NCBI RefSeq assembly: GCF_018138085.1
Contig: NZ_CP073105.1
Span: 868,001 to 932,000, forward strand
Reading direction: 5' to 3'
Length of the DNA: 64,000 bases
From: Stutzerimonas stutzeri
GTDB taxonomy: Bacteria; Pseudomonadota; Gammaproteobacteria; Pseudomonadales; Pseudomonadaceae
Part shown: positions 1 through 64,000 of the stretch, one piece after another
Layout of the letters: each line of letters begins with the position of its first letter
Position numbering within the stretch: the first letter of the stretch is position 1
Program-made: the position numbers and the translations under genes
The notes under the pieces: generated by a model
The model's database searches: none
What the model was told of the DNA's origin: nothing
Seen by the model: the letters and a program-made list of their open reading frames with translations, nothing else

Positions 1-813
1 GTGTTCGGGCAGGCGCTGTTCGACCCACTTCAACAGCAGCACGGCATCGGCGTCGTTGTTGCCGCTGACGAAATCGGTTTCGCGGCCGTGCTGCACATCA
101 TCCCAGGCCTGCTCGAACAGCTGGTACATGGCGTCGCGGGTCATCTGGTGATGGGCGTCGGCCTTGCGGCTGCGGCTGCGCTTGCCACGGCCGCTGTAGT
201 TGAGGTGCGAGAGGTAGAACTTCTGCACGTCGTGTTCGCGCATCAGCGCCAGCAGTGCCGGCAGTTGCGGGTAGTTGTTCTGCGTCAGGGTGGTGCGCAG
301 GCCGACGCGGATGCCATGCTGGCGGCAGAGGTCGATGGCGTGCATGGACGCGGCGAAGCTGCCCTTGAGCTGGCGCCAGTCGTCGTGCACCGCTTCCAGG
401 CCGTCGATGCTGATGCCCACGTAGTCGTATTTCGCCGCGGCGATCTGCTCGATGTTGCCCTCGTCGATCAGCGTGCCGTTGGTCGACAGCGCGACGAAGA
501 AGCTGCGCAGGCGCGCGTATTCGGACAGCTCGAAGATGTCGTCGCGCAGCAGCGGCTCGCCACCGGACAGGATCAGCACGCGGACGCCGGCCTCGTGCAG
601 GTCGTCGATCACCTTGAGCGCTTCGGCCGTGTCCAGTTCGTCGCGGAACTCGCTGTCCGCCGAGGTCGCGTAGCAGTGCTTGCAGGTCAGGTTGCAGCGC
701 CGCAGCAGGTTCCAGATCACCACCGGTGGCCGTGCGCCAGCGGTGCTGCGTGCGCCCAGCACCGGCATGGCGGGCCGGGCGAGCGCGCGCAGGTAATGGC
801 TGATTCTCAGCAT
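1..813 (-). CDS. nirJ: NirJ, heme d1 biosynthesis radical SAM protein (partial)
   Basis: Radical SAM enzyme of heme d1 synthesis, needed to build the cofactor of NirS. It is thought to act on the pyrrole propionates of 12,18-didecarboxysiroheme. The visible N-terminal 271 residues start MLRISHYLR. They carry the radical SAM cysteine motif CNLTCKHC at about residues 40-47, followed by LILSGGEPLL, a typical SAM-binding GGE motif. The C-terminal part, with the expected extra Fe-S cysteines, lies beyond the left edge of the window. Start chosen at 813, behind a GAGGAG ribosome site. A near-consensus FNR/Dnr box lies 75 bases upstream at 888-901, so nirJ probably heads its own transcript (nirJEN type) rather than continuing from nirH. 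Cytoplasmic. Confidence 0.93.
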   Translation of the reverse strand, partial: MLRISHYLRALARPAMPVLGARSTAGARPPVVIWNLLRRCNLTCKHCYATSADSEFRDELDTAEALKVIDDLHEAGVRVLILSGGEPLLRDDIFELSEYARLRSFFVALSTNGTLIDEGNIEQIAAAKYDYVGISIDGLEAVHDDWRQLKGSFAASMHAIDLCRQHGIRVGLRTTLTQNNYPQLPALLALMREHDVQKFYLSHLNYSGRGKRSRSRKADAHHQMTRDAMYQLFEQAWDDVQHGRETDFVSGNNDADAVLLLKWVEQRLPEH

Positions 814-887
814 GAGGGGGTCTCCTCGCGTCACGCGTCTTGCGTGTTTCGATGGAGGCAGCATCACCGACTGGCGAATGCCAATCC

Positions 888-901
888 TTGACCGCAAACA
901 A
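888..901 (-). promoter_or_regulatory. Putative Anr/Dnr box upstream of nirJ
   Basis: TTGACCGCAAACAA fits TTGAY-N4-RTCAA with one mismatch (AACAA instead of ATCAA). It sits about 75 bases upstream of the nirJ start. Weaker than the other boxes in this window. Confidence 0.5.
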
Positions 902-1372
902 TAAAGAGGTGGGCCCCGGCCCCGTAACAGAGCAGCGGTGCAGGCCGGGCGCCGATGCGCAGGGTCGCGTTCCGCCAAATCGCGGTAATCGTCGGAAGCG
1001 TTTCGCGTCGCCTGCCCGTAGGGTGGATCACGCTTCTCCGATCCACCGATCCACCGCGCGAAACATCGGTGGATGTGAAGCGCGACATCCACCCTACGCC
1101 GCTGCCGGTAGGGTGGGCTGTCGGCGCAGGCGGAGGGCGTTTGTCGGATGCTTGCGCTGTAAGCGCTTGCGTTGGTTACCGCGACGCGGGAATACGTCCA
1201 GCGGTTATTCCAACCTACGGACCTGGCCTTCATCACAAACGGAACGCACGGTTACCAGCGGTGATGGACGCAAAAAGGCCGTCCCGATAACGTCGCGAAC
1301 ATCCCGTTTGGATGGGATAGACAGCTGGCCGGGCTTGCCGGCTTCCTTGCAAGGACATTTAAGGACGCGCCG
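902..1372. repeat. Intergenic region with dispersed GTAGGGTGG-type inverted repeats
   Basis: About 470 bases between the divergent nirJ and orf76, with no convincing gene. At about 1018-1048 is GTAGGGTGGATCACGCTT followed by CTCCGATCCACC. At about 1066-1096 is an inverted partner, GTGGATGTGAAGC...ATCCACCCTAC, and another GTAGGGTGG start occurs at about 1110. The same element recurs at about 14153-14182, 14452-14481 and 14733-14760. It looks like a dispersed palindromic element common in pseudomonads. Confidence 0.6.
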
Positions 1373-1603
1373 ATGAGCACCATCGAATTCGTTGCGCTTT
1401 ACCTTCTCAACAGCTTGTTCTGGAAATGGATCATCAGCTGGGGCGGAGCCCAGTGGATCGAGGGCTGGAAGAGCATGCTCGTTCTGGACTGGTTCGCATG
1501 GCCGTGGAATGCCGAGCAGATCCGCTTGTATGCGCTGGTCATGTGGAGCTTCTCCACGCTCTTCTTCGTGATCGGTCTGTTCAAGCCCGAATGGCGGTTC
1601 TGA
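1373..1603 (+). CDS. Small Trp-rich membrane protein in the nir cluster
   Basis: A 76-residue protein starting MSTIEFVALYLL that I do not recognise. It has two likely membrane segments (about residues 5-22 and 52-70) joined by an amphipathic stretch. Ten of its 76 residues are tryptophan, which is unusual. It ends in charged KPEWRF. The ribosome site is AAGGA about 14 bases upstream. It lies between nirH and nirJ on the opposite strand, so it interrupts the block that is continuous in P. aeruginosa (nirSMCFDLGHJEN). Its position suggests a role tied to denitrification, but nothing in the sequence proves that. Codon use matches the neighbours, so it is probably a real gene. Confidence 0.7.
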   Translation: MSTIEFVALYLLNSLFWKWIISWGGAQWIEGWKSMLVLDWFAWPWNAEQIRLYALVMWSFSTLFFVIGLFKPEWRF

Positions 1604-1636
1604 TGGCCCGGCTTGTGCGGCGCGCGAGCAGCGGCT

Positions 1637-2149
1637 TCAGGTTCGGCTGCCCACGCGTAAGCCGGTCTTCTTGAGAATACGGCTGCTGACCAGCATCTCG
1701 TCGGCGCGGCAGGCGTTGCCGAGCAGTGCGCGGATCTCGGCGCGGTAGCCGTCGATCTCCTCGGCGCTGCGGCCGTGCACCATGGCGAACAGGTTGTAGC
1801 GCCAGCCATCCTGGCGCGGACGGCGATAGCAATGGCTGACGAACGCCTGAGCGCCGATCAACGGGCCGAGACGGGCGATCTCGGCGTCGTCCACATCCCA
1901 GACGGTCATGCCGTTGTGGCGGTAGCCGAGGCGGTAGTGATTGGGCACGGCGGCGATGCGGCGGATGGCGCCGTCGGCTTGTAGCTGCTGCAGCAGCGCG
2001 AGGGTGGCCTCGACGCTCAGCTCCAGGCGCTCGGCGAGCCAACCCCAAGGATCGTCCACCAGCGGCAGCCCGCCTTCGGTGAGCGATACCAGGCGCCGGG
2101 CCAGCTCGGCCTGCTGGGCAGGCTCAAACGGCGAAGTGCAGGCCGACAT
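1637..2149 (-). CDS. nirH: NirH, siroheme decarboxylase subunit
   Basis: One of four Lrp/AsnC-fold homologues (NirD, L, G, H) that together decarboxylate siroheme to 12,18-didecarboxysiroheme in heme d1 synthesis. The 170-residue product starts MSACTSPF. It has an N-terminal winged-helix half (about 10-70), then an AsnC ligand-binding-like half with the family signature CYRRPRQDGWRYNLFAMVHG around residue 110-130. The start at 2149 was chosen by homology to NirL; the open frame runs further upstream inside nirG. It overlaps the nirG end by 26 bases, which suggests translational coupling. Last gene of the leftward nirS block. Confidence 0.93.
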   Translation of the reverse strand: MSACTSPFEPAQQAELARRLVSLTEGGLPLVDDPWGWLAERLELSVEATLALLQQLQADGAIRRIAAVPNHYRLGYRHNGMTVWDVDDAEIARLGPLIGAQAFVSHCYRRPRQDGWRYNLFAMVHGRSAEEIDGYRAEIRALLGNACRADEMLVSSRILKKTGLRVGSRT

Positions 2150-2567
2150 GGTAGGTCTCCTCCTTGGGCAGGTTGAGTACCGGCAGGCCGGTCTCGGCTT
2201 CGATCCGGGAAATGGTCTCCGCGATGCCCTGCGGTGTGGCGCAGCCGAGCACGAACCACATGTTCCAGGCGTGCTCGCGGCGGTAGTTGTGCGCAATTTC
2301 CGGCATCGCCGCCAACTGCTCGGCGACCTGATCGAAGCGCTCTTCCGGCACCGACAGCGCGGCGAGGGTAAAGGCGCCGCCGAGACGTTCGATGTCGAAC
2401 ATCGGGCCGAAGCGGGTCAGGGTGCCATCGTCGAGCAGAGCCTGGACGCGTTCGCGCAGTTGCGCGGCGTCGGCGTCCAGCTCTTCGGCCAATGCCTGCC
2501 AGGGATCGCGGACCAGCGGCAGGCCATGCTGCAAGCGGTTGATCAGGCGCCGATCGAGCTCATCCAT
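2124..2567 (-). CDS. nirG: NirG, siroheme decarboxylase subunit
   Basis: Subunit of the siroheme decarboxylase complex in heme d1 synthesis. The 147-residue product starts [18 protein letters not shown], which closely parallels the NirD start [20 protein letters not shown]. It has an AsnC-type winged helix, then an effector-like domain with [16 protein letters not shown], the form of the family signature shared with NirD. Start chosen by that similarity; the frame is open 13 codons further. It overlaps nirL by 8 bases. Cytoplasmic. Confidence 0.93.
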
Positions 2568-3075
2568 GGGCCGCCACCGGTATCGCGGGCGGGGCGTAAC
2601 GGCCACCGCATTGCTTGAAGGCGCGGGTGCTGAACAGCAGCTGGTGCGGCGCGTCGCTCAGCCCCTGTTCGGCGAGCAGCGCGGCGATCAACCGGCAGAC
2701 CTGCTCGCGCTCGCGGCCGTGGACCATGCAAAACAGGTTGTAAGGCCAGTCGGGCAGGCGCCGCGGCCGCTGATAGCAGAGGTTGATGCCGGCGGCCTGG
2801 CCGAGGCGCTGGCCGATCTCGTCGACGATCTCGTCCGGGATGTCCATCACCAGCATGGCATTGGCGCGAAAGCCCAGGGCGCGATGCTTGATCACGAGGC
2901 CCATGCGACGAAACAGTCCGCTGTCGTTCCAGCGACGGACCTGCTCGAGCACCGCCTCTTCGCTGGCGCCGATGCGTTCGGCCAGCAGTTGATAGGGGCG
3001 GGCGGCGAGTGGCAGGCCGGCTTCGAGCAGGCGCCGCAGCTGCAGGGTTTGCAGATCATCGAGCAGGGCGGTCAT
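2560..3075 (-). CDS. nirL: NirL, siroheme decarboxylase subunit
   Basis: Subunit of the siroheme decarboxylase complex. The 171-residue product starts [20 protein letters not shown] and carries the signature [21 protein letters not shown], shared with NirH and distinct from the HNY-REH form in NirD and NirG. The window therefore shows two D/G-type and two L/H-type paralogues, as in other cd1 denitrifiers. The start overlaps the nirD stop in an ATGA arrangement at 3072-3075, which indicates translational coupling. Confidence 0.93.
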
Positions 3076-3530
3076 GGCGCGTCTCCGATGGGGAAACCGA
3101 GGTCGATGCGGTAGGCCGCCCGCATCGGTAGATCCAGCGGCGTGAGCCCGGTTTCGGCTTCGATCCGCGCCAGCAGCGCTTCGACGTGAGCGTGGTCGGG
3201 GCCCGTCACCACGAACCAGAGGTTGTAGCGGTGCTCGCGCAGGTAGTTGTGGTTGACCTCGGGATAGCTGTTGATCAGCGCTGCGACCGATTCCAGGCGC
3301 GCCTCGGGCACCGCCAGGGCGACCAGGGTGCTGGCGCCGGCGCGGCTGTGCTCGAACACCGGGCCGACGCGCGACAGACCGCCGCCGTGCTCCAGGGCCT
3401 CGAGGCAGGCCAGCACCTCGGCTTCGCTGCAATCGAGCGCCTCGGCCATGGCGCGGTAGGGCTCGGCGCACAGCGGCATGCCGTGCTGGAAGCGGTCGAT
3501 CAGGCGGCGGCTGAGGGCGTCGATCTGCAT
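3072..3530 (-). CDS. nirD: NirD, siroheme decarboxylase subunit
   Basis: Subunit of the siroheme decarboxylase complex of heme d1 synthesis. The 152-residue product starts [17 protein letters not shown]. It has a winged-helix N-terminal half and the signature [17 protein letters not shown] at about residues 93-109. It sits one base from the nirF stop and overlaps nirL by four bases. Some species fuse NirD and NirL into one protein; here they are separate. Confidence 0.93.
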
Positions 3531-3531
3531 G

Positions 3532-4710
3532 TCACAACCCCGTCTCGTGGGCGCGGCTTGAGAAGAAGATGCCGCTCGGGCTGTCGGCCGGCAGGCGCTT
3601 GAGCAGTTGTAGCGTGTAAGGGTCCCAGACCTGCACCTCGTTGCCGTCGCGCACCGACAGCCAGAGTTGCTCGCCGCGCGGAGTGAATTCCATATGCAGC
3701 ACCGCCGGACCGGGTTCGAGGGTCTTGATGATCTGGTGGGTTTCCGTGTCGATCACCTGCACCTTGCCGTTGTCCGGGTGGGCGAAGTTGACCCAGAGTT
3801 GCCGCGTATCCGGGCGTGACATCACGAACACCGGCTGGCCGGCGACGTCGATGGCGTCGGTCTGCTTCCAGCTCTGAGTGTCCATCACAAGTACGCGGTG
3901 CTGGCCGACCGCGGGAACGAAGGTCTGATCGCCCGCCACCGTCCAGCCTTCCAGGTGCGGCATCTTGTAGACCGGCAGTTTTTCCTGGCCGCGGCCGTAG
4001 CCGTCGATGATCCGCTCGACGCCGCGGTCGGGGTGCCAGAGGTCGATCTTGGCCATGCCGTCCTCGCCGAACAGACCGGCGATGTAATAGCGGCCTTCCG
4101 GGGTCAGCAGGCCGTCATAGGGTTGCTTGCCGACGTGCTCGAAGCGGGTCACGACCGGTGTGTTGCCCTGGCTGAAGTCCAGCAACCAGCTCTCGCCGGT
4201 GTCGAACAGGCTGTAGATGAAGCGCCGGCCGGGTGCGTCGATGACGCCGACCACGCGCGAATTGCGGCTGCCGTCGGCCAGCGGCGTGGCCGGGACATCG
4301 GCGACCAGCTCCAGCGTCAGGGCATCGAAGACTTTCACGCCGCCGGGCTCGTAGTTGCCGACGGCGATCAGCTTGCCGTCCTGGCTGATGGCGCCACCGA
4401 TGCTGTTGCCGCCCTGGATGACGCGTTTGTCGATGCGCTGGCGCAGCAGGTCGACCTTGGTCAGCCCGCCGTCGCGGCCGAAGACGTAGGCGAAGCGCTC
4501 GTCGCGGGAAAACACCACCGAGGCGTGGGACAGGTCGCCCAGCCCCTCGATGCGGGCCAGGCGCGTCTGGCCGGTGGTCTCGACGATCTGCAGGCTGCCG
4601 GTGGCACGCTCCACCACCACGCCGAGGTCACCGGTGCCACGCAGTGGTTGCCCGGCACAGGCGCCGAGCAGCAGGCTGGCCGCGGCCAGCAACAGGGTTG
4701 GACGCATCAT
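3532..4710 (-). CDS. nirF: NirF, heme d1 biosynthesis protein (lipoprotein)
   Basis: NirF acts late in heme d1 synthesis. It is a periplasmic d1-binding beta-propeller protein related to the d1 domain of NirS. The 392-residue product starts MMRPTLLLAAASLLLGAC. This is a lipoprotein signal with lipobox LGAC, Cys about residue 18, consistent with a membrane-anchored periplasmic protein. The rest is a WD-like propeller with repeated motifs such as VVFSRDERFAYVFGRDG. Start taken at 4710, where ATGATG overlaps the nirC stop; the second ATG at 4707 is equally possible. Confidence 0.94.
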   Translation of the reverse strand: MMRPTLLLAAASLLLGACAGQPLRGTGDLGVVVERATGSLQIVETTGQTRLARIEGLGDLSHASVVFSRDERFAYVFGRDGGLTKVDLLRQRIDKRVIQGGNSIGGAISQDGKLIAVGNYEPGGVKVFDALTLELVADVPATPLADGSRNSRVVGVIDAPGRRFIYSLFDTGESWLLDFSQGNTPVVTRFEHVGKQPYDGLLTPEGRYYIAGLFGEDGMAKIDLWHPDRGVERIIDGYGRGQEKLPVYKMPHLEGWTVAGDQTFVPAVGQHRVLVMDTQSWKQTDAIDVAGQPVFVMSRPDTRQLWVNFAHPDNGKVQVIDTETHQIIKTLEPGPAVLHMEFTPRGEQLWLSVRDGNEVQVWDPYTLQLLKRLPADSPSGIFFSSRAHETGL

Positions 4711-5048
4711 GGCGTGGGCTTTCCTTCGATCAGTCGGTCTACCAGCCAGGCGATGTCCTGCTCGCCGAGCAGGGCGTTCCAGGCGGGCATTGCAGTGTCG
4801 GGCCTACCGTGGGTCACGGTGGCGATCAGGGTTTCGCGGGCTTTGCCGGCGATGGCGTCGCGGGTCAGCGCAGGGCCCAGGCCGCCGGTCAGGCGCATGC
4901 CGTGGCAGGAACCGCAGTCCTGCAACAGCAGGCGTTCGAGCTGACCCTGGCGCTCGGCTGAGACGCCGGCCGCCAGGGCGGTGGAAAAGGGGAGGAGGGA
5001 CACCAGGGTGAGCCCCAAACCGATGACTGCGTGGCGGGACCGAAGCAT
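4707..5048 (-). CDS. nirC: NirC, periplasmic c-type cytochrome
   Basis: A 113-residue monoheme cytochrome c with a signal peptide (cleavage near ALA-AGV, about residue 27), heme motif CGSCH at 45-49 and probable axial Met in DTAMPAW at about 87. In pseudomonads NirC is associated with heme d1 maturation and can donate electrons to NirS. The start at 5048 follows GAGGACATC. The open frame extends upstream but lacks a signal peptide. Stop and nirF start overlap (ATGA). Confidence 0.92.
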   Translation of the reverse strand: MLRSRHAVIGLGLTLVSLLPFSTALAAGVSAERQGQLERLLLQDCGSCHGMRLTGGLGPALTRDAIAGKARETLIATVTHGRPDTAMPAWNALLGEQDIAWLVDRLIEGKPTP

Positions 5049-5065
5049 GATGTCCTCCTTGGGTG

Positions 5066-5380
5066 TTACTTCTGGCTCAGAACCCACTCGGCGAGGGTTT
5101 TGGCTTCTTCTTCGGTGACAGGGTTTGGCGGCATCGGGATCTGGCCCCAGGCGCCTACGGTGCCGTTCTTGATGTGGCCTGCGAGCAGGTCGGCAGCGCC
5201 TTCCTGACCGGCGTACTTGGCTGCGACGTCCTTGAATGCAGGTCCTACGATCTTGGTGTCGATGCTGTGGCAGGCCGCGCAAGGCTTGCTCTTGAACAGC
5301 GCTTCACCGTCCTGTGCCATGGCAGGCTGCAGGACCATTGCGCCGCCGAGGGCGAGCAGTGGGATCAGTACTTTCTTCAT
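5066..5380 (-). CDS. nirM: NirM, cytochrome c551
   Basis: Small soluble cytochrome c551, the periplasmic electron donor to NirS. The 104-residue precursor has a signal peptide ending [12 protein letters not shown]. The heme motif CAACH is at about 34-38, and the Met ligand lies in the IPMPPNP loop at about 83. The mature sequence closely resembles the classical Pseudomonas stutzeri c551. It directly follows nirS, as in P. aeruginosa. No nirT or nirB tetraheme/diheme genes sit between nirS and nirM, unlike the nirSTBM order I recall for P. stutzeri strain ZoBell. Confidence 0.96.
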
Positions 5381-5403
5381 CAGTTACTTCCTCAAGGCTA
5401 GAT

Positions 5404-5423
5404 GGGGGAGTCTGCGCTCCCCC
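5404..5423 (-). terminator. Hairpin between nirS and nirM
   Basis: GGGGGAG, a 6-base loop and CTCCCCC form a 7-bp GC-only stem in the 53-base nirS-nirM gap. No clear U-run follows. It is more likely an RNA-stabilising or partial attenuation hairpin than a full terminator, and would give more nirS than nirM mRNA. Confidence 0.55.
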
Positions 5424-5433
5424 GACGGGGCAC

Positions 5434-7411
<1,978 letters not shown>

Positions 7412-7500
7412 GCTTCGCCGGAGGACGCCTTGAGGGCGCCTGACCTGACGGTTAGTTTGGCGGCAGATGCTTAACCAACTGCCGCCGTGAGGTATTGCCA

Positions 7501-8307
7501 ATGAACGCGCCCGAGAAGTTTGCCGACCTGCCTGGTGCTCCGTTTTACCAGTCGCTGGGCAATGAGGAGGCGCTCTTCGAGCAGGCCTGGCGCCACGGTA
7601 TGCCGGTGCTGATCAAGGGCCCGACTGGCTGTGGCAAGACCCGTTTCGTGCAGCACATGGCCCATCGGCTCAACCTGCCGCTGTACACCGTGGCCTGCCA
7701 CGATGACCTCAGTGCGGCGGATCTGGTCGGCCGTCACCTGATCGGCGCCCAGGGCACCTGGTGGCAGGACGGCCCGCTGACCCGTGCCGTGCGTGAAGGC
7801 GGCATCTGCTACCTCGATGAGGTGGTCGAGGCGCGGCAGGACACCGCGGTCGTCCTTCACCCCTTGGCCGACGACCGCCGCGAGCTGTTCATCGAGCGTA
7901 CCGGCGAGGCGCTGAAGGCACCGCCGGGTTTCATGCTGGTGGTCAGCTACAACCCCGGCTACCAGAACCTGCTCAAGGGCATGAAGCCCAGCACCCGGCA
8001 GCGTTTCGTCGCGATGCGCTTCGATTATCCGGCAGCCGCCGAGGAGGTGCGCATCGTCGCCAACGAGGCGCAGGTGGACGCCACGCTGGCGCATCAGGTG
8101 GTCAAGCTCGGGCAGGCCCTGCGCCGTCTCGAGCAGCATGATCTGGAAGAGGTCGCCTCGACCCGCCTGCTGATCTTCACCGCGCGGATGATCCGCTCCG
8201 GCATGAGCCCGCGAGAGGCCTGCCTGGCCTGCCTGGCCGAGCCGCTGTCGGATGATGCGCAAACCGTCGCGGCGCTGATGGATGTGGTTGATGTCCACTT
8301 CGCTTGA
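7501..8307 (+). CDS. nirQ: NirQ/NorQ, MoxR-type AAA+ ATPase
   Basis: MoxR-family AAA+ ATPase needed to activate NirS and NO reductase. With the VWA protein NorD it is thought to act as a chaperone that inserts the non-heme iron of NorB. The 268-residue protein has Walker A GPTGCGKT at about 40-47, Walker B ICYLDEVVEA at about 100-109, and a sensor region VVSYNPGYQ. The ATG at 7501 is preferred over an in-frame TTG at 7495. Cytoplasmic. norE overlaps its 3-prime end. The partner norD lies separately at 12257. Confidence 0.95.
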   Translation: MNAPEKFADLPGAPFYQSLGNEEALFEQAWRHGMPVLIKGPTGCGKTRFVQHMAHRLNLPLYTVACHDDLSAADLVGRHLIGAQGTWWQDGPLTRAVREGGICYLDEVVEARQDTAVVLHPLADDRRELFIERTGEALKAPPGFMLVVSYNPGYQNLLKGMKPSTRQRFVAMRFDYPAAAEEVRIVANEAQVDATLAHQVVKLGQALRRLEQHDLEEVASTRLLIFTARMIRSGMSPREACLACLAEPLSDDAQTVAALMDVVDVHFA

Positions 8308-8872
8308 GGCCCGCACGACGCGGCGATTGCCGGGCGATCTGGCGATGTGGTTCTTCATCCTCGCCGAGCTGACCGTCTTCGCGATTCTGATCCTGGCCTT
8401 TGCCGTGGCGCAATGGCTCAACCCCGAGCTGTTCCATGAAAGCCGGGCGGCGCTGGACAGCTCGATCGGCCTGGCGCTGACCCTGAGCCTGCTGACCTCC
8501 GGCCTGTTCGCCGCCCTGGCGGTGGAGCAGGTGCGCATGGCCCAGTCGCGCCGCGCGGCGGTGCTGCTGCTGACCGCGCTGATCAGCGCCAGCGTCTATG
8601 TGGTGCTCAAGCTCAACGAGTACAGCCACCTTTCCGCGCTGGGATTGGGGCTGGAGCACAACACCTTCTTCACCCTCTACTGGATTCTCACCGGCTTTCA
8701 CTTCCTGCATGTGCTGCTGGGCATGGTCATCCTCGGCTGGATGGCCGAGCGCTGCCGCCGCCGCGCCTATACGGCGTCGGACTGCGCCGGGCTGGAGTCC
8801 GGGGTGCTCTATTGGCACATGGTGGATATGGTCTGGGTGCTGCTGTTCCCGCTGGTTTACATCATCAATTGA
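8291..8872 (+). CDS. norE: NorE (NirO), cytochrome oxidase subunit III-like protein
   Basis: A 193-residue membrane protein of the heme-copper oxidase subunit III family with five predicted membrane segments. Motifs typical of the family include LAMWFFILAELTVF near the N-terminus, LNEYSHL, and the GFHFLHVLLGMV and GVLYWHMVDMVWVLLFPLVY helices at the end. Family members support NO reductase activity or assembly but are not catalytic. Start uncertain: ATG at 8291 (MSTSLEARTTRR) is chosen; 8282 is in frame and also overlaps nirQ. Confidence 0.9.
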   Translation: MSTSLEARTTRRLPGDLAMWFFILAELTVFAILILAFAVAQWLNPELFHESRAALDSSIGLALTLSLLTSGLFAALAVEQVRMAQSRRAAVLLLTALISASVYVVLKLNEYSHLSALGLGLEHNTFFTLYWILTGFHFLHVLLGMVILGWMAERCRRRAYTASDCAGLESGVLYWHMVDMVWVLLFPLVYIIN

Positions 8873-8882
8873 GGAGGGGCGG

Positions 8883-9134
8883 ATGTCCGCGTCGATCGTG
8901 CTGGTGCTCTGCTGGTTCGGCCTTGCGCTGCTGACCACGCTCACCGTGCTGCTGGGCAGCTCCGGCTCGACCCTGCTGCTCGCCGCCGGGGTGCTGGCGG
9001 TTGCGCTGGTCAAGGCCTGGCTGATATCCGACGGCTTCATGGAACTGCGCCACGCACCGCGAATGTGGCGCCTGCTGCTGCTCTGCTGGCCGCTGGCGAT
9101 GGCCGGCGGAATTCTGTTGGCGATGATGGTGTAG
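8883..9134 (+). CDS. norF: NorF (NirP), small membrane protein
   Basis: An 83-residue membrane protein of the cytochrome c oxidase subunit IV/NorF type with three hydrophobic helices. The central segment LVKAWLISDGFMELRHAPRMWR is typical of the family. It has a strong GAGGAGGGGC ribosome site 10 bases downstream of the norE stop. NorE and NorF are usually co-transcribed and aid maximal NO reductase function. The REP array begins immediately after its stop. Confidence 0.87.
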   Translation: MSASIVLVLCWFGLALLTTLTVLLGSSGSTLLLAAGVLAVALVKAWLISDGFMELRHAPRMWRLLLLCWPLAMAGGILLAMMV

Positions 9135-9149
9135 GTCGCGAGCTTCGAT

Positions 9150-10192
9150 CAAAAGCTTCGCGGTCAAGACCGCTCCCACGGTGTGCACGGACTTGTAGGA
9201 GCGGTCTCGACCGCGAGCTTTTCAGCGTCTGCATGTGTCCCCAGACCGCCCCGGTACTAGCCGATCCCGCGCAGTGCGTTTGAGTCCAAAAAGCTTCGCG
9301 GTCAAGACCGCTCCCACGGTGTGCACGGACCTGTAGGAGCGGTCTCGACCGCGAGCTTTTCAGCGTCTGCATGTATCCCCAGACCGCCCCGGTACTAGCC
9401 AATCCCGCGCAGTGCGTTTGAGTCCAAAAAGCTTCGCGGTCAAGACCGCTCCCACGGTGTGCACGGACCTGTAGGAGCGGTCTCGACCGCGAGCTTTTCA
9501 GCGTCTGCATGTATCCCAGACCGCCCCGGTACTAGCCGATCCCGCGTAGTGCGTTCGAAGCTAAAGCTTCGCGGTCAAGACCGCTCCCACGGTGTGCACG
9601 GACTTGTAGGAGCGGTCTCGACCGCGAGCTTTTCAGCGTCTGCATGTATCCAGGCCGCCCCGGTACTAGCCGATCCCGCGTAGTGCGTTCGAAGCAAAAG
9701 CTTCGCGGTCAAGACCGCTCCCACGGTGTGCACGGACTTGTAGGAGCGGTCTCGACCGCGAGCTTTTCGGTGTCCGCATGTGTCCCTGGCCGTCTCGGTA
9801 CTAGCCGATCCCGCGGCGCTCGTTTGAAGCAAAAGCTTCGCGGTCAAGACCGCTCCCACGGTGTGCGCTGACTTGTAGGAGCGGTCTCGACCGCGAACTT
9901 TTCAGCGTCTGCATGTATCCCCAGACCGCCCCGGTACTAGCCAATCCCACATCGCTCGTTTGAAGCAAAAGCTTCGCGGTCAAAACCGCTCCCTCGGTGC
10001 GCACAGACTTGTAGGAGCGCACGGGCTTGTAGGAGCGGTCTCGACCGCGAGCTTTTCGGTGTCCGCATGTATCCCAAAGCGTCTCGCTAATAGCCAATCC
10101 CGCGGCTCTCGTTTGAAGCAAAAGCTTCGCGGTCAAGACCGGTCCCACGGTACGCACGGACTTGTAGGAGCGGTCTCGACCGCGAGCTTTTC
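9150..10192. repeat. Tandem array of eight REP pairs (family A) between norF and norC
   Basis: Eight near-identical units start at about 9151, 9289, 9427, 9562, 9696, 9831, 9967 and 10120, with a period of 134-138 bases (153 for the seventh). Each unit has AAAAGCTTCGCGGTCAAGACCGCTCCCAC, cited here in two parts as AAAAGCTTCGCGGTC and AAGACCGCTCCCAC, followed about 17 bases later by the inverted form GTAGGAGCGGTCTCG plus ACCGCGAGCTTTT. A conserved spacer of about 65 bases (CAGCGTCTGCATGTATCCCC...) follows. The paired palindromes are typical of Pseudomonas REP/BIME elements. The seventh unit contains a small internal duplication near 10005-10035. No gene is present. Confidence 0.92.
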
Positions 10193-10231
10193 AGCACCCG
10201 AATAAACCCGACCTTCACGTTCAGGTTTTTC

Positions 10232-10245
10232 TTGATTGTCATCAA
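10232..10245 (+). promoter_or_regulatory. Anr/Dnr box of norCB
   Basis: TTGATTGTCATCAA, a perfect TTGAT-N4-ATCAA site 59 bases upstream of the norC start and directly after the REP array. Confidence 0.87.
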
Positions 10246-10303
10246 GCAGGTTTCGATAGCTGCCTTCTTAAACTGGCCACGCCAACGCCATGAGGAGGCG
10301 ACC

Positions 10304-10744
10304 ATGTCCGAGACCTTTACCAAGGGGATGGCCAGAAACATCTACTTCGGGGGAAGCGTGTTCTTCTTCCTGGTGTTTCTAGGCCTGACCTATCACACAG
10401 AGCAGACCTTTCCAGACCGTTCCAACGAAGCGACGCTGACCGAGTCAGTGGTACGCGGCAAGGCCGTCTGGGAGAACAACAACTGCATCGGCTGCCACAG
10501 CCTGCTGGGCGAAGGCGCCTACTTCGCGCCGGAGCTGGGCAACGTCTTCGTGCGTCGCGGCGAGGATGCGGCCTTCAAGCCCTTTTTGCAGGCGTGGATG
10601 AAGGCACAGCCTCTGGGCGCTCCAGGGCGCAGGGCGATGCCCCAGTTCAACCTGAGCGAGCAGCAGGTCGACGATCTCGCCGAATTCCTCAAGTGGACCT
10701 CGAAGATCGACACCAACAACTGGCCGCCAAACAAGGAGGGCTAA
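10304..10744 (+). CDS. norC: NorC, NO reductase cytochrome c subunit
   Basis: Membrane-anchored monoheme cytochrome c of the cNOR complex; it passes electrons to NorB. The 146-residue protein has an uncleaved N-terminal anchor at about 13-30 (YFGGSVFFFLVFLGL), a periplasmic domain with heme motif CIGCH at about 61-65, and Met ligand in RRAMPQFN at about 108. The start at 10304 follows GAGGAGGCGACC; an upstream in-frame start would lie within the FNR box. It is three bases from norB. Confidence 0.96.
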   Translation: MSETFTKGMARNIYFGGSVFFFLVFLGLTYHTEQTFPDRSNEATLTESVVRGKAVWENNNCIGCHSLLGEGAYFAPELGNVFVRRGEDAAFKPFLQAWMKAQPLGAPGRRAMPQFNLSEQQVDDLAEFLKWTSKIDTNNWPPNKEG

Positions 10745-12175
<1,431 letters not shown>

Positions 12176-12192
12176 GTCCGATCGCAACATGA

Positions 12193-12225
12193 GCAACGGC
12201 CCGGCTGACTTGAGCGGGCCGTTGC
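12193..12225 (+). terminator. Strong hairpin between norB and norD
   Basis: GCAACGGCCCG, an 11-base loop and CGGGCCGTTGC form a perfect 11-bp stem, followed by CGTTTTC. It lies 18 bases after the norB stop and 32 before norD. It probably acts as a leaky terminator or a 3-prime stabiliser, which would lower norD relative to norCB. Confidence 0.75.
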
Positions 12226-12256
12226 CGTTTTCACAGGGCGTAACGGAGTAATCGCA

Positions 12257-14101
12257 ATGGCCTTTACCGTCGAAGTCGAAGAGTGGGTCGGCAGTGTCTG
12301 GCACCGCTTCATCACCCGCCGCGCCAGCCCGGATTTTCCCGAGGCGAGCGTCGAGCTGGAGAGCATGCAACGCAGCCTGTCGGTGCTGTTTCGTGCGATG
12401 GGCGGGGCCAGCGGCGTCGGCGTGGAGGCCGCCAACGCGCGTGATCTGATGTTGCGCCGCAACCTGCTGCAACAGGTCGCCGGCACCTGCAAGCAACTGC
12501 CGGTCGCCTGGTGCGATGCGAGCAATCTGCGTTTGCCGCAGCGCCTTGCCGTCTACCCCGAAATCTCACTCAACCAGGATCTCTATCGCTGGCTGGCGCT
12601 GCTCGCGGCGCAGGCGGGCGAAATGCGCCACTGGGCGCGCGACAACCAGCGCTGGACCCAATCCATTCTCCAGCGCTTCCCGGCCATGCGGCCGCGTTAC
12701 GAGCGGCTGGTCGAGGCGCATCTGCAACTGCGCCCGGATCCGGCCAGCCTGCCGCGTGCCGAGGGTCAGCTGGAACTTGCCTTGTGCCAGGCATTGCGCG
12801 AACCGGGCAGCGTCTTACAGTTCCCCCGCAGCGAAGTCGCACCCTGGCCGCTGCCGATGTGGCTGTACCCGGCGGAGAACCTCGGTGTGCCCCAGGCCAC
12901 CGAGCTCACCGAAGAAGACCAGGACAACCACTTGCAGGCCCCACCGACCGAGCAGAAGGGCCTGCGCAAGCGCGCCAAGCGGGTCGAGGACAGCACCAGC
13001 AAGGGCGGCCTGATGCTGTTCCGCCTGGAGAACCTGTTCAGCTGGTCCGAGCATGTCGAACTGGATCGCCAGGGCGACGACAGCGAGAACGAGGATGCTT
13101 CGCGCGTCGCCGAGGACCTGGATGAGATCGCCATGTCACGTCAGCGCATGCAGAAGGGCGGCGGCCTCAAGCTGCACCTCGACCTGCCGCCGTCGGACGT
13201 CGACGACATCCCGCTGGGCGAGGGCGTCAAGCTGCCCGAGTGGGATTACCGCAAGCAGCACATGCAGGCCAATTTCGTCAGTCTGCAGATGATGCTGCCG
13301 CGCGGCTCCGAACCCATGGGCCTGCCGCTGCGGCTCAGCCCGCTGGCGCGCAAGCTGCGTCGTCAGTTCGAGCACCTGCGCAACGACCGGCAATGGCTGC
13401 GCGGCCAACCCCAGGGCTCGGAGCTGGACATGCAGGCCTGGCTGGATTTTCACGTCGAGCGCCAGCACGGCCAGTGCGCCGAGCGTGGTCTGTTCATGGA
13501 GCAACGGCAGAACCGCCGCGACCTGGCCTGCCTGCTGCTGGCGGACCTGTCCATGTCCACCGACGCGCACCTGGACGACGAGCACAAGGTGATCGACGTG
13601 ATCACCGACAGCCTGTTGCTGTTCGGCGAGGCGCTGTCTGCGGTGGGGGATGATTTCGCCCTGTACGGCTTTTCCTCGCTGCGTCGCCATCAGGTGCGCA
13701 TGCAGGAGCTCAAGAGCTTCAAACAGCGCTACGGCGACGACACCCGCGGTCGCATCCAGGCGCTCAAACCCGGCTACTACACCCGCATGGGCGCGGCCAT
13801 TCGCCAGGCCACCGAACTGCTCGGCAACTGCAAGCAGCGGCGCAAGTTGCTGTTGCTGGTGACCGACGGCAAGCCCAACGACCTAGACCTGTACGAGGGC
13901 CGCTACGGTGTCGAGGATACTCGCCAGGCTGTACTAGAAGCCCGGCGCCAGGGCCTGCTGCCGTTCTGCATCACCATCGACCAGGAAGCCGGCGACTACC
14001 TGCCGTACATGTTCGGCGCCAACGGCTACACCCTGATCAAGGACCCGCAGCAGCTTCCTTTCCGCCTGCCGCAGCTCTACAAGCAGCTGACCCAGCCGTA
14101 G
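12257..14101 (+). CDS. norD: NorD, VWA-domain NO reductase activation protein
   Basis: A 614-residue cytoplasmic protein. Its C-terminal von Willebrand A domain has the MIDAS motif DLSMS near residue 430 and LLLLVTDGKPND near 532. The long N-terminal region is helical. NorD works with the MoxR ATPase NorQ/NirQ (7501-8307) to activate NorB, probably by FeB insertion. The length matches the family. It is separated from norB by the hairpin at 12193-12225, and no promoter is obvious. Confidence 0.94.
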   Translation: MAFTVEVEEWVGSVWHRFITRRASPDFPEASVELESMQRSLSVLFRAMGGASGVGVEAANARDLMLRRNLLQQVAGTCKQLPVAWCDASNLRLPQRLAVYPEISLNQDLYRWLALLAAQAGEMRHWARDNQRWTQSILQRFPAMRPRYERLVEAHLQLRPDPASLPRAEGQLELALCQALREPGSVLQFPRSEVAPWPLPMWLYPAENLGVPQATELTEEDQDNHLQAPPTEQKGLRKRAKRVEDSTSKGGLMLFRLENLFSWSEHVELDRQGDDSENEDASRVAEDLDEIAMSRQRMQKGGGLKLHLDLPPSDVDDIPLGEGVKLPEWDYRKQHMQANFVSLQMMLPRGSEPMGLPLRLSPLARKLRRQFEHLRNDRQWLRGQPQGSELDMQAWLDFHVERQHGQCAERGLFMEQRQNRRDLACLLLADLSMSTDAHLDDEHKVIDVITDSLLLFGEALSAVGDDFALYGFSSLRRHQVRMQELKSFKQRYGDDTRGRIQALKPGYYTRMGAAIRQATELLGNCKQRRKLLLLVTDGKPNDLDLYEGRYGVEDTRQAVLEARRQGLLPFCITIDQEAGDYLPYMFGANGYTLIKDPQQLPFRLPQLYKQLTQP

Positions 14102-14138
14102 GGGATGTCGCTCTTTACATCCACCGTGACGCCGCTCG

Positions 14139-14762
14139 ATGGATGGCCACCCCGTGGATCGGAGAAGCGTGATCCACCCTACGGCTGCTTTTGTGCAAGG
14201 CCGCCTCGGCGCGAAGCTTTTTGGTTTTGCGGGCTTGCAGGGTTGCGTAGATTTTTTTGCTCTAAGCGGGATTGCAGCCCTATTCGCCGCGGGTCGCGCC
14301 TCCCACAGAAAAGCATGCCACCGGTATAGATCGACGCCATGCTCGGACTGCTTTTGTGGGAGGCCCGCCCTCGGGGCGAAGCTTTTCGGGCACCGAGCCG
14401 GCGCCATTCGCCGCGGGCCGCCGTCCGCCCTGGCGTGGTGGATGGCCACCCGTGGATCGGAGAAGCGTGATCCACCCTACGGCTGCTTTTGTGCAAGGCT
14501 GCCTCGGAGCGAAGCTTTTTGGTTTTGCGAGCTTGCAGGGTTGCGTAGCTTCTTTGGCTTCTCAGCGGGATTGCAGCCCTATTCGCCGCGGGTCGCGCCT
14601 CCCACAAGGGCCGCGATGTGCACTGTCGTTTTTTGTAGGAGGCCCGCCCTCGGGGCGAAGCTTTTCGGGCACCGAGCCGGCGCCATTCGCCGCGGGTCGC
14701 CGCCCGCCCCCTAGCGTGGTGGATGGCCACCCCGTGGATCGGTGAAGCGTGATCCTCCCTAA
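14139..14762. repeat. Tandem composite repeats (REP family B plus GTAGGGTGG-type element)
   Basis: A composite unit beginning GATGGCCACCCCGTGGATCGG starts at 14142, recurs at 14441 and begins again at 14722, giving periods of 299 and 281 bases. Each full unit contains the GATCCACCCTACGGCTGC element, a spacer ending GGATTGCAGCCCTATTCG, and two REP family B arms (GCCGCGGGTCGCGCCTCCCAC and GTGGGAGGCCCGCCCTCGG). The third copy is truncated and ends beside dnrP. No gene here. Confidence 0.85.
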
Positions 14763-14775
14763 CGTGAGCCGGCGG

Positions 14776-14973
14776 TCATCCTGGGAAAAAATGGCGTGGC
14801 AGCCAGACGATCATCACGGCACAGAACACCGTCAGGGCGATGCAGAACCAGAAGAATTTGCGCTGGCGTCGTTCGCATGCGGTGTCGGCATGCGCGGGCA
14901 GGGGCATGCCGCAGTGGCTGCATTCGGCTTCTTGCGGCGGGTTGAGTTGTTGACAGTACAAGCACCTGGGCAT
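14776..14973 (-). CDS. dnrP: DnrP-like small zinc-ribbon membrane protein
   Basis: A 65-residue protein starting MPRCLYCQQLNPPQEAEC. It has an N-terminal zinc ribbon formed by CLYC and CSHC (about 4-7 and 18-21) and one membrane helix at about 39-58 (FFWFCIALTVFCAVMIVWL). Small proteins of this kind are annotated DnrP next to dnr in P. stutzeri; the name is from memory of that locus and the function is unknown to me. It has its own consensus Anr/Dnr box at 15029-15042, 56 bases upstream, and lies downstream of dnr on the same strand. Confidence 0.72.
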   Translation of the reverse strand: MPRCLYCQQLNPPQEAECSHCGMPLPAHADTACERRQRKFFWFCIALTVFCAVMIVWLPRHFFPG

Positions 14974-15028
14974 GGCGGCGTTCTCCGTAGGTCACGCCCA
15001 GCTTGCCATGCCCGGTGGCGCTCCAGGC

Positions 15029-15042
15029 TTGACGGCAATCAA
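15029..15042 (-). promoter_or_regulatory. Anr/Dnr box of dnrP
   Basis: TTGACGGCAATCAA matches TTGAC-N4-ATCAA. It sits between the dnr stop (15107) and the dnrP start (14973), so dnrP can be induced by the product of the neighbouring gene. Confidence 0.82.
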
Positions 15043-15106
15043 CCCTGGGCAATGCCGTCCGCGGTGCGGTATGTCGCTGGCAGGCGGATACGCCTGCGGT
15101 GTTCGA

Positions 15107-15790
15107 TCACTCGAACTGTTCCAGCCGCTGGCGATCGAGAATGGTGATCTGCCGGCCTTCCTGGGTGATGATGCCTTCGTCGATCAGGCGGCGGATGATC
15201 CGCGAGAAGGTCTCCGGCTGGATCGACAGGTGCCCGGCGATCAGCTGCTTAGCCATCGGCAGTTCGAAACTGTTTCCTTCGTCTTTCAGGCGCGCCAGTT
15301 GGGTCATCAGGTAGCGCACCACCCGGTGAGTGGCGTTCTTCAGCGACAGCGTCTCGATCTCGTTGATGCGCTGGTGCAGGCGCACGCTGAGCTTGCCCAG
15401 CAGCGCGAAGGACAGCTTCTGGTTCGCCTCCAGCAGGCGCATATAGGCGGCGTTGGAGAACCGATAGACCTGCGTCGGGCACACGGCCTGGGCCGAGGCG
15501 ACGTAGTTGGGCGTGTCCATCAGCATCATTGCTTCGGCGAAGGTCTGACGGTTGCCGATTACCTCGAATACCTTTTCCTGCCCGTCCGGGGTCAGGCGGT
15601 AGATCTTGATCGCACCGGAGATCACGAAATAGAACGAATGCGCCGGTTCGCCCTGATGAAAAAGATTGTCGCCCTTGTCGAGATTGAGCAGCTGGCTGGC
15701 ACTCATCAGCTCGTCCATCTGCTCGTCGTTCAGCGGCTCGAACAGGTGGTGGCTGCGAAGGATCTGGTTATGTACGCGGTGAAGCACCAT
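15107..15790 (-). CDS. dnr: Dnr, CRP/FNR-family NO-responsive regulator
   Basis: Transcriptional activator of nir and nor genes, responding to NO through a bound heme. The 227-residue protein starts MVLHRVHNQILRSHHLFEPL and has the same length as P. aeruginosa Dnr. It has an N-terminal cyclic-nucleotide-type beta-roll, a dimerisation helix with ETLSLKNATHRVVRYL, and a C-terminal helix-turn-helix with LSIQPETFSRIIRRL. That recognition helix (E-xx-SR) is the type that reads TTGAT half-sites. The N-terminal Fe-S cysteines of Anr are absent. Start set at 15790 by family length; an in-frame ATG at 15799 is possible. No FNR box was found just upstream. Confidence 0.92.
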   Translation of the reverse strand: MVLHRVHNQILRSHHLFEPLNDEQMDELMSASQLLNLDKGDNLFHQGEPAHSFYFVISGAIKIYRLTPDGQEKVFEVIGNRQTFAEAMMLMDTPNYVASAQAVCPTQVYRFSNAAYMRLLEANQKLSFALLGKLSVRLHQRINEIETLSLKNATHRVVRYLMTQLARLKDEGNSFELPMAKQLIAGHLSIQPETFSRIIRRLIDEGIITQEGRQITILDRQRLEQFE

Positions 15791-15926
15791 GCAAGGCATC
15801 CTGTCATCTTCAAATTTTGGGCGTTCTCGGGCCGGCGCCTCAGGGCTGGCGGGTCCGAAAACAATTGCTGAGCCTAGCCCAGTTATGCCGCCCGGGTGTT
15901 GACCCAGGCCGGTTGCAGAGTCGCGG

Positions 15927-16064
15927 TCAGGGCGTGAGCGTACGGTTTTCGGAACTGCCAGGCTGCACGGTGCTGACCGCCAGGTCGAGCGCAACGCTGG
16001 TCGCCAGCGACAGCATCGCGGCGATGGCCAGGCCCCACACCATGGGTTGAATGATCGCTTTCAT
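15927..16064 (-). CDS. 45-residue membrane peptide downstream of dnrN
   Basis: A short ORF starting MKAIIQPMVWGLAIAAMLSLA with one hydrophobic segment (about 6-28) and a short polar tail ending NRTLTP. A strong ribosome site, GGAGG, lies 5 bases before the start. It lies 54 bases after dnrN on the same strand, with a GC hairpin between, so it may share the NorR-controlled transcript. No family recognised. Too short for most gene callers. Confidence 0.55.
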   Translation of the reverse strand: MKAIIQPMVWGLAIAAMLSLATSVALDLAVSTVQPGSSENRTLTP

Positions 16065-16084
16065 CTTGCCTCCGTACTACAGGG

Positions 16085-16103
16085 GCGGGCCGCGGCGGCC
16101 CGC
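16085..16103 (-). terminator. GC hairpin between dnrN and the 45-residue ORF
   Basis: GCGGGCC, a 5-base loop and GGCCCGC form a perfect 7-bp stem 15 bases after the dnrN stop. No U-run follows, so it is either a weak terminator or an mRNA-protecting hairpin. Confidence 0.5.
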
Positions 16104-16118
16104 TGGTGCGCGCGTGCC

Positions 16119-16790
16119 TCAGTGTGCCGAGGCATTGGCGAACAGGATGTTGTTTTCCAGATGGATGTGGTGCATCAGGTCGTCGCGCAATTCCTCCAGC
16201 CCGCGATAGAGGGCGCGCCAAGTGTTGCACGCGTTGGCCGGCGGGGTGATGTCCTGGGTCAGCTCGGCCAGTCGCGCCAGGGCGGCGCTGTGCTGGTCGT
16301 GCTCGAAGCGCATTACCGCGATCGGTCCCTGGGTCTGGGGCAGTTGGATATTGCGTTGCAGCATGGGGAAGAGGATCTGTTCTTCCTTGAGCATGTGGCT
16401 CTCGAGTTCCTGCTGCATGGCCCACAGGTGTTCGGCGAGTCCGAGCGGGCAGTCGGCCTTGTTGCCGTGCACCTGCTCGACGCGGCTGGCCAGGCGAATC
16501 AGCTCGGGGAACTGCTCACGGTGGCGTTCGTGATAGCGCTCCAGGAGGAACTCGATCAGCGCCGCGGCCGGCTCGTTGCGCCAATCCGGCTCGCTCGGTG
16601 TGGCGCTGTCCAGCGCGGCCAGCTGTTCGGCGATGGCCTGTGCGTCGAGATTGCGTTGCAGCGCCGCATCGCGCAGCGGCGTGTTGCCACCGCAGCAGAA
16701 ATCCAGCTTGTACTGGCGAAACACGCGGGTGGCGCCGGGAATGAGGCAGGCCAGGCTGCCCAGGGTCTGTTCGGTAAGCGCGATGCTCAT
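16119..16790 (-). CDS. dnrN: DnrN (YtfE/RIC/NorA), di-iron repair protein
   Basis: A 223-residue cytoplasmic di-iron protein of the hemerythrin-like YtfE/RIC family, involved in NO stress and Fe-S cluster repair. The N-terminal ScdA_N domain has the family motif DFCCGGNTPL at about 30-39. The hemerythrin half carries conserved histidines in RYHERHREQFPEL, ESHMLKEEQILFP, RFEHDQH and DLMHHIHLENNILF. It diverges from norR. The upstream sequence has a sigma-54 promoter and three NorR-type sites, so NO-dependent expression through NorR is inferred. Confidence 0.93.
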   Translation of the reverse strand: MSIALTEQTLGSLACLIPGATRVFRQYKLDFCCGGNTPLRDAALQRNLDAQAIAEQLAALDSATPSEPDWRNEPAAALIEFLLERYHERHREQFPELIRLASRVEQVHGNKADCPLGLAEHLWAMQQELESHMLKEEQILFPMLQRNIQLPQTQGPIAVMRFEHDQHSAALARLAELTQDITPPANACNTWRALYRGLEELRDDLMHHIHLENNILFANASAH

Positions 16791-16826
16791 GGTGGCATTT
16801 CCGTGGGTGGAGATGCTCCAATCAGG

Positions 16827-16841
16827 GCAAGCTCCATGCCA
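16827..16841 (-). promoter_or_regulatory. Sigma-54 promoter of dnrN
   Basis: On the minus strand the sequence reads TGGCAT-N5-TTGC, matching the -24/-12 consensus TGGCAC-N5-TTGC with one mismatch and exact spacing. The predicted transcript start lies about 26 bases before the dnrN ATG. Confidence 0.8.
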
Positions 16842-16866
16842 CGGCCAAGTCCTTGATTTGCATGCC

Positions 16867-16918
16867 GTAAAAATTACAGTTGGTTAAAACTACCTGGACG
16901 CTGTAGGGTTTAAAAAAC
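16867..16918. promoter_or_regulatory. Three NorR-type enhancer sites
   Basis: Three GT-N7-AC inverted repeats lie at 16867-16877 (GTAAAAATTAC), 16883-16893 (GTTAAAACTAC) and 16908-16918 (GTTTAAAAAAC). GT-N7-AC in three copies is the known arrangement for NorR enhancers in E. coli and Ralstonia. They are centred about 56, 72 and 97 bases upstream of the predicted dnrN transcript start and abut the norR gene. Confidence 0.8.
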
Positions 16919-16937
16919 CTCAAGGGTCGTAAATACC

Positions 16938-18467
16938 ATGATGGAAGAAGCGTTGCTGGCCGACCTGGTCACCGAGCTGCCCAATGCCGTTCGGCTACAA
17001 CGGCTGGTGCACACCCTGCACCAGCGTTTCAACTGCGGCGCGGTGGTGTTGTTGCGCCTGGACGAAGACACCCTGCGCCCGCTCGCGGCGGTAGGGCTGG
17101 TCCAGGAGGCGCTGGGCCGGCGCTTCGTCGTGGCGCAACATCCGCGGCTCGCGGCGATCCTCTCGCAGCGCGAGCCCACCTGGTTCGAACCCGACAGCCG
17201 TCTGCCGGATCCGTACGATGGGCTGCTGGACGAGCACGTCGGCGAACCCCTGCCGGTGCACGATTGCATGGGCGTGAGCCTGTTTGTCGAAGGCAAGCTG
17301 TGGGGCGCGTTGACCCTCGATGCGTTGCATGCCGGCACCTTCGACGACGACGCGCGGCGCGATCTGCAGCGCTACACCCTGGTGATCGAGGCGGCCATTC
17401 GCATCACCCGGCTGGAACACGAGAACCGCGGGTTGCGCCTGGCCCGCACCGACGTACTGGAGAGCACACCGCTGCCGGGAGACGGCGAAATCCTAGGGCA
17501 GAGCCAGGTGATCGCCGATCTGTTGCGCGAGCTGGAAGTGGTCGCCGACTCCGAGCTGCCGGTGCTGTTGCTGGGCGAGACCGGCGTGGGCAAGGAGCTG
17601 TTCGCTCGTTGGCTGCACCGTCATTCGCGACGGCGTAACAAGCCGCTGGTGCTGGTCAACTGCGCCGCCTTGCCCGAGTCGCTGGCCGAAAGCGAGCTGT
17701 TCGGCCACGTCAAAGGTGCGTTTTCCGGCGCCACCACCGACCGGCCCGGCCGTTTCGATGCAGCCAACGGCGGCACCCTGGTGCTCGACGAGGTCGGCGA
17801 GTTGCCGCTGGTGGTGCAGGCCAAGCTGCTGCGCACCCTGCAGAATGGCGAGATCCAGCGCCTGGGGGCCGACAAGCCGCGCCAGGTCGACGTACGCATC
17901 ATCGCGGCGACCAACCGCAACCTGCGCGAGAGCGTGCGCGACGGGCATTTCCGCGCCGATCTCTACCATCGCCTGTCGGTTTATCCGGCGCCGATCCCAC
18001 CGCTGCGCGAGCGCGGCAACGACGTGTTGATCCTCGCTGGCTACTTCCTCGAGCTGAACCGCGCCCGGCTGGGGCTGCGCAGCATGCGGCTATCACCGGC
18101 CGCCGAGCGCGCCTTGCTCGGTTATGGCTGGCCGGGCAACGTGCGCGAGCTGGAACATGTGATCAGTCGCGCGGCGCTGCGGCTGCTTAGCCGTGGCGCC
18201 TCGCGCAGCGAAATCCTCACCCTGGAGCCCGATCTGCTCGATCTGGAAAGCACCCGGTCCGCCGCGCTGGCCCCGGTTGCCGAAGCGTCGGCGCAGCCGT
18301 TGGAAGCACAGATCGTTCCGCTGCGCGAAGCCGTCGATAACGCTCAACGCCAGGCGATTGTCCAGGCGCTGGAGGCCAGCGGCGAGAACTGGGCTCAGGC
18401 GGCCCGGCTGCTGGACGTGGACTCGAGCAACCTGCACAAGCTGGCCAGGCGATTAAAGCTGAAGTGA
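16938..18467 (+). CDS. norR: NorR, NO-responsive sigma-54 activator
   Basis: A 509-residue bacterial enhancer-binding protein. An N-terminal GAF domain (about 15-160) would bind NO at a mononuclear iron. The AAA+ domain has Walker A GETGVGKE at about 213-220 and Walker B LVLDEVGELP. A C-terminal Fis-type helix-turn-helix ends the protein. The sigma-54 contact loop reads GAFSGA at about 261-266 rather than the usual GAFTGA. It diverges from dnrN with NorR sites between, the norR-norA arrangement seen in Ralstonia. The norCB promoter in this window shows an FNR box instead. Confidence 0.93.
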   Translation: MMEEALLADLVTELPNAVRLQRLVHTLHQRFNCGAVVLLRLDEDTLRPLAAVGLVQEALGRRFVVAQHPRLAAILSQREPTWFEPDSRLPDPYDGLLDEHVGEPLPVHDCMGVSLFVEGKLWGALTLDALHAGTFDDDARRDLQRYTLVIEAAIRITRLEHENRGLRLARTDVLESTPLPGDGEILGQSQVIADLLRELEVVADSELPVLLLGETGVGKELFARWLHRHSRRRNKPLVLVNCAALPESLAESELFGHVKGAFSGATTDRPGRFDAANGGTLVLDEVGELPLVVQAKLLRTLQNGEIQRLGADKPRQVDVRIIAATNRNLRESVRDGHFRADLYHRLSVYPAPIPPLRERGNDVLILAGYFLELNRARLGLRSMRLSPAAERALLGYGWPGNVRELEHVISRAALRLLSRGASRSEILTLEPDLLDLESTRSAALAPVAEASAQPLEAQIVPLREAVDNAQRQAIVQALEASGENWAQAARLLDVDSSNLHKLARRLKLK

Positions 18468-18561
18468 TGCCGAGGCGGCGCCTGCCATCAGCCTGCGCGA
18501 GTCATGTCGAGAGGGCGGTGGTCTAAGCTGCACACATTACCCTTCATCGAGGAGAGCCCCC

Positions 18562-18771
18562 ATGGCCCTGGACCACGACCAGTTCGACGCACTGCTGACC
18601 GAGGCGCTGAGCCACGCCGAGCGCGCCGCCAGCGAAAACGATCCGCAGCATTATCAACAGGCTTTCACAGCCAGCATCAAGGCCATGCGGCTGTTGGCCG
18701 AAGAGTCGGGCGCCTGGCGGCAGATGGTCGCGCGGGCCACCGAGGAGTTCGAAGGAGATGAAGGCATCTGA
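18562..18771 (+). CDS. Small conserved-looking protein downstream of norR
   Basis: A 69-residue acidic soluble protein starting MALDHDQFDALLTEALSHAE, predicted helical throughout. The ribosome site is GAGGAGAGCCCCC. No family recognised. It follows norR by 94 bases on the same strand, so it may be co-transcribed. Codon use fits the genome. Confidence 0.65.
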   Translation: MALDHDQFDALLTEALSHAERAASENDPQHYQQAFTASIKAMRLLAEESGAWRQMVARATEEFEGDEGI

Positions 18772-18966
18772 GTTGAGCCGTAGCGAAACGGCTCGCGCAG
18801 GCGAGTAGAGCGCCGGCCGGCCTGTCCGGCTGCCCTCGCGCCTGCTTGAAGCGCCACCAGGCGTTTGAGCGTGGCGCCTGTACGCCGCGCCGTGCTCCAG
18901 CGCCCCGGCGGGACCGTCCTGGAGCCAGCTGAGGGGCGTTACCGCTTTACGTGGCGGTTCGCTCCC
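18772..18966. other. Intergenic region before ubiU
   Basis: No gene seen. At 18851-18877 GCGCCAC and GTGGCGC form a 7-bp stem with a 13-base loop that could end the norR transcript; it has no U-run. Confidence 0.4.
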
Positions 18967-18980
18967 TTGACGTTCATCAA
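18967..18980 (+). promoter_or_regulatory. Anr/Dnr box of ubiUVT
   Basis: TTGACGTTCATCAA is a consensus TTGAC-N4-ATCAA site 104 bases upstream of ubiU. Confidence 0.83.
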
Positions 18981-19083
18981 TGCCTGTTACAGGTCCGCTA
19001 CCTAGACTGCCGGCTTTCCGTCCGGTCCGGGCGGGTACCGTGCCATTGCACGGTGCGCACGATTTGCATGTCTAGGAGTTGCC

Positions 19084-20079
19084 ATGCACCTGGTCTGTCC
19101 GGCAGGTAGCCTGCCCGCGCTGAAGGCCGCCGTCCAGCAGGGCGCCGATGCCATCTATGTCGGTTTTCGCGACGACACCAATGCCCGCCATTTCGCTGGT
19201 CTGAACCTGGATGAAAAGCAGCTCGACAAGGGGCTGCAGCTGATCCGCGAGAAGGGCCGACAGCTGTATATCGCCGTCAACACCTACGCCCAGCCCGACG
19301 GCTGGAACCGCTGGCAACGCGCCGTGGATCAGGCCGCGGCCCTGGGTGTCGATGCGCTGATCGCCGCCGATCCCGGGGTGCTGGGCTATGCCGCCAAGCG
19401 CCATCCGCAGCTCAACCTGCACCTGTCGGTTCAGGGCTCGGCAACCAATGCCGCGGCGCTGGCCTTCTATCAGCAGCGCTACAACATCAAGCGCGCCGTG
19501 CTGCCACGGGTGCTGTCGCTCAAGCAGGTCAAGCAGGTCGCCGCCAGCAGCCCGGTGCCGATCGAGGTGTTCGCCTTCGGCAGCCTGTGCATCATGGCCG
19601 AGGGCCGTTGCCACCTGTCGTCCTACCTCACCGGTGAGTCGCCTAACCTTTGTGGCGTGTGTTCGCCGGCCAAGGCGGTGCGCTGGAGCGAGGAGCCGGA
19701 AGGACTCACTTCACGCCTGAACGACGTGCTGATCGACCGCTACGCCGAGGGTGAGTCGGCCGGTTACCCGACGCTGTGCAAGGGCCGCTTCATGGTCAAC
19801 GGCCAGCGTTTTCACGCGTTGGAGGAGCCGACCAGCCTGAACACCCTTGACCTGATTCCCGAGCTCGCTGCCATCGGCGTGACCGCGATGAAGATCGAGG
19901 GGCGTCAGCGCAGCCCAGCCTATGTCGAGCAGGTCACCCGCGTCTGGCGTGCGGCGCTGGACAGCTACCTCAAGGCGCCGCAGCGCTATGCGGTCGAACC
20001 CGGCTGGCGGCGGGTGCTGGACGGCCTGTCCGAAGGCTCGCAGACCACCCTGGGCGCCTACCACCGGGCCTGGCAATGA
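19084..20079 (+). CDS. ubiU: UbiU, anaerobic ubiquinone hydroxylation protein (U32 family)
   Basis: Peptidase-U32-fold protein that works with UbiV to hydroxylate the ubiquinone ring without O2, using prephenate as oxygen source in E. coli. It has 331 residues. The cysteines expected to bind its 4Fe-4S cluster are visible in GSLCIMAEGRCHLSSY, NLCGVCSPAK and LCKGRFMVNG. Start at 19084 after AGGAGTTGCC. The FNR box upstream implies induction when O2 is low, so the cell can keep making ubiquinone for denitrifying respiration. Confidence 0.92.
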   Translation: MHLVCPAGSLPALKAAVQQGADAIYVGFRDDTNARHFAGLNLDEKQLDKGLQLIREKGRQLYIAVNTYAQPDGWNRWQRAVDQAAALGVDALIAADPGVLGYAAKRHPQLNLHLSVQGSATNAAALAFYQQRYNIKRAVLPRVLSLKQVKQVAASSPVPIEVFAFGSLCIMAEGRCHLSSYLTGESPNLCGVCSPAKAVRWSEEPEGLTSRLNDVLIDRYAEGESAGYPTLCKGRFMVNGQRFHALEEPTSLNTLDLIPELAAIGVTAMKIEGRQRSPAYVEQVTRVWRAALDSYLKAPQRYAVEPGWRRVLDGLSEGSQTTLGAYHRAWQ

Positions 20080-20093
20080 ATAAGGATCCGCGC

Positions 20094-20984
20094 ATGAAAC
20101 TGTCTCTCGGTCCGGTGCTGTTCTTCTGGGATCGCCAGCAGACGCTGGACTTCTACGCCAACATGGCCAGCCAGCCGCTGGACGTGATCTATCTGGGTGA
20201 AACGGTGTGCTCCAAGCGCCGGGCGTTGATGCTCGACGATTGGCTGGGGCTGGCTCGAGACCTGGCCGAAGCCTCTTCGGCGCAACTGGTGATGTCCGGC
20301 CTGACCCTGGTCGAGGCCGCCTCCGAGCTGTCCAGCCTGCGCCGGCTGTGCGACAACGGTGAGCTGCTGGTGGAGGCCAACGACATGGGTGCGGTGCAGC
20401 TGATGTCCGAGCGCAAGCTGCCCTTCGTCGGTGGTCCGGCGCTGAACCTGTACAACGGCCATGCCCTGGCCGAGCTGGTGGCCAGCGGCATGACCCGCTG
20501 GGTGCCGCCGGTGGAAGCCTCCGGCGTGCTGATCAAGCGTGCCCGCGCGCAATTGCTGGAGCTGGGCGCGGCGTTGCCGGAAATCGAGATCTTCGCCTAC
20601 GGCCACCTGCCGCTCGCTTATTCGGCACGCTGCTTCACCGCCCGCGCCGAGAACCGGCCGAAGGATGATTGCCAGCTGTGCTGCCAGAACTACCCGGAGG
20701 GCATCGCCCTGTTCAGCCAGGAAGGCGAGGCGCTATTCACCATCAACGGTATCCAGACCATGTCCGCCTCGGTCAGCAACCTGCTCGCCGACTATTCGGG
20801 ACTGATCGACAGCGGTGCCGACCTGCTGCGCTTGAGCCCCCGCGCTGTCGGCATGGAAGGGGTGATCGGCGCTTTCGACGCGGTGCGCAAGGGCGCACAA
20901 CCGCCGCTGGCGGTGGATGGCTGCAACGGTTACTGGCATGGCCAGCCGGGTATGCTGCGTGCCGAGGAGGCCGGATTATGCTGA
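20094..20984 (+). CDS. ubiV: UbiV, anaerobic ubiquinone hydroxylation protein (U32 family)
   Basis: Partner of UbiU in O2-independent ubiquinone synthesis. The 296-residue protein starts MKLSLGPVLFFW, as in E. coli YhbV (MKYSLGPVLWYW). Fe-S cysteines are visible in ETVCSKRRAL, YSARCFTARAENRPKDDCQLCC. Start set at 20094, behind AAGGATCC, by homology. An in-frame ATG at 20076 overlaps the ubiU stop. Confidence 0.92.
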   Translation: MKLSLGPVLFFWDRQQTLDFYANMASQPLDVIYLGETVCSKRRALMLDDWLGLARDLAEASSAQLVMSGLTLVEAASELSSLRRLCDNGELLVEANDMGAVQLMSERKLPFVGGPALNLYNGHALAELVASGMTRWVPPVEASGVLIKRARAQLLELGAALPEIEIFAYGHLPLAYSARCFTARAENRPKDDCQLCCQNYPEGIALFSQEGEALFTINGIQTMSASVSNLLADYSGLIDSGADLLRLSPRAVGMEGVIGAFDAVRKGAQPPLAVDGCNGYWHGQPGMLRAEEAGLC

Positions 20985-21472
20985 ACCCGCGTGCTCATCT
21001 GGTGAACCTCGGCGGCCGACTGCTGCCGCTCGCAGCCAAGACGCCCTTCCTGCTCCAGCGCCTGGCGCTGGAGCGCAGCCTCAATCAGGTTTTCGCCGAA
21101 GCGCTGGGCGACGGCGCCTTCGATGTGCTCGATGGCCACTGGATGCGGCTCGAGGTCGCCGACCTCGGTCTGGCTTGGTGCCTGACCTGCGAGCGCGAGC
21201 AGCTGCGCATCGCGGCACAGGCGCCGGTAGAGGTGACCATTCGCGGCAACTGGCGCGAGTTCCTGCTGCTGGCCAGCCGCCAGGAAGACCCGGATACGCT
21301 GTTCTTCCGGCGCCGGCTGGTGATCGAAGGCGACACCGAACTGGGGCTGGCCATCAAGAACCTGATCGACAGCCTCGACCCGGACACGCTGCCGGGCTGG
21401 CTGTGGAAACTGCTGCAGGGGGCCGGTGAGGAAGTGGCCGCAGCCGGGCGGACCCAGGCCGCCAGGGCGTGA
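20978..21472 (+). CDS. ubiT: UbiT, SCP2-domain ubiquinone accessory protein
   Basis: A 164-residue protein with an SCP2 lipid-binding domain (about 35-150). UbiT is the third member of the O2-independent ubiquinone pathway and binds the lipophilic intermediates. It starts MLNPRAHLVNLGG behind GAGGAGG and overlaps ubiV by 7 bases, completing a ubiUVT operon under one FNR box. Confidence 0.9.
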   Translation: MLNPRAHLVNLGGRLLPLAAKTPFLLQRLALERSLNQVFAEALGDGAFDVLDGHWMRLEVADLGLAWCLTCEREQLRIAAQAPVEVTIRGNWREFLLLASRQEDPDTLFFRRRLVIEGDTELGLAIKNLIDSLDPDTLPGWLWKLLQGAGEEVAAAGRTQAARA

Positions 21473-21542
21473 CCGGCTGAGGCCGGCCGCCGTGGAGGGA
21501 CCGTTGGTGAGCGCTTGGAAGGACTGATGTACCGAACCGCTG

Positions 21543-21947
21543 TCACCTGTCCGGGGCTGTGTCGTTATCCACGCCCCGCTGCATCCGATCGCTGGCGACG
21601 ATGACTTTCATGTCCTCGAACAGTGCGTCGGCGTCGGCCTCGGAGCAATCTTGCCGATAGCGCTTGCGCAGCCCGTAGCTGCTGAGGGTGACGTGTTCAT
21701 CCGGGGTGACGCCGTGCTGCGCCAGGCAGACCAGCGCGCAATGCAGCGGGCAACCGTCGATGGCCAGGATCGGACGGCCGGAGAGGGCCTTGTTGACCAG
21801 CGCCGCGACGCGGCCGCCAACACCGGCGATGCAGGACATTTCCGCCAGTCCGCTGCGGTCGAGGCGCACCGCGAGGGTGTTGGCCAATTGCGCCACGTTG
21901 GAACAACCCGAGCAGGCGTATACCAGCGGCAGGTGGGGTGTCGGCAT
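21543..21947 (-). CDS. DGC-domain putative metal-binding protein
   Basis: A 134-residue cytoplasmic protein with cysteine motifs YACSGCSNVAQLAN (about 10-23), MSCIAGVGG and IDGCPLHCALVCL. The central DGC motif marks the putative zinc-binding DGC family (PF08859 type), whose function is not established. The C-terminal half is charged. It starts MPTPHLP behind GGAGACGAGG. A perfect FNR box 59 bases upstream places it in the anaerobic/NO regulon, so a metal or Fe-S role during denitrification is a reasonable guess. Confidence 0.8.
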   Translation of the reverse strand: MPTPHLPLVYACSGCSNVAQLANTLAVRLDRSGLAEMSCIAGVGGRVAALVNKALSGRPILAIDGCPLHCALVCLAQHGVTPDEHVTLSSYGLRKRYRQDCSEADADALFEDMKVIVASDRMQRGVDNDTAPDR

Positions 21948-22005
21948 CCTCGTCTCCTGTTGCGCAATTCGCCCCACAGTATCGGGCTCCTGATGCCGGG
22001 CACGT

Positions 22006-22019
22006 TTGATGATCATCAA
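22006..22019 (-). promoter_or_regulatory. Anr/Dnr box of the DGC-protein gene
   Basis: TTGATGATCATCAA is a fully palindromic TTGAT-N4-ATCAA site 59 bases upstream of the start at 21947 and 20 bases after the dnrS-like stop. Confidence 0.85.
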
Positions 22020-22038
22020 GAACCGGCAGTGGCGTCGG

Positions 22039-22716
22039 TCACTCCTGGTACGCCGCCAGGCCCTGGTTGTCGAGGATCTCGATACGTCGTCGCTGGACGC
22101 TGATCATTCCCGACTCGATCAGCCGGTGCAGGATCCGCGAAAAGGTTTCCGGCTGGATGCCCAGCTTTGAGGCGATCAGCCGCTTGGGTACGTCGAGGGT
22201 CACCACGCCGCTGTTGTTCTCCTGCTCCTGATAGAGAAAGCGCACCACGCGATGGCTGGCGTTGGCCAGGGTCAGGGTGTCGATCTCGTTCAGGCGTTGG
22301 TGCAGGCGGATGCTCAGGGTCGCGAGGATGTCCAGGCAGATGCTCGGATGCTGCTCGAGCATGCGCCGGTAGTGCGCACCGTGCAGACTGGCGACCAGAC
22401 TGGCCTTGAGCGCGGTGGCGCTGACCGGGTAGTTCGGCGCGCCCGTGAACAACAGCGCTTCGGCGAAGGATTCGCCAGCCCGGATGACCTCCACCAGCTT
22501 CTCCTGGCCATCGCAGACCACCCGGTGCAGTTTCACCTGACCGCTGAACAGGAAGTAGAAGCGCTCCGCCTTGTCGCCCTGGTGGAACAGCGAGGCGCCG
22601 GCGGGCAGGCGCTTGAGGTTGGCCGAGGCACAGACCTCCTGCAGCGCACCCTCGGGCAAGCGGCTGAACAGGTGGTGGCGGCGAAGCCCCGCAACAAGGG
22701 ATGTTTCGGTGAGCAT
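22039..22716 (-). CDS. dnrS: DnrS-like CRP/FNR-family regulator
   Basis: Second Dnr-type regulator, 225 residues, starting MLTETSLVAGLRRHHLFSRLP. It has a beta-roll sensor domain, a dimer helix with DTLTLANASHRVVRFL, and the DNA-binding helix GIQPETFSRILHRL, which is nearly identical to Dnr at 15107-15790. No N-terminal Fe-S cysteines. I recall a regulator named DnrS beside the anaerobic ribonucleotide reductase genes in P. stutzeri, which fits this position, but the symbol is tentative. Start chosen by alignment with Dnr; the frame is open further upstream. Confidence 0.83.
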   Translation of the reverse strand: MLTETSLVAGLRRHHLFSRLPEGALQEVCASANLKRLPAGASLFHQGDKAERFYFLFSGQVKLHRVVCDGQEKLVEVIRAGESFAEALLFTGAPNYPVSATALKASLVASLHGAHYRRMLEQHPSICLDILATLSIRLHQRLNEIDTLTLANASHRVVRFLYQEQENNSGVVTLDVPKRLIASKLGIQPETFSRILHRLIESGMISVQRRRIEILDNQGLAAYQE

Positions 22717-22786
22717 GGTTCCTCCACCGGTACGCGTCCGGGATTGTTCGAGGTTGCATGCTAGAAGCGCCGACGACGATCTTTCC

Positions 22787-22800
22787 TTGATTCGAGACAA
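22787..22800 (-). promoter_or_regulatory. Possible FNR-type box of the dnrS-like gene
   Basis: TTGATTCGAGACAA fits TTGAT-N4-RTCAA except for GACAA. It lies 71 bases upstream of 22716. Weak. Confidence 0.4.
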
Positions 22801-22852
22801 GATCGCGGCCCGCAGGCGGCTCATGCTGGCGGTGAAAAACAGCCGACGGGCA

Positions 22853-22866
22853 TTGACTCTGGTCAA
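22853..22866 (+). promoter_or_regulatory. Anr/Dnr box of nrdD
   Basis: TTGACTCTGGTCAA, a symmetric TTGAC-N4-GTCAA site 86 bases upstream of nrdD. Confidence 0.82.
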
Positions 22867-22951
22867 TTCGCTTTGGGCGGGCATCCTCTAAATTTCACAT
22901 CATCTTGTGGTTTCGTTTTATTGTTTATCTACATATGGTGGTGGAGACGTG

Positions 22952-24958
22952 ATGCCTGGGCTCGTGGATGTGGATCAACCCGTGTCGCTGCGAAAGCGCG
23001 ACGGTCGACTGGTGGCCTTCGAGGCGAGCAAGATCGGTGCGGCGATCGAGGCGGCAGCCCGGGCGACCGGTGAATTCGAAGCAACCGAGGCGAACGAACT
23101 CGCCGCCCGGGTGCTGGCGCGCTTGTCGCAACGGGTGGTGGCGGTAGAGCAGGCCCAGGACGCCGTCGAGCGCGTGCTGATGGAGGCGGGGCATTACGAC
23201 ACGGCACGCGCCTACATCGTCTACCGCGAACGCCATGCGCGCCTGCGCCGTGATCGCAAGGCGGTGATCGACGTCGCTGCTTCGATGAACGAGTACCTGT
23301 CGCGGGAAGATTGGCGGGTGCGCGCCAACGCCAATCAGGGCTACTCGCTCGGTGGCTTGATCCTCAACGTGGCCGGCAAGGTCACCGCCAACTACTGGCT
23401 GGACGAGGTCTACAGCCCGGCCATCGGCACCGCGCACCGCGAGGGCGATCTGCATATCCATGACCTGGACATGCTCGCCGGCTACTGCGCAGGCTGGTCG
23501 CTGCGCTCGCTGCTAAACGAGGGCTTCAATGGCATCCCCGGGCGCGTCGAGGCGGGCCCGCCCAAGCACCTGTCCAGCGCCCTGGGGCAGATGGTCAACT
23601 TCCTCGGCACGCTGCAGAACGAATGGGCCGGCGCCCAGGCGTTCAGCAGTTTCGATACCTACCTCGCACCCTTCGTGCGCAAGGACGGGCTCGGCTATGA
23701 CGAGGTCCGCCAGGCGATCCAGGAGTTCATCTACAACCTCAACGTGCCGTCGCGCTGGGGCACGCAGACGCCCTTCACCAACCTGACCTTCGACTGGGTC
23801 TGCCCGGAGGACCTGCGCGAGCAGATCCCTTATATCGGCGGCGTCGAGATGCCCTTCGCCTATGGCGAGCTGCAGGCCGAGATGGAGATGATCAACCGCG
23901 CCTACATCGAGGTGATGCAGGCCGGCGACGGGTTGGGGCGGGTGTTCACCTTTCCGATCCCGACCTACAACATCACCCATGATTTTCCCTGGGACAGCGA
24001 GAACGCCGAGCGGCTGTTCGAGATGACCGCGCGCTACGGCTTGCCGTACTTCCAGAACTTCCTCAACTCGGACATGCAGCCCAACCAGGTGCGCTCGATG
24101 TGCTGCCGCCTGCAGCTCGACGTGCGCGAGTTGCTCAAGCGCGGCGGCGGGCTGTTCGGTTCGGCCGAGCAGACCGGCTCGCTCGGGGTGGTGACGATCA
24201 ACTGTGCCCGCCTGGGTTATCTGCATGCCGGTGACTGGGCCGGGCTGGTCGAGCATCTCGATGCACTGCTGGACATGGCCAAGGAGAGCCTGGAGGTCAA
24301 GCGCAAGGTCATCCAGCATCACATGGACGCCGGCCTCTATCCCTACACCAAGCGCTATCTCGGCACCCTGCGCAATCATTTCTCCACCATTGGCGTGAAC
24401 GGCCTGCACGAGATGGTGCGCAACTTCACCGAGGACGCCGAAGGGCTGCACACCGAGGCCGGGCGACGCCTGGCGGTCCAGCTGCTGGATCACGTGCGGG
24501 CGCAGCTGGTGCGCTTCCAGGAGCAGACCGGGCACCTCTACAACCTTGAGGCGACGCCGGCCGAAGGCACTACCTATCGCTTCGCCAAGGAAGACCGCAA
24601 GCGCTTCCCGGACATCCTCCAGGCGGGTTCCGCCGAGGCGCCGTACTACACGAACTCCTCGCAGTTGCCGGTGGGTTTCACCGACGACCCCTTCGAGGCG
24701 CTGGTGCTGCAGGACGAACTGCAGACCAAGTACACCGGCGGCACCGTGCTGCACCTGTATATGGCCGAACAGATTTCCTCGGCGCAGGCCTGCAAGCATC
24801 TGGTGCGCACCGCGCTGGGCCGTTTCCGCCTGCCTTACCTGACCATCACCCCGACGTTCTCGATCTGCCCGACCCATGGCTATCTCGCCGGCGAGCACGA
24901 GTTCTGCCCCAAATGCGACGAGGCGCTGCTGGCCAGGCAGCAAAATTGCTGCGCCTGA
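22952..24958 (+). CDS. nrdD: NrdD, class III ribonucleotide reductase body lacking the glycyl-radical end
   Basis: Anaerobic ribonucleoside-triphosphate reductase, which supplies dNTPs without O2. The 668-residue protein starts MPGLVDVDQPVSLRKRDG. It has an ATP-cone at about 8-95, then the ten-stranded catalytic barrel with RSMCCRLQLD near 388. Near the C-terminus is the structural zinc site CPTHGYLAGEHEFCPKC. It ends 14 residues after that, ...RQQNCCA. The glycyl-radical loop (RVxGY) that normally follows is missing from this polypeptide. It is found in the next ORF (25092-25256). Start set at 22952 behind GGAGACGTG. Confidence 0.93.
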   Translation: MPGLVDVDQPVSLRKRDGRLVAFEASKIGAAIEAAARATGEFEATEANELAARVLARLSQRVVAVEQAQDAVERVLMEAGHYDTARAYIVYRERHARLRRDRKAVIDVAASMNEYLSREDWRVRANANQGYSLGGLILNVAGKVTANYWLDEVYSPAIGTAHREGDLHIHDLDMLAGYCAGWSLRSLLNEGFNGIPGRVEAGPPKHLSSALGQMVNFLGTLQNEWAGAQAFSSFDTYLAPFVRKDGLGYDEVRQAIQEFIYNLNVPSRWGTQTPFTNLTFDWVCPEDLREQIPYIGGVEMPFAYGELQAEMEMINRAYIEVMQAGDGLGRVFTFPIPTYNITHDFPWDSENAERLFEMTARYGLPYFQNFLNSDMQPNQVRSMCCRLQLDVRELLKRGGGLFGSAEQTGSLGVVTINCARLGYLHAGDWAGLVEHLDALLDMAKESLEVKRKVIQHHMDAGLYPYTKRYLGTLRNHFSTIGVNGLHEMVRNFTEDAEGLHTEAGRRLAVQLLDHVRAQLVRFQEQTGHLYNLEATPAEGTTYRFAKEDRKRFPDILQAGSAEAPYYTNSSQLPVGFTDDPFEALVLQDELQTKYTGGTVLHLYMAEQISSAQACKHLVRTALGRFRLPYLTITPTFSICPTHGYLAGEHEFCPKCDEALLARQQNCCA

Positions 24959-24995
24959 GCCGGGTCGCGAATGACACACCGAACCGACCTGTAGG

Positions 24996-25024
24996 CGCGA
25001 GGGGGACGCCGAGTCCCTCTCGCG
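24996..25024 (+). other. Hairpin between nrdD body and its glycyl-radical gene
   Basis: CGCGAGGGGGAC, a GCCGA loop and GTCCCTCTCGCG form a 12-bp stem with one mismatch in the 133-base gap. No U-run follows. It could separate transcript levels or guard mRNA ends. Confidence 0.6.
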
Positions 25025-25091
25025 AGGGCGGCGACACCGCTTTTGCGAGCGGGACTTCCACGATTATTCATTCACCACGAAGGAGCGACAC

Positions 25092-25256
25092 ATGACCCAC
25101 GCCACTCAACTGCCCGAAGCCCAACGCCAGCGCTGCGAAGTCTGGACCCGCGTGATGGGCTATCACCGCCCGGTCGCGGCGTTCAACCCGGGCAAGCAGT
25201 CCGAACACCGCGAGCGCACCCATTTCACCGAGCAGGCGGCCGGGCTGGCGCGCTAG
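25092..25256 (+). CDS. Stand-alone NrdD glycyl-radical domain protein
   Basis: A 54-residue protein starting MTHATQLPEAQRQRCEVWT. Residues 20-24 read RVMGY, the glycyl-radical motif of class III ribonucleotide reductases, followed by HRPVAAFNPGKQSEHRERTHF, typical of the very C-terminus of NrdD. The candidate radical glycine is Gly23. Its own ribosome site, GAAGGAGCGACAC, and start lie 133 bases after nrdD. Its frame differs from nrdD and is closed by TGA at 24972, so a single frameshift or readthrough cannot join them. It is two bases from nrdG. Inference: it docks on the NrdD body in trans and receives the radical from NrdG. Confidence 0.88.
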   Translation: MTHATQLPEAQRQRCEVWTRVMGYHRPVAAFNPGKQSEHRERTHFTEQAAGLAR

Positions 25257-25258
25257 CC

Positions 25259-25954
25259 ATGGGCGCTGCGCTGCGGGTCGGGGGCCTGGTGCCCCTGACC
25301 ACCCTCGACTTTCCCGATCATCTGGCTTGCGTCCTGTTCTGCCAGGGCTGCGGCTGGCGCTGTCGCTACTGCCACAATCCCGAGCTGATTCCGGCCTGTG
25401 GCACGCAGGAGCGCAGCTGGGACGACATCCTCGACTTTCTCGACCAGCGCGTCGGACTGCTCGAGGCGGTGGTCTTCAGCGGCGGCGAACCAACCCTGCA
25501 ACTGGCGCTGTCGGCAGCGATCGCCCAGGTGCGCGCCAGGGGCTTCAAAGTCGGGCTGCACAGCGCCGGTATCAAGCCGAAGCTGTTTCGTCAGGTGTTG
25601 CCGCTGGTGGACTGGGTGGGGTTCGACGTCAAGGCGTTGCCCGAACACGGCCGGCTGATCACCGGGGTCGAAGGCAGTGGCGAGGCCAACTGGAAAAGCC
25701 TCGAGGCGCTCATCGGTAGCGGCGTGGACTATGAGTGCCGCACCACCGTGCATTGGCAGCTGTTCGATGCCGAACGTCTGTGGGATATGGCCCAGCGCCT
25801 GCGCAAGCTGGGTGTCGAGCGGTTCGCCGTGCAATGCGTGCGCACCGCGAAGATGCTCGACGAGTCCCTCGCGGAAAGCCGCGCGCCCTATGACCAGCAG
25901 AAGCTGTGGGAGCGGATGGGGCGGCTGTTTCCCTCGTTTGTTTTGCGCGGTTGA
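25259..25954 (+). CDS. nrdG: NrdG, anaerobic RNR-activating radical SAM enzyme
   Basis: Radical SAM activase that generates the glycyl radical on the anaerobic ribonucleotide reductase. The 231-residue protein has C31-GWR-C35-RY-C38 as the 4Fe-4S motif and VVFSGGEPTLQ as the SAM-binding GGE motif near residue 77. It starts MGAALRVGGLVPLTTLDFP, two bases after the glycyl-radical ORF, so the three genes form one operon. The longer upstream open frame lacks family similarity. Confidence 0.93.
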   Translation: MGAALRVGGLVPLTTLDFPDHLACVLFCQGCGWRCRYCHNPELIPACGTQERSWDDILDFLDQRVGLLEAVVFSGGEPTLQLALSAAIAQVRARGFKVGLHSAGIKPKLFRQVLPLVDWVGFDVKALPEHGRLITGVEGSGEANWKSLEALIGSGVDYECRTTVHWQLFDAERLWDMAQRLRKLGVERFAVQCVRTAKMLDESLAESRAPYDQQKLWERMGRLFPSFVLRG

Positions 25955-25984
25955 TGGCTAACTGAATTATCCGACAGCGAGGCT

Positions 25985-26295
25985 GCGCTAAAAGCTCGCG
26001 GTCAAGACCGCTCCTACAAAGGTGCGCACCGCCTTAAGTGCAAGCATCCCCGTGGGAGCGGTCTTGACCGCAAACGGCAAGCAGTAGGATGGGCGAAGCC
26101 CATCGCCCGCCCGGCAGAGCTGCAGGCTGTGGGTGGACCATCGCGGCGTGATTGGCCGTATGCCTGATGGGGATGGCGGAGTTGCCCGAGCGGCTTCGCT
26201 AAAAGCTCGCGGTCAAGACCGCTCCTACAAGGTGCGTGCCGCCTTAAGTGCAAGCATTCCCGTGGGAGCGGTCTTGACCGCGAACGGCAAGCAGC
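25985..26295. repeat. Two-unit REP family A repeat between nrdG and the ftr genes
   Basis: Units start at 25990 and 26201 (period 211). Each has AAAAGCTCGCGGTCAAGACC plus GCTCCTAC, then about 30 bases later the inverted GTGGGAGCGGTCTTGACCGC. A GGGCGAAGCCCATCG element follows each unit. Same palindrome family as the array at 9150-10192, in a region between convergent genes. Confidence 0.88.
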
Positions 26296-26374
26296 ACGAT
26301 AGGCGAAGCCCATCGCACTGTCAGGTAGCGTGCGCCGGGCCGCGTTCCGTTTCAGCCCCACCGTAACGAGCCGA

Positions 26375-27751
26375 TCAGCTCCAGCCCCAGAACTGCAGAT
26401 ACCAGCCGTAACCGACCACCGCGGTTGCCAGTCCGACGCAACCGAAGGCCAGCAGGCGACGCAGTCCGTTGGCGCCGTGACGGGTGATCACTTTCCAGGC
26501 CAGCGTCAGGGTCCAGCCGATGGCGCCGGCCAGGAGCAGGGCGCGGGTCGGTTGTGCCCAGGCGAGGATGAAGCCTTCATAGCGCAGCAGCTTGATAGTG
26601 GTGGCCGAAAGCCCGAGGAACAGCCCGGCGCCGCCCAGCGGCGTGAACGCCAGCGCCAGATGGTTGAACACTTCGCCGCGGCGATTCATCAGACGCACCG
26701 CGCCTTGCAACACCAGCCATAACGCGCCGCCGATGAGCAGTGAGCTGGCGCCGATGTAGGTGAGGATCGCCGCGCCGTCGAGCCAGGTGAAGGCGTCGTT
26801 GTTCTGCGGGTAGTGGGTCAGCAACCACCAGGGCGCATTGGCCTCCAATGGCCAGAAGATGTCGCGGTCGACCAGCCACTCGGCAGCGGTTTGCTTGAGC
26901 GTGATGAACCAGGGGCTGACCGTCCACTGGAAGGCACCCATGGCCAGGCCGATCATGCCGAACAGCAACAGCGTGCTGTCCCAGTGGCCGTGCTGCGACT
27001 GGTTGCCGACGATGAGGATTTCCTGGTTCGGCGAACGGGCGGCGAGGGCGACGGCGCCGCGCTGGCCGCTGCAACGACCGCAGGCATGACAATCGCTGTT
27101 GCCCTGCATGCGGCGGATGTCGATCAGCGGGGCGCAGTTGGGCGTCGCCAGCTTCGGTCCCTGGTTGGCCTGCCAGCGTTCTTCGTCGACCTTGTAGTGC
27201 ATCGGCGCCAGGCGCGCGAGCAGGCCGAAGACGCCGCTCACCGGGCACAGGTGCCGGCACCAGACGCGCTTGCCGCGACCATAAAGGAAGCCGACGATCA
27301 TCGCGGCGACGGTCGAGCCACCAAGGATCAGCGCGGCGGCACGGCCGTAGTCGTAGACGCTGATCAGCTGGCCGTAGACGGTGGTCAGCACGAAGGCGAT
27401 GGTCGGCCAGCCGCTCCAGCGAATCCACTGCGGAGTGCGCTTGTTCAGCCCGCGCCAGCTGATCCATTCGCTGAGCGAGCCTTCCGGGCAGAGCACACCG
27501 CACCAGAGCCGGCCGAAAATGACCATCGACAGCAGCACGAAGGGCCACCAAAGCCCCCAGAACAGGAACTGGGCGAACACGGTGATGTTGTCCAGCATGC
27601 GCGCCTCGGACGGCGGCAACGAGAGCACCGCCGGCACCAGCAGCAGGACCAGATAGAAACCAACCACCAGCCATTGGATAAGGCGGATGGTTCCGGCGTG
27701 CTGGCGCAGCAGATCGCCGATCCGCGCCAGCCAGGGGGTGTTGGCGATCAT
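26375..27751 (-). CDS. FtrD-like membrane polyferredoxin (NapH/NosR type)
   Basis: A 458-residue membrane protein with about nine hydrophobic segments and ferredoxin-like cysteine motifs. FGRLWCGVLCPEGSLSEW and RVWCRHLCPVSGVFG are the paired CxxxxCP motifs of the NapH/NosR family; a third cluster, CHACGRCSG, lies near residue 223. It is encoded at the end of an FTR1 iron permease operon. In the FtrABCD systems of Bordetella and Brucella the D subunit is a polyferredoxin thought to supply or accept electrons during ferrous iron import. It overlaps the permease gene by four bases (ATGA). Confidence 0.85.
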   Translation of the reverse strand: MIANTPWLARIGDLLRQHAGTIRLIQWLVVGFYLVLLLVPAVLSLPPSEARMLDNITVFAQFLFWGLWWPFVLLSMVIFGRLWCGVLCPEGSLSEWISWRGLNKRTPQWIRWSGWPTIAFVLTTVYGQLISVYDYGRAAALILGGSTVAAMIVGFLYGRGKRVWCRHLCPVSGVFGLLARLAPMHYKVDEERWQANQGPKLATPNCAPLIDIRRMQGNSDCHACGRCSGQRGAVALAARSPNQEILIVGNQSQHGHWDSTLLLFGMIGLAMGAFQWTVSPWFITLKQTAAEWLVDRDIFWPLEANAPWWLLTHYPQNNDAFTWLDGAAILTYIGASSLLIGGALWLVLQGAVRLMNRRGEVFNHLALAFTPLGGAGLFLGLSATTIKLLRYEGFILAWAQPTRALLLAGAIGWTLTLAWKVITRHGANGLRRLLAFGCVGLATAVVGYGWYLQFWGWS

Positions 27752-28605
27752 ACGGTGCGAGCCTCCAGACGAGCCTCCGACTTCGGTCGCAGCCAGGCCC
27801 AGACGGCCAGCCAGTAGAGCGCCATGGTGATCACCGCCGCCAAGGATGGCATCGCGCGGTAGCCGGTCAGCCCGGCGATGGTGCTGCCCAGGGTGCCGCC
27901 ATCATCGAGCAGGGCGGAGGTATCCCACAGCGGGTCGCCGAACACGGTGTAGAGCACTTCTGGCACATCCATGCCCATCAGCTGACCGCTGAAGCGATCG
28001 AGCCCGGCCATCAGCAGCGCCGCGCCGAGCAACAGCAGCAGCGCCTCGCTGACCTTGAAGAAGCGCTTCCAGGAGAAGAACCGGCTGCCGGCCTGCAGCG
28101 CCGCATAGCTGAGCAGCGCCAGCGCGAAGCCGAGCACGCCGCCGATGACGAAACCGGTCAGGTCGGCGCCTTCCTGCTGATGGCCGATGCCATAGAGGAA
28201 CACCACGGTCTCGCTGCCTTCGCGCGCCACGGCGAGCATCGCCAGCACCAGCAGGCCGATGCCGCTGCCCTGGCTGAGGCTGGCCGCTGCACTGTCGACC
28301 AGATTGCGCTTCATGTCGCGGCCGTGATGGTGCATCCAGCCGACCATCTGCAGGATCAGCAGGGCGGCGATCACCAGCATGGCGCACTGGAACCATTCAC
28401 CGGTCGGGCCGGCCAGCCAGTCACCGGCGCTGAGGATGCCCCAGGCCAGCAGCGAGGCCAGTCCGACACCTGCAGCGACGCCGCCCCAGAGCATGCGCAG
28501 CGCATGACGGTTGTTCGGTTGCTGGCTCAGCCAGGCATGCAGGATGCCGATGACCAGCAGTGCCTCGACGCTTTCGCGCCAGACGATGAACATTGATTGG
28601 CCCAT
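27748..28605 (-). CDS. FtrC-type FTR1 family iron permease
   Basis: A 285-residue inner-membrane permease with seven expected helices. The two iron-binding motifs of the FTR1 family are visible: WRESVEALL at about 9-17 (REXXE) and AREGSETVVFL at about 126-136 (REGXE). It lies between a cupredoxin gene and the polyferredoxin gene, the ftrABCD order for acid-stimulated ferrous iron uptake. Confidence 0.9.
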   Translation of the reverse strand: MGQSMFIVWRESVEALLVIGILHAWLSQQPNNRHALRMLWGGVAAGVGLASLLAWGILSAGDWLAGPTGEWFQCAMLVIAALLILQMVGWMHHHGRDMKRNLVDSAAASLSQGSGIGLLVLAMLAVAREGSETVVFLYGIGHQQEGADLTGFVIGGVLGFALALLSYAALQAGSRFFSWKRFFKVSEALLLLLGAALLMAGLDRFSGQLMGMDVPEVLYTVFGDPLWDTSALLDDGGTLGSTIAGLTGYRAMPSLAAVITMALYWLAVWAWLRPKSEARLEARTV

Positions 28606-28626
28606 GTCGCTTCTCCTGTGACGGAA

Positions 28627-28959
28627 CTACTTGGCGATGATCTCCCCTTCCGGGAGGTCCATATGGAACTCGTCGAAGAAGGGGTAGCGACCCGGTTTCA
28701 GCGGATGGATGACGACAAACGAGGACACGCCGGGCGAGAGCACCTTTTCAACCCGCAGGGGTGTGCTCTCGAACTCGGTCGGCCCCTTGCCCGCATTGGT
28801 GACCACGATCTTGAAGCGCTGGCGAGCCGGCACCTCGATCGTGGACGGCTCGAAATGGCCATCACGGATGGTCAGCTCGTAGGTCGGCAGCCCGGCCTGG
28901 GCGCCACCGGCAAAGCCGGCAGCGAGCAGGGCCAGGGTGGATAGCAGGACGCGTCGCAT
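28627..28959 (-). CDS. FtrB-type periplasmic cupredoxin
   Basis: A 110-residue exported protein with a signal peptide ending GAQA-GL (about residue 22). It has a cupredoxin-1-like fold; FYF-type loop residues RYPFFDEFHMD carry a potential metal ligand His and Met near 98-99. Likely oxidises or hands on Fe(II) to the FTR1 permease. Confidence 0.83.
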   Translation of the reverse strand: MRRVLLSTLALLAAGFAGGAQAGLPTYELTIRDGHFEPSTIEVPARQRFKIVVTNAGKGPTEFESTPLRVEKVLSPGVSSFVVIHPLKPGRYPFFDEFHMDLPEGEIIAK

Positions 28960-28973
28960 GGCGGACCTCCGGC

Positions 28974-29507
28974 TCAGTAGCCGCCTTTCTTGCCGATACC
29001 GGCGTAGGTGAACTCGTAATTCAGCTTGCAGGTCTTGAACCAGGGCGCGACGCCTGTTTCCTTGTCGACGTGGCGGCCGAACATGCTGTGCTTGCCATCC
29101 GGCGGCGAGACGGTGAAGGTCAGCTGGTATTTGCCCGGGCCCATCAGCTTGACGTTATCGCCGTAGTGCGGGCCGTCGTTGGCGACCATCGGATGGAATT
29201 CGCCTTCGATCTTCTCGTCCGAACCCTTCTTGCTCAGCGCGTAATGGATGTTCAGGTAGGAAACGAAGCTGCCTTCCTGCCAGCCGTTGGGGTTGTTTTC
29301 AAGAGCGGAGATGTCGGCTTCCAGGTGCACGTCGGACTTGGCGGCATCGAGCATCATTCCGGCAGGTTCCATCTCGACCGGCTGCAGGTAGACCGCGCCG
29401 ACCTCCATGCCGCCGCACTGCTGCGGCTCACCGATGGGGTATTCCTTGGCTTGGGCAAGGGGCGCGACGAGCAGAGAGATGACGGCGAAAGTAGCGGGAA
29501 TGCGCAT
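28974..29507 (-). CDS. FtrA/P19-type periplasmic iron-binding protein
   Basis: A 177-residue exported protein, signal peptide ending PLAQA-KEYP, of the P19/Tp34/FtrA iron-transport family. Conserved features include GMEVGAVYLQPVEMEP, DVHLEADI and the metal site region YGDNVKLMGPGKYQLTF and FGRHVDKETGVAPW. First gene of the ftr operon. Start at 29507; the frame is open further upstream. A Fur-like site lies about 65 bases upstream. Confidence 0.88.
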   Translation of the reverse strand: MRIPATFAVISLLVAPLAQAKEYPIGEPQQCGGMEVGAVYLQPVEMEPAGMMLDAAKSDVHLEADISALENNPNGWQEGSFVSYLNIHYALSKKGSDEKIEGEFHPMVANDGPHYGDNVKLMGPGKYQLTFTVSPPDGKHSMFGRHVDKETGVAPWFKTCKLNYEFTYAGIGKKGGY

Positions 29508-29564
29508 GAAGGCCTCCGGTAGATGAGCTGTAGGTTGACGCGTTAAGGTTCGCACCTGTGATGC

Positions 29565-29586
29565 TTAACGATAATGATTCGCGTCA
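29565..29586 (-). promoter_or_regulatory. Putative Fur box of the ftr operon
   Basis: TTAACGATAATGATTCGCG contains GATAATGATT, a good match to the first half of the Fur consensus GATAATGATAATCATTATC; the second half is poor. It lies about 65 bases before the first ftr gene. Confidence 0.5.
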
Positions 29587-29828
29587 ATTGTGAACGAAAT
29601 ACTTTGTAACGTATAGCCCCGATTCGACGCCTGGTCGTTGCCATGAAGGCCGTAGGTCGCTGCCTGCGCTGGCTTGCGCATCGAGGGTGCGCCGGGTTGT
29701 CGCACCTCAGGCGAGGGATCCCGCCTCGCGTGGTCGATGTGTGGTCGGTGCTCTGCGCCGTCCGACGATAAAGGCTGCGAGTAGACCGTTAGGGGCCTAC
29801 CATATGCTTTTCGACCCGGGGAATGCCA

Positions 29829-31241
29829 ATGCCTCAAGCTGCCATGTTGGATGCTCGAACCGCCCGTGTATTGCCCTGGCTGGTCGCCATCGCCTTCTTC
29901 ATGCAGACGCTCGACGGCACCATCCTAAATACCGCACTGCCATCCATGGCCCGTGATCTGGCCGAAGACCCGCTGCGCATGCAAGGTGTGGTCATCGCCT
30001 ACATGCTCACCGTGGCGCTGCTGATTCCGGCGTCCGGCTGGCTGGCCGACCGCTTCGGTACCCGGCGGATCTTCTTCTCCGCTCTCATGCTGTTCACCCT
30101 CGGTTCGCTCCTCTGCGCGATGAGCACCAGCTTCAACCAGCTGGTGGTCGCACGTGTGGTGCAAGGCGTCGGCGGCGCGCTGATGCTGCCGGTCGGGCGC
30201 CTGGTCGTGTTGCGCGCCTATCCGCGTAGCGAGTTCGTCCGGGTCATGACTTTCATTGCATTGCCGGGCATGGTCGGCCCGTTGATCGGCCCGACACTCG
30301 GCGGCTGGCTGGTCGAATACGCATCCTGGCACTGGATCTTCCTGATCAACCTGCCGGTTGGGCTGATCGGCTGTTTCGCCGCGTCGCGTTTCATGCCGGA
30401 CCTGAAAAGCCCGGAGCGGATACGCTTCGACAGCTTCGGCTTTCTGCTATTCGGCGGCGCCATGGTGCTGATCACCATCGCCCTCGAAGGGCTGGGCGAA
30501 ATGCAGATGCCCCACGCTCGGGTGCTCCTGCTGCTGGTCATCGGCAGTGCCTGCCTGACCGCCTACTGGTTGCGCGCGGGGCATGTCGACAAGCCGCTGT
30601 TCAGTCCGACGCTGTTTCATACCCGCAGTTTCGCGGTGGGGATCTTCGGCAATCTGTTCGCCCGTCTGGGCAGCGGTGCGCTGCCGTTCCTGCTGCCGTT
30701 GCTGTTGCAGGTGGCGCTAGGCTATTCGCCGGCGCAGGCGGGCATGACCATGATTCCCCTGGCGGTCGGGGCCATGCTGATCAAGCCGCTGGCCAAGCCT
30801 TTGATCGACCGCTTTGGCTATCGGCGTATCTTGATCGGCAACACCTTGCTGCTCGGCAGTCTGATCGCCAGCCTCGCGACCATTGATGGACAGACGCCTG
30901 CCGCCTTGATGCTGGTGCACCTGAGCCTGATCGGCATGGTCAACTCGATGCAGTTCACTGCGATGAACACCGTCACTCTGGTCGGCCTGAGCCAACAGAA
31001 CGCCAGCAGCGGCAACAGCCTGCTCTCGGTCGTCGTGCAGTTGTCGATGAGTCTCGGCGTGGCGTCGGCCGGAGCCCTGCTGGGCGGCTTCACGGAGCCG
31101 GGCGCCGACGGCGCGGCGGTGCTGCAGGCGTTTCACCTGACCTTTTTATGCGTAGGCGCCATGTCGCTGATGGCGGCCTCGCTGTTCTTCCAACTGGACA
31201 GCAAGCAGGCGATGGCCGCGCGTTTAATCGACGAAGAGTGA
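29829..31241 (+). CDS. MdtD-like MFS multidrug exporter (DHA2 family)
   Basis: A 470-residue proton-driven exporter with fourteen predicted membrane helices. Motif D1 is in MQTLDGTILNTALPSMARDL and motif A in GWLADRFGTRRIFF; motif C-like GPLIGPTLGGWLVEY is also visible. Substrate not predictable. Start at 29829 fits GGGGAATGCCA; 29823 is an alternative. Single gene, convergent with the next one. Confidence 0.85.
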   Translation: MPQAAMLDARTARVLPWLVAIAFFMQTLDGTILNTALPSMARDLAEDPLRMQGVVIAYMLTVALLIPASGWLADRFGTRRIFFSALMLFTLGSLLCAMSTSFNQLVVARVVQGVGGALMLPVGRLVVLRAYPRSEFVRVMTFIALPGMVGPLIGPTLGGWLVEYASWHWIFLINLPVGLIGCFAASRFMPDLKSPERIRFDSFGFLLFGGAMVLITIALEGLGEMQMPHARVLLLLVIGSACLTAYWLRAGHVDKPLFSPTLFHTRSFAVGIFGNLFARLGSGALPFLLPLLLQVALGYSPAQAGMTMIPLAVGAMLIKPLAKPLIDRFGYRRILIGNTLLLGSLIASLATIDGQTPAALMLVHLSLIGMVNSMQFTAMNTVTLVGLSQQNASSGNSLLSVVVQLSMSLGVASAGALLGGFTEPGADGAAVLQAFHLTFLCVGAMSLMAASLFFQLDSKQAMAARLIDEE

Positions 31242-31248
31242 TGCCTGA

Positions 31249-31464
31249 TCAGCCGATACAGCGCTCGGCGTCGTCTTCCTCTTCGGGGATCTGGTCGGTG
31301 ACGATCACGCGCGCGTGGCAGCCGTTGTCCTCTTCCATGCGCAGGCCGTAGTAGCGGCTGTCGTTGGCATCCCAGAACGCTTCGACCTGCGCCATGGTGC
31401 CCGCTTCGAGGAGCACCTCCAGGCTGTTTTCCAGGACGATTGTGTAGAGTTTTTCGCAAGACAT
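31249..31464 (-). CDS. Small hypothetical acidic protein
   Basis: A 71-residue protein starting MSCEKLYTIVLENSLEVLLEAG and ending DDAERCIG, with a mixed alpha-beta pattern and acidic C-terminal EEEDDAE. No family recognised. The longer frame upstream has no ribosome site. Ends 7 bases from the convergent MFS gene. Confidence 0.65.
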   Translation of the reverse strand: MSCEKLYTIVLENSLEVLLEAGTMAQVEAFWDANDSRYYGLRMEEDNGCHARVIVTDQIPEEEDDAERCIG

Positions 31465-31773
31465 GGTGGGCGGGCTCGTGCTCGATCTCAAGAATGACCA
31501 CTGCTTGGCGGTGGTGATGTCATTCTGACAGCTTGATCGAGAGGCGCAGTGTCCGCTCATCGCCTGACGGCAGAATCCCGCTGAACGGTTCTTCGCCGGC
31601 GTGGTCTAGGCGCGCCGGCTATGCCGAATGCCGATCCTGGCGGTAGCGCCGATGAACTGGTCGCGCCCGCCGTCATCGGCGGCTGGTTGGCGCGGGCCGG
31701 GACACACGGCAACCCGGACGACCAGAGCCGGATGGGTGCTGCCGCAGGCCGCGGCAATAAACGGGGCGCGCCG
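31465..31773. other. Intergenic region without a recognisable gene
   Basis: About 309 bases between two leftward genes. Frames are open on both strands, but none has a plausible ribosome site or family. Imperfect inverted GC repeats (CCGGCG...CGCCGG near 31600-31620) are the only structure seen. Confidence 0.4.
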
Positions 31774-32676
31774 CTAGTGGCCTTGACTCTCACCGCAGCC
31801 ACAGGCGATCAGCCGGGCTCGGATGAGCTCGGCCAGCTCGTTGAAGAACACGTGTACCGAGCGGAGCGACAGGCTGTCCGGGCGCGTCAGCAGCCAGAGG
31901 TCGGTATCGCAACCCTCCAGCGGGCCGCTCAGGCGTTCCGTGCCGTCCAGGCTGCTGATCAGGAAATCGGGCAGGGCAGCCACACCTAAGCCTGCACTAA
32001 CCAAGCCCCCCACCGACGAGATGCTGCTGCAGCGATAGCGCGGTACGACGTTGGGATGCGCCTGCAGTCGCCAGGCGACGGAGACGTGGTCGGAAAGGGA
32101 GTCATCGGGCGCGATCCAAGCTAGCTCCGTGGGCGCCTGTTGATACAGCGTGCGATAGCTGGGATGGCCGCAGACGAAGTAGGAACTCTTGCTCAAGCGC
32201 CGGCCGGCGAGGTGCTCGGGCGGGGCATTGGAAAGACGCAGGGCAATGTCCGCATCACGCCTGCTCAGGCTGGCGAACGCGTTGGAAGTCGCCAGCTCCA
32301 GTGAAATGGCCGGATAGCGCGTCATCAATTCCGAGAGCACGGGGATCAACAGGCTGCGCAGAACGGCGTCGGTGCACGTCAGCCGAACGGTCCCGCTGAT
32401 GGTCTTTTCGCCGAGTGTCAGCGCGATTCGTGCGGTGTCCAGCGCCTGTTCCGCGCGCTCCGCCTGCTCGGCGAGCGCTTGGCCGCCCTGGGTGGGCGTA
32501 TAGCCTCGGCGGTTCTTTTCGAATAGCGCCACTTCCAGATTGGCTTCGAGTTTGCGCAGCGCGCGAAAGACCGTAGATACGTCCATCTGAAGCAGCTCGG
32601 CGGCTTTGGCCAGCGTCCGTCCTCGTACCAGTGCGAGTACCAGGCTGAGGTCGCCATGAGTGATTTGATATTGCAT
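31774..32676 (-). CDS. LysR-family transcriptional regulator
   Basis: A 300-residue LysR regulator, helix-turn-helix in RGRTLAKAAELLQMDVSTVFRALRKLE at about 18-45, split by an effector domain with typical ISLELATSNAFASLSRRDADIALRL. The unusual C-terminus ends CGCGESQGH. It diverges from the puu cluster with 185 bases between, so it may regulate it. Start uncertain: 32676 (MQYQITHGD) or 32688. Confidence 0.85.
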   Translation of the reverse strand: MQYQITHGDLSLVLALVRGRTLAKAAELLQMDVSTVFRALRKLEANLEVALFEKNRRGYTPTQGGQALAEQAERAEQALDTARIALTLGEKTISGTVRLTCTDAVLRSLLIPVLSELMTRYPAISLELATSNAFASLSRRDADIALRLSNAPPEHLAGRRLSKSSYFVCGHPSYRTLYQQAPTELAWIAPDDSLSDHVSVAWRLQAHPNVVPRYRCSSISSVGGLVSAGLGVAALPDFLISSLDGTERLSGPLEGCDTDLWLLTRPDSLSLRSVHVFFNELAELIRARLIACGCGESQGH

Positions 32677-32861
32677 CGGCGCAAACATCCCTTGCGATTT
32701 TGCCGCTATGGATTGCTCTGGCGCGCATTTTATACTCGGCTCGCTACTGCGAATCAAATCGCTCCCAGGCTTGGGATAGCCCGCTACGTTCGGCGCCCGC
32801 AGCCCGTGCCAATAACAAATTCGCTGCGAACCAGCGCGTCGGCAGCAAGGATGTTCTCAAA

Positions 32862-34246
32862 ATGATTTCCGTATCCCCACGTGTCATACAGCTCAACGAA
32901 GCAAACAGCTTTCTCAAGGAGCACCCGGAAATTCAGTACGTCGATCTGCTGATCGCCGACATGAACGGGATCGTGCGTGGCAAGCGAGTCGAGCGGGCGA
33001 GCTTGCACAAGGTGTACGAGAACGGGATCAAGCTTCCAGCCTCGCTCTTCGCCCTGGATATCAATGGCTCCACGGTTGAAAGCACCGGTCTGGGCATGGA
33101 CATCGGCGATTCCGACCGCGTGTGTTACCCGATTCCCGACACGCTGAGCCCCGAACCCTGGCAGAAGCGCCCGACCGCGCAACTGCTCATGACCATGCAC
33201 GAGCTGGACGGCACGCCGTTCTTCGCCGATCCGCGCGAAGTGCTGCGTCAGGTGGTGCAGCGATTCGATGAGCTGGGGCTGACGGTCTGTGCGGCGTTCG
33301 AGCTCGAGTTCTACCTGATCGATCAGGACAACGTGAACGGACGCCCGCAGCCGCCACGCTCACCGCTTTCGGGCAAGCGACCGATATCCACGCAGGTGTA
33401 CCTGATCGACGACCTCGACGAGTACTCGGACTGCCTGCAGGACATCCTCGAAGCCGCGCGGGAACAGGCGTTGCCGGCCGACGCCATCGTCAAGGAAAGC
33501 GCCCCGGCGCAGTTCGAGGTCAACCTGCACCACGCCGAGGACGCCATCAAGGCGTGCGATCACGCCGTGCTGCTCAAGCGCCTGATCAAGAACGTCGCGT
33601 ACGACCACGAGATGGACACCACCTTCATGGCCAAGCCGTACCCCGGCCAGGCCGGCAACGGGTTGCATGTGCACATCTCGTTGCTGGACAAGAAGACCGG
33701 AAAGAACATCTTCGCCACCGAGGATCCGGAACAACATGCTCCGTTGCGCCATGCCGTGGCCGGCATCCTCGAAACCATGCCGGCATCGATGGCCTTCCTC
33801 TGCCCCAACGTCAACTCCTACCGCCGCTTCGGCGCCCAGTTCTACGTGCCCAACGCGCCGAGCTGGGGGCTGGACAACCGCACGGTAGCGGTGCGGGTGC
33901 CCACCGGCAGCAGCGAGGCGATTCGTATCGAACACCGGGTGGCCGGTGCCGACGCTAACCCGTACCTGATGATGGCCTCGATACTGGCGCCGGCATTCAC
34001 CATGGCCTGACCAACGAGCTCGACCCGGGGCCAGCGGTGGAGGGCAACGCCTACGAACAGCTCGAGCAGGCCCTGCCGACCAACCTGCGCGACGCGCTGC
34101 GTGAACTGGACGACAGCGAAGTGCTGAACAAATACATCAGCCCCGACTACATCGACATTTTCGTCGCCTGCAAGGAGGCGGAGATGCAGGAATTCGAGAG
34201 CACCATTTCCGATCTCGAATACAACTGGTACCTGCACACGGTCTAA
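32862..34246 (+). pseudogene. puuA: Gamma-glutamylputrescine synthetase, frameshifted
   Basis: Glutamine-synthetase-family enzyme that joins glutamate to putrescine, the first step of the Puu pathway. Frame 1 runs from 32862 to the TGA at 34008-34010 (382 residues) and contains the GS fold, with FELEFYLID, KESAPAQFEVNLHH, GNGLHVHISL and RIEHRVAGADANPYL. The rest continues in another frame from about 33990: GIHHGLTNELDPG onward to the TAA at 34244-34246. Restoring one base near 33985-33995 gives 461 residues, the family length. So the gene is broken by a one-base deletion, or this is a sequencing error. The missing 75-residue tail would probably abolish activity. Confidence 0.88.
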
Positions 34247-34258
34247 GGAGCACGACGG

Positions 34259-35752
34259 ATGACGACCCTGACCGTAAACGAATGGGAGCAACGCGCCGGC
34301 CGGTTGAGCATCGAGGGCCGCGCCTTTATCGACGGGCACTACCGTGAGGCCGTGGGCGGCGCTGTGTTCGACTGCATCGGCCCCGTCGATGGACGGCAGC
34401 TGGCCCGCATCGCCAGTTGCACGGGCGAGGATGCGGATGCGGCGGTGAAGGCCGCGCGCGAAAGCTTCGAGCGCGGTGACTGGGCGCTGCGCGCGCCGGC
34501 GGAGCGCAAGCGAGTGCTGATCGGGTTCGCCGAGCTGTTGCTCGCCCATGCCGAAGAGCTGGCGCTGCTCGAAACCCTGGACATGGGCAAGCCCATCGGC
34601 GATTCGCTGAGCATCGACGTGCCGGCCGCGGCCAATGCCATTCGCTGGAGTGCCGAAGCCATCGACAAGGTCTACGGCGAGGTCGCGCCGACGCCTCATG
34701 GCCAGCTTGGCCTGATCACCCGTGAGCCGGTTGGCGTGGTGGCTGCAATCGTGCCCTGGAACTTCCCGCTGATGATGGCCTGCTGGAAACTCGGTCCGGC
34801 CCTGGCCACCGGCAATTCGGTGGTGCTCAAGCCCTCGGAAAAGTCGCCGCTAACCGCGATACGTATCGCCCAGCTGGCCTTCGATGCCGGCATTCCAGCC
34901 GGTGTCTTCAACGTTCTGCCCGGCTTTGGCCACACCGTCGGTAGCGCTCTGGCGCGGCACATGGACGTCGACACGCTGGTGTTCACCGGCTCGACCCGGG
35001 TCGCCAAACAGCTGATGATCGATGCCGGTCAGTCGAACATGAAGCGGGTTTGGCTCGAAGCGGGCGGCAAGAGCCCGAACATCGTCTTCGCCGATGCGCC
35101 GGATCTGGAGGCCGCGGCTGCGGCGGCAGCCGATGCCATCGCCTTCAACCAGGGCGAGGTGTGCATCGCCGGCTCTCGGTTGCTGGTCGAGCGCTCGATC
35201 AAGGATCGCTTCCTGCCGCTGGTGGTCGCCGCATTGCAACGCTGGCAGCCGGGCCATCCGCTGGACCCGAAGACTCGCATCGGCGCGTTGGTCGACAGCG
35301 GTCATCTGGAAACCGTCCTCGGCTTCATCCAGGCGGGGCGAGAGGAGGGCGCCGTGCTCGTCAGCGGCGGCCAGCGCGCTTTGCAGGAGACCGGCGGCAA
35401 CTATGTCGAGCCGACGCTGTTCGATGGCGTGACCAATGCCATGCGCATCGCACGTGAGGAAATCTTCGGCCCGGTGTTGTCAGTGATCACCTTCGACAGC
35501 GACGAGGAAGCGGTGAACATCGCCAACGACACCCCGTACGGCCTGGCCGCCGCGGTGTGGACCGCCGATCTCTCGCGAGCCCATCGCACGGCCCGCGCGC
35601 TGCGTGCCGGCAGCGTCTGGGTCAACCAGTACGATGGCGGCGACATGACCGCGCCGTTCGGCGGCTTCAAGCAGTCGGGTAACGGTCGGGACAAGTCCTT
35701 GCATGCCTTCGACAAATACACCGAGCTGAAGGCCACCTGGATCAAGCTCTAA
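34259..35752 (+). CDS. puuC: Gamma-glutamyl-gamma-aminobutyraldehyde dehydrogenase (PuuC/KauB type)
   Basis: A 497-residue NAD(P)-dependent aldehyde dehydrogenase that oxidises the aldehyde formed from putrescine. Motifs: IVPWNFPLMM (about 160-169), FTGSTRVAKQ (nucleotide loop), general-base Glu in LEAGGKSPN (about 267) and catalytic Cys in NQGEVCIAGSR (about 301). It follows puuA by 12 bases with AAGGAGCACGACGG as ribosome site. Broad-specificity KauB-type activity is possible. Confidence 0.92.
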   Translation: MTTLTVNEWEQRAGRLSIEGRAFIDGHYREAVGGAVFDCIGPVDGRQLARIASCTGEDADAAVKAARESFERGDWALRAPAERKRVLIGFAELLLAHAEELALLETLDMGKPIGDSLSIDVPAAANAIRWSAEAIDKVYGEVAPTPHGQLGLITREPVGVVAAIVPWNFPLMMACWKLGPALATGNSVVLKPSEKSPLTAIRIAQLAFDAGIPAGVFNVLPGFGHTVGSALARHMDVDTLVFTGSTRVAKQLMIDAGQSNMKRVWLEAGGKSPNIVFADAPDLEAAAAAAADAIAFNQGEVCIAGSRLLVERSIKDRFLPLVVAALQRWQPGHPLDPKTRIGALVDSGHLETVLGFIQAGREEGAVLVSGGQRALQETGGNYVEPTLFDGVTNAMRIAREEIFGPVLSVITFDSDEEAVNIANDTPYGLAAAVWTADLSRAHRTARALRAGSVWVNQYDGGDMTAPFGGFKQSGNGRDKSLHAFDKYTELKATWIKL

Positions 35753-35893
35753 CGAGCTATCGCGACTGGCGGCCGTCGCGCCGCTTCGTTCATTCATTCA
35801 CAGTCGCGCATCGTGTCTGTTCGCCAGGCCAGCGGTATGGCCGGCGCTACGTTGAAACCGGTGCGCGTTCAATCAGATGCCGGGGGTTTCCCT

Positions 35894-37171
35894 ATGACTC
35901 AACACGTCAACAGCTACTACGCCGCTTCACGCAACATTCGGGTGGACTATCCGCAACTCAGCGAGTCGGTGGAATGCGATGTCTGCATCGTCGGCGCCGG
36001 TTACACCGGCCTGTCGACCGCCTTGTTCCTGCTGGAGAACGGCTTCAGCGTGACCGTGCTGGAGGCCGCGAAGGTCGGTTTCGGTGCGTCGGGGCGTAAC
36101 GGCGGGCAGATCGTGAACAGCTACAGCCGCGATATCGACGTCATCGAACGCCAGCTCGGTGCCACTCAGGCGCGGTTGCTCGGGGAGATGGCCTTCGAGG
36201 GCGGGCGCATCATCCGCGAACGCGTCGCCCGCTATGGCATCGACTGCGATCTGAAGGATGGCGGTGTGTTCGCCGCCATCACCGCCAAGCAAATGGGCCA
36301 TCTCGAGGCGCAGAAGAAGCTCTGGGAGCGGTACGGTCATACCCAGCTGGAGTTGATGGACGAGCGCCGCATCCGGGAGGTCGTCGGCACCGACCGGTAT
36401 GTCGGCGGCATGCTGGACATGAGCGGTGGCCATATCCATCCGCTCAACTTGGCGCTGGGCGAAGCGGCGGCAGTGGCCTCGCTGGGCGGCGCGATCTACG
36501 AGCAGAGCGCGGCGGTTCGTATCGACCGCGGCGCGCAGCCTGTCGTGCATACCGAACGCGGCCAGGTCAAAGCCCGCTTCGTGGTGCTGGCGGGCAACGC
36601 CTATCTCGGAGGGCTGGTACCGGAGCTGGCGTCCAAGTCCATGCCGTGCGGCACCCAGGTGATCGCCACCGAGCCATTGTCCGAGGAGCTGGCCCATAGC
36701 CTGTTGCCGCAGGACTACTGCGTCGAGGACTGCAATTATCTGCTGGACTACTTCCGCCTGAGCGGAGACAAGCGCCTGATCTACGGCGGCGGTGTCGTCT
36801 ATGGCGCCCGCGACCCGGCGGACATCGAGGCGATCATCCGGCCGAAGCTGCTCAAGACCTTCCCCCAACTATGCGATGTCCGCATCGACTACACCTGGAC
36901 GGGCAATTTCCTGCTGACCCTGTCGCGCCTGCCCCAGGTCGGCCGCATCGGCGACAACATTTATTACTCCCAGGGCTGCAGCGGCCACGGCGTTACCTAC
37001 ACCCACCTGGCCGGCAAGGTGCTGGCCGAGGCGCTGCGCGGACAAGCCGAGCGCTTCGATGCGTTTGCTGGCCTGCCGCATTACCCATTTCCCGGTGGCC
37101 AGCTGCTACGTGTGCCGTTCACGGCGCTGGGCGCCACCTACTACCAGTTGCGTGATCGCCTGGGCGTCTGA
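35894..37171 (+). CDS. puuB: Gamma-glutamylputrescine oxidase-like FAD protein
   Basis: A 425-residue DAO-family FAD oxidoreductase. The dinucleotide fold is in CDVCIVGAGYTGLSTALFL (about 30-48), with GFGASGRNGGQIVNSYSRD next, as in PuuB, and a C-terminal FAD motif in YYSQGCSGHGVTYTHLAGK. It oxidises gamma-glutamylputrescine to the aldehyde used by PuuC. Start at 35894 behind GGGGGTTTCCCT. Its place between puuC and puuD supports the call. Confidence 0.9.
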   Translation: MTQHVNSYYAASRNIRVDYPQLSESVECDVCIVGAGYTGLSTALFLLENGFSVTVLEAAKVGFGASGRNGGQIVNSYSRDIDVIERQLGATQARLLGEMAFEGGRIIRERVARYGIDCDLKDGGVFAAITAKQMGHLEAQKKLWERYGHTQLELMDERRIREVVGTDRYVGGMLDMSGGHIHPLNLALGEAAAVASLGGAIYEQSAAVRIDRGAQPVVHTERGQVKARFVVLAGNAYLGGLVPELASKSMPCGTQVIATEPLSEELAHSLLPQDYCVEDCNYLLDYFRLSGDKRLIYGGGVVYGARDPADIEAIIRPKLLKTFPQLCDVRIDYTWTGNFLLTLSRLPQVGRIGDNIYYSQGCSGHGVTYTHLAGKVLAEALRGQAERFDAFAGLPHYPFPGGQLLRVPFTALGATYYQLRDRLGV

Positions 37172-37221
37172 GGCGATACCCGTCGGCGTGATCCGCTGGC
37201 GGGCTTTTTGGAGGATTGTTC

Positions 37222-37968
37222 ATGTCCCGCGTGCCCTTGATTGGCGTCACCGCCTGCCGACAGCAGCTCGGCAAATACGATTCACATACCGTCGGCGACA
37301 AGTACGTCGAGGCAGCCGCCTTTGCGGGCCTGCCGCTGGTGCTACCGGCGCGTAGCACGCCGAGCGATCCGCAACGCTTGCTCGATAGCCTCGATGGCAT
37401 CCTGTTCACCGGCTCGCCATCCAATGTCGAGCCCCGCCGCTACGATGGCCCCGCGAGCCTGGCCGGCACCGCGCATGACCCTGACCGTGATGCCAATACG
37501 CTGCCGTTGCTGCGTCTGGCTATTGAGCGCGGCGTGCCGGTGTTCTGCATCTGCCGCGGTTTCCAGGAGCTCAACGTGACGCTCGGCGGCAGTCTGCACC
37601 AGCGTGTACAGGAGGTGCCGGGCTATCTCGACCACCGCGAGCCGCAGAGCGATACGTTGGCCGAGCAGTATGCGCCGCAGCATGCGGTAACGGTTCAGCC
37701 TGGCGGGGTCTTCGAGCGGATTGGCTTGCCGGCGGTGTTTCAGGTCAACTCGCTGCATAGCCAGGGCATTGACCGGTTGGCCGCGCCGCTGCGTGTCGAA
37801 GCGGTTGCGCCGGACGGCCTGGTGGAGGCCGTCTCCGTACGCGACGCTCCAGGTTTCGCCATTGGCGTGCAATGGCACCCGGAGTGGCGTATCGCGGAGA
37901 ATCCCGAATCGCTGAAGCTGTTCCAGGCTTTTGCCTCGGCGTGCGAAGCCTACGCGGCGGCTCGGTAG
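37222..37968 (+). CDS. puuD: Gamma-glutamyl-GABA hydrolase
   Basis: A 248-residue class I glutamine-amidotransferase-like hydrolase that releases GABA from gamma-glutamyl-GABA, the last Puu step. The catalytic Cys lies in FCICRGFQELN (about residue 114) and the catalytic His and Glu in GVQWHPEWR (about 222-224). LFTGSPSNVEPRRY is typical of PuuD. Start at 37222 behind GGAGGATTGTTC. Confidence 0.92.
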   Translation: MSRVPLIGVTACRQQLGKYDSHTVGDKYVEAAAFAGLPLVLPARSTPSDPQRLLDSLDGILFTGSPSNVEPRRYDGPASLAGTAHDPDRDANTLPLLRLAIERGVPVFCICRGFQELNVTLGGSLHQRVQEVPGYLDHREPQSDTLAEQYAPQHAVTVQPGGVFERIGLPAVFQVNSLHSQGIDRLAAPLRVEAVAPDGLVEAVSVRDAPGFAIGVQWHPEWRIAENPESLKLFQAFASACEAYAAAR

Positions 37969-38141
37969 GATCTGCGACTTTCCCGCGCGAACCGGTCTCA
38001 CCCGCCCCCGAGGCCGGACGCTGTCAGTGGGGCAGGCGCCCGCGATGGCCTCGCTTCGAACTTCGGGCGCGGTTCCCATCGACGGATCGCCAGGTGAGCG
38101 CCGAGGACGCTCCTAAGCGTCGATGCCGTCGATGCCGTCGA

Positions 38142-38474
38142 TCAGGCGCTAGCGCCTCGGGCCGTTGCGCGTCTGATCAACCATTCGACGCCACAGGCAA
38201 CCAGCCAGTGGAACGTGAGCCAGACCATGAGTGAAAGCAGCCAACCGAGCAGCGTCGGTGACGGCAGCCCCCAACCGCTCGCGCCGTTGCCCTGCAAGAC
38301 CGGCAAGCCGCTCTGCTGGAGCAGATAAGGAACCGCCAACGCCGTCATCCCGAAGGCCTCGAAAGGCGTCTGGCGCAGCGCCGTGGTGAAGACGGCGAGC
38401 ATCAGCAGCAGCACATGCAACGCGCAGAGACCAAGCCATATCCGAACCCGGCACTGGCCGATGGTGCGGCTCAA
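38142..38474 (-). CDS. Hypothetical membrane protein
   Basis: A 110-residue protein starting MSRTIGQCRVRIWLGLCALHVLLLMLAVF. Three hydrophobic segments (about 12-32, 40-53, 75-98) and a basic C-terminus RRATARGASA. No family recognised. It ends the block of leftward genes that begins at 42376. A short direct repeat, CGATGCCGT, lies just downstream near 38118-38140. Confidence 0.6.
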   Translation of the reverse strand: MSRTIGQCRVRIWLGLCALHVLLLMLAVFTTALRQTPFEAFGMTALAVPYLLQQSGLPVLQGNGASGWGLPSPTLLGWLLSLMVWLTFHWLVACGVEWLIRRATARGASA

Positions 38475-38486
38475 CGGCTCGCCCGC

Positions 38487-38885
38487 TCAGTCATATTCGG
38501 CATGCTGGGGCAGGTCATCGGTGATGTGGAACCACGGCGCCTTGCTGGCCACGAACACATGGCGCTGCGCCTCGACACCTGGATCGGTGTCGAGCGTGCC
38601 GAGTGGAAAACCGTAGACGTCCGGATTGGCGTCGAAGCGCGTGTACAGGCTGGAGCCGCAGTTCGAGCAGAAGCCTTTGTGCTCGCCTAGAGACGACTCG
38701 TAGAACTTGATCAGCTCCCGGCCGGCGATGAGCTTCCAGTCCGCCGAGCGGATCTTGGCTCGCGTTCGGAATGCCGATGCGTGCAGCTTTCGGCACATCG
38801 AACAATGGCAGTTCAGAACGTCGGTCAGGGGCCCGTCGATCTCATATCGAACGCCGCCACACAGACAGCTACCGGTTTGCGTCAT
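38487..38885 (-). CDS. GFA-family zinc protein
   Basis: A 132-residue protein of the glutathione-dependent formaldehyde-activating (GFA/CENP-V) fold. Zinc ligands are visible: CLCGGVRY (about 7-14), CHCSMCRKLH (about 26-35) and FCSNCGSSLY (about 72-81). Actual substrate unknown; most family members are not true formaldehyde enzymes. Confidence 0.88.
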   Translation of the reverse strand: MTQTGSCLCGGVRYEIDGPLTDVLNCHCSMCRKLHASAFRTRAKIRSADWKLIAGRELIKFYESSLGEHKGFCSNCGSSLYTRFDANPDVYGFPLGTLDTDPGVEAQRHVFVASKAPWFHITDDLPQHAEYD

Positions 38886-38976
38886 CGTCTCGCCTCCTTG
38901 TGATTACCCAGCGCTTGGGTCCCCCGCATTGGTGGGCGGCGCCGAGCTCGCCCGACCCACGCGAGGGACTGCTGGA

Positions 38977-39435
38977 TCAAACCACGCCGAACTGAATTTC
39001 GATACGGTTTTCGTGCGACTCGGGGCCGTGCCAGGCGTGGTAGACCTCGCGGCTTTCGCCGGTGAAGCTCAGGTTCGCCGCGGTGATCTGCTCGATAAGC
39101 GGCCGATACCCGCCAGTGAAAAGATCCCGCAGCACGCCGTCGTAAACTAGGCTGGCGCACGGAAAACTGCCGAGCTGCTTAACGGACAATCGCTCGCCCG
39201 TGTAGGCCTGCGCATTGCTGATCGGCAGGCAGAAATCCATGGTGTAGCGATCCGTTTCGTTCTTGGGCAGGTTGTACGAGACGAACAGCCACGGCCCGGC
39301 GATCTGCAAGCCATAGGTTTCGACAGCTTCCATCAATTCGCGCCCGTGTCGCTCGGCGTGGACGCCTACTTCAGGAATCGTCAGTTCCTGGGTGGCGAAC
39401 AGGACATGCATCGGCGCTACTATCTTTCTTTGCAT
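38977..39435 (-). CDS. Conserved hypothetical protein, GyrI-like effector domain
   Basis: A 152-residue cytoplasmic protein resembling the stand-alone SOUL/GyrI-like small-molecule-binding fold: YGLQIAGPWLFVSYNLP and a repeated half with CASLVYDGVLRDLF, ending NRIEIQFGVV. It starts MQRKIVAPMHVLFATQEL. Fold assignment is tentative and no role is known. Confidence 0.6.
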   Translation of the reverse strand: MQRKIVAPMHVLFATQELTIPEVGVHAERHGRELMEAVETYGLQIAGPWLFVSYNLPKNETDRYTMDFCLPISNAQAYTGERLSVKQLGSFPCASLVYDGVLRDLFTGGYRPLIEQITAANLSFTGESREVYHAWHGPESHENRIEIQFGVV

Positions 39436-39473
39436 TGCAGTCTCCTTGAAGGGTCGACCGGCGCGTCAGGCCA

Positions 39474-40088
39474 TCAACGCTCCGAGGCCGCCAGTTGCAC
39501 CCCGAGCGCGGCGAACGTGGCGGCGAAACCGCGCCGCATCCAGGCCTGAACGCGAGGCGACTCGATCACCGCCTTGCGGAACGCATGGGCGAGCAGGCCG
39601 TACAGCACGAAGACGGCGAAGGTCATCGCCATGAACACAGCGCTGAGCGTAAGCAACTGCAGGGTAGGGGAGGCGTCGGTCGGGCTGATGAACTGGGGCA
39701 GGAAGGCGAGAAAGAAAATCGTCAGCTTGGGATTGAGGATGTTCAGCAGGAATGCCTTGCAGACGAGGCCGAGCGCGCCGTTGCCCACTGCGACCGACTG
39801 GGTGGCGAACGCCGAGCGGTCGCGCCATGTGGCGATCGCCAAGTAAAGCAAGTAGGCGACGCCCACGTACTTGAGCGTCTGGAAGGCCACGGCGCTGGTA
39901 TGCATGACGGCGGCCAGGCCGAGCACCGTTGCCAGCAAATGCGGAACGATTCCCAGCGTGCAGCCCGCCGAGGCGAACAGGCTGGCGCGCCGCCCCATCG
40001 TCAGCCCGGCGGAGACCGTGAAAACGACGCCGGTACCCGGAATGAGCACGACGATCAGCGAGGTGACGAGGAATTCGAGGCTGGGCAT
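39474..40088 (-). CDS. LysE/RhtB-family exporter
   Basis: A 204-residue inner-membrane exporter with six helices. Family motif VVLIPGTGVVFTVSAGLTMGRRASLFASAG (here cited as IPGTG at 16-20) and the conserved NPKLTIFFLAFLPQF at about 118-132. Likely exports an amino acid or homoserine-like compound; the substrate is not predictable. Confidence 0.88.
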   Translation of the reverse strand: MPSLEFLVTSLIVVLIPGTGVVFTVSAGLTMGRRASLFASAGCTLGIVPHLLATVLGLAAVMHTSAVAFQTLKYVGVAYLLYLAIATWRDRSAFATQSVAVGNGALGLVCKAFLLNILNPKLTIFFLAFLPQFISPTDASPTLQLLTLSAVFMAMTFAVFVLYGLLAHAFRKAVIESPRVQAWMRRGFAATFAALGVQLAASER

Positions 40089-40130
40089 GGCGGGTGTGTC
40101 CTCAGGAGCCTGGCGCAGTCAGGCGAGCGG

Positions 40131-40517
40131 CTATCGGTTGATGTTGTAGGTCAGGTCGCGGACTTCATCACCGGTCATGCCCCGGAAGCCCCATTGATAG
40201 GGCTGCTGTTCGGTAATCGTGATTTCGACGTCGACCGGCGCGAGGTGGAGCTGGCGTTCGAGCTCGCTGAACAGCATCTTGATCAGCGCTTTCTGCGTTT
40301 CGGGCTTGCGCCCCGCCATCATGTTGATTTCGATGACGGTATAAGCATCGCTTCGGCCGCCCGGATAGTAGAAGTCGGCCGTCTCCATGGGGACGAAGCG
40401 ATGGGCGCGCTTGTTCTCCGGCATGCCGAGCACCGCCTGCATGCAGCCGTGAATGACGTCCGATAGCCGCGCCTTGATCGGGTCGAGCCGCTCTCTGATG
40501 CCATAGACAACGATCAT
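40131..40517 (-). CDS. Tautomerase-family protein
   Basis: A 128-residue protein related to the tautomerase/MIF superfamily (Tautomerase_2 type): MIVVYGIRERLDPIKARLSD at the N-terminus and DAYTVIEINMMAGRKPETQKALI in the second beta-alpha-beta unit. It starts at MIVVYG, so Pro1 is absent and replaced by Ile, which argues against classical Pro1 tautomerase chemistry. Confidence 0.7.
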   Translation of the reverse strand: MIVVYGIRERLDPIKARLSDVIHGCMQAVLGMPENKRAHRFVPMETADFYYPGGRSDAYTVIEINMMAGRKPETQKALIKMLFSELERQLHLAPVDVEITITEQQPYQWGFRGMTGDEVRDLTYNINR

Positions 40518-40637
40518 TTGGATTCCTCTGGGCAGCCGGCGTCGCGCCGCGGCATAACGGATTGGCAGTTTTGCTGGAGCGACGAAGTGTAGCCAACGAC
40601 CGCTTCGGTCGCTGGCTGATTTCGAAAAAACGGAGCC

Positions 40638-41930
40638 TTATTGGCTGCGGGTTATCCGCCACACGGTATTCGACAGGTCGTCGGCGACGATCAGCGCCCC
40701 GTCCGGATCGACCGTCACGCCGACGGGGCGGCCAAACGTCTTGCCTTCGTCCGTGCGAAAGCCGGTCACGAAATCCACCGGTTCGCCGGCCGGACGACCG
40801 TCGCTAAACGGCACGAAAACAACCTTATAGCCCACCGGTTGTTCCCGGTTCCAACTGCCATGTTCGCCAACGAAGACGCCATCGGCGAACTCGCCTCCCA
40901 TGGCCGGGCTGGAGAAGGCCAGCCCGAGAGCGGCGACGTGCGAGCCGAGCGCGTAGTCCGGCTTGATGGCTGACGCGACCTGGTCCGGGTTCTGCGGGCG
41001 CACCCGGTTATCGACATTCTGCCCCCAATAGCTGTAGGGCCAGCCGTAGAAGCCCCCTTGCTGAATCGAGGTCAGGTAGTCGGGCACCAGATCGGGACCC
41101 AGTTCGTCGCGCTCGTTCGCCACCGCCCACAGCTGGCCGGTTCCCGGCTGGATCGCCAGCGCCGTGGGATTGCGCACACCCGTTGCGTAGGGCTTGTGGG
41201 CGCCGGTTTCGGCGTCTATCTGCCAGATCATCGCCCGGTCGACTTCCGCTTCCATGCCACGCTCGGTGATGTTGCTGTTCGAACCGATACCCACATAGAG
41301 GAAGCGCCCGTCAGGGCTGATCGTCAGCGACTTGGTCCAGTGGTGATTGATCTCGGCGGGAAGGTCGGTGACCTTGGTTGGCGGGCCGCTGGCCTCGGTT
41401 TGCCCCTCCTGATACTCGAAACGCACCAGGGCGTCCTGGTTCGCCACGTACAGCTTGCCCTCATGCAACGCCAGGCCGTAGGGCGCGTTGAGATTGTCGG
41501 CAAACACGGTCTGCAGCTCGTAACGGCCATCGCCATCGGCGTCACGCAGCAAGGTCAGGCGATTGCCACTTTTTACCGAGGTAGTGCCCTGTGCCTTGAT
41601 ATAGCCGGCGATCACATCCTTGGGCTTGAGCTTGGGTGCGTTACCGCCTTTGCCCTCGGCGACGAGGATGTCGCCATTGGGCAGCAGCAGCGTCTGGCGC
41701 GGAATCTTCAGGTCGGTCGCGATCGCCGTCACCGTAAAGCCGCTCGGCACGGTGGGCTTGCGATCGCCCCATGATGCGGGGTCGGCGATCTTCATGCTGG
41801 GCAGCAAGCCCCGCTGCGGATCGGGCAGCTTGGGCTGCGCGCCAAAGGATTGGGCATTGTCCCCCTCGCTACCACAGGCGCTCAGGAGCACGGATATCGC
41901 CAGGACGGAAAGTGCAGGTGCCTGCTTCAT
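40638..41930 (-). CDS. PQQ-dependent sugar dehydrogenase-like lipoprotein
   Basis: A 430-residue periplasmic beta-propeller protein with lipoprotein signal MKQAPALSVLAISVLLSACG (lipobox LSAC, Cys19). Resembles the L-sorbosone/glucose-sorbosone dehydrogenase family: LPNGDILVAEGKGGNAP, NAPYGLALHEGKLYVANQD, NHHWTKSLTISPDGRFLYVGIGSNSN, FVGEHGSWNR and GRPVGVTVDPDGALIVADD. The next gene overlaps it by four bases, forming a two-gene unit. Substrate unknown. Confidence 0.85.
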   Translation of the reverse strand: MKQAPALSVLAISVLLSACGSEGDNAQSFGAQPKLPDPQRGLLPSMKIADPASWGDRKPTVPSGFTVTAIATDLKIPRQTLLLPNGDILVAEGKGGNAPKLKPKDVIAGYIKAQGTTSVKSGNRLTLLRDADGDGRYELQTVFADNLNAPYGLALHEGKLYVANQDALVRFEYQEGQTEASGPPTKVTDLPAEINHHWTKSLTISPDGRFLYVGIGSNSNITERGMEAEVDRAMIWQIDAETGAHKPYATGVRNPTALAIQPGTGQLWAVANERDELGPDLVPDYLTSIQQGGFYGWPYSYWGQNVDNRVRPQNPDQVASAIKPDYALGSHVAALGLAFSSPAMGGEFADGVFVGEHGSWNREQPVGYKVVFVPFSDGRPAGEPVDFVTGFRTDEGKTFGRPVGVTVDPDGALIVADDLSNTVWRITRSQ

Positions 41931-42376
41931 GCCTCACCTCCTGCACGCAGGTTGGTCATGCCTATCCAGGTCGCCGCGCAGGCCAGCAGGGTAACGATGA
42001 CCGACAGCACCAGCCCCAAGGGCATGGTCGCCCAGGCATCCTTGGCATGTTCGAGCGCATTGATGAAGCCCAGCACCCAAGTGACTACCAGCAGCGCAAG
42101 GTAAACCACTGGACGCCCCTTCTTCTGATGGGCTCGGGCCAGGTTCACGAGCGCGAACAGAATCGCCAGCCCGCAGAACAGCAACCCGCCCGCAATCAAC
42201 CAGGAAGAGAAATTGGTCCATTGAATTTCATAGGTCCGGAAATACGCGACATCGCTCAACAACCCGCCAAGAAACAACGGAACGGTTCCGGCCAGCAGCG
42301 TCGCGTGTACAGGGTTCGGCACATGCCGAGAAATGCTGTGCGTGGTGTGGTGGGTGCTGTGGGTGATAACGGTCAC
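41927..42376 (-). CDS. DUF2231-type membrane protein
   Basis: A 149-residue protein with an N-terminal His-rich tail (THSTHHTTHSISRHV) and four membrane helices, starting with HVPNPVHATLLAGTVPLFLGGLLSD, the DUF2231 signature. Such proteins are often paired with PQQ sugar dehydrogenase-like genes, as here. First gene of its unit. The His-rich N-terminus could bind metal. Confidence 0.75.
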   Translation of the reverse strand: MTVITHSTHHTTHSISRHVPNPVHATLLAGTVPLFLGGLLSDVAYFRTYEIQWTNFSSWLIAGGLLFCGLAILFALVNLARAHQKKGRPVVYLALLVVTWVLGFINALEHAKDAWATMPLGLVLSVIVTLLACAATWIGMTNLRAGGEA

Positions 42377-42637
42377 GAAGGCGTCCTCATTGCTGGACGA
42401 TCCAGGCCTGCATGGCGCACACGCGCTAAGGGCCGGAATCGTTCTGACTGTGCCTTAGTGGGGATCGTGCCGCTGCCGGGTTAGTTCACATGAATCGACG
42501 GGGCGCTTGTTCGTCGCCTCCAGATCGGGGCGCGTCCGAGCTGGCGTTAATTTCAAATGCTAGCAGCTGATGTATTTTGGCGCTGCTATCGTTCAGGCCT
42601 GACAACCGGGATTAATCGTCGAAAAATGCGAGCCCGC
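42377..42637. other. Host-integron boundary region without a gene
   Basis: About 260 bases between the DUF2231 gene and the last attC. The GC content falls toward the integron (AATTTCAAATGCTAGCAGCTG near 42550). No ORF with support and no further complete attC found. Confidence 0.5.
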
Positions 42638-42713
42638 GGCTAACGATTAGTTAAGGGGAGCATTTAACCTGCCCCCGTGAGCGGAGCGAGCGATATTGAA
42701 TTACCTGTTAGGG
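42638..42713 (-). repeat. attC site 6 (distal)
   Basis: Starts GGCTAACGATTAGTTAAG and ends CCTGTTAGGG on the plus strand, 76 bases, with inverted GGGGAGC...GCCCCC and GAGCGGAGCGAGCG in the middle. Last attC seen in the array. Confidence 0.8.
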
Positions 42714-42779
42714 CCCTGTGGCGCGATTAGGCAATGCTATTGGTAGGTACACGTCGGTGATCATTTCGTGCTCTGTCAT
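42708..42779 (-). CDS. 23-residue ORF in the shortest cassette
   Basis: The ~147-base cassette between attC 5 and attC 6 contains only MTEHEMITDVYLPIALPNRATGP. The stop TAA is formed by the attC core, as with two neighbouring cassettes. No obvious ribosome site. Could be a leader-type peptide, or the cassette may be non-coding or serve a promoter or antisense role. Confidence 0.35.
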   Translation of the reverse strand: MTEHEMITDVYLPIALPNRATGP

Positions 42780-42784
42780 GTGCG

Positions 42785-42873
42785 GCCCAACGTTTACATA
42801 GTGAAAGAAAACTGGAAAGTCACCAAGGTCAGGGGGCGTGCGAAGCACGTCCAACTGCAACGCAGTGTTAGGC
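42785..42873 (-). repeat. attC site 5
   Basis: GCCCAACGTTT to GTGTTAGGC, 89 bases, with central GGGGGCGTGCGAAGCACGTCC hairpin (cited as CGTGCGAAGCACG). The cores match GTTRRRY/RYYYAAC exactly. Different from the 76-base family, so this cassette probably came from another source. Confidence 0.8.
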
Positions 42874-42887
42874 CGATAGCCATTGGT

Positions 42888-43115
42888 CTAAGAGGCCGAA
42901 TAGTCGTTCAAAGCGTAAAGTTCAAGGTAACCGCATTCAGAGCACCTAAACGCGCCAATAGGGATCTGCGAGGTAGAACTACGTATTGGCCCCAGCCAAA
43001 ACGACTTTTCGGGTGGCCCATCATGCCAGTGTAATAATTGAACGCCCTGACCAATGTCGGGAATAAACCCCTGCTCCATGCTGCCACCGCACTTCCCACA
43101 CTTGCGTTGTTTCAT
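42888..43115 (-). CDS. Cassette gene: small zinc-ribbon protein
   Basis: A 75-residue protein starting MKQRKCGKCGGSMEQGF with two CxxC pairs (CGKC at about 5-8 and CSEC at about 58-61) that would bind one zinc, and a tryptophan-rich middle (HWHDGPPEKSFWLG). Resembles small zinc-ribbon proteins of the PF20097/DUF6487 type. Start at 43115 behind AAGGA; a GTG at 43133 is in frame. Ends 15 bases before attC 5. Confidence 0.72.
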   Translation of the reverse strand: MKQRKCGKCGGSMEQGFIPDIGQGVQLLHWHDGPPEKSFWLGPIRSSTSQIPIGAFRCSECGYLELYALNDYSAS

Positions 43116-43136
43116 GTCTTTAAAATCCTTCACAGT

Positions 43137-43196
43137 GCCTAACGCCTAAATTAAGCCGAGCCGCGAAGCGACGTCGGCTTGAATTAATTGTTAGCC
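43137..43196 (-). repeat. attC site 4
   Basis: GCCTAACGCC to TTGTTAGCC, 60 bases, with AAGCCGAGCCGCGAAGCG and ACGTCGGCTT forming the stem. This is the compact attC form common in mobile integrons and Vibrio-like cassettes, unlike the 76-base family here. Confidence 0.85.
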
Positions 43197-43462
43197 ATCT
43201 TGCGACGGATGCGATCAGCCGCCTCACAAAAGCTAGAGATGGCCTTGCAGTAGTCAGCGGACCAATCATATTGATCCAAGATATGGTGGCGCAAAGCTTG
43301 AACTGCTCTCTGTATGCCAATAGACGATGCATCAGACTCAAGAGTGGAGATGAAGGATCGCAGGTTGTTGTGGGCATACCAAATGGACGAGCCATGCTCT
43401 GGCTCATCTTGGTGGGAGAGCCAGTCTTTCGCTTCTTGGGTGAGCTGCTGGATGTTTTCCAT
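43184..43462 (-). CDS. Cassette gene: 92-residue helical hypothetical protein
   Basis: Starts MENIQQLTQEAKDWLSHQDEPE and is predicted all-helical, ending ADRIRRKMANN. No family recognised. The stop codon lies inside attC 4. Start lies close to the cassette boundary at 43466, as usual for cassette genes that depend on an upstream promoter. Confidence 0.68.
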   Translation of the reverse strand: MENIQQLTQEAKDWLSHQDEPEHGSSIWYAHNNLRSFISTLESDASSIGIQRAVQALRHHILDQYDWSADYCKAISSFCEAADRIRRKMANN

Positions 43463-43465
43463 GAT

Positions 43466-43541
43466 GGCTAACGTTTGGTTAAGGGCCGGCTTTAGCCGGT
43501 CCCGAGTGAGCGAAGCGAGCGACTTGAACCAGTTGTTAGCC
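43466..43541 (-). repeat. attC site 3
   Basis: GGCTAACGTTTGGTTAAG to TTGTTAGCC, 76 bases, near-identical to attC sites 1 and 2. Confidence 0.88.
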
Positions 43542-44393
43542 GTCACTGCGCTGTTGGCATTCTCTTTCAAACAACAGGGCTGCGCTCCTATCACCGAGGT
43601 AGCGTGGAATACCGTTTATCGCCATAAAACCGGACATTTGTTGCTCGTGATGGCCGAGGATCAGTCCGCCGTAGCAATTGTGTGCATGACAACCGCTGAT
43701 GTAGGTCGCGTTGTTTGTGATGAGGATATTCTCTGGGCGCACAAGCACTTCGATACCATTTCGTAAGAATCGCCCTCTTGTGACGATGACCTTATTTGGT
43801 GGCGAAAACTCCAACTCCAGCAAGATTTTGCGGTGTGCCTCCCGTATTGTAAGAGTTGTACTGACCAGTTGAATATCCCAGGGGGATGTCGAATAAAAAA
43901 GCTGGTTATTTTTGATGTGTAGTACTGGAGAGTTGAATTCGTCAAATGCGACAACATTCAACAAAAGATGCCCGTCGCCGAGAATCAAGCCGATGAGAGC
44001 AACTCCATCAATACTAATTGGAACCATGACAGTCCCGTATCCCTGGTCTTCACACGTGAAGCTATTCCCGCCAATAAAAATCTCAGCCTGATTGCCCGAA
44101 AAGTGGAGATTATATGGTTTTGATACCCCTTCACGCAGATTAAATGGATTGGCATTTGCTTTTTGCACTAGTTCTTTGGGAAGAAGTCCCCCCGTTTTTT
44201 CACGGTGGTGCTGATCGCACAAAAGTGTGATTTCATCTGCGACATGCCGATGAACTTGTGCCCATTCGCTCATGTGCTCGTATTCATAAAGCGGCATGCC
44301 GCAGATCACGCACCCAAAACCGCACCGTTGACGGACCTCTCGTTGGATTGGAAGCGGTATGTTGCGGCTAGTGCAAAGAGCTTGATCTGCCAT
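43536..44393 (-). CDS. Cassette gene: HNH-motif protein
   Basis: A 285-residue protein. The N-terminal 80 residues hold an HNH-nuclease-like module: RQRCGFGCVICGMPLYEYEHM with two CxxC half-sites, then HRHVADEITLLCDQHHREKTG. The remaining 200 residues are beta-rich, with FIGGNSFTCED and NNQLFYSTSPWDIQLVSTT, and are not recognised. The stop is inside attC 3. AT-rich relative to the host. HNH cassettes could act in defence or DNA repair; no target can be inferred. Confidence 0.78.
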   Translation of the reverse strand: MADQALCTSRNIPLPIQREVRQRCGFGCVICGMPLYEYEHMSEWAQVHRHVADEITLLCDQHHREKTGGLLPKELVQKANANPFNLREGVSKPYNLHFSGNQAEIFIGGNSFTCEDQGYGTVMVPISIDGVALIGLILGDGHLLLNVVAFDEFNSPVLHIKNNQLFYSTSPWDIQLVSTTLTIREAHRKILLELEFSPPNKVIVTRGRFLRNGIEVLVRPENILITNNATYISGCHAHNCYGGLILGHHEQQMSGFMAINGIPRYLGDRSAALLFERECQQRSDG

Positions 44394-44407
44394 GTTCGTT
44401 CCTTGGC

Positions 44408-44483
44408 GGCTAACGTTTGGTTAAGGGGCGGGCTTTAGCCCGTCCCAGTGAGCGAAGCGAACGGTTTGAACCACTAGTTAGCA
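44408..44483 (-). repeat. attC site 2
   Basis: GGCTAACGTTTGGTTAAG to CTAGTTAGCA, 76 bases, same family as attC 1 and 3. Confidence 0.88.
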
Positions 44484-44485
44484 CT

Positions 44486-45379
44486 TCATACGGTGTTGTT
44501 CGCCACGGCGCTAAGCTTATGATTTTCTATCGTCCAGCGCGAAATTTCGCCTAGTTCACCAGGATAGTCTTTGAAAATATGTGCGGTTCTAGGACTAATT
44601 ATTGGGCTGAATTTAGGGTATGGCTCATTAAATTTTATGAGCTCAGGTCTAAATGAATAACCCCAATTTGAAATTGCGGCCAAAGAAAGAGATATGTTTG
44701 TTTCTTTGACTAACTCCCAGACTTCTCTCTGATTTTCAATGCTTGTTCTTTCGCCAAGCGTTATTGACCTAATACAAGCTATAGGAATATTCATCACGTA
44801 TATAGGAAATTTACCTGAATCAGAAACTTTCTTGCAATCATTGAGGCTTCTGACTAACCGAACCTCTGACTCATATTCCCATTGATCCGACTTCGTGCAT
44901 AACTCTGAGATTGGGACGGCCTCGCCATCTGAAATGTAAGCGGAAATATCTTTTATTGGGCGCGCTGACCTGTAGTCTATTTCGATTTTTCCTTGGAAAA
45001 ATTCGTGCTCGTCGTCAAATTCAATAACCGCCCCAGCATATTCATCCGCATAATGAGACCACATTAGAAGGGAGTCATTATTTTTGGATAGACAGAGTAC
45101 TCCGATTGAGTTGTTTAGCGATGAAACAATATTTCTTGAATTAACATCGCTGCATTGGTCGGATTTGAATTCTGGATTCAGTTCGCCAATTGGAGGAGAT
45201 CTTCTCTGACCCGTGACATCAAAACTAATTTGCAATTCTTTTGCGAGAAAATCGGTAGGAATATGCAATTCAGGAAGCATTTCGAATGGGTCATTAAATG
45301 CACCTGGCTGGGTGAACCGAATGCTCCCGCCAATCACCTTTTTCAATGTATCTATAGTCAAATATTTATACAGGCTCAT
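44486..45379 (-). CDS. Cassette gene: DUF2971-family protein
   Basis: A 297-residue protein starting MSLYKYLTIDTLKKVIGGSIRFTQPGAFNDPFEM. The N-terminal signature (YKY, then the phrase PGAFNDPFE) and SKNNDSLLMWSHYADEYAGAVIEFD at about 98-122 are typical of DUF2971. The family is widespread, of unknown biochemical function, and often found in mobile or defence contexts. Low GC (roughly 40 percent by eye) against the host at over 60 percent shows foreign origin. It starts just inside its cassette boundary. Confidence 0.83.
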   Translation of the reverse strand: MSLYKYLTIDTLKKVIGGSIRFTQPGAFNDPFEMLPELHIPTDFLAKELQISFDVTGQRRSPPIGELNPEFKSDQCSDVNSRNIVSSLNNSIGVLCLSKNNDSLLMWSHYADEYAGAVIEFDDEHEFFQGKIEIDYRSARPIKDISAYISDGEAVPISELCTKSDQWEYESEVRLVRSLNDCKKVSDSGKFPIYVMNIPIACIRSITLGERTSIENQREVWELVKETNISLSLAAISNWGYSFRPELIKFNEPYPKFSPIISPRTAHIFKDYPGELGEISRWTIENHKLSAVANNTV

Positions 45380-45394
45380 GACTATCCTTTGAGG

Positions 45395-45470
45395 TGCTAA
45401 CGTTTGGTTAAGGGGCCGGCTTTAGCCGGTCCCAGCGAACGAAGTGAGCGACTTGAACCGCTTGTTAGGC
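45395..45470 (-). repeat. attC site 1 (attI-proximal)
   Basis: TGCTAACGTTTGGTTAAG to CTTGTTAGGC, 76 bases, same family as attC 2 and 3, with inner palindrome GGCCGGCTTTAGCCGGTC. Confidence 0.88.
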
Positions 45471-45693
45471 AGCGGGGCAAAGCGGGCTTCGTCGATGAAT
45501 ACCCCACAGTGGCCGAACCTGAAAAAACCATCAAGCCCGAAATAGGTGACAGGTTCACACCCGTGCACGGTGCTTGTGCGCCAGCCTGGGCGAAGTTCGA
45601 GCGCGAGCCGGCACGGACAACACGGCGCACTTTCGTGCTGCGCAAAACATTCAGATTAATTATTGAAGCACCGGAAGCTAAACCAACTTTCAT
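45397..45693 (-). CDS. Cassette gene nearest attI: basic 98-residue ORF
   Basis: ORF starting MKVGLASGASIINLNVLRSTK and running through attC 1 to its TAG at 45397, so the last ~24 codons are attC sequence. Basic, low complexity in the C-terminal part (SRSLRSLGPAKAG). No family recognised. A plus-strand ORF (45404-45721) covers the same cassette and also cannot be excluded. First-position cassettes are the most recently acquired. Confidence 0.4.
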   Translation of the reverse strand: MKVGLASGASIINLNVLRSTKVRRVVRAGSRSNFAQAGAQAPCTGVNLSPISGLMVFSGSATVGYSSTKPALPRCLTSGSSRSLRSLGPAKAGPLTKR

Positions 45694-45722
45694 ACTGTGC
45701 AAATGCCAGAAAAAGAAATGAC

Positions 45723-45860
45723 GCCTAACTATGATTAGACACCAAATGGTGTATAAGACGCCCAACGGGACTGGTGAATAACGTTCCTTGCATTGCTTAC
45801 GCTCCTTGTCTAGGCTGGGCGTTCCAAGAGGATGATGACTGTATAAGGGAGTTATACACC
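45723..45860 (+). promoter_or_regulatory. Probable attI core and intI promoter region
   Basis: GCCTAAC at 45723-45729 (GTTAGGC on the cassette strand) is the insertion point of the first cassette. The remaining 130 bases to the intI start should hold attI, the intI promoter and the cassette promoter Pc. CTGTATAAGGGAGTTATACA (about 45839-45858) resembles, but does not match, a LexA box (no CTG-N10-CAG). Confidence 0.6.
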
Positions 45861-46826
45861 ATGGATGGAAAGCCGCGATTACTCGATCTGGTTCGTGAAC
45901 AGATCAGATTGAAACACTACTCGATCAGAACTGAGCGTGTCTATTGCGAGTGGATCAAGCGCTACGTGCGGTTTCACAATTATCGTCACCCTTCAGAAAT
46001 GGGCGCAGCGGAGGTGGAGGCGTTCCTTTCTGATCTTGCCGTTCGGCGCGATGTTTCTGCTTCTACGCAAAATCAGGCTCTTGCCGCACTGTTGTTTCTT
46101 TATAAGCAGGTGCTTAAACAGGATTTGCCCTGGCTTGGGGAAGTTGTGCGTGCCAAGAAACCTTCGCGTCTGCCTGTGGTGCTGTCCATACAAGAGGTGC
46201 AGCAGGTGCTCGGACACCTTGAAGGTGAGGTCGGTCTCGTCACGCGGCTTTTATATGGGGCCGGGCTTCGTTTGATGGAGGCCTTGCGGCTGCGAGTCAA
46301 GGATGTCGATTTTTCACGTAACGAGTTGCTTATCCGTGACGGTAAGGGCCAGAAGGATCGTGTCACGGTTTTGCCCGTCAGTGTCATTGAGCCGCTGCGG
46401 CGTCACCTTGCTCGGGTGCGGGTACTCCATCAACAGGCATTGGCCGATGGCGGGGGAGATGTCTACCTACCGGACGCCCTGGCCCGCAAGTACCCCAAGG
46501 CGCCTTGGGAATGGGCTTGGCAATACGTGTTCCCGGCAGCGGGTCTCTCCGTGGATCCGCGCAGCGGGGCTGTGCGGCGTCATCATCTCGATGAAAAACG
46601 CGTGCAGCGGGCTTTCAAGCGTGCCGTGAAAGCATCGGGACTAGCCAAGTTGGCGACACCGCATACGTTGCGCCACAGTTTTGCCACGCATTTGCTGGAG
46701 AGCGGGCAGGACATTCGGACGGTGCAAGAACTGCTCGGGCACGCGGACGTCAAGACCACGATGATCTATACACACGTGCTCAATCGGGGCGGCCTTGCGG
46801 TATTGAGCCCATTGGACCGGCTCTAG
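45861..46826 (+). CDS. intI: IntI, integron integrase
   Basis: A 321-residue tyrosine recombinase. The catalytic residues can be placed: Arg137 in [10 protein letters not shown], Lys near 163 in GKGQKDR, His268 and Arg271 in TPHTLRHSF, His294 in [10 protein letters not shown] and Tyr303 in MIYTHV. The extra IntI-specific alpha-helix region between patches II and III is present ([20 protein letters not shown], about 202-221). This insertion distinguishes integron integrases from XerC/D. Start at 45861 behind AAGGGAG; the frame is open 29 codons further. Apparently intact. Confidence 0.95.
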
Positions 46827-46954
46827 GCGGCCACGTCGGTCGTATCGGCTGCGCCCGTTGAGCTCAGTGCGGCACATGCAGAACAGAGCGCATCGCTAAA
46901 CCACACGTCTGGTGCTGCCTGATCAGATAGGGTGGGAGAGGTGTTCTGACGCGG

Positions 46955-46991
46955 CAGGCTCGGGAAGCAGTCGAGCGGCTTCCCGAGCCTG
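46955..46991 (-). terminator. Terminator-like hairpin after the TonB receptor gene
   Basis: CAGGCTCGGGAAGC and GCTTCCCGAGCCTG form a perfect 14-bp stem with a 9-base loop, 12 bases after the receptor stop. It may serve both convergent genes; a U-run is lacking on either side. Confidence 0.78.
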
Positions 46992-47003
46992 GCCGACGCA
47001 CTG

Positions 47004-49136
47004 TTACAGCTCGATGGAGATACCGGCCTGCAGGGTGCGCGGGGCACCCGGATAGGCCCAGATGTTGCCCCAGGCGCGTTCGTCGTATTCCTCGTCGAAT
47101 ACGTTGTCGAGGTTGAGGTTGAGGCGAACGCGGTCGGTCAGCGGATAGTAGGCAAGCAGGTCGACCACGGTATAGGCGCCCATGTCGAACGCGGTATTGG
47201 AGGTGCTGCCCTTGCGCGAACTCACATACTTCACGCCTACACCGAGGCCTAGTCCGTCGAGGGCGCCGTTGTCGAACTCGTAGGTGTCCAGCAGGTTGAA
47301 GCTGTGTTCCGGTACGTTGGCCAGACGGCTGCCCACCGGCATGCTGGCGCTGTTGCTTTCGGTCACCTCGGCGTCGACGTAGGCATAGCCACCGATCACG
47401 CGCCATTGCGGGGTGATGTTGCCGGCCACGCTGAGATCGAAGCCGCGGCTGCGCACTTCGCCCGCGGCGATCTGGAAGTTGCTGTCCAGCGGATCGGCCG
47501 TCAGCACGTTTTCCTTGGTGATATGGAACAGTGCCGCCGTCACGCTCAGGTTGTGCTCGGGCAGTTCGTACTTGACGCCGGTTTCGTAGGCGATGCCTTC
47601 TTCCGGATCGAATGCTTGGCTGCTGCGGTCGGCGCCGCGATTGGGCTTGAACGAGCGGGAGGCGTTGGCATAGACGGCCAGCGCGTCAGTCAGGTCGTAG
47701 ATCGCACCGATGCGCGGCGACACGGCGTTATGCGCCTGGTCCCAGCTACCGGTGGGCGACAGCTTGTTGGTGTACTCCTGCTCGAAGCGTTCCAGGCGCG
47801 CACCGAGCTGAAGGGTGAAACGCTCTGTCAGCTCGACCTGATCCTGCAGAAACAGGGCATAGGATTGCAGGTCTTCATCATCGAACGTGGTGGTGCGCGT
47901 GATGGGCGGCAGCGGCTGGCCGTAGACCGGTTCGTAGATATCTATCGGGAAGGCGTTGGTGCCACCCGCGGAACGATCGATACGCGAGTTGTAGTTGAAG
48001 TCGTCGTACTCGACGCCGGTCAGCAGGGTATGGGCGAAGCCCAGCGCGTTGAAGCGCCCTTCGAGGTTGGCCTGGATGGCCGTGTCGTTCCATTCCAGCC
48101 GGCGTTCGCTGTAGTTGCGCCCTACGGTGCGGCCGTCAGCGGCCAGGCCGTTGTTCTCCACCGCTCCGCCTTCCAGCGAGCCGTCGAGGTATTGCACACC
48201 CCCACGCAGGGTCCATTGGTCATTCAGCAGATGCTCGATACGCAGCTGGGTCGTGGCGTTGTCATTGGCGAATTTGCCGGCGCTTTCTTCACCGAGGAAG
48301 CGGTCCCGCGGTAACTGGCCTTGCTGGTTGGCGTAGCGCGTCACGCCCCGGTCGAGCGGGTGACGGTTGTGCAGGTAGTCGCCTTCGAAGCTGATGGCGG
48401 TCGCGGCGCTGAGGTCCCAGCGCAGCACTGGCGCGACGTTGTAGCGCTCGCTCTCGACGTGGTCGCGAAAGCTGTCGGCGCCTTCGGCTACCAGGTTCAG
48501 GCGATAGGTGAAATCGGCCTGCTCGTCCAGCGCGCCGGTGGTATCCAGCGTGCCGCGGCGCAGCCCTTCGGTATTGAACTGGGTACCCAGCACGGTGCGG
48601 CGTTCGGCCTGAGGTTGTTTGCTGACGATATTGAAGGTGCCGCCCGGGTCGCCGCGGCCATACAGCATCGAGGCCGGGCCGCGCAGCACTTCGATGCGCT
48701 CCATGGTGGCGGCGTCCGGCATGTTGGGATAGCCGCGGTTGACGGCGAAACCGTTGCGGTAGAACTCCTGGGAGCTGAAGCCGCGCACCAGGAATTCGGT
48801 CAGCCCTTGGCCACCAAAGTTGTTGCCCCGCTCGACGCCGCCAGCGTAATCCAGCGCGTCTTCGAGCCGCGTTGCGCCGATATCCTGTGCCACCTGCGCG
48901 GGGACTACGGTGATCGACTGCGGGATTTCATGGATGGGTGTGTCGGTCCGTGTCGCACTGGCCGAGCGGGTGGCGCGATAGCCATCTACCGGGCCGTCGG
49001 CGCGCTCGGCTTGTGAAGCGGTGATTTCCATTTGGCCGAGGGCGATGGGCTCGCTGGATGAAGCGGGCTGTTCTGCGGCCTGGGCCGTGCAGGCAAGCGC
49101 CTGGAGCGACAGGACAGGGACGATGAAGCGGCGCAT
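47004..49136 (-). CDS. TonB-dependent siderophore receptor
   Basis: A 710-residue outer-membrane receptor. Signal peptide ends ACTAQA-AEQ (about 21). The plug domain (about 60-165) has IPQSITVVPAQVAQDIGATRLEDAL and RIEVLRGPASMLYGRGDPGGTFNIVSKQP, typical of ferric siderophore receptors. The C-terminal barrel ends ...GISIEL. No N-terminal STN signalling domain, so it probably lacks sigma-factor signalling. A palindromic Fur box lies 51 bases upstream. Ligand unknown; hydroxamate-type (FhuA/FoxA/FpvB-like) is likely. Confidence 0.92.
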   Translation of the reverse strand: MRRFIVPVLSLQALACTAQAAEQPASSSEPIALGQMEITASQAERADGPVDGYRATRSASATRTDTPIHEIPQSITVVPAQVAQDIGATRLEDALDYAGGVERGNNFGGQGLTEFLVRGFSSQEFYRNGFAVNRGYPNMPDAATMERIEVLRGPASMLYGRGDPGGTFNIVSKQPQAERRTVLGTQFNTEGLRRGTLDTTGALDEQADFTYRLNLVAEGADSFRDHVESERYNVAPVLRWDLSAATAISFEGDYLHNRHPLDRGVTRYANQQGQLPRDRFLGEESAGKFANDNATTQLRIEHLLNDQWTLRGGVQYLDGSLEGGAVENNGLAADGRTVGRNYSERRLEWNDTAIQANLEGRFNALGFAHTLLTGVEYDDFNYNSRIDRSAGGTNAFPIDIYEPVYGQPLPPITRTTTFDDEDLQSYALFLQDQVELTERFTLQLGARLERFEQEYTNKLSPTGSWDQAHNAVSPRIGAIYDLTDALAVYANASRSFKPNRGADRSSQAFDPEEGIAYETGVKYELPEHNLSVTAALFHITKENVLTADPLDSNFQIAAGEVRSRGFDLSVAGNITPQWRVIGGYAYVDAEVTESNSASMPVGSRLANVPEHSFNLLDTYEFDNGALDGLGLGVGVKYVSSRKGSTSNTAFDMGAYTVVDLLAYYPLTDRVRLNLNLDNVFDEEYDERAWGNIWAYPGAPRTLQAGISIEL

Positions 49137-49186
49137 GGGGTCGTTCTCTATAAGGCGTCGAGCGGAAGTGCGCGAATGCTATATAT

Positions 49187-49205
49187 GTTGATAATTATTA
49201 TCAAC
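49187..49205 (-). promoter_or_regulatory. Fur box of the siderophore receptor
   Basis: GTTGATAATTATTATCAAC is a perfect 19-base palindrome with the Fur core GATAAT-N-ATTATC. Located 51 bases upstream of the receptor start. Confidence 0.85.
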
Positions 49206-49484
49206 AATGCCGCCGACGCCACCTTTGCGGTGCCTGACTCGGATGTGCTTGAGGCTCTGACTGACGATCGGCCGTGGCGAGTCGCGTTAGGCCGCATGCT
49301 TGCTGGCGCGGCGATGCGCTGCGAACCAACTGGGCTGAGCCGGCGGTTGAGCAGGGCGGGGCGATGGCGATAAATCGCTCGCCTGGTGACGGTGGCGTCC
49401 CGCTGCGGGAGAGCGATTAATCAGCCGCCTTGTACCTCTGCGCTACCGCGGGGTGGGATCTCTTGATTGCGGCGCCGCTAGCGT
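49206..49484. other. Intergenic region without a recognisable gene
   Basis: About 280 bases upstream of the receptor promoter. Plus-strand frames are open, but one starts within the Fur box and none has support. Confidence 0.4.
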
Positions 49485-49979
49485 TCAACGACTGCGGTCG
49501 GAGCCTTCGCGCGAGCGCGTGGATTCGCTGGCATCGGGCGTATCGGTCGTCTTTTGTGGCGCAGGTTCGGCGGCGGGCTCGCTGGAAGGCGCCATCGTCG
49601 GCGTACCGATGCTTTTGTCGGCGGCGCGGCAGGTCAGCTCCGCGAAGGGCTTGTCCGGTGAATAGTCACCTGGCACCCGCTCGACCCGCTGGCTGTTGGA
49701 GGTCACGGTGAATACCGGTGGCGCCGACGCATCCGCTCGAGCCTCATCCGGCACGTGAAATTCGCAGGTCACGGTCTCTTCGCTTTTGTTCATCACCCGA
49801 ACCGCGCGAATCCCCACCAGCTCGACACCGGCTTCCGGGGTAGAGGTTGGCACGCCCATGGCACTGACTTCTACGTCGAGCCCGTTCAGGTGCGTGATGA
49901 CCTCGGGCTTCGGTGTCTGAGCGAAGGCCATTGGCACGCAAAAGGCGACGCCGCAGGCAATGAGGAGTGGCTTGGTCAT
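49485..49979 (-). CDS. Exported hypothetical protein
   Basis: A 164-residue protein with a signal peptide (MTKPLLIACGVAFCVPMAFA-QT), a central domain with GIRAVRVMNKSEETVTCEFHVPDEA and PFAELTCRAADK (two cysteines that may pair), and a low-complexity Pro/Glu/Thr tail. Periplasmic. No known function; likely a Pseudomonas-specific family. Confidence 0.7.
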   Translation of the reverse strand: MTKPLLIACGVAFCVPMAFAQTPKPEVITHLNGLDVEVSAMGVPTSTPEAGVELVGIRAVRVMNKSEETVTCEFHVPDEARADASAPPVFTVTSNSQRVERVPGDYSPDKPFAELTCRAADKSIGTPTMAPSSEPAAEPAPQKTTDTPDASESTRSREGSDRSR

Positions 49980-50123
49980 GGGTACCTCCGCAAGTTGTGT
50001 CTGCTTAGAAGGGTTCGATGGGAGAGGGTTCGGTCCTGGCGAACGTGATTGGTTGCATAACGTGTTCGCGGCGGCCGATGACGGGGTATGACCGACACCG
50101 GTCGAATCGCTGCTGATCGACGT

Positions 50124-50954
50124 CTATCGCGAGGCCTGGAGGTTGCGCACGTACAGCGCCTTGCCGCCGGTCGAGGTCGTTCCTCGGCTGTCCAGTTCGA
50201 ACCGTTTCGGTTGCGACTTGATCAGGTCGCTGAGCTTCTTGAAGCCGTAGAGCCGCGGGTCGAATGCCGGGCGCAGCTTGCTGATGCTCGAGCCCAGCAG
50301 GCCAAGCTGGACCCAGTCGTCATCCTCGTCGGCGATGTCGCTCAGGACCTTGGCAATGAAGTCCACCGGCACCTTCTGCGCCTTGACCTGGGCGCTTCGC
50401 TCAGCGGGGCGGGCGTCGTCCTCGGTCTTCTCCGTTGGTGTGGGTGCGGACGCCTTCTCGCCGTTGCTCGGCGGCTCCTGGGAGGTCTTGGGTGCATCGG
50501 CGCGGAGAATCTCGGTGTAGATGAACTTGTCGCAGGCGGAGACGAACGGCGAGGGTGTCTTCTGTTCGCCGAAGCCGTAGACGTTCAGGCCTTCCTCGCG
50601 CAGGCGGGCGGCCAGACGGGTGAAGTCGCTGTCGCTGGAGACCAGGCAGAAGCCGTCGAACCGCCGGGTATAGAGCAGATCCATGGCGTCGATGATCAGT
50701 GAGCTGTCGGTGGCGTTCTTGCCCGAGGTGTAGGCGAACTGTTGGATGGGTTGGATCGAGTAGTCCAGCAGGACCTTCTTCCAGCCACCCAGATTGGGTT
50801 TGGTCCAGTCGCCGTAGATGCGTTTGACGCTGGCAACGCCGTATTTGGCGATTTCCTCGAACAGCCCCTCGACGATGGCGGCAGGTGCGTTGTCGGCATC
50901 GATGAGGACGGCGAGGTGGATCTGCTGACGAGTATTGCTGGGTTTGGCGGCCAT
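50124..50954 (-). CDS. NYN-domain protein with C-terminal OST-HTH/LOTUS domain
   Basis: A 276-residue cytoplasmic protein. The N-terminal PIN-like NYN (LabA/Limkain) domain at about 14-155 has acidic active-site residues in LAVLIDADNAP, DSSLIIDAMDLLY and LVSSDSDFTRLAARLRE. An acidic linker (SNGEKASAPTPTEKTEDD) follows. The C-terminal LOTUS/OST-HTH domain is at about 195-270 (WVQLGLLGSSISKLRPAFDPRLYGFKKLSDLI). Probable RNA-binding nuclease; target unknown. Confidence 0.87.
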   Translation of the reverse strand: MAAKPSNTRQQIHLAVLIDADNAPAAIVEGLFEEIAKYGVASVKRIYGDWTKPNLGGWKKVLLDYSIQPIQQFAYTSGKNATDSSLIIDAMDLLYTRRFDGFCLVSSDSDFTRLAARLREEGLNVYGFGEQKTPSPFVSACDKFIYTEILRADAPKTSQEPPSNGEKASAPTPTEKTEDDARPAERSAQVKAQKVPVDFIAKVLSDIADEDDDWVQLGLLGSSISKLRPAFDPRLYGFKKLSDLIKSQPKRFELDSRGTTSTGGKALYVRNLQASR

Positions 50955-51042
50955 GATTCGTCCCTGGATGAATGTCGCCCGACCATAACGCCTGCGCCGC
51001 CGTGCGGCCAGCGGCAGCGCAGGCGAGGCGCCTTGACTGTGT

Positions 51043-52149
51043 TCAGTTCGGCAGGTCGGGCGACTGGCTCGGCTCATGCAGCGGGCAGCCGTTGTGGCGT
51101 GCGCGATACGCCGCTGACATCTCGTACGCCGGCTTGCGTGAACGCATGATGCCGCCGAGTGGGCGGTGCGCCGCGAGACCATGCCAGGGGCTGAAGGACA
51201 TCTGATCATCCACCACCGCCGAGCGGGCATCGCTCCAGGCTGTCTGCGGCTGCACCTCGATCCGAGCAACAGCCACGTAAGGGCTGTCTTCTTCCGGCCA
51301 GACCACGCTGGCGTCTTCGATGGGCATCTTCTCGATGTCCGTGGCCAGCTGAACGCGCAGCTCCCAAGTGCCGCCGTGCTGCGCGAAGTGGTCGCTGATC
51401 GCCTCGCGCAAGCCGTTCGGCCTGTTCTTCAGATCGACGTGCTGGTCCGTCAAGGCTTTCAGCTCCGGGGACACCGGGACCAGCGAAAGCTTGGCGAAAT
51501 AAGGTCCGTAGAGCACGGGAACCACGCTGTAGTAGGTCTCCCCGAGCAGGTTCGTGGTGGGATGACCACCCATGCCTTTGAGCATCGCGCTTTCGCCTCC
51601 GGCTTTTTCAACCAGACTCTCGGCACCGCGCAGAGCGGCAGACAGCGCCTGCTTGGCGCGGGGCGCGCGGTCGGTGGTCTTGGCGATCAGCTTCACAGAC
51701 TTGAGGAAGTCCTTGGGCGTCGGAGCCATGAACGCCGGCGCGTTGACCATGACGAAATCCTGGGTGACCTGGCCGTCGCTATTGGGCAGTCGCTCGCCCT
51801 CGACACCGATGAGCTTGATCGCCAGCCCGCGCGGGGTTGAAACCTTGTCGTCGAGAATGTCGCCCGGATTGGTCGAGTAGCGCATCAGCACCGGTTTCTT
51901 GCCTGACTGTGCAAAAGCACCCTGGGCCAGTGCCGGCGGCAGGCCATGCAGGATCTCGATTTCGCCTTGCAGCAGGCCGTGGCTCTTGGCATGCACGCTG
52001 CGGATCGCGTGGCCACCGTCGGCGTATGTCGTCTCGGCGATCTCGCGCATGGCCTGGATCAGACCTTCAATGCTCTCGGCTTCGTCGTCAGGCACTTGCT
52101 CGTATGCGGGGTGGAAGGGAAGGGGCGTGATGCTGAGGCGTTCGGTCAT
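51043..52149 (-). CDS. Catalase-like heme protein
   Basis: A 368-residue protein with the catalase core fold but shortened. HAKSHGLLQGEIEIL holds the distal His region (about 53), and PVLMRYSTNPGDILDDKVSTPRGLAIKLIG is typical of the family. The C-terminal tyrosine motif region is not clear. Family members can be peroxidases or heme-dependent oxidoreductases. No signal peptide seen. Neighbouring genes do not explain its role. Confidence 0.75.
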   Translation of the reverse strand: MTERLSITPLPFHPAYEQVPDDEAESIEGLIQAMREIAETTYADGGHAIRSVHAKSHGLLQGEIEILHGLPPALAQGAFAQSGKKPVLMRYSTNPGDILDDKVSTPRGLAIKLIGVEGERLPNSDGQVTQDFVMVNAPAFMAPTPKDFLKSVKLIAKTTDRAPRAKQALSAALRGAESLVEKAGGESAMLKGMGGHPTTNLLGETYYSVVPVLYGPYFAKLSLVPVSPELKALTDQHVDLKNRPNGLREAISDHFAQHGGTWELRVQLATDIEKMPIEDASVVWPEEDSPYVAVARIEVQPQTAWSDARSAVVDDQMSFSPWHGLAAHRPLGGIMRSRKPAYEMSAAYRARHNGCPLHEPSQSPDLPN

Positions 52150-52252
52150 GGGCTCGGCTCCGGCAGTAAAGGCGGCGCGGTGTACCGCGCGGTCTGCTGT
52201 CGACAGTCGGAACCGGCAATGGTTGTGTCCGAAACCGGGCAGTCACCGCCCG

Positions 52253-52711
52253 CTACAGTGGCCTCACGCCAAAACCGCGCGCCATCAGCGTCGCCAGCAG
52301 CGGTAGCAGCAGCAGCGCAAGCAGCTCGATGCGAATCACGCCTTTGACCCAGCGCGCCGCGGTTGGTGTGATGAGCGGAACCTGGCCGGCCTTGAGCGCA
52401 GGGCGCCAGCGCAAGAAGGTCACCGTGGGGAAGATCGACAGCAACGCAACCGCCACGAACAGCCCGATCTTGGCGTGAAAGAAGCTGTTGTTGAGGTAGT
52501 AGTCCAGCCCTTTGCCGTAGCGCATCGCGCGTGCCGCGCCGGTGATCAGCACCAGGCCAGCGGCGATGCCGAAGGCCAGGTCGACGCGGAACAGGCTGCG
52601 GGCGCGCTTGAAATTCAATGGCAGGCGGAACAGTTGGTGCTCGAGCACCAGCAGGGCGAAGAGCAGGAAGATCGCCACGAAGTGCAGGTAAGCGGCGATG
52701 GCATAGGCCAT
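52253..52711 (-). CDS. DUF2214-family membrane protein
   Basis: A 152-residue protein with four membrane helices. MAYAIAAYLHFVAIFLLFALLVLEHQLF at the N-terminus and FFHAKIGLFVAVALLSIFPTVTFLRW in the middle match DUF2214. Conserved histidines (His10, His25 and His79) might bind heme. Function unknown. Confidence 0.8.
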   Translation of the reverse strand: MAYAIAAYLHFVAIFLLFALLVLEHQLFRLPLNFKRARSLFRVDLAFGIAAGLVLITGAARAMRYGKGLDYYLNNSFFHAKIGLFVAVALLSIFPTVTFLRWRPALKAGQVPLITPTAARWVKGVIRIELLALLLLPLLATLMARGFGVRPL

Positions 52712-52728
52712 TGTTCAGATTCCTTTGG

Positions 52729-54111
52729 TCAGTCAAGGGGCTGTGGCTGTGCTGCCTGCCGAACCGTATGGCTGGGCGCGAACCACTGCTGCCGACGTTG
52801 CAGGGTTCTGGCAAGGCTGCCCAGGCAGATGCCTCGCAGGAGCATGAAGGCGAGGAAGGCCAACCACAATCCATGATTGCCCAGTCCGCGCAACAGCCAG
52901 CCCAATGGTAGCGAAATCGCAACGGCGAGCAGCATGGCGTTGCGCATTTCCCGCGCGCGGGTGGCGCCGATGAACAGGCCGTCGAGCAGATAGCTCCAGA
53001 CGGCCACCAGCGGTAGCGCTGCAAGATACGGCAGATACGCGATGGCGGTTGCGCGCACCGCCGGGATGTCGGTCTGCAAGCCGATGAACAGCTCTCCCCC
53101 GAGCAGGAAGAACAGGCCGAAGGCCAGGCTCGCCAGCAACGACCAGCCGCCGGCGACGGTCAGGATGCGGCGCAGCTCAGTGCGGTTTTGGGCGCCGATG
53201 GCGTGGCCGCTGAGCGCTTCGACCGCATGGGCCAGGCCATCGAGCGCATGCGCGGTCAGCATCAGGCCGTTGAGCAGCAGTGCGTTGGCCGCCACCGTGG
53301 CATCGCCCAGCCACGTGCCCTGCACTGTGACCAGAAAGAACACCAGTTGCAGCGCCAGCGAGCGCACGAAAATATCGCGATTGACTGACATCAGCGGTCG
53401 CCAGCTGGACCAGAGCCCTAGCGCCCGACGATCCAGCCGTCCCGGGTAGCGCAGCAACGCGCCGCGGGTCAGCGCCAGGCCGACCAGCACGCCACTCCAT
53501 TCGGCCACCACCGAGGCGCGAGCGGCGCCGGCCACGCCCCAGTCCAGGCCGACCACGAACCAGAGGTCCAGGGCGACGTTGATGAAGTTGGTGGTCAGCA
53601 GAATCGCTAAGGGCGCGCGGGCGTTCTGAGTACCGAGAAACCAGCCGATCAGCGCCAGGCTGGCCAACGCCGCCGGCAGGCCGAACAGGCGGGTGTGGAA
53701 GTAATGCTGAGTCAGGTCATCGAGTTCGGCCGATGGCTGCATCAGTTGCAGCGCATAACCTTTGAGCGGCAGCGCGATCAGGCTAAGCAACAGGGCGAAG
53801 CCCAGCGCCAGCAGCAGGCCTTGCAGCAGGACCTGGCGCAGCGCGCCGCCGTCATCGCGTCCGGCGGCCTGGGCGGCGAAGCCAGTGGTGCCCATGCGCA
53901 GAAAGCCCATAACCCAGACGAGCAAGGTGTAAAGGCTGCCGCCGACCGCCACGGCGGCCAGCTGATGGGCGTGCGGCAGATGGCCGATCACCGCGCTGTC
54001 CACCAGCGCCACCAGCGGTACCGAGAGATTGGACAGAATCATCGGTGCAGCCAGCGCCCAGACCCGCTTGTGGGTGGGGACGTGCTGCCAAGCGGTCATC
54101 AACCGTGACAT
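52729..54111 (-). CDS. dinF: MATE-family efflux transporter (DinF type)
   Basis: A 460-residue cation-coupled exporter with twelve helices and two similar halves. APMILSNLSVPLVALVDSAVIGHL at the start is the DinF form of the MATE N-terminal motif; GWFLGTQNARAPLAILLTTNFINVALD is conserved in the fifth to sixth helix. Start at 54111 (MSRLMTAWQHV); the frame runs 18 codons further. Confidence 0.87.
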   Translation of the reverse strand: MSRLMTAWQHVPTHKRVWALAAPMILSNLSVPLVALVDSAVIGHLPHAHQLAAVAVGGSLYTLLVWVMGFLRMGTTGFAAQAAGRDDGGALRQVLLQGLLLALGFALLLSLIALPLKGYALQLMQPSAELDDLTQHYFHTRLFGLPAALASLALIGWFLGTQNARAPLAILLTTNFINVALDLWFVVGLDWGVAGAARASVVAEWSGVLVGLALTRGALLRYPGRLDRRALGLWSSWRPLMSVNRDIFVRSLALQLVFFLVTVQGTWLGDATVAANALLLNGLMLTAHALDGLAHAVEALSGHAIGAQNRTELRRILTVAGGWSLLASLAFGLFFLLGGELFIGLQTDIPAVRATAIAYLPYLAALPLVAVWSYLLDGLFIGATRAREMRNAMLLAVAISLPLGWLLRGLGNHGLWLAFLAFMLLRGICLGSLARTLQRRQQWFAPSHTVRQAAQPQPLD

Positions 54112-54172
54112 GAAGGGCTCCAGAGTGGCCCGGCATGATACAGCGTGTTGGGCTGCAGGCTTCAAGCGTCAG

Positions 54173-54212
54173 GCTTTCCAGCCTCCAGCCTCCAGCCTCC
54201 AGCCTCCAGCTT
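54173..54212. repeat. Short tandem repeat CCAGCCT
   Basis: Five copies of the 7-base unit CCAGCCT/CCTCCAG in a row in the 111-base gap between two leftward genes. Probably prone to length change. Confidence 0.8.
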
Positions 54213-54222
54213 TTGGCTTTGC

Positions 54223-54516
54223 TTAGTGGATCAACCAGCTCAATAACCAGAGCCCCAGGAACAGATAGATCACCCCGGCGATGATCGAGCGACGGAAAAA
54301 GGCACGAAATGCACCGACCAGCAGCATCAGGCCGATCGCCAGCGCGATCAGGCTGATCAGCGAGCGGTCCATGCCGAGGGTTCGTGACAATCCCTCGAGG
54401 AAGTTGGCTCCGGCATCGGCGAACAGGCCGAAAAAACCACTGAGCGCATCGACGATGTAACGGATTACCGTGCCGAGCGCCTGGCCCAACCATTCGAAAA
54501 AGCTTTCCACCTGCAT
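54223..54516 (-). CDS. Small membrane protein
   Basis: A 97-residue protein starting MQVESFFEWLGQALGTVIRYIVDALSGF with an amphipathic N-terminal half and two tight membrane helices at about 53-70 and 77-96 (ISLIALAIGLMLLVGAF; AGVIYLFLGLWLLSWLIH). No family recognised. Confidence 0.7.
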   Translation of the reverse strand: MQVESFFEWLGQALGTVIRYIVDALSGFFGLFADAGANFLEGLSRTLGMDRSLISLIALAIGLMLLVGAFRAFFRRSIIAGVIYLFLGLWLLSWLIH

Positions 54517-54731
54517 GCTGCGCTCCTGTCGGACGATCCGCGACCGCTGGGGCGGCCGTTCCTGCGGCATTGGGCTACCAAACCGTCCGGCAGTTCCCGG
54601 TGCGCTCGTTGAACCAGCCGGGACTGGCCGGGTCATTAGCGGGCTGATTCGCGCCGGAGTGGTGCGCGTCACGCAAATGCAATCCTTCCCAAGCAGTCTG
54701 TCTCGCCAATGCTGCGAGACGAGTACCGAAC

Positions 54732-55664
54732 ATGCCATTGCTTTCCAACATACCCTGGCGGTTGCCCGCGCTTCGTCCGCAAGTGTGGGGCCTGGGAGCG
54801 CTCGCCGCCGGGCTGCTCTACGCGGCCGCCAGCGTCCATCTGGACGAGCGAATCTTCTATGCCGTGCAATCGGCATGGCACGCGGACAGCCGCCAGGCCC
54901 GCAGCCTCTGGCTGCCGGAGTATCGAGTGCGAGTCGATGCGCGGCCGGTGGCGTCGATCCGCGATAACCTCTCCGGACTGACCTTCGATGAGCGGCGCAA
55001 CCATCTCTGGGCGGTGGTGAATAACCCGGAGGAACTGGTGGCGATCGACGCGAACGGCCAGTTCATGGCGCGCTACCCGCTCGAGGGGTTCACCGACGTG
55101 GAGGCCGTGACCTATCTGGGCGATGACCTGCTGGTGGTCGCCGAGGAGCGCAGTCAGACCTTGGTGATCATGCCGGTGCCGAACCGGCCCGGCGCGCTGC
55201 AGCGCGGTGATTATGCCTCGTTGTCGCTGGCCCTGGGCGAAGAGGACAATGCCGGGTTCGAGGGGCTGGGCTACGATCGTGCCGGAGACCGACTGTTCGT
55301 GGTCAAGGAGCACTCACCGCGCAAGCTGTACGAGATTCAGGGGCTCAAGGCCAGCCTCGACGGGCAGTTGAACATCAAGGTCATCGACCGCGAGGCGTGG
55401 ATCGAAGACAAGGATATGGCCAGCGACCTGTCCTCGGTTCACTTCGACGAGCGCACCGGCCATCTGGTGCTGCTCAGCGATGAAGCCAAGATGCTGCTGG
55501 AGCTCGATGGCCGCGGCGAGCTGGTCAGCTTCCGCTCGTTGTGGAGTGGCTTTGCCGGCCTCGACAAGAGCGTGCCACAGGCCGAAGGCATGACCTTCGA
55601 CGCGCGGGGCGACCTCTATCTGGTCAGCGAGCCCAACCTGTTCTACGCCTTCGAACGCAAGTAG
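54732..55664 (+). CDS. SdiA-regulated/YjiK-like protein
   Basis: A 310-residue protein with one N-terminal anchor (about 17-32) and a periplasmic beta-propeller of the SdiA-regulated (YjiK) family: NLSGLTFDERRNHLWAVVNNPEELVAID, GFTDVEAVTYLGDDLLVVAEER, NAGFEGLGYD and AEGMTFDARGDLYLVSEPNLFY. Function unknown. Divergent from the small membrane protein. Confidence 0.83.
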   Translation: MPLLSNIPWRLPALRPQVWGLGALAAGLLYAAASVHLDERIFYAVQSAWHADSRQARSLWLPEYRVRVDARPVASIRDNLSGLTFDERRNHLWAVVNNPEELVAIDANGQFMARYPLEGFTDVEAVTYLGDDLLVVAEERSQTLVIMPVPNRPGALQRGDYASLSLALGEEDNAGFEGLGYDRAGDRLFVVKEHSPRKLYEIQGLKASLDGQLNIKVIDREAWIEDKDMASDLSSVHFDERTGHLVLLSDEAKMLLELDGRGELVSFRSLWSGFAGLDKSVPQAEGMTFDARGDLYLVSEPNLFYAFERK

Positions 55665-55678
55665 CTCAACCGCCGGGC

Positions 55679-56128
55679 TTAGCCGCGGCGGATCATCCAG
55701 ACGCCGCCGAAAATCAGCAATAGCCCCACGACCTTGCCGAGGCTTATCGACGATTGGCGAAAGCCCGCCCAGCCGAAGTGGTCCAGCAGCAAGGCCATGC
55801 CCAGTTGGCCGGCCAACACCAGCGCCATGAACAGCAGCGCGCCGATGCGCGGCCCGGCAAAGGCGGCCGTGGCGATGAAGAACATGCCCAGCAGGCCGGC
55901 ACACCAGTGATACCAGTTCAGACCCCTTAGCGCCTGCAGCCCCGGCATGTCGCGCTGGAACAACACCACGCAGATCAGCGCCACCGTGCCCACCGCGAAC
56001 GACAGCATGGCGGCACTCATCACACTGCCGAAGTGCTTGGCGACCTGCCCGTTGATACCGGCCTGAAGCGGCAGAAAGGCTCCGGCAACGAACGGCAGGA
56101 TGAGAAGCCACCAGGCGACGACGGGCAT
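55679..56128 (-). CDS. DMT-family transporter (DUF606/YdcZ type)
   Basis: A 149-residue half-size transporter with five helices: ILPFVAGAFLPLQAGINGQVAKHF, then AMLSFAVGTVALICVVL and VLAGQLGMALLLDHFGW with the final LLIFGGVWMIRRG. Matches the DUF606 branch of the drug/metabolite superfamily. Convergent with the YjiK-like gene. The open frame upstream runs into the REP array and is not coding. Confidence 0.83.
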   Translation of the reverse strand: MPVVAWWLLILPFVAGAFLPLQAGINGQVAKHFGSVMSAAMLSFAVGTVALICVVLFQRDMPGLQALRGLNWYHWCAGLLGMFFIATAAFAGPRIGALLFMALVLAGQLGMALLLDHFGWAGFRQSSISLGKVVGLLLIFGGVWMIRRG

Positions 56129-56239
56129 GCGATTTGTCTCCAGGGTTGAGAAGCTGGCCAGCCGGAACGGCAGGGCAGTGATTGGCCGGCCATTTTCGGT
56201 GCGCGGCGCGTCTACGACAAGGGTAGCGAGCTGCTTGTT

Positions 56240-57115
56240 TTGGCTTTGCTTTGTACGAGGCCCGCCCTCGGGGCGAAGCTTTTCGGGCACCGAGCTGGCG
56301 CGATTCGCCGCGGGTCGCGCCTCCCACAGAAGAGCGTGCGACCTGCGCAACGCAGCGCCATGCACGGGCTCAATGTGTGGGAGGCCCGCCCTCGGGGCGA
56401 AGCTTTTCGGGCACCGAGCTGGCGCCATTCGCCGCGGGTCGCGCCTCCCACAGAAAAGCGCGCGACCGGCACGACGCAGCGCCATGCACGGGCTCGATTT
56501 GTGGGAGGCCCGCCCTCGGGGCGAAGCTGTTCGGGCACCGAACCGGTGCCATTCGCCGCGGGTCGCGCCTCCCACAGAAAAGCGCGCGGCCTGCACAGCG
56601 CAGCGCCATGCACGGGCTCAATTGGTGGAGGCCGGCCCTCGGGACGAAGCTTTCGGGAGCAGAGCCGGCGCCATTCGCCGCGGGTCGCGCCTCCCACAGA
56701 AAAGCGTGCGACCTGCGCAACGCAGCGCCATGCACGGGCTCAATGTGTGGGAGGCCCGCCCTCGGGGCGAAGCTTTTCGGGCACAGAACCGGCGCCATTC
56801 GCCGCGGGTCGCGGCTCCCACAGAAAATGCATGCCCCCCGCGCAATGCGGTGTCATGCACTGACCGCTTTTGTGGGAGGCCCGCCCTCGGGGCGAAGCTT
56901 TTCGGGCACAGAGCCGGCGCCATTCGCCGCGGGTCGCGGCTCCCACAGAAAATGCGTGCCACCCGCGCAATGCGGTGTCATGCACTGACCGCTTTTGTGG
57001 GAGGCCCGCCCTCGGGGCGAAGCTTTTCGGGCTCCGAGCCGGCGCCATTCGCCGCGGGTCGCGGCTCCCCACGGAAAAGCGCGCGGCCTGCATAAGGCGG
57101 CGCCTCCCGCAAAAA
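56240..57115. repeat. Seven-unit tandem array of REP family B
   Basis: Units beginning GAGGCCCGCCCTCGGGGCGA start at 56257, 56381, 56505, 56628, 56751, 56876 and 57001 (period 123-125). Each is a pair of inverted arms: GTGGGAGGCCCGCCC plus TCGGGGCGAAGCTTTTCGGG, then TTCGCCGCGGGTCGCGCCTCCCACAG. A variable linker of about 45 bases (GCGCCATGCACGGGCTCAAT) follows. The linker changes type after unit 5 (CGCAATGCGGTGTCATGCAC). Same family as 14270-14710, unrelated in arm sequence to the array at 9150. No gene. Confidence 0.92.
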
Positions 57116-57140
57116 AGAACAGGAGGCGCGGCTCGGCAGG

Positions 57141-57701
57141 TCAGTGCGGTGGGTATTGCGACAGCACGTCGGTGACGGCCTGGCGGAACACTCCGGTGCG
57201 TTCCTGTGGGCTGCCCGGATCGTCGCGCAGTATCCGTTCGGAACTGCCACGCCAGACCAGCTTGCCGTCTTTCGCGTCGTAGAAGTCGATCTGCAAGGTA
57301 CCGACCTGGTAATGAATCGTCCGGGTGTCGGTGAGCATCGGACCGCCCCAATAGCCGTACCATGGGCTGCCCCAGGCGCTCATCGATGCGGTGGTGTATT
57401 GCTGCGTACGTTCATCGACGATGAACCAGGTCTGCACGCGTACATCCGGTTGCTGCCCGGACTGGGCCTGACGCAAGCCGCGCTGGTCGAGTTGTTCGCT
57501 TACCGCGCTGCGGATGCGTTGCTCGGTCAGGTCGCTTTTGATGCGCGGATCGTCCGGCCGGTACTGCAGGGCCGGCTCCTGCCAGCTCCAGGTTCGATAG
57601 GTGGAAAAATCCCGTTGCGGGTCGAAATCCCGTTGCACCTGGGGGCCTTGGCAGGCGGCCAGCACCAGTAGCAAGGGCAGCATCAGCAATGAGCGGAACA
57701 T
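57141..57701 (-). CDS. DUF4136-family lipoprotein
   Basis: A 186-residue lipoprotein, signal MFRSLLMLPLLLVLAACQ (lipobox LAAC, Cys17). The DUF4136 region has DFDPQRDFSTYRTWSWQEP and IRSAVSEQLDQRGLRQAQSGQQPDVRV, ending VTDVLSQYPPH. Function unknown. Directly followed upstream by a paralogue. Confidence 0.83.
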   Translation of the reverse strand: MFRSLLMLPLLLVLAACQGPQVQRDFDPQRDFSTYRTWSWQEPALQYRPDDPRIKSDLTEQRIRSAVSEQLDQRGLRQAQSGQQPDVRVQTWFIVDERTQQYTTASMSAWGSPWYGYWGGPMLTDTRTIHYQVGTLQIDFYDAKDGKLVWRGSSERILRDDPGSPQERTGVFRQAVTDVLSQYPPH

Positions 57702-57729
57702 CGTGGTCCTCCTCGCGCTCAGGCGCGGG

Positions 57730-58341
57730 TCAATGCGGCGGGTAGTCGGCCAGGGCGCTATTCACCGCTTCGCGGGCGGCGTCCTTGCGTTCGGCCTGGG
57801 TGCTGCCGCTGCGGGACGCGGCGCGGTTGCTCCAGACGGTCTGGCCAGAGGCGCTGTCGATCATCTCGATGCGCACCGTGATGACCTGTTCTTCATAGTT
57901 GCGGACCACCGGAGCACTGGCGCCAATCCCGACGCCGCTGCCGTAGCCCGGGCCATAGCCGCCGTAGCGACCCACGCCGACGCGCGGTCCGTAGTCATCG
58001 TATACCTGGCGAACACGGGTCTCCAGCCGAGCGCTCGCGCTGATCTGGACGTCGCCCTTGGTCCCGGCGGGGGCCGGCCGCAGCCCGCGTTGGTCAAGGG
58101 CGCCGGCGACCATTTCCTGCAGCTCTTCGCCAGCGATCGAGGCAGTGCCGGCTGGCTGGTTGCGCCAGCTCCAGCTTTGATAGCTGGAAAAATCCCGCGG
58201 CGCGGCCGGGTAGATCGGAGACTGGATCTGCTCGATCGGCGGGGCTGGCGGGATCGGCGCCGACTCCTCGGTATACGGATTGCCGCTCTGGCAGGCAGCC
58301 AGGCTCAGGCAGAGCAACGTGAGAACAGCGCGCAACGACAT
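57730..58341 (-). CDS. DUF4136-family lipoprotein, paralogue
   Basis: A 203-residue lipoprotein, signal MSLRAVLTLLCLSLAACQ (Cys17). Shares RDFSSYQSWSWRNQP, QEMVAGALDQRGLRPAPAGTKGDVQI and the C-terminus NSALADYPPH with the next gene, 28 bases away, but has an inserted Gly/Tyr-rich loop (GVGRYGGYGPGYGSGVGIG). A tandem duplication. Confidence 0.83.
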   Translation of the reverse strand: MSLRAVLTLLCLSLAACQSGNPYTEESAPIPPAPPIEQIQSPIYPAAPRDFSSYQSWSWRNQPAGTASIAGEELQEMVAGALDQRGLRPAPAGTKGDVQISASARLETRVRQVYDDYGPRVGVGRYGGYGPGYGSGVGIGASAPVVRNYEEQVITVRIEMIDSASGQTVWSNRAASRSGSTQAERKDAAREAVNSALADYPPH

Positions 58342-58358
58342 TGGACCTCCCGGTCGGC

Positions 58359-59108
58359 TCAGCGGGGCCGACACATCCAGTGCAGGTAGCGCCCGAGGCC
58401 GGCAAACGTCGGATGGCGGCGGTAGGCCAGCTCCATCTCGATCAGCTCGGCAGGCTCGGTGCGGGCCTGGAAATCGGCGGGCATGTAGTCATGGAATACG
58501 CGCACGCCACTGGTTGATTCGACCTGCCAGTGCGGCGCGAGTTGCGCCGCCAGCTCGCGCGGGTCGAGCGGTTGTTGCGGTGTCAGGCTCTGGCGCTCAC
58601 CGGCGTAGGTCTGGGTGCGCAGCTTCTTGAAATGGCCCTTGAGCAGGTTGCGGTAGATCAGCGCATCGCGGTTGTAGAAGGCCAGCGACAGCCAGCCGTC
58701 CTCGGCAACCAGGCGGTGCAGCACTGGCAGGATCGCCTGCGGTTCGGCCAGCCATTCAAGCACCGCATGGCAGATGACCAGATCGAAACGGCCTTCGACG
58801 TGGCTTTCCACGTCCTGCCAGGGGGCCTGAATGAACGTCGCGTTCTGGCCTGCTTCGGCGAATTGCCTGCGAGCGCCTTCCAGCATGGGTTCGGCAGGCT
58901 CGGCCAGCGTAACCTGATGGCCCTGCCGTGCGAGCCAGAGGCTCATGTAGCCGAGCCCCGCACCAATGTCCAACACACGCAGTGGGCGCTGCGGCAAGGC
59001 TTCGGTGAGATCCGCCTGCAGCACGGCGAGACGGATCGCGCCCTTGGCGCCGCCGTAGATCTTCTCGGCGAAGCGCGTCGCCAGTTCGTCGAAATGTCGA
59101 TCGCTCAT
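58359..59108 (-). CDS. cmoM: CmoM-like tRNA 5-carboxymethoxyuridine methyltransferase
   Basis: A 249-residue SAM-dependent methyltransferase. The start MSDRHFDELATRFAEKIYGGAKGAIRLAVLQADL is characteristic of CmoM, which methylates cmo5U34 to mcmo5U in tRNA. Motif I is in LRVLDIGAGLGYMSLWLARQGHQVTLAEP (about 43-71) and motif post-I in DLVICHAVLEWL. The next gene overlaps by four bases. Confidence 0.85.
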   Translation of the reverse strand: MSDRHFDELATRFAEKIYGGAKGAIRLAVLQADLTEALPQRPLRVLDIGAGLGYMSLWLARQGHQVTLAEPAEPMLEGARRQFAEAGQNATFIQAPWQDVESHVEGRFDLVICHAVLEWLAEPQAILPVLHRLVAEDGWLSLAFYNRDALIYRNLLKGHFKKLRTQTYAGERQSLTPQQPLDPRELAAQLAPHWQVESTSGVRVFHDYMPADFQARTEPAELIEMELAYRRHPTFAGLGRYLHWMCRPR

Positions 59109-59410
59109 CGGACGAACCGCCTTTCGTTGTCGGCGAGCTTGGCCAGCAATGCCTGCTCCATGTCGATGCCCAGTTCGCTGCACATCAAGAGCAGGTACGT
59201 GAGAATGTCGCCCACTTCCTGGCCGGCATGGTCGAGCTGGTCAGCCGATAGCTGGCGCGACTCGTCCTCGGTCTGCCACTGGAAAATTTCCACCAGCTCG
59301 GCCATTTCCACGCTGGCGGCCATGGCGAGGTTTTTCGGGCTGTGGAAACGCCGCCAGTCGTTGCGGTCGCGGATCGCATGCAGGCGTTGAGTGATCTGTT
59401 CAATGTTCAT
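59105..59410 (-). CDS. MazG-like nucleotide pyrophosphohydrolase
   Basis: A 101-residue all-helical NTP pyrophosphohydrolase of the RS21-C6/MazG-like type: SPKNLAMAASVEMAELVEIFQW (EXXE metal motif near 34-41) and GQEVGDILTYLLLMCSELGID (second metal motif near 65-68). Probably removes non-canonical or excess dNTPs such as dCTP analogues. Upstream gene of a pair with cmoM. Confidence 0.87.
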   Translation of the reverse strand: MNIEQITQRLHAIRDRNDWRRFHSPKNLAMAASVEMAELVEIFQWQTEDESRQLSADQLDHAGQEVGDILTYLLLMCSELGIDMEQALLAKLADNERRFVR

Positions 59411-59560
59411 CAGAAAGGCGGGCTCGTTAAAAGGCCGGGGCCGGTGCGGCCTATGGCTGACCGCAATTGATTGTTTCCGGATCGCGGCAAGCATCTGTAA
59501 CGGCGAGTCTGCTCGCGATCAGCGTCGGCGGCCATTCTATGCCCGCTACGGGTTCATCGC

Positions 59561-60550
59561 TCAAGGGCGGCGCACTTTCAATTCGCGTGCAATGGCGATG
59601 ACCCCGGGGCGATAGTCGCCTTGCTCGATGGCGGCGATCGCTCGCTCCAGCACCCGCTCGGCAATCTGATCGTGCTGCTGGGAGATCGCGTTGACCCGGA
59701 TCGGCAGGAAGTCCAGCAACTGCGCGTCACCGAAGGTCGCCAGTCGCAGATGCCCGGGCCAGAGCAGGTCGCGCTCACGCAGCGCATCGAAGACGCCTTC
59801 GAGCAGGACGTAGGCGGTGGTGATCAAGGCATCGGGCAACGCGCCGCGGTCGAGCAGGGCGAGCATCTGCTCGCGGCCGCAGGCACGGCTGAACTGCTCG
59901 GCCTGGAGCATGCTGATCGGCCCGCGGTGATGCTCGAGGGCCTGGTGAAACCCCTGCTCCCGCTGCTGACTGATCGGCAGTGCAGGCCGCGCGCTGATCA
60001 GCGCGATATGCGCACCGCTCGGTACGTCCAGGGAGCGGGTCAGCTGCGCCGCCGCCTCGCGGTCGTCGCTGACCACGGAACAGAAGTGCTCGGCGTCCAG
60101 GGCACGGTCGAGGGCGATTACCGGGGTGCCGGCTGCCAGCAAGGTTCGGTAACTGGCATCGTCGGCTGGCAGGCTGCTGGCGACGATCAGCGCGTCGCAA
60201 CGGCGTGAGCGCAGCACCTGGATGACCTGGCGCTCGGTGTCGGGCTCGTCGTCGGAGCCGGCAATGAGCAACTGATAGCCGCGTTGGCGGGCGCGCTGCT
60301 CGAGCAGCTTGGCCAGGCGTGCGTAGCTGGGGTTTTCCAGATCCGGAACGATGAAGCCGATCGTCCGGGACTGCCCCCGGCGCAGGCCAGCTGCCTGCTG
60401 GTCAAGTTGAAATCCCTGCTGTTCGGCCACGGCCATGACGCGCTCGACCGTGGCCGGGCTGATCCGGCGTTGTGCAGCCTTGCCGTTGAGCACATAGCTG
60501 GCGGTGGTCACCGAAACGTTGGCGAGGCGGGCAATGTCGGTCAGTTTCAA
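59561..60550 (-). CDS. cra: Cra/FruR, LacI-family regulator of fructose genes
   Basis: A 329-residue LacI-family repressor. DNA-binding helix in MKLTDIARLANVSVTTASYVLNGKAAQ (about 1-27) with Cra-like RISPATVERVMAVAEQQGF; periplasmic-binding-like sensor core follows. In pseudomonads it represses the fruBKA operon and is relieved by fructose-1-phosphate. It diverges from fruB with a perfect operator between. Confidence 0.92.
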   Translation of the reverse strand: MKLTDIARLANVSVTTASYVLNGKAAQRRISPATVERVMAVAEQQGFQLDQQAAGLRRGQSRTIGFIVPDLENPSYARLAKLLEQRARQRGYQLLIAGSDDEPDTERQVIQVLRSRRCDALIVASSLPADDASYRTLLAAGTPVIALDRALDAEHFCSVVSDDREAAAQLTRSLDVPSGAHIALISARPALPISQQREQGFHQALEHHRGPISMLQAEQFSRACGREQMLALLDRGALPDALITTAYVLLEGVFDALRERDLLWPGHLRLATFGDAQLLDFLPIRVNAISQQHDQIAERVLERAIAAIEQGDYRPGVIAIARELKVRRP

Positions 60551-60688
60551 CTAAAGATCCTAGGGTCTGGTCCCGTTACGTCGCGGTGGCGATGGCGCGC
60601 CGTACCCTGCAAGACAGGCCGGGCGAAGACGGGTGGTATGAACTCGGGCTTCTAGAATTACCCAATATTGCGTAATGTGCCAACCTTA

Positions 60689-60704
60689 GCTGAAACGTTT
60701 CAGC
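60689..60704. promoter_or_regulatory. Cra/FruR operator
   Basis: GCTGAAACGTTTCAGC is a perfect 16-base palindrome and the textbook FruR site, 139 bases upstream of cra and 103 upstream of fruB, so it can control both. Confidence 0.9.
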
Positions 60705-60806
60705 AGTGTTCCGGTCTCAGGCGTCGATCAGGATTTCGGCGACACCGCCCCGTCGGCCGAGGCGACCGGCCCAAAACAATAAGCGCGAGCCCGCAAGGAG
60801 TTTTCC

Positions 60807-63689
60807 ATGCTTGAGTTGAATGCAGAGCACATCCACATGCATCAGACCGCGCCGGACAAGCCTGCCGCGCTGACGTTGCTGAGCGAGGTGTTGGTGGCGG
60901 ACGGGCTGGTGGCGCCCGGTTACCTCGACGGGTTGCGTGCGCGGGAAGCGCAGGGCTCGACGTTTCTCGGGCAGGGCATCGCCATTCCGCACGGCACGCC
61001 GGAAACGCGCGATCAGGTGTTCACCACCGGCGTGCGATTGCTGCATTTCCCCGGCGGCGTCGATTGGGGCAACGGGCAGCAGGTGTACCTCGCCATTGGC
61101 ATCGCCGCGCGTTCGGATGAACACCTGCGGTTGCTGCAGTTGTTGACCCGAGCGCTGGGCGAGGGCGATCTCAGCGACGCGCTGCGGAAAGCCGAAAGCC
61201 CCGAGGCGATCATCGATCTGCTGCAAGGAGCGCCGCAGGCGTTGGCGCTGGATGGACAACTGGTCGGGCTGGGTGTCGCCGCCGATGATTTCGACGAGCT
61301 GGCGTGGCAGGGCGTCAAGCTGCTCAAGCGTGCGCAGTGCGTGGAGCCTGGTTTCAACGCCAGCCTGTCGCTGAACCAGGCACTGCCGCTGGGCGATGGC
61401 CTGTGGTGGCTGAGCAGCGAGCAGTCGGTGCAACGTCCAGGGCTGGCGTTCGTCACGCCGGCTGCCGATCTTCAACATCATGATCAGCCGCTCAAAGGCC
61501 TGTTCGTACTGGCGAGCCTCGGCGAAGCGCACCGGGCCATGCTCGAGCGGCTGTGCAACCTGCTGATCGAAGGGCGCGGGCAGGAATTGAGCGAGGCGAC
61601 GTCCAGTCGCACGGTACTCGAAGCCCTCGGCGGTGAGGTGCCGGCCGATTGGCCGAGCGCTCGGGTGCCGCTGGCCAACGCCCATGGTTTGCATGCACGC
61701 CCGGCCAAGGTGCTGACTGAAATTGCCCAGTCCTTCGACGGCGAAATCCGCGTGCGTCAGGCCGGCAGCGAGAGCGCCGGCGTCTCGGCCAAGAGCCTGA
61801 GCAAGCTGCTGGCGATGGGCGCGCAGCGTGGCCAGGTGCTGGAATTCATGGCCGAACCCTCGATCGCCGGCGATGCGCTGCCGGCGCTGGTGCGAGCGGT
61901 CGAGGAAGGCTTGGGCGAGGAGGTCGAGCCGCTACCGGCTTCGGGCGAGGCGAGCGAGCCGCCGGTCATGGCGCAGGGGCCTGCTGAATCGGCCATCGAG
62001 CAGGCCGCGCTGCGCGCCGGTGAACAGGTGAACGGTATTGCCGCCTCGCCGGGCATCGCCATTGGCCCGGTGCTGGTGCGCAAACCGCAGGTGATCGACT
62101 ACCCGACACGCGGCGAGTCGCCGACAGTCGAACTGCAGCGGCTGGATGCGGCACTGGAGCGCGTACATGGCGAGATCGGCGTGCTGATCGCCGAAAGCCA
62201 GGTCTCCAGCATCCGCGACATCTTCACTACCCACCAGGCGATGCTCAAGGACCCGGCGCTGCGCGAGGAAGTGCAGGTTCGGTTGCAAAAGGGACTGAGC
62301 GCCGAAGCGGCCTGGATGGTGGAAATCGAAAGCGCGGCGCAACAACAGGAAGCGCTGCACGACAAGCTGCTGGCCGAGCGCGCCGCGGACCTGCGCGATG
62401 TCGGGCGCCGCGTGCTGGCCTGTCTGACCGGCGTCGAGGCCGAGCAGGCGCCGGACGAGCCTTACATCCTGGTGATGGAAGAGGTGGCGCCTTCGGATGT
62501 AGCCACGCTCAACGCCCAGCGCGTTGCCGGCATTCTAACGGCGGGTGGCGGCGCCACGTCGCATAGCGCGATCATCGCGCGGGCGCTGGGCATTCCGGCG
62601 ATCGTCGGCGCCGGGCCGGGTGTGCTCGGGTTGGCGCCCAACACTCTGCTGCTGCTCGACGGCGAACGCGGCGAGCTGCTGGTTTCACCGACCGACGCGC
62701 AGTTGGAGGAGGCACGCAGCGAACGCGCTGCCCGCGAAGAGCGCAAGCGGCTCGCAAATGAGCGTCGGCTGGAGCCGGCAGTCACCCGCGACGGGCATCC
62801 GGTGGAAATTGCCGCCAATATCGGCGCAGCCGGCGAGACGCCGGAAGCCGTGGCAATGGGCGCCGAGGGTATCGGCCTGCTGCGCACCGAACTGGTGTTC
62901 ATGACCCATTCCCAGGCCCCGGATCAGGCGGCCCAGCAGGCCGAGTATCGCCGCGTACTGGAGGCCCTCGAAGGCCGTCCGCTGGTGGTGCGCACGCTGG
63001 ACGTCGGCGGCGACAAACCGCTGCCGTACTGGCCGATGCCGGCCGAGGAGAACCCCTTCCTCGGTGTGCGCGGCATTCGTCTGAGCCTGCAACGCCCGGA
63101 CATCCTCGAAACCCAACTGCGCGCCTTGCTCGCCTCGGCCGACGGCCGGCCGCTGCGGATCATGTTTCCCATGGTCGGCAACATCGAGGAATGGCGCACC
63201 GCCAAAGCGATGGTCGATCGCCTGCGCGTCGAGCTGCCGGTGGCGGACCTGCAGGTCGGCATCATGATCGAGGTTCCATCCGCCGCGCTGATCGCGCCGG
63301 TGCTGGCGCAGGAAGTCGACTTCTTCAGCATCGGCACCAACGACCTCACGCAATACACCCTGGCCATCGACCGCGGGCACCCGAGCCTGTCCGGCCAAGC
63401 GGATGGGCTGCATCCGGCGGTACTCAGGCTGATCGGCATGACCGTCGAGGCAGCGCACGCCCATGGCAAGTGGGTCGGCGTCTGCGGCGAGCTGGCCGCC
63501 GATGCGCTGGCGGTGCCAATGCTGGTGGGGCTGGGAGTGGACGAATTGAGCGTCTCGGCGCGCAGTATCGCGCTGGTCAAGGCGCGGGTGCGCGAGCTTG
63601 ATTTCGTCGCCTGCCAGCGCTTGGCGCAACAGGCATTGATGCTCCCCGGTGCCCATGAAGTGCGCGCCTTTGTCGGGGAGCACTGCTGA
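60807..63689 (+). CDS. fruB: FruB, fructose PTS EIIA-HPr-EI fusion
   Basis: A 960-residue multidomain phosphotransferase. EIIA-Fru at about 1-145 has its phosphoacceptor His in GIAIPHGTPETRD (about 62). A linker domain follows at 155-270. HPr at about 285-370 has phosphoacceptor His in NAHGLHARPAKVL (about 297). Enzyme I at about 408-960 has active His in GGGATSHSAIIARALGIPAIVG (about 585) and the pyruvate-binding region VDFFSIGTNDLTQYTLAIDR. It passes phosphate from PEP to the fructose permease FruA, which should follow downstream outside the window. Confidence 0.95.
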   Translation: MLELNAEHIHMHQTAPDKPAALTLLSEVLVADGLVAPGYLDGLRAREAQGSTFLGQGIAIPHGTPETRDQVFTTGVRLLHFPGGVDWGNGQQVYLAIGIAARSDEHLRLLQLLTRALGEGDLSDALRKAESPEAIIDLLQGAPQALALDGQLVGLGVAADDFDELAWQGVKLLKRAQCVEPGFNASLSLNQALPLGDGLWWLSSEQSVQRPGLAFVTPAADLQHHDQPLKGLFVLASLGEAHRAMLERLCNLLIEGRGQELSEATSSRTVLEALGGEVPADWPSARVPLANAHGLHARPAKVLTEIAQSFDGEIRVRQAGSESAGVSAKSLSKLLAMGAQRGQVLEFMAEPSIAGDALPALVRAVEEGLGEEVEPLPASGEASEPPVMAQGPAESAIEQAALRAGEQVNGIAASPGIAIGPVLVRKPQVIDYPTRGESPTVELQRLDAALERVHGEIGVLIAESQVSSIRDIFTTHQAMLKDPALREEVQVRLQKGLSAEAAWMVEIESAAQQQEALHDKLLAERAADLRDVGRRVLACLTGVEAEQAPDEPYILVMEEVAPSDVATLNAQRVAGILTAGGGATSHSAIIARALGIPAIVGAGPGVLGLAPNTLLLLDGERGELLVSPTDAQLEEARSERAAREERKRLANERRLEPAVTRDGHPVEIAANIGAAGETPEAVAMGAEGIGLLRTELVFMTHSQAPDQAAQQAEYRRVLEALEGRPLVVRTLDVGGDKPLPYWPMPAEENPFLGVRGIRLSLQRPDILETQLRALLASADGRPLRIMFPMVGNIEEWRTAKAMVDRLRVELPVADLQVGIMIEVPSAALIAPVLAQEVDFFSIGTNDLTQYTLAIDRGHPSLSGQADGLHPAVLRLIGMTVEAAHAHGKWVGVCGELAADALAVPMLVGLGVDELSVSARSIALVKARVRELDFVACQRLAQQALMLPGAHEVRAFVGEHC

Positions 63690-64000
63690 TGGCCCGTGTC
63701 CTTACCGTCACCCTTAATCCGGCGCTGGACCTGACCGTGCAGCTGCCGTCGCTGCGCCCGGGCGAGGTCAACCGCAGCGACAGCCTGCAGGTGCACGCCG
63801 CCGGCAAGGGCCTCAACGTCGCCCAGGTGCTGGCCGATCTCGGCCATCAGCTGACCGTCACCGGCTTTCTCGGCGAGGGCAATCCGCAGGCGTTCGAACA
63901 ACTGTTCGCCGCGCGTGGTTTTGCCGACGAGTTCGTCCGTGTGGCGGGGGACACGCGCAGCAACCTCAAGCTGGCCGAGGCGGATGGGCGCGTCACCGAT
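63689..64000 (+). CDS. fruK: FruK, 1-phosphofructokinase (partial)
   Basis: N-terminal 104 residues of a PfkB-family kinase that converts fructose-1-phosphate to fructose-1,6-bisphosphate. It starts MARVLTVTLNPALDLTVQL and shows the family motif AAGKGLNVAQVLADLG at about 37-52. Overlaps the fruB stop (TGATG). Runs off the right edge. Confidence 0.95.
   Translation, partial: MARVLTVTLNPALDLTVQLPSLRPGEVNRSDSLQVHAAGKGLNVAQVLADLGHQLTVTGFLGEGNPQAFEQLFAARGFADEFVRVAGDTRSNLKLAEADGRVTD

Follow-up and report, generated by a model that had tools for sequence, protein, structure and literature searches.

Class III ribonucleotide reductase is the oxygen-sensitive enzyme that makes DNA precursors in the absence of air. 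Reviews and structural papers on it, in the portions of text available, treat the glycyl-radical domain as a part of NrdD itself. Within NrdD, the NrdDh4 subgroup is described in the text seen of PMC4493059 as carrying an MCCR motif and a Phe at the tip of the finger loop. Stand-alone radical domains are described for other glycyl radical enzymes, and in the part seen of Andorfer et al. (PMC8683613) only YfiD and Y06I are given as validated, spare parts for further enzymes of this kind being called 'tempting' speculation. We found no description of a separate NrdD radical domain in the open-licence PubMed Central literature, as far as its text could be searched. Neisseria bacilliformis was considered as a described case of split NrdD and rejected; the available text of PMC4493059 puts its protein in NrdDh and suggests NrdDh3, not NrdDh4.

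The window analysed here is a 64,000-nucleotide stretch of Stutzerimonas stutzeri contig NZ_CP073105.1, and its nrdD locus has the following features.

22039-22884 as listed, minus strand: FNR-like regulator ORF, divergent from nrdD, identified by eye from its translation
22853..22866, plus strand: FNR/Anr/Dnr-type box TTGACTCTGGTCAA, 5′ of nrdD on the side of the regulator ORF
22952..24958, plus strand: nrdD catalytic body, 668 aa (ATG 22952, TGA 24956-24958; NF006126 1129 bits; PF13597 model positions 2-528 of 562)
24866..24916, plus strand: zinc-ribbon motif CPTHGYLAGEHEFCPKC, residues 639-655, the body's last conserved element by sequence and alignment
24959..25091, plus strand: gap of 133 nt containing inverted repeats that overlap (24996-25056); the frame of the small ORF has a stop at 24972
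25080..25085, plus strand: Shine-Dalgarno AAGGAG of the small ORF, six bases 5′ of its ATG
25092..25256, plus strand: stand-alone glycyl-radical domain, 54 aa (PF13597 positions 531-562, E 1.5e-8, over the cut-off)
25158-25160, plus strand: presumed radical Gly23 in the RVMGY loop, within core CEVWTRVMGYHRPV of the 54-aa protein
25259..25954, plus strand: nrdG, radical-SAM activase, 231 aa (TIGR02495 NrdG2 211 bits, cut-off 131)

The body, which would be 683 aa long if started at an alternative GTG at 22907, consists of an ATP-cone (residues 14-96), barrel, finger loop and zinc ribbon, and clears the curated cut-offs of TIGR02487 (455 bits against 326), NF006126 (548) and PF13597 (582 against 26.2). 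Its finger loop contains SMCCR (residues 382-386) and LFGS (401-404), the latter within LFGSAEQTGS, and with the Phe of LFGS as the predicted finger-loop tip residue the protein has both NrdDh4 features, a motif-only assignment. C639, H642, C652 and C655 were invariant among the 49 proteins of alignment A1, and relatives suggest that this ribbon binds zinc. The first-pass annotation had claimed that the body ends past its zinc site without the radical loop, and this was confirmed: the C-terminus lies 13 residues beyond the last zinc-site Cys, no RVxGY was present in the 668 residues, and the final 34 positions of the PF13597 model were absent. Pfam gave NRDD, ATP-cone and a sub-threshold zinc-ribbon match on the body, and nothing more.

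The missing end is encoded separately. As had been read from the letters, the small ORF is preceded by a ribosome site of its own, carries RVMGY and the NrdD C-terminus, and is followed by nrdG, which starts two bases after its stop. Pfam matched the 54-aa protein with PF13597 and one sub-threshold DUF, without a PF01228 match. Comparison with full-length NrdD, which the annotation had proposed, yielded the same core CEVWTRVMGYHRPV in small and fused proteins, and the cut lies within the linker that leads from the zinc ribbon to the radical loop (median of 25 residues in fused linkers, 15 in the tails of split bodies). A repeated element was tried as the cause of the gap and rejected, a 23-base piece of the palindrome being found once only within the window. 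Upstream, the pattern TTGAY-N4-RTCAA had 7 matches in the window against 0.07 expected, and the true start of the regulator ORF is probably further in than listed, judged by eye from the translation. In public records many of these small proteins already bear a name, either 'anaerobic ribonucleoside-triphosphate reductase' or 'oxidoreductase', with nothing further.

The split is no accident of a Stutzerimonas strain and occurs across Proteobacteria, far beyond the genus; it had been guessed to be common in the genus, and all 44 genus or family loci examined were indeed split. The radical domain was found in 33 of 58 relatives, counting the window's own genome and one weak match within a 649-aa frame. 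Of 298 family genomes, 112 had both body and domain and the remaining 186 had neither, the two lists being matched by eye. Among named genomes 77 of 80 loci were split, a set biased towards split forms because its loci were picked for their likeness to the small protein; P. nitroreducens, P. jinjuensis and Cupriavidus necator H16 are split. Earlier published work reportedly assigned the radical glycine in Cupriavidus necator, apparently to Gly650 of the body. That older assignment, which may name the wrong residue, is worth re-reading, as the small protein there is a separate one of 66 aa.

Elsewhere in the genome, PF13597 matched no protein other than the body and the small protein. The small ORF had been called the only radical source, and this stands for class III, as a search of the genome found neither a second full-length NrdD, which would have spoken against a split enzyme, nor a PF01228 protein such as PFL or GrcA. 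It does not extend to ribonucleotide reduction as a whole: the genome also encodes an NrdA-sized PF02867 protein and a B12-type NrdJ, so that class III need not be the sole anaerobic dNTP route. Cross-talk with PFL or GrcA is ruled out by the lack of PF01228. The small protein could be imagined as a repair part of the GrcA/YfiD type, serving a full-length NrdD rather than being an obligatory subunit, the same idea as YfiD for oxygen-cut PFL (PMC8683613, in the part seen). We regard this as very improbable, since the genome has no full-length NrdD to be repaired, and only one of the 112 NrdD-bearing family genomes (G316) is fused at the locus, in a single frame, and another (G032) carries an additional, distinct full-length NrdD.

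We also see hardly any likelihood that the two ORFs are joined into a full-length NrdD, be it in translation, by frameshift, bypass or stop read-through, or later by an intein-like ligation. In the window the genes stand next to each other in order, and fused homologues exist, as joining would have it; however, body and small ORF lie in different frames with TGA at 24972 in that of the small ORF, upholding the claim that one frameshift cannot join them. Across the 77 split named loci the frame relation varied (0/1/2 in 25/33/19), as did the body's stop codon (TGA/TAA/TAG in 59/13/5, one locus, L067, being read at the wrong stop) and the gap (-26 to 258 nt, L067 left out). The small ORF of the window has a ribosome site of its own, and in these loci the start was ATG in 77 of 77, by a start-picking method that favours ATG, and AAGGAG was matched at five or more of its 6 bases in 72 of 77. 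The domain content of the body given by Pfam likewise argues against joining. In all 121 split loci (77 named and 44 of the genus or family) the two genes are adjacent, with gaps up to 410 nt, which would also suit coupled translation or co-assembly. In the two genomes of another family, f49, they are not. In G616, nrdD is about 9 kb from the GRD-nrdG pair, with seven ORFs of at least 150 aa on the opposite strand between them, and in the draft genome G698 body and GRD-nrdG are on different contigs. Co-translational joining is thus impossible in G616, and in both genomes the domain would have to act in trans. These observations on frame relation, stop codons and gene separation led us to reject recoding or frameshifting as the joiner.

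The chemistry does not require the split, since relatives with a fused protein are common in the same group. A tree test rejected a single split clade, and the fused G316 is nested among split Pseudomonas; both trees were built by quick methods and contain many weak forks, and their fused rows, collected by similarity to one Maricaulis protein, form an uneven sample.

Selection on the small gene is strongly purifying. In 44 sequences (the window and 43 loci from its genus or family), variation was seen at position 1 of 5, position 2 of 3 and position 3 of 31 out of 36 codons, and the ratio of median dN to median dS was about 0.04 (735 pairs among 40 distinct sequences, dropping pairs with dS of 0 or above 1.5). 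That the pair is in decay, with an inactive NrdD cut short, a fragment left behind and the cell using the NrdA-sized protein and NrdJ instead, is therefore extremely doubtful, given this ratio, variation nearly confined to third positions, the matched presence of body and fragment in 298 genomes, the FNR-type box upstream and, in the part available, PMC2864759 on Cupriavidus necator H16, itself a split genome.

A radical domain acting in trans, as first proposed from the window, would best explain the locus, and is supported by its conservation across Proteobacteria, where frames and gaps differ from locus to locus, by non-adjacent genes in one family and by the matched presence and absence in 298 genomes. 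We consider it very probable, from sequence, that the locus encodes a functional class III ribonucleotide reductase, its catalytic part divided between two polypeptides and accompanied by an activase. The body would supply the ATP-cone, allosteric and substrate sites, finger-loop cysteines and zinc ribbon, and the 54-aa protein the glycyl radical. NrdG would load the radical onto Gly23, most likely after the small protein docks in the place held by the C-terminal domain in ordinary NrdD, and the radical would then pass to the finger-loop cysteine of the body; docking, activation and activity are all predicted in this scheme. Since the glycine is where oxygen cleaves glycyl radical enzymes, the split would make the vulnerable part a cheap, exchangeable subunit. 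That the split exists for the sake of such swapping once oxygen has done damage is speculation on our part.

The domain also occurs in viral contigs, where 43 of 43 records searched whole had it without an NrdD body. Some of these copies adjoin terminase, portal or tail genes, their proteins match phrog_4132 ('unknown function'), and no class I or II reductase was found in the available flanking sequence of 80 viral loci. Among isolate phages, a search at E<=0.01 gave one record, ANMV-1, at an NrdD-annotated feature, and the phage domain as query at E<=1 gave eight weak matches, seven at features annotated as class III reductase and one in an unannotated record; neither search of that collection showed an orphan radical domain. 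For the phage copies a role as repair part could hold, and they suggest an auxiliary gene that has yet to be given a name. We lean slightly towards a wider view, in which the NrdD radical domain is a mobile, exchangeable subunit that was repeatedly cut loose and at least once re-joined in bacteria, that phages bear alone to charge the host's anaerobic reductase, as a class III counterpart of T4 Y06I for pyruvate formate-lyase, and that lets oxygen damage be met by replacing a part of about 6 kDa rather than the whole enzyme.

Split NrdD offers a natural test case for spare parts beyond YfiD and Y06I. If a large group works in trans, loading, loss and replacement of the radical could all proceed without involving the catalyst, and separately made parts would allow the study of activation by NrdG, of docking and of allosteric control.

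Compared with known systems, in the portions of the cited texts available, the locus resembles NrdDh4 (PMC4493059) in SMCCR, LFGSAEQTGS, zinc ribbon and adjoining NrdG, whereas its radical loop is on a separate 54-aa protein, a split not mentioned for NrdDh4 in that text. With E. coli YfiD/GrcA and phage T4 Y06I, the spare parts of pyruvate formate-lyase (PMC8683613), it shares a small stand-alone glycyl-radical domain, here presumably acting in trans, and the existence of a phage version, but the family differs (the end of PF13597, without PF01228) and the domain is the enzyme's only one, not a repair part. Aeromonas phage phiAS4 likewise has nrdD in pieces, though this is a single phage with the cause given as unknown (PMC3653736). 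In NrdJa/NrdJb of Pseudomonas aeruginosa (PMC4520616) the catalytic chain of a reductase also comes from two genes; those proteins are class II and B12-dependent, and NrdJb bears other domains (PMC9669993).

Profile searches of the Stutzerimonas stutzeri locus bore out the layout described in the first-pass annotation, a class III reductase body that ends just past its zinc site, followed by a separate radical-domain ORF in another frame and, two bases later, by nrdG:

22952-24958, + strand: nrdD body of 668 residues; carries an ATP-cone and matches PF13597 up to model position 528 of 562
25092-25256, + strand: small ORF of 54 residues, PF13597 531-562, in a different frame from nrdD and 133 nt downstream
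From two bases past the stop of the small ORF, + strand: nrdG

The body has 13 residues between the last zinc-ribbon cysteine and its C-terminus, and the TGA at 24972 does lie in the small ORF's own frame. A second full-length nrdD, which the annotation had named as evidence against the split, was not found, since the genome-wide profile search returned no PF13597 match in the window's genome besides the body and the small protein; it also returned no PF01228 glycyl-radical protein. Two PF02867 proteins are present in this genome, one a B12-type NrdJ (TIGR02504, 590 bits) and the other NrdA-sized. Cys15 of the small protein (window 25134-25136) lies eight residues N-terminal of the radical glycine, and a cysteine at this position is more than 90% conserved among the listed small and fused proteins, with Val, Ala or Thr in four viral copies. 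Seven perfect FNR/Anr-type boxes were matched by pattern in the window (7255, 7398, 10232, 15029, 18967, 22006 and 22853) against 0.07 expected, a count that makes the window resemble an anaerobic regulon.

By its sequence, the small ORF is a real, conserved gene. In 44 small-ORF sequences, from the window and 43 further loci in its genus or family, 5, 3 and 31 of 36 codons varied at positions 1, 2 and 3, respectively, and median dN and dS were 0.024 and 0.64 (735 pairs). All 44 loci are split, the two genes lying 29 to 410 nt apart, in line with the earlier suggestion that the arrangement may be common in the genus. The radical domain was present in 33 of 58 relatives, counting the window's genome and one weak match inside a 649-aa frame, and in 112 of 298 genomes of the family; a PF13597 search of the 298 gave the identical set of 112 (lists compared by eye). 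Among these 112, body and domain share one open frame in one genome (G316), and another (G133) is a fragmentary case where the contig ends. One genome of the window's genus, G032, carries the split enzyme and, on another contig, a second, different full-length NrdD (C2:133633-135291, 332 bits).

On sequence grounds, the split form is also widespread, and its small protein is separately translated. A protein search with the small protein, covering relatives of about 30-94 residues only, gave 1597 relatives, and several of the best 120, which were listed, are named 'anaerobic ribonucleoside-triphosphate reductase' or 'oxidoreductase'. The 80 named genome loci compared were the best of 552 confirmed stretches and hence selected by likeness to the small protein; 77 of them were split and three fused (two Maricaulis MAGs and one Micrococcales MAG). 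Stutzerimonas, Pseudomonas, Halopseudomonas, Billgrantia, Halomonas, Marinobacter, Chromatiaceae, Oxalobacter and Thiobacillus are among the split loci, as are single MAGs labelled Geobacteraceae and Omnitrophota, for which contamination is possible; the stand-alone domains sought in pseudomonads are not confined to them. All three frame relations of body and small ORF occur among the 77, and the gap ranges from -26 to 258 nt (excluding a value of -848 at L067, a script artefact from reading beyond the body's stop). The small ORF starts with ATG in 77/77, using a start picker that favours ATG, and is preceded by at least five of the six bases of AAGGAG in 72/77. Four inspected plasmid records extended the range to Cupriavidus, Bradyrhizobium and Paracoccus. 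In a phylum-wide sample, PF13597 was found in 57 of 398 genomes, 12 of which had body and domain at separate places and most others a single stretch, and in a class sample the split domain was matched in 30 of 323 genomes, at least three of these matches being weak and inside long frames.

In two genomes of another family the genes are not even adjacent. On contig C4 of G616, the body lies about 9 kb away from the radical domain, which is directly 5′ of nrdG, and the interval holds seven ORFs of at least 150 aa, every one of them on the opposite strand; by Pfam they include HemN-type, FNR-type and nitronate-monooxygenase-type proteins, the rest being judged by eye. Co-translational joining of body and radical domain is impossible in this genome. 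In the draft genome G698, the sole further member of that family compared, the body is on one contig and the domain on another; the domain adjoins nrdG here too, with no NrdD body within the 2.4 kb before it.

Radical domains were also found with no NrdD body beside them. Used as query against viral contigs, the small protein gave 127 confirmed stretches, and in the best 80 of these RVxGYHRP was kept in 80/80. By a first pattern, 67 of the 80 were stand-alone, 6 unclear and 7 unread, and neither an NrdD body nor NrdG was seen beside any of them in flanks that reached about 4 kb at most on either side and were often shorter. A PF13597 search over the full length of 43 of the 80 records gave exactly one match in each, the radical domain alone, 42 of them above the cut-off, in records that may be fragments. 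Neighbouring genes were tested at 13 of the 80 loci, and phage replication or virion genes were found at nine:

L204: terminase
L206: tail fibre and virion protein
L232: terminase and portal
L256: tail
L268: major tail protein
L203, L277: DNA polymerase
L205: replication initiation
L211: helicase

The other four tested loci (L202, L222, L224 and L273) had no telling neighbours. The window small protein and both phage copies tried matched phrog_4132 ('unknown function'). Of the 76 viral ORFs whose start could be read, 10 (L208, L209, L210, L212, L215, L223, L225, L227, L228 and L232) had a four-cysteine N-terminal extension, suggestive of a small metal site added ahead of the radical domain; a search with one such protein listed mostly metagenome proteins, unnamed or hypothetical. 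A search of an isolate phage collection found no orphan radical domain. One genome, G922, has both a split nrdD-GRD-nrdG locus and an orphan radical domain adjoining RecT and an RNR-barrel ORF matching phage families; searches gave no phage function for five other neighbours of the orphan copy.

Fused proteins of the same group also exist, with SMCCR in 119 of 120 listed, under names including Maricaulis, Halorhodospira, Teredinibacter, Sanguibacter, a Sumerlaeota MAG and a Nanoarchaeota MAG. Comparison with such full-length NrdD, as had been proposed, revealed one core common to small proteins and fused radical domains. From the last zinc cysteine to the glycine, the fused linker spans 16-55 residues (median 25), and the tail of split bodies 8-39 (median 15; 76 loci). 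A quick tree covered 79 bodies, 28 of them split and 51 fused, thinned at 86% identity from 197 rows and excluding two loci without a readable body. The split/fused label needed 13 changes on it, of which well-supported branches alone force just one; a single split clade was rejected by the AU test (p 0.00046), and the fused G316 was nested in a split Pseudomonas clade (smallest set at support of 95, four rows). So splitting, or transfer-borne spread of the split form, probably took place repeatedly, and at least one re-joining probably followed. In G601 and G665, the radical domain is in the NrdD frame but lies about 160 nt past the end of the body match, the whole frame being about 755 aa, which makes it an insertion close to the split point.

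Cupriavidus necator H16 has a split locus on pHG1 (L282, 2771-5847), with a body of 676 aa (H16_RS32680; computed 76.19 kDa). In this body, the G of the zinc-ribbon sequence CPTHGYL is Gly650; the glycine of RVMGY belongs to a separate protein of 66 aa (H16_RS32675). A 1999 abstract reportedly gives masses of 76.2 kDa for NrdD and 30.9 kDa for NrdG, and is said to take a dead G650A mutant as evidence of the radical on G650. If so, the published assignment may name the wrong residue. The details attributed to the abstract should be treated with caution, since NrdG computes to 27.1 or 25.4 kDa from the two starts considered, neither of which fits 30.9 kDa. Siedow et al. are cited in connection with H16 in PMC2864759, which gives CH34 NrdDG as Rmet_5137 and Rmet_5139, one number being skipped between them.

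In the accessible parts of the open-licence PubMed Central literature, a separate NrdD radical domain was not found described, in agreement with the first-pass annotation, which did not recognise it as a described form of NrdD. By motif alone (MCCR, Phe), the window body belongs with NrdDh4 of PMC4493059; the accessible description of NrdDh4 does not mention a split, whereas the window enzyme is split. The radical that NrdG makes sits on a glycine in a loop that reaches into the barrel to contact the finger loop; oxygen cleaves such enzymes at the glycine, and YfiD is able to substitute for the cut piece of PFL (PMC4493059, PMC11226230, PMC3019208, PMC8683613). By analogy, the vacant place in the body would receive the small protein, which NrdG would activate, and the benefit of the split could be a cheap, exchangeable part. 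The small protein resembles GrcA in that it, too, is a radical domain standing alone, but it is not a member of the GrcA family.
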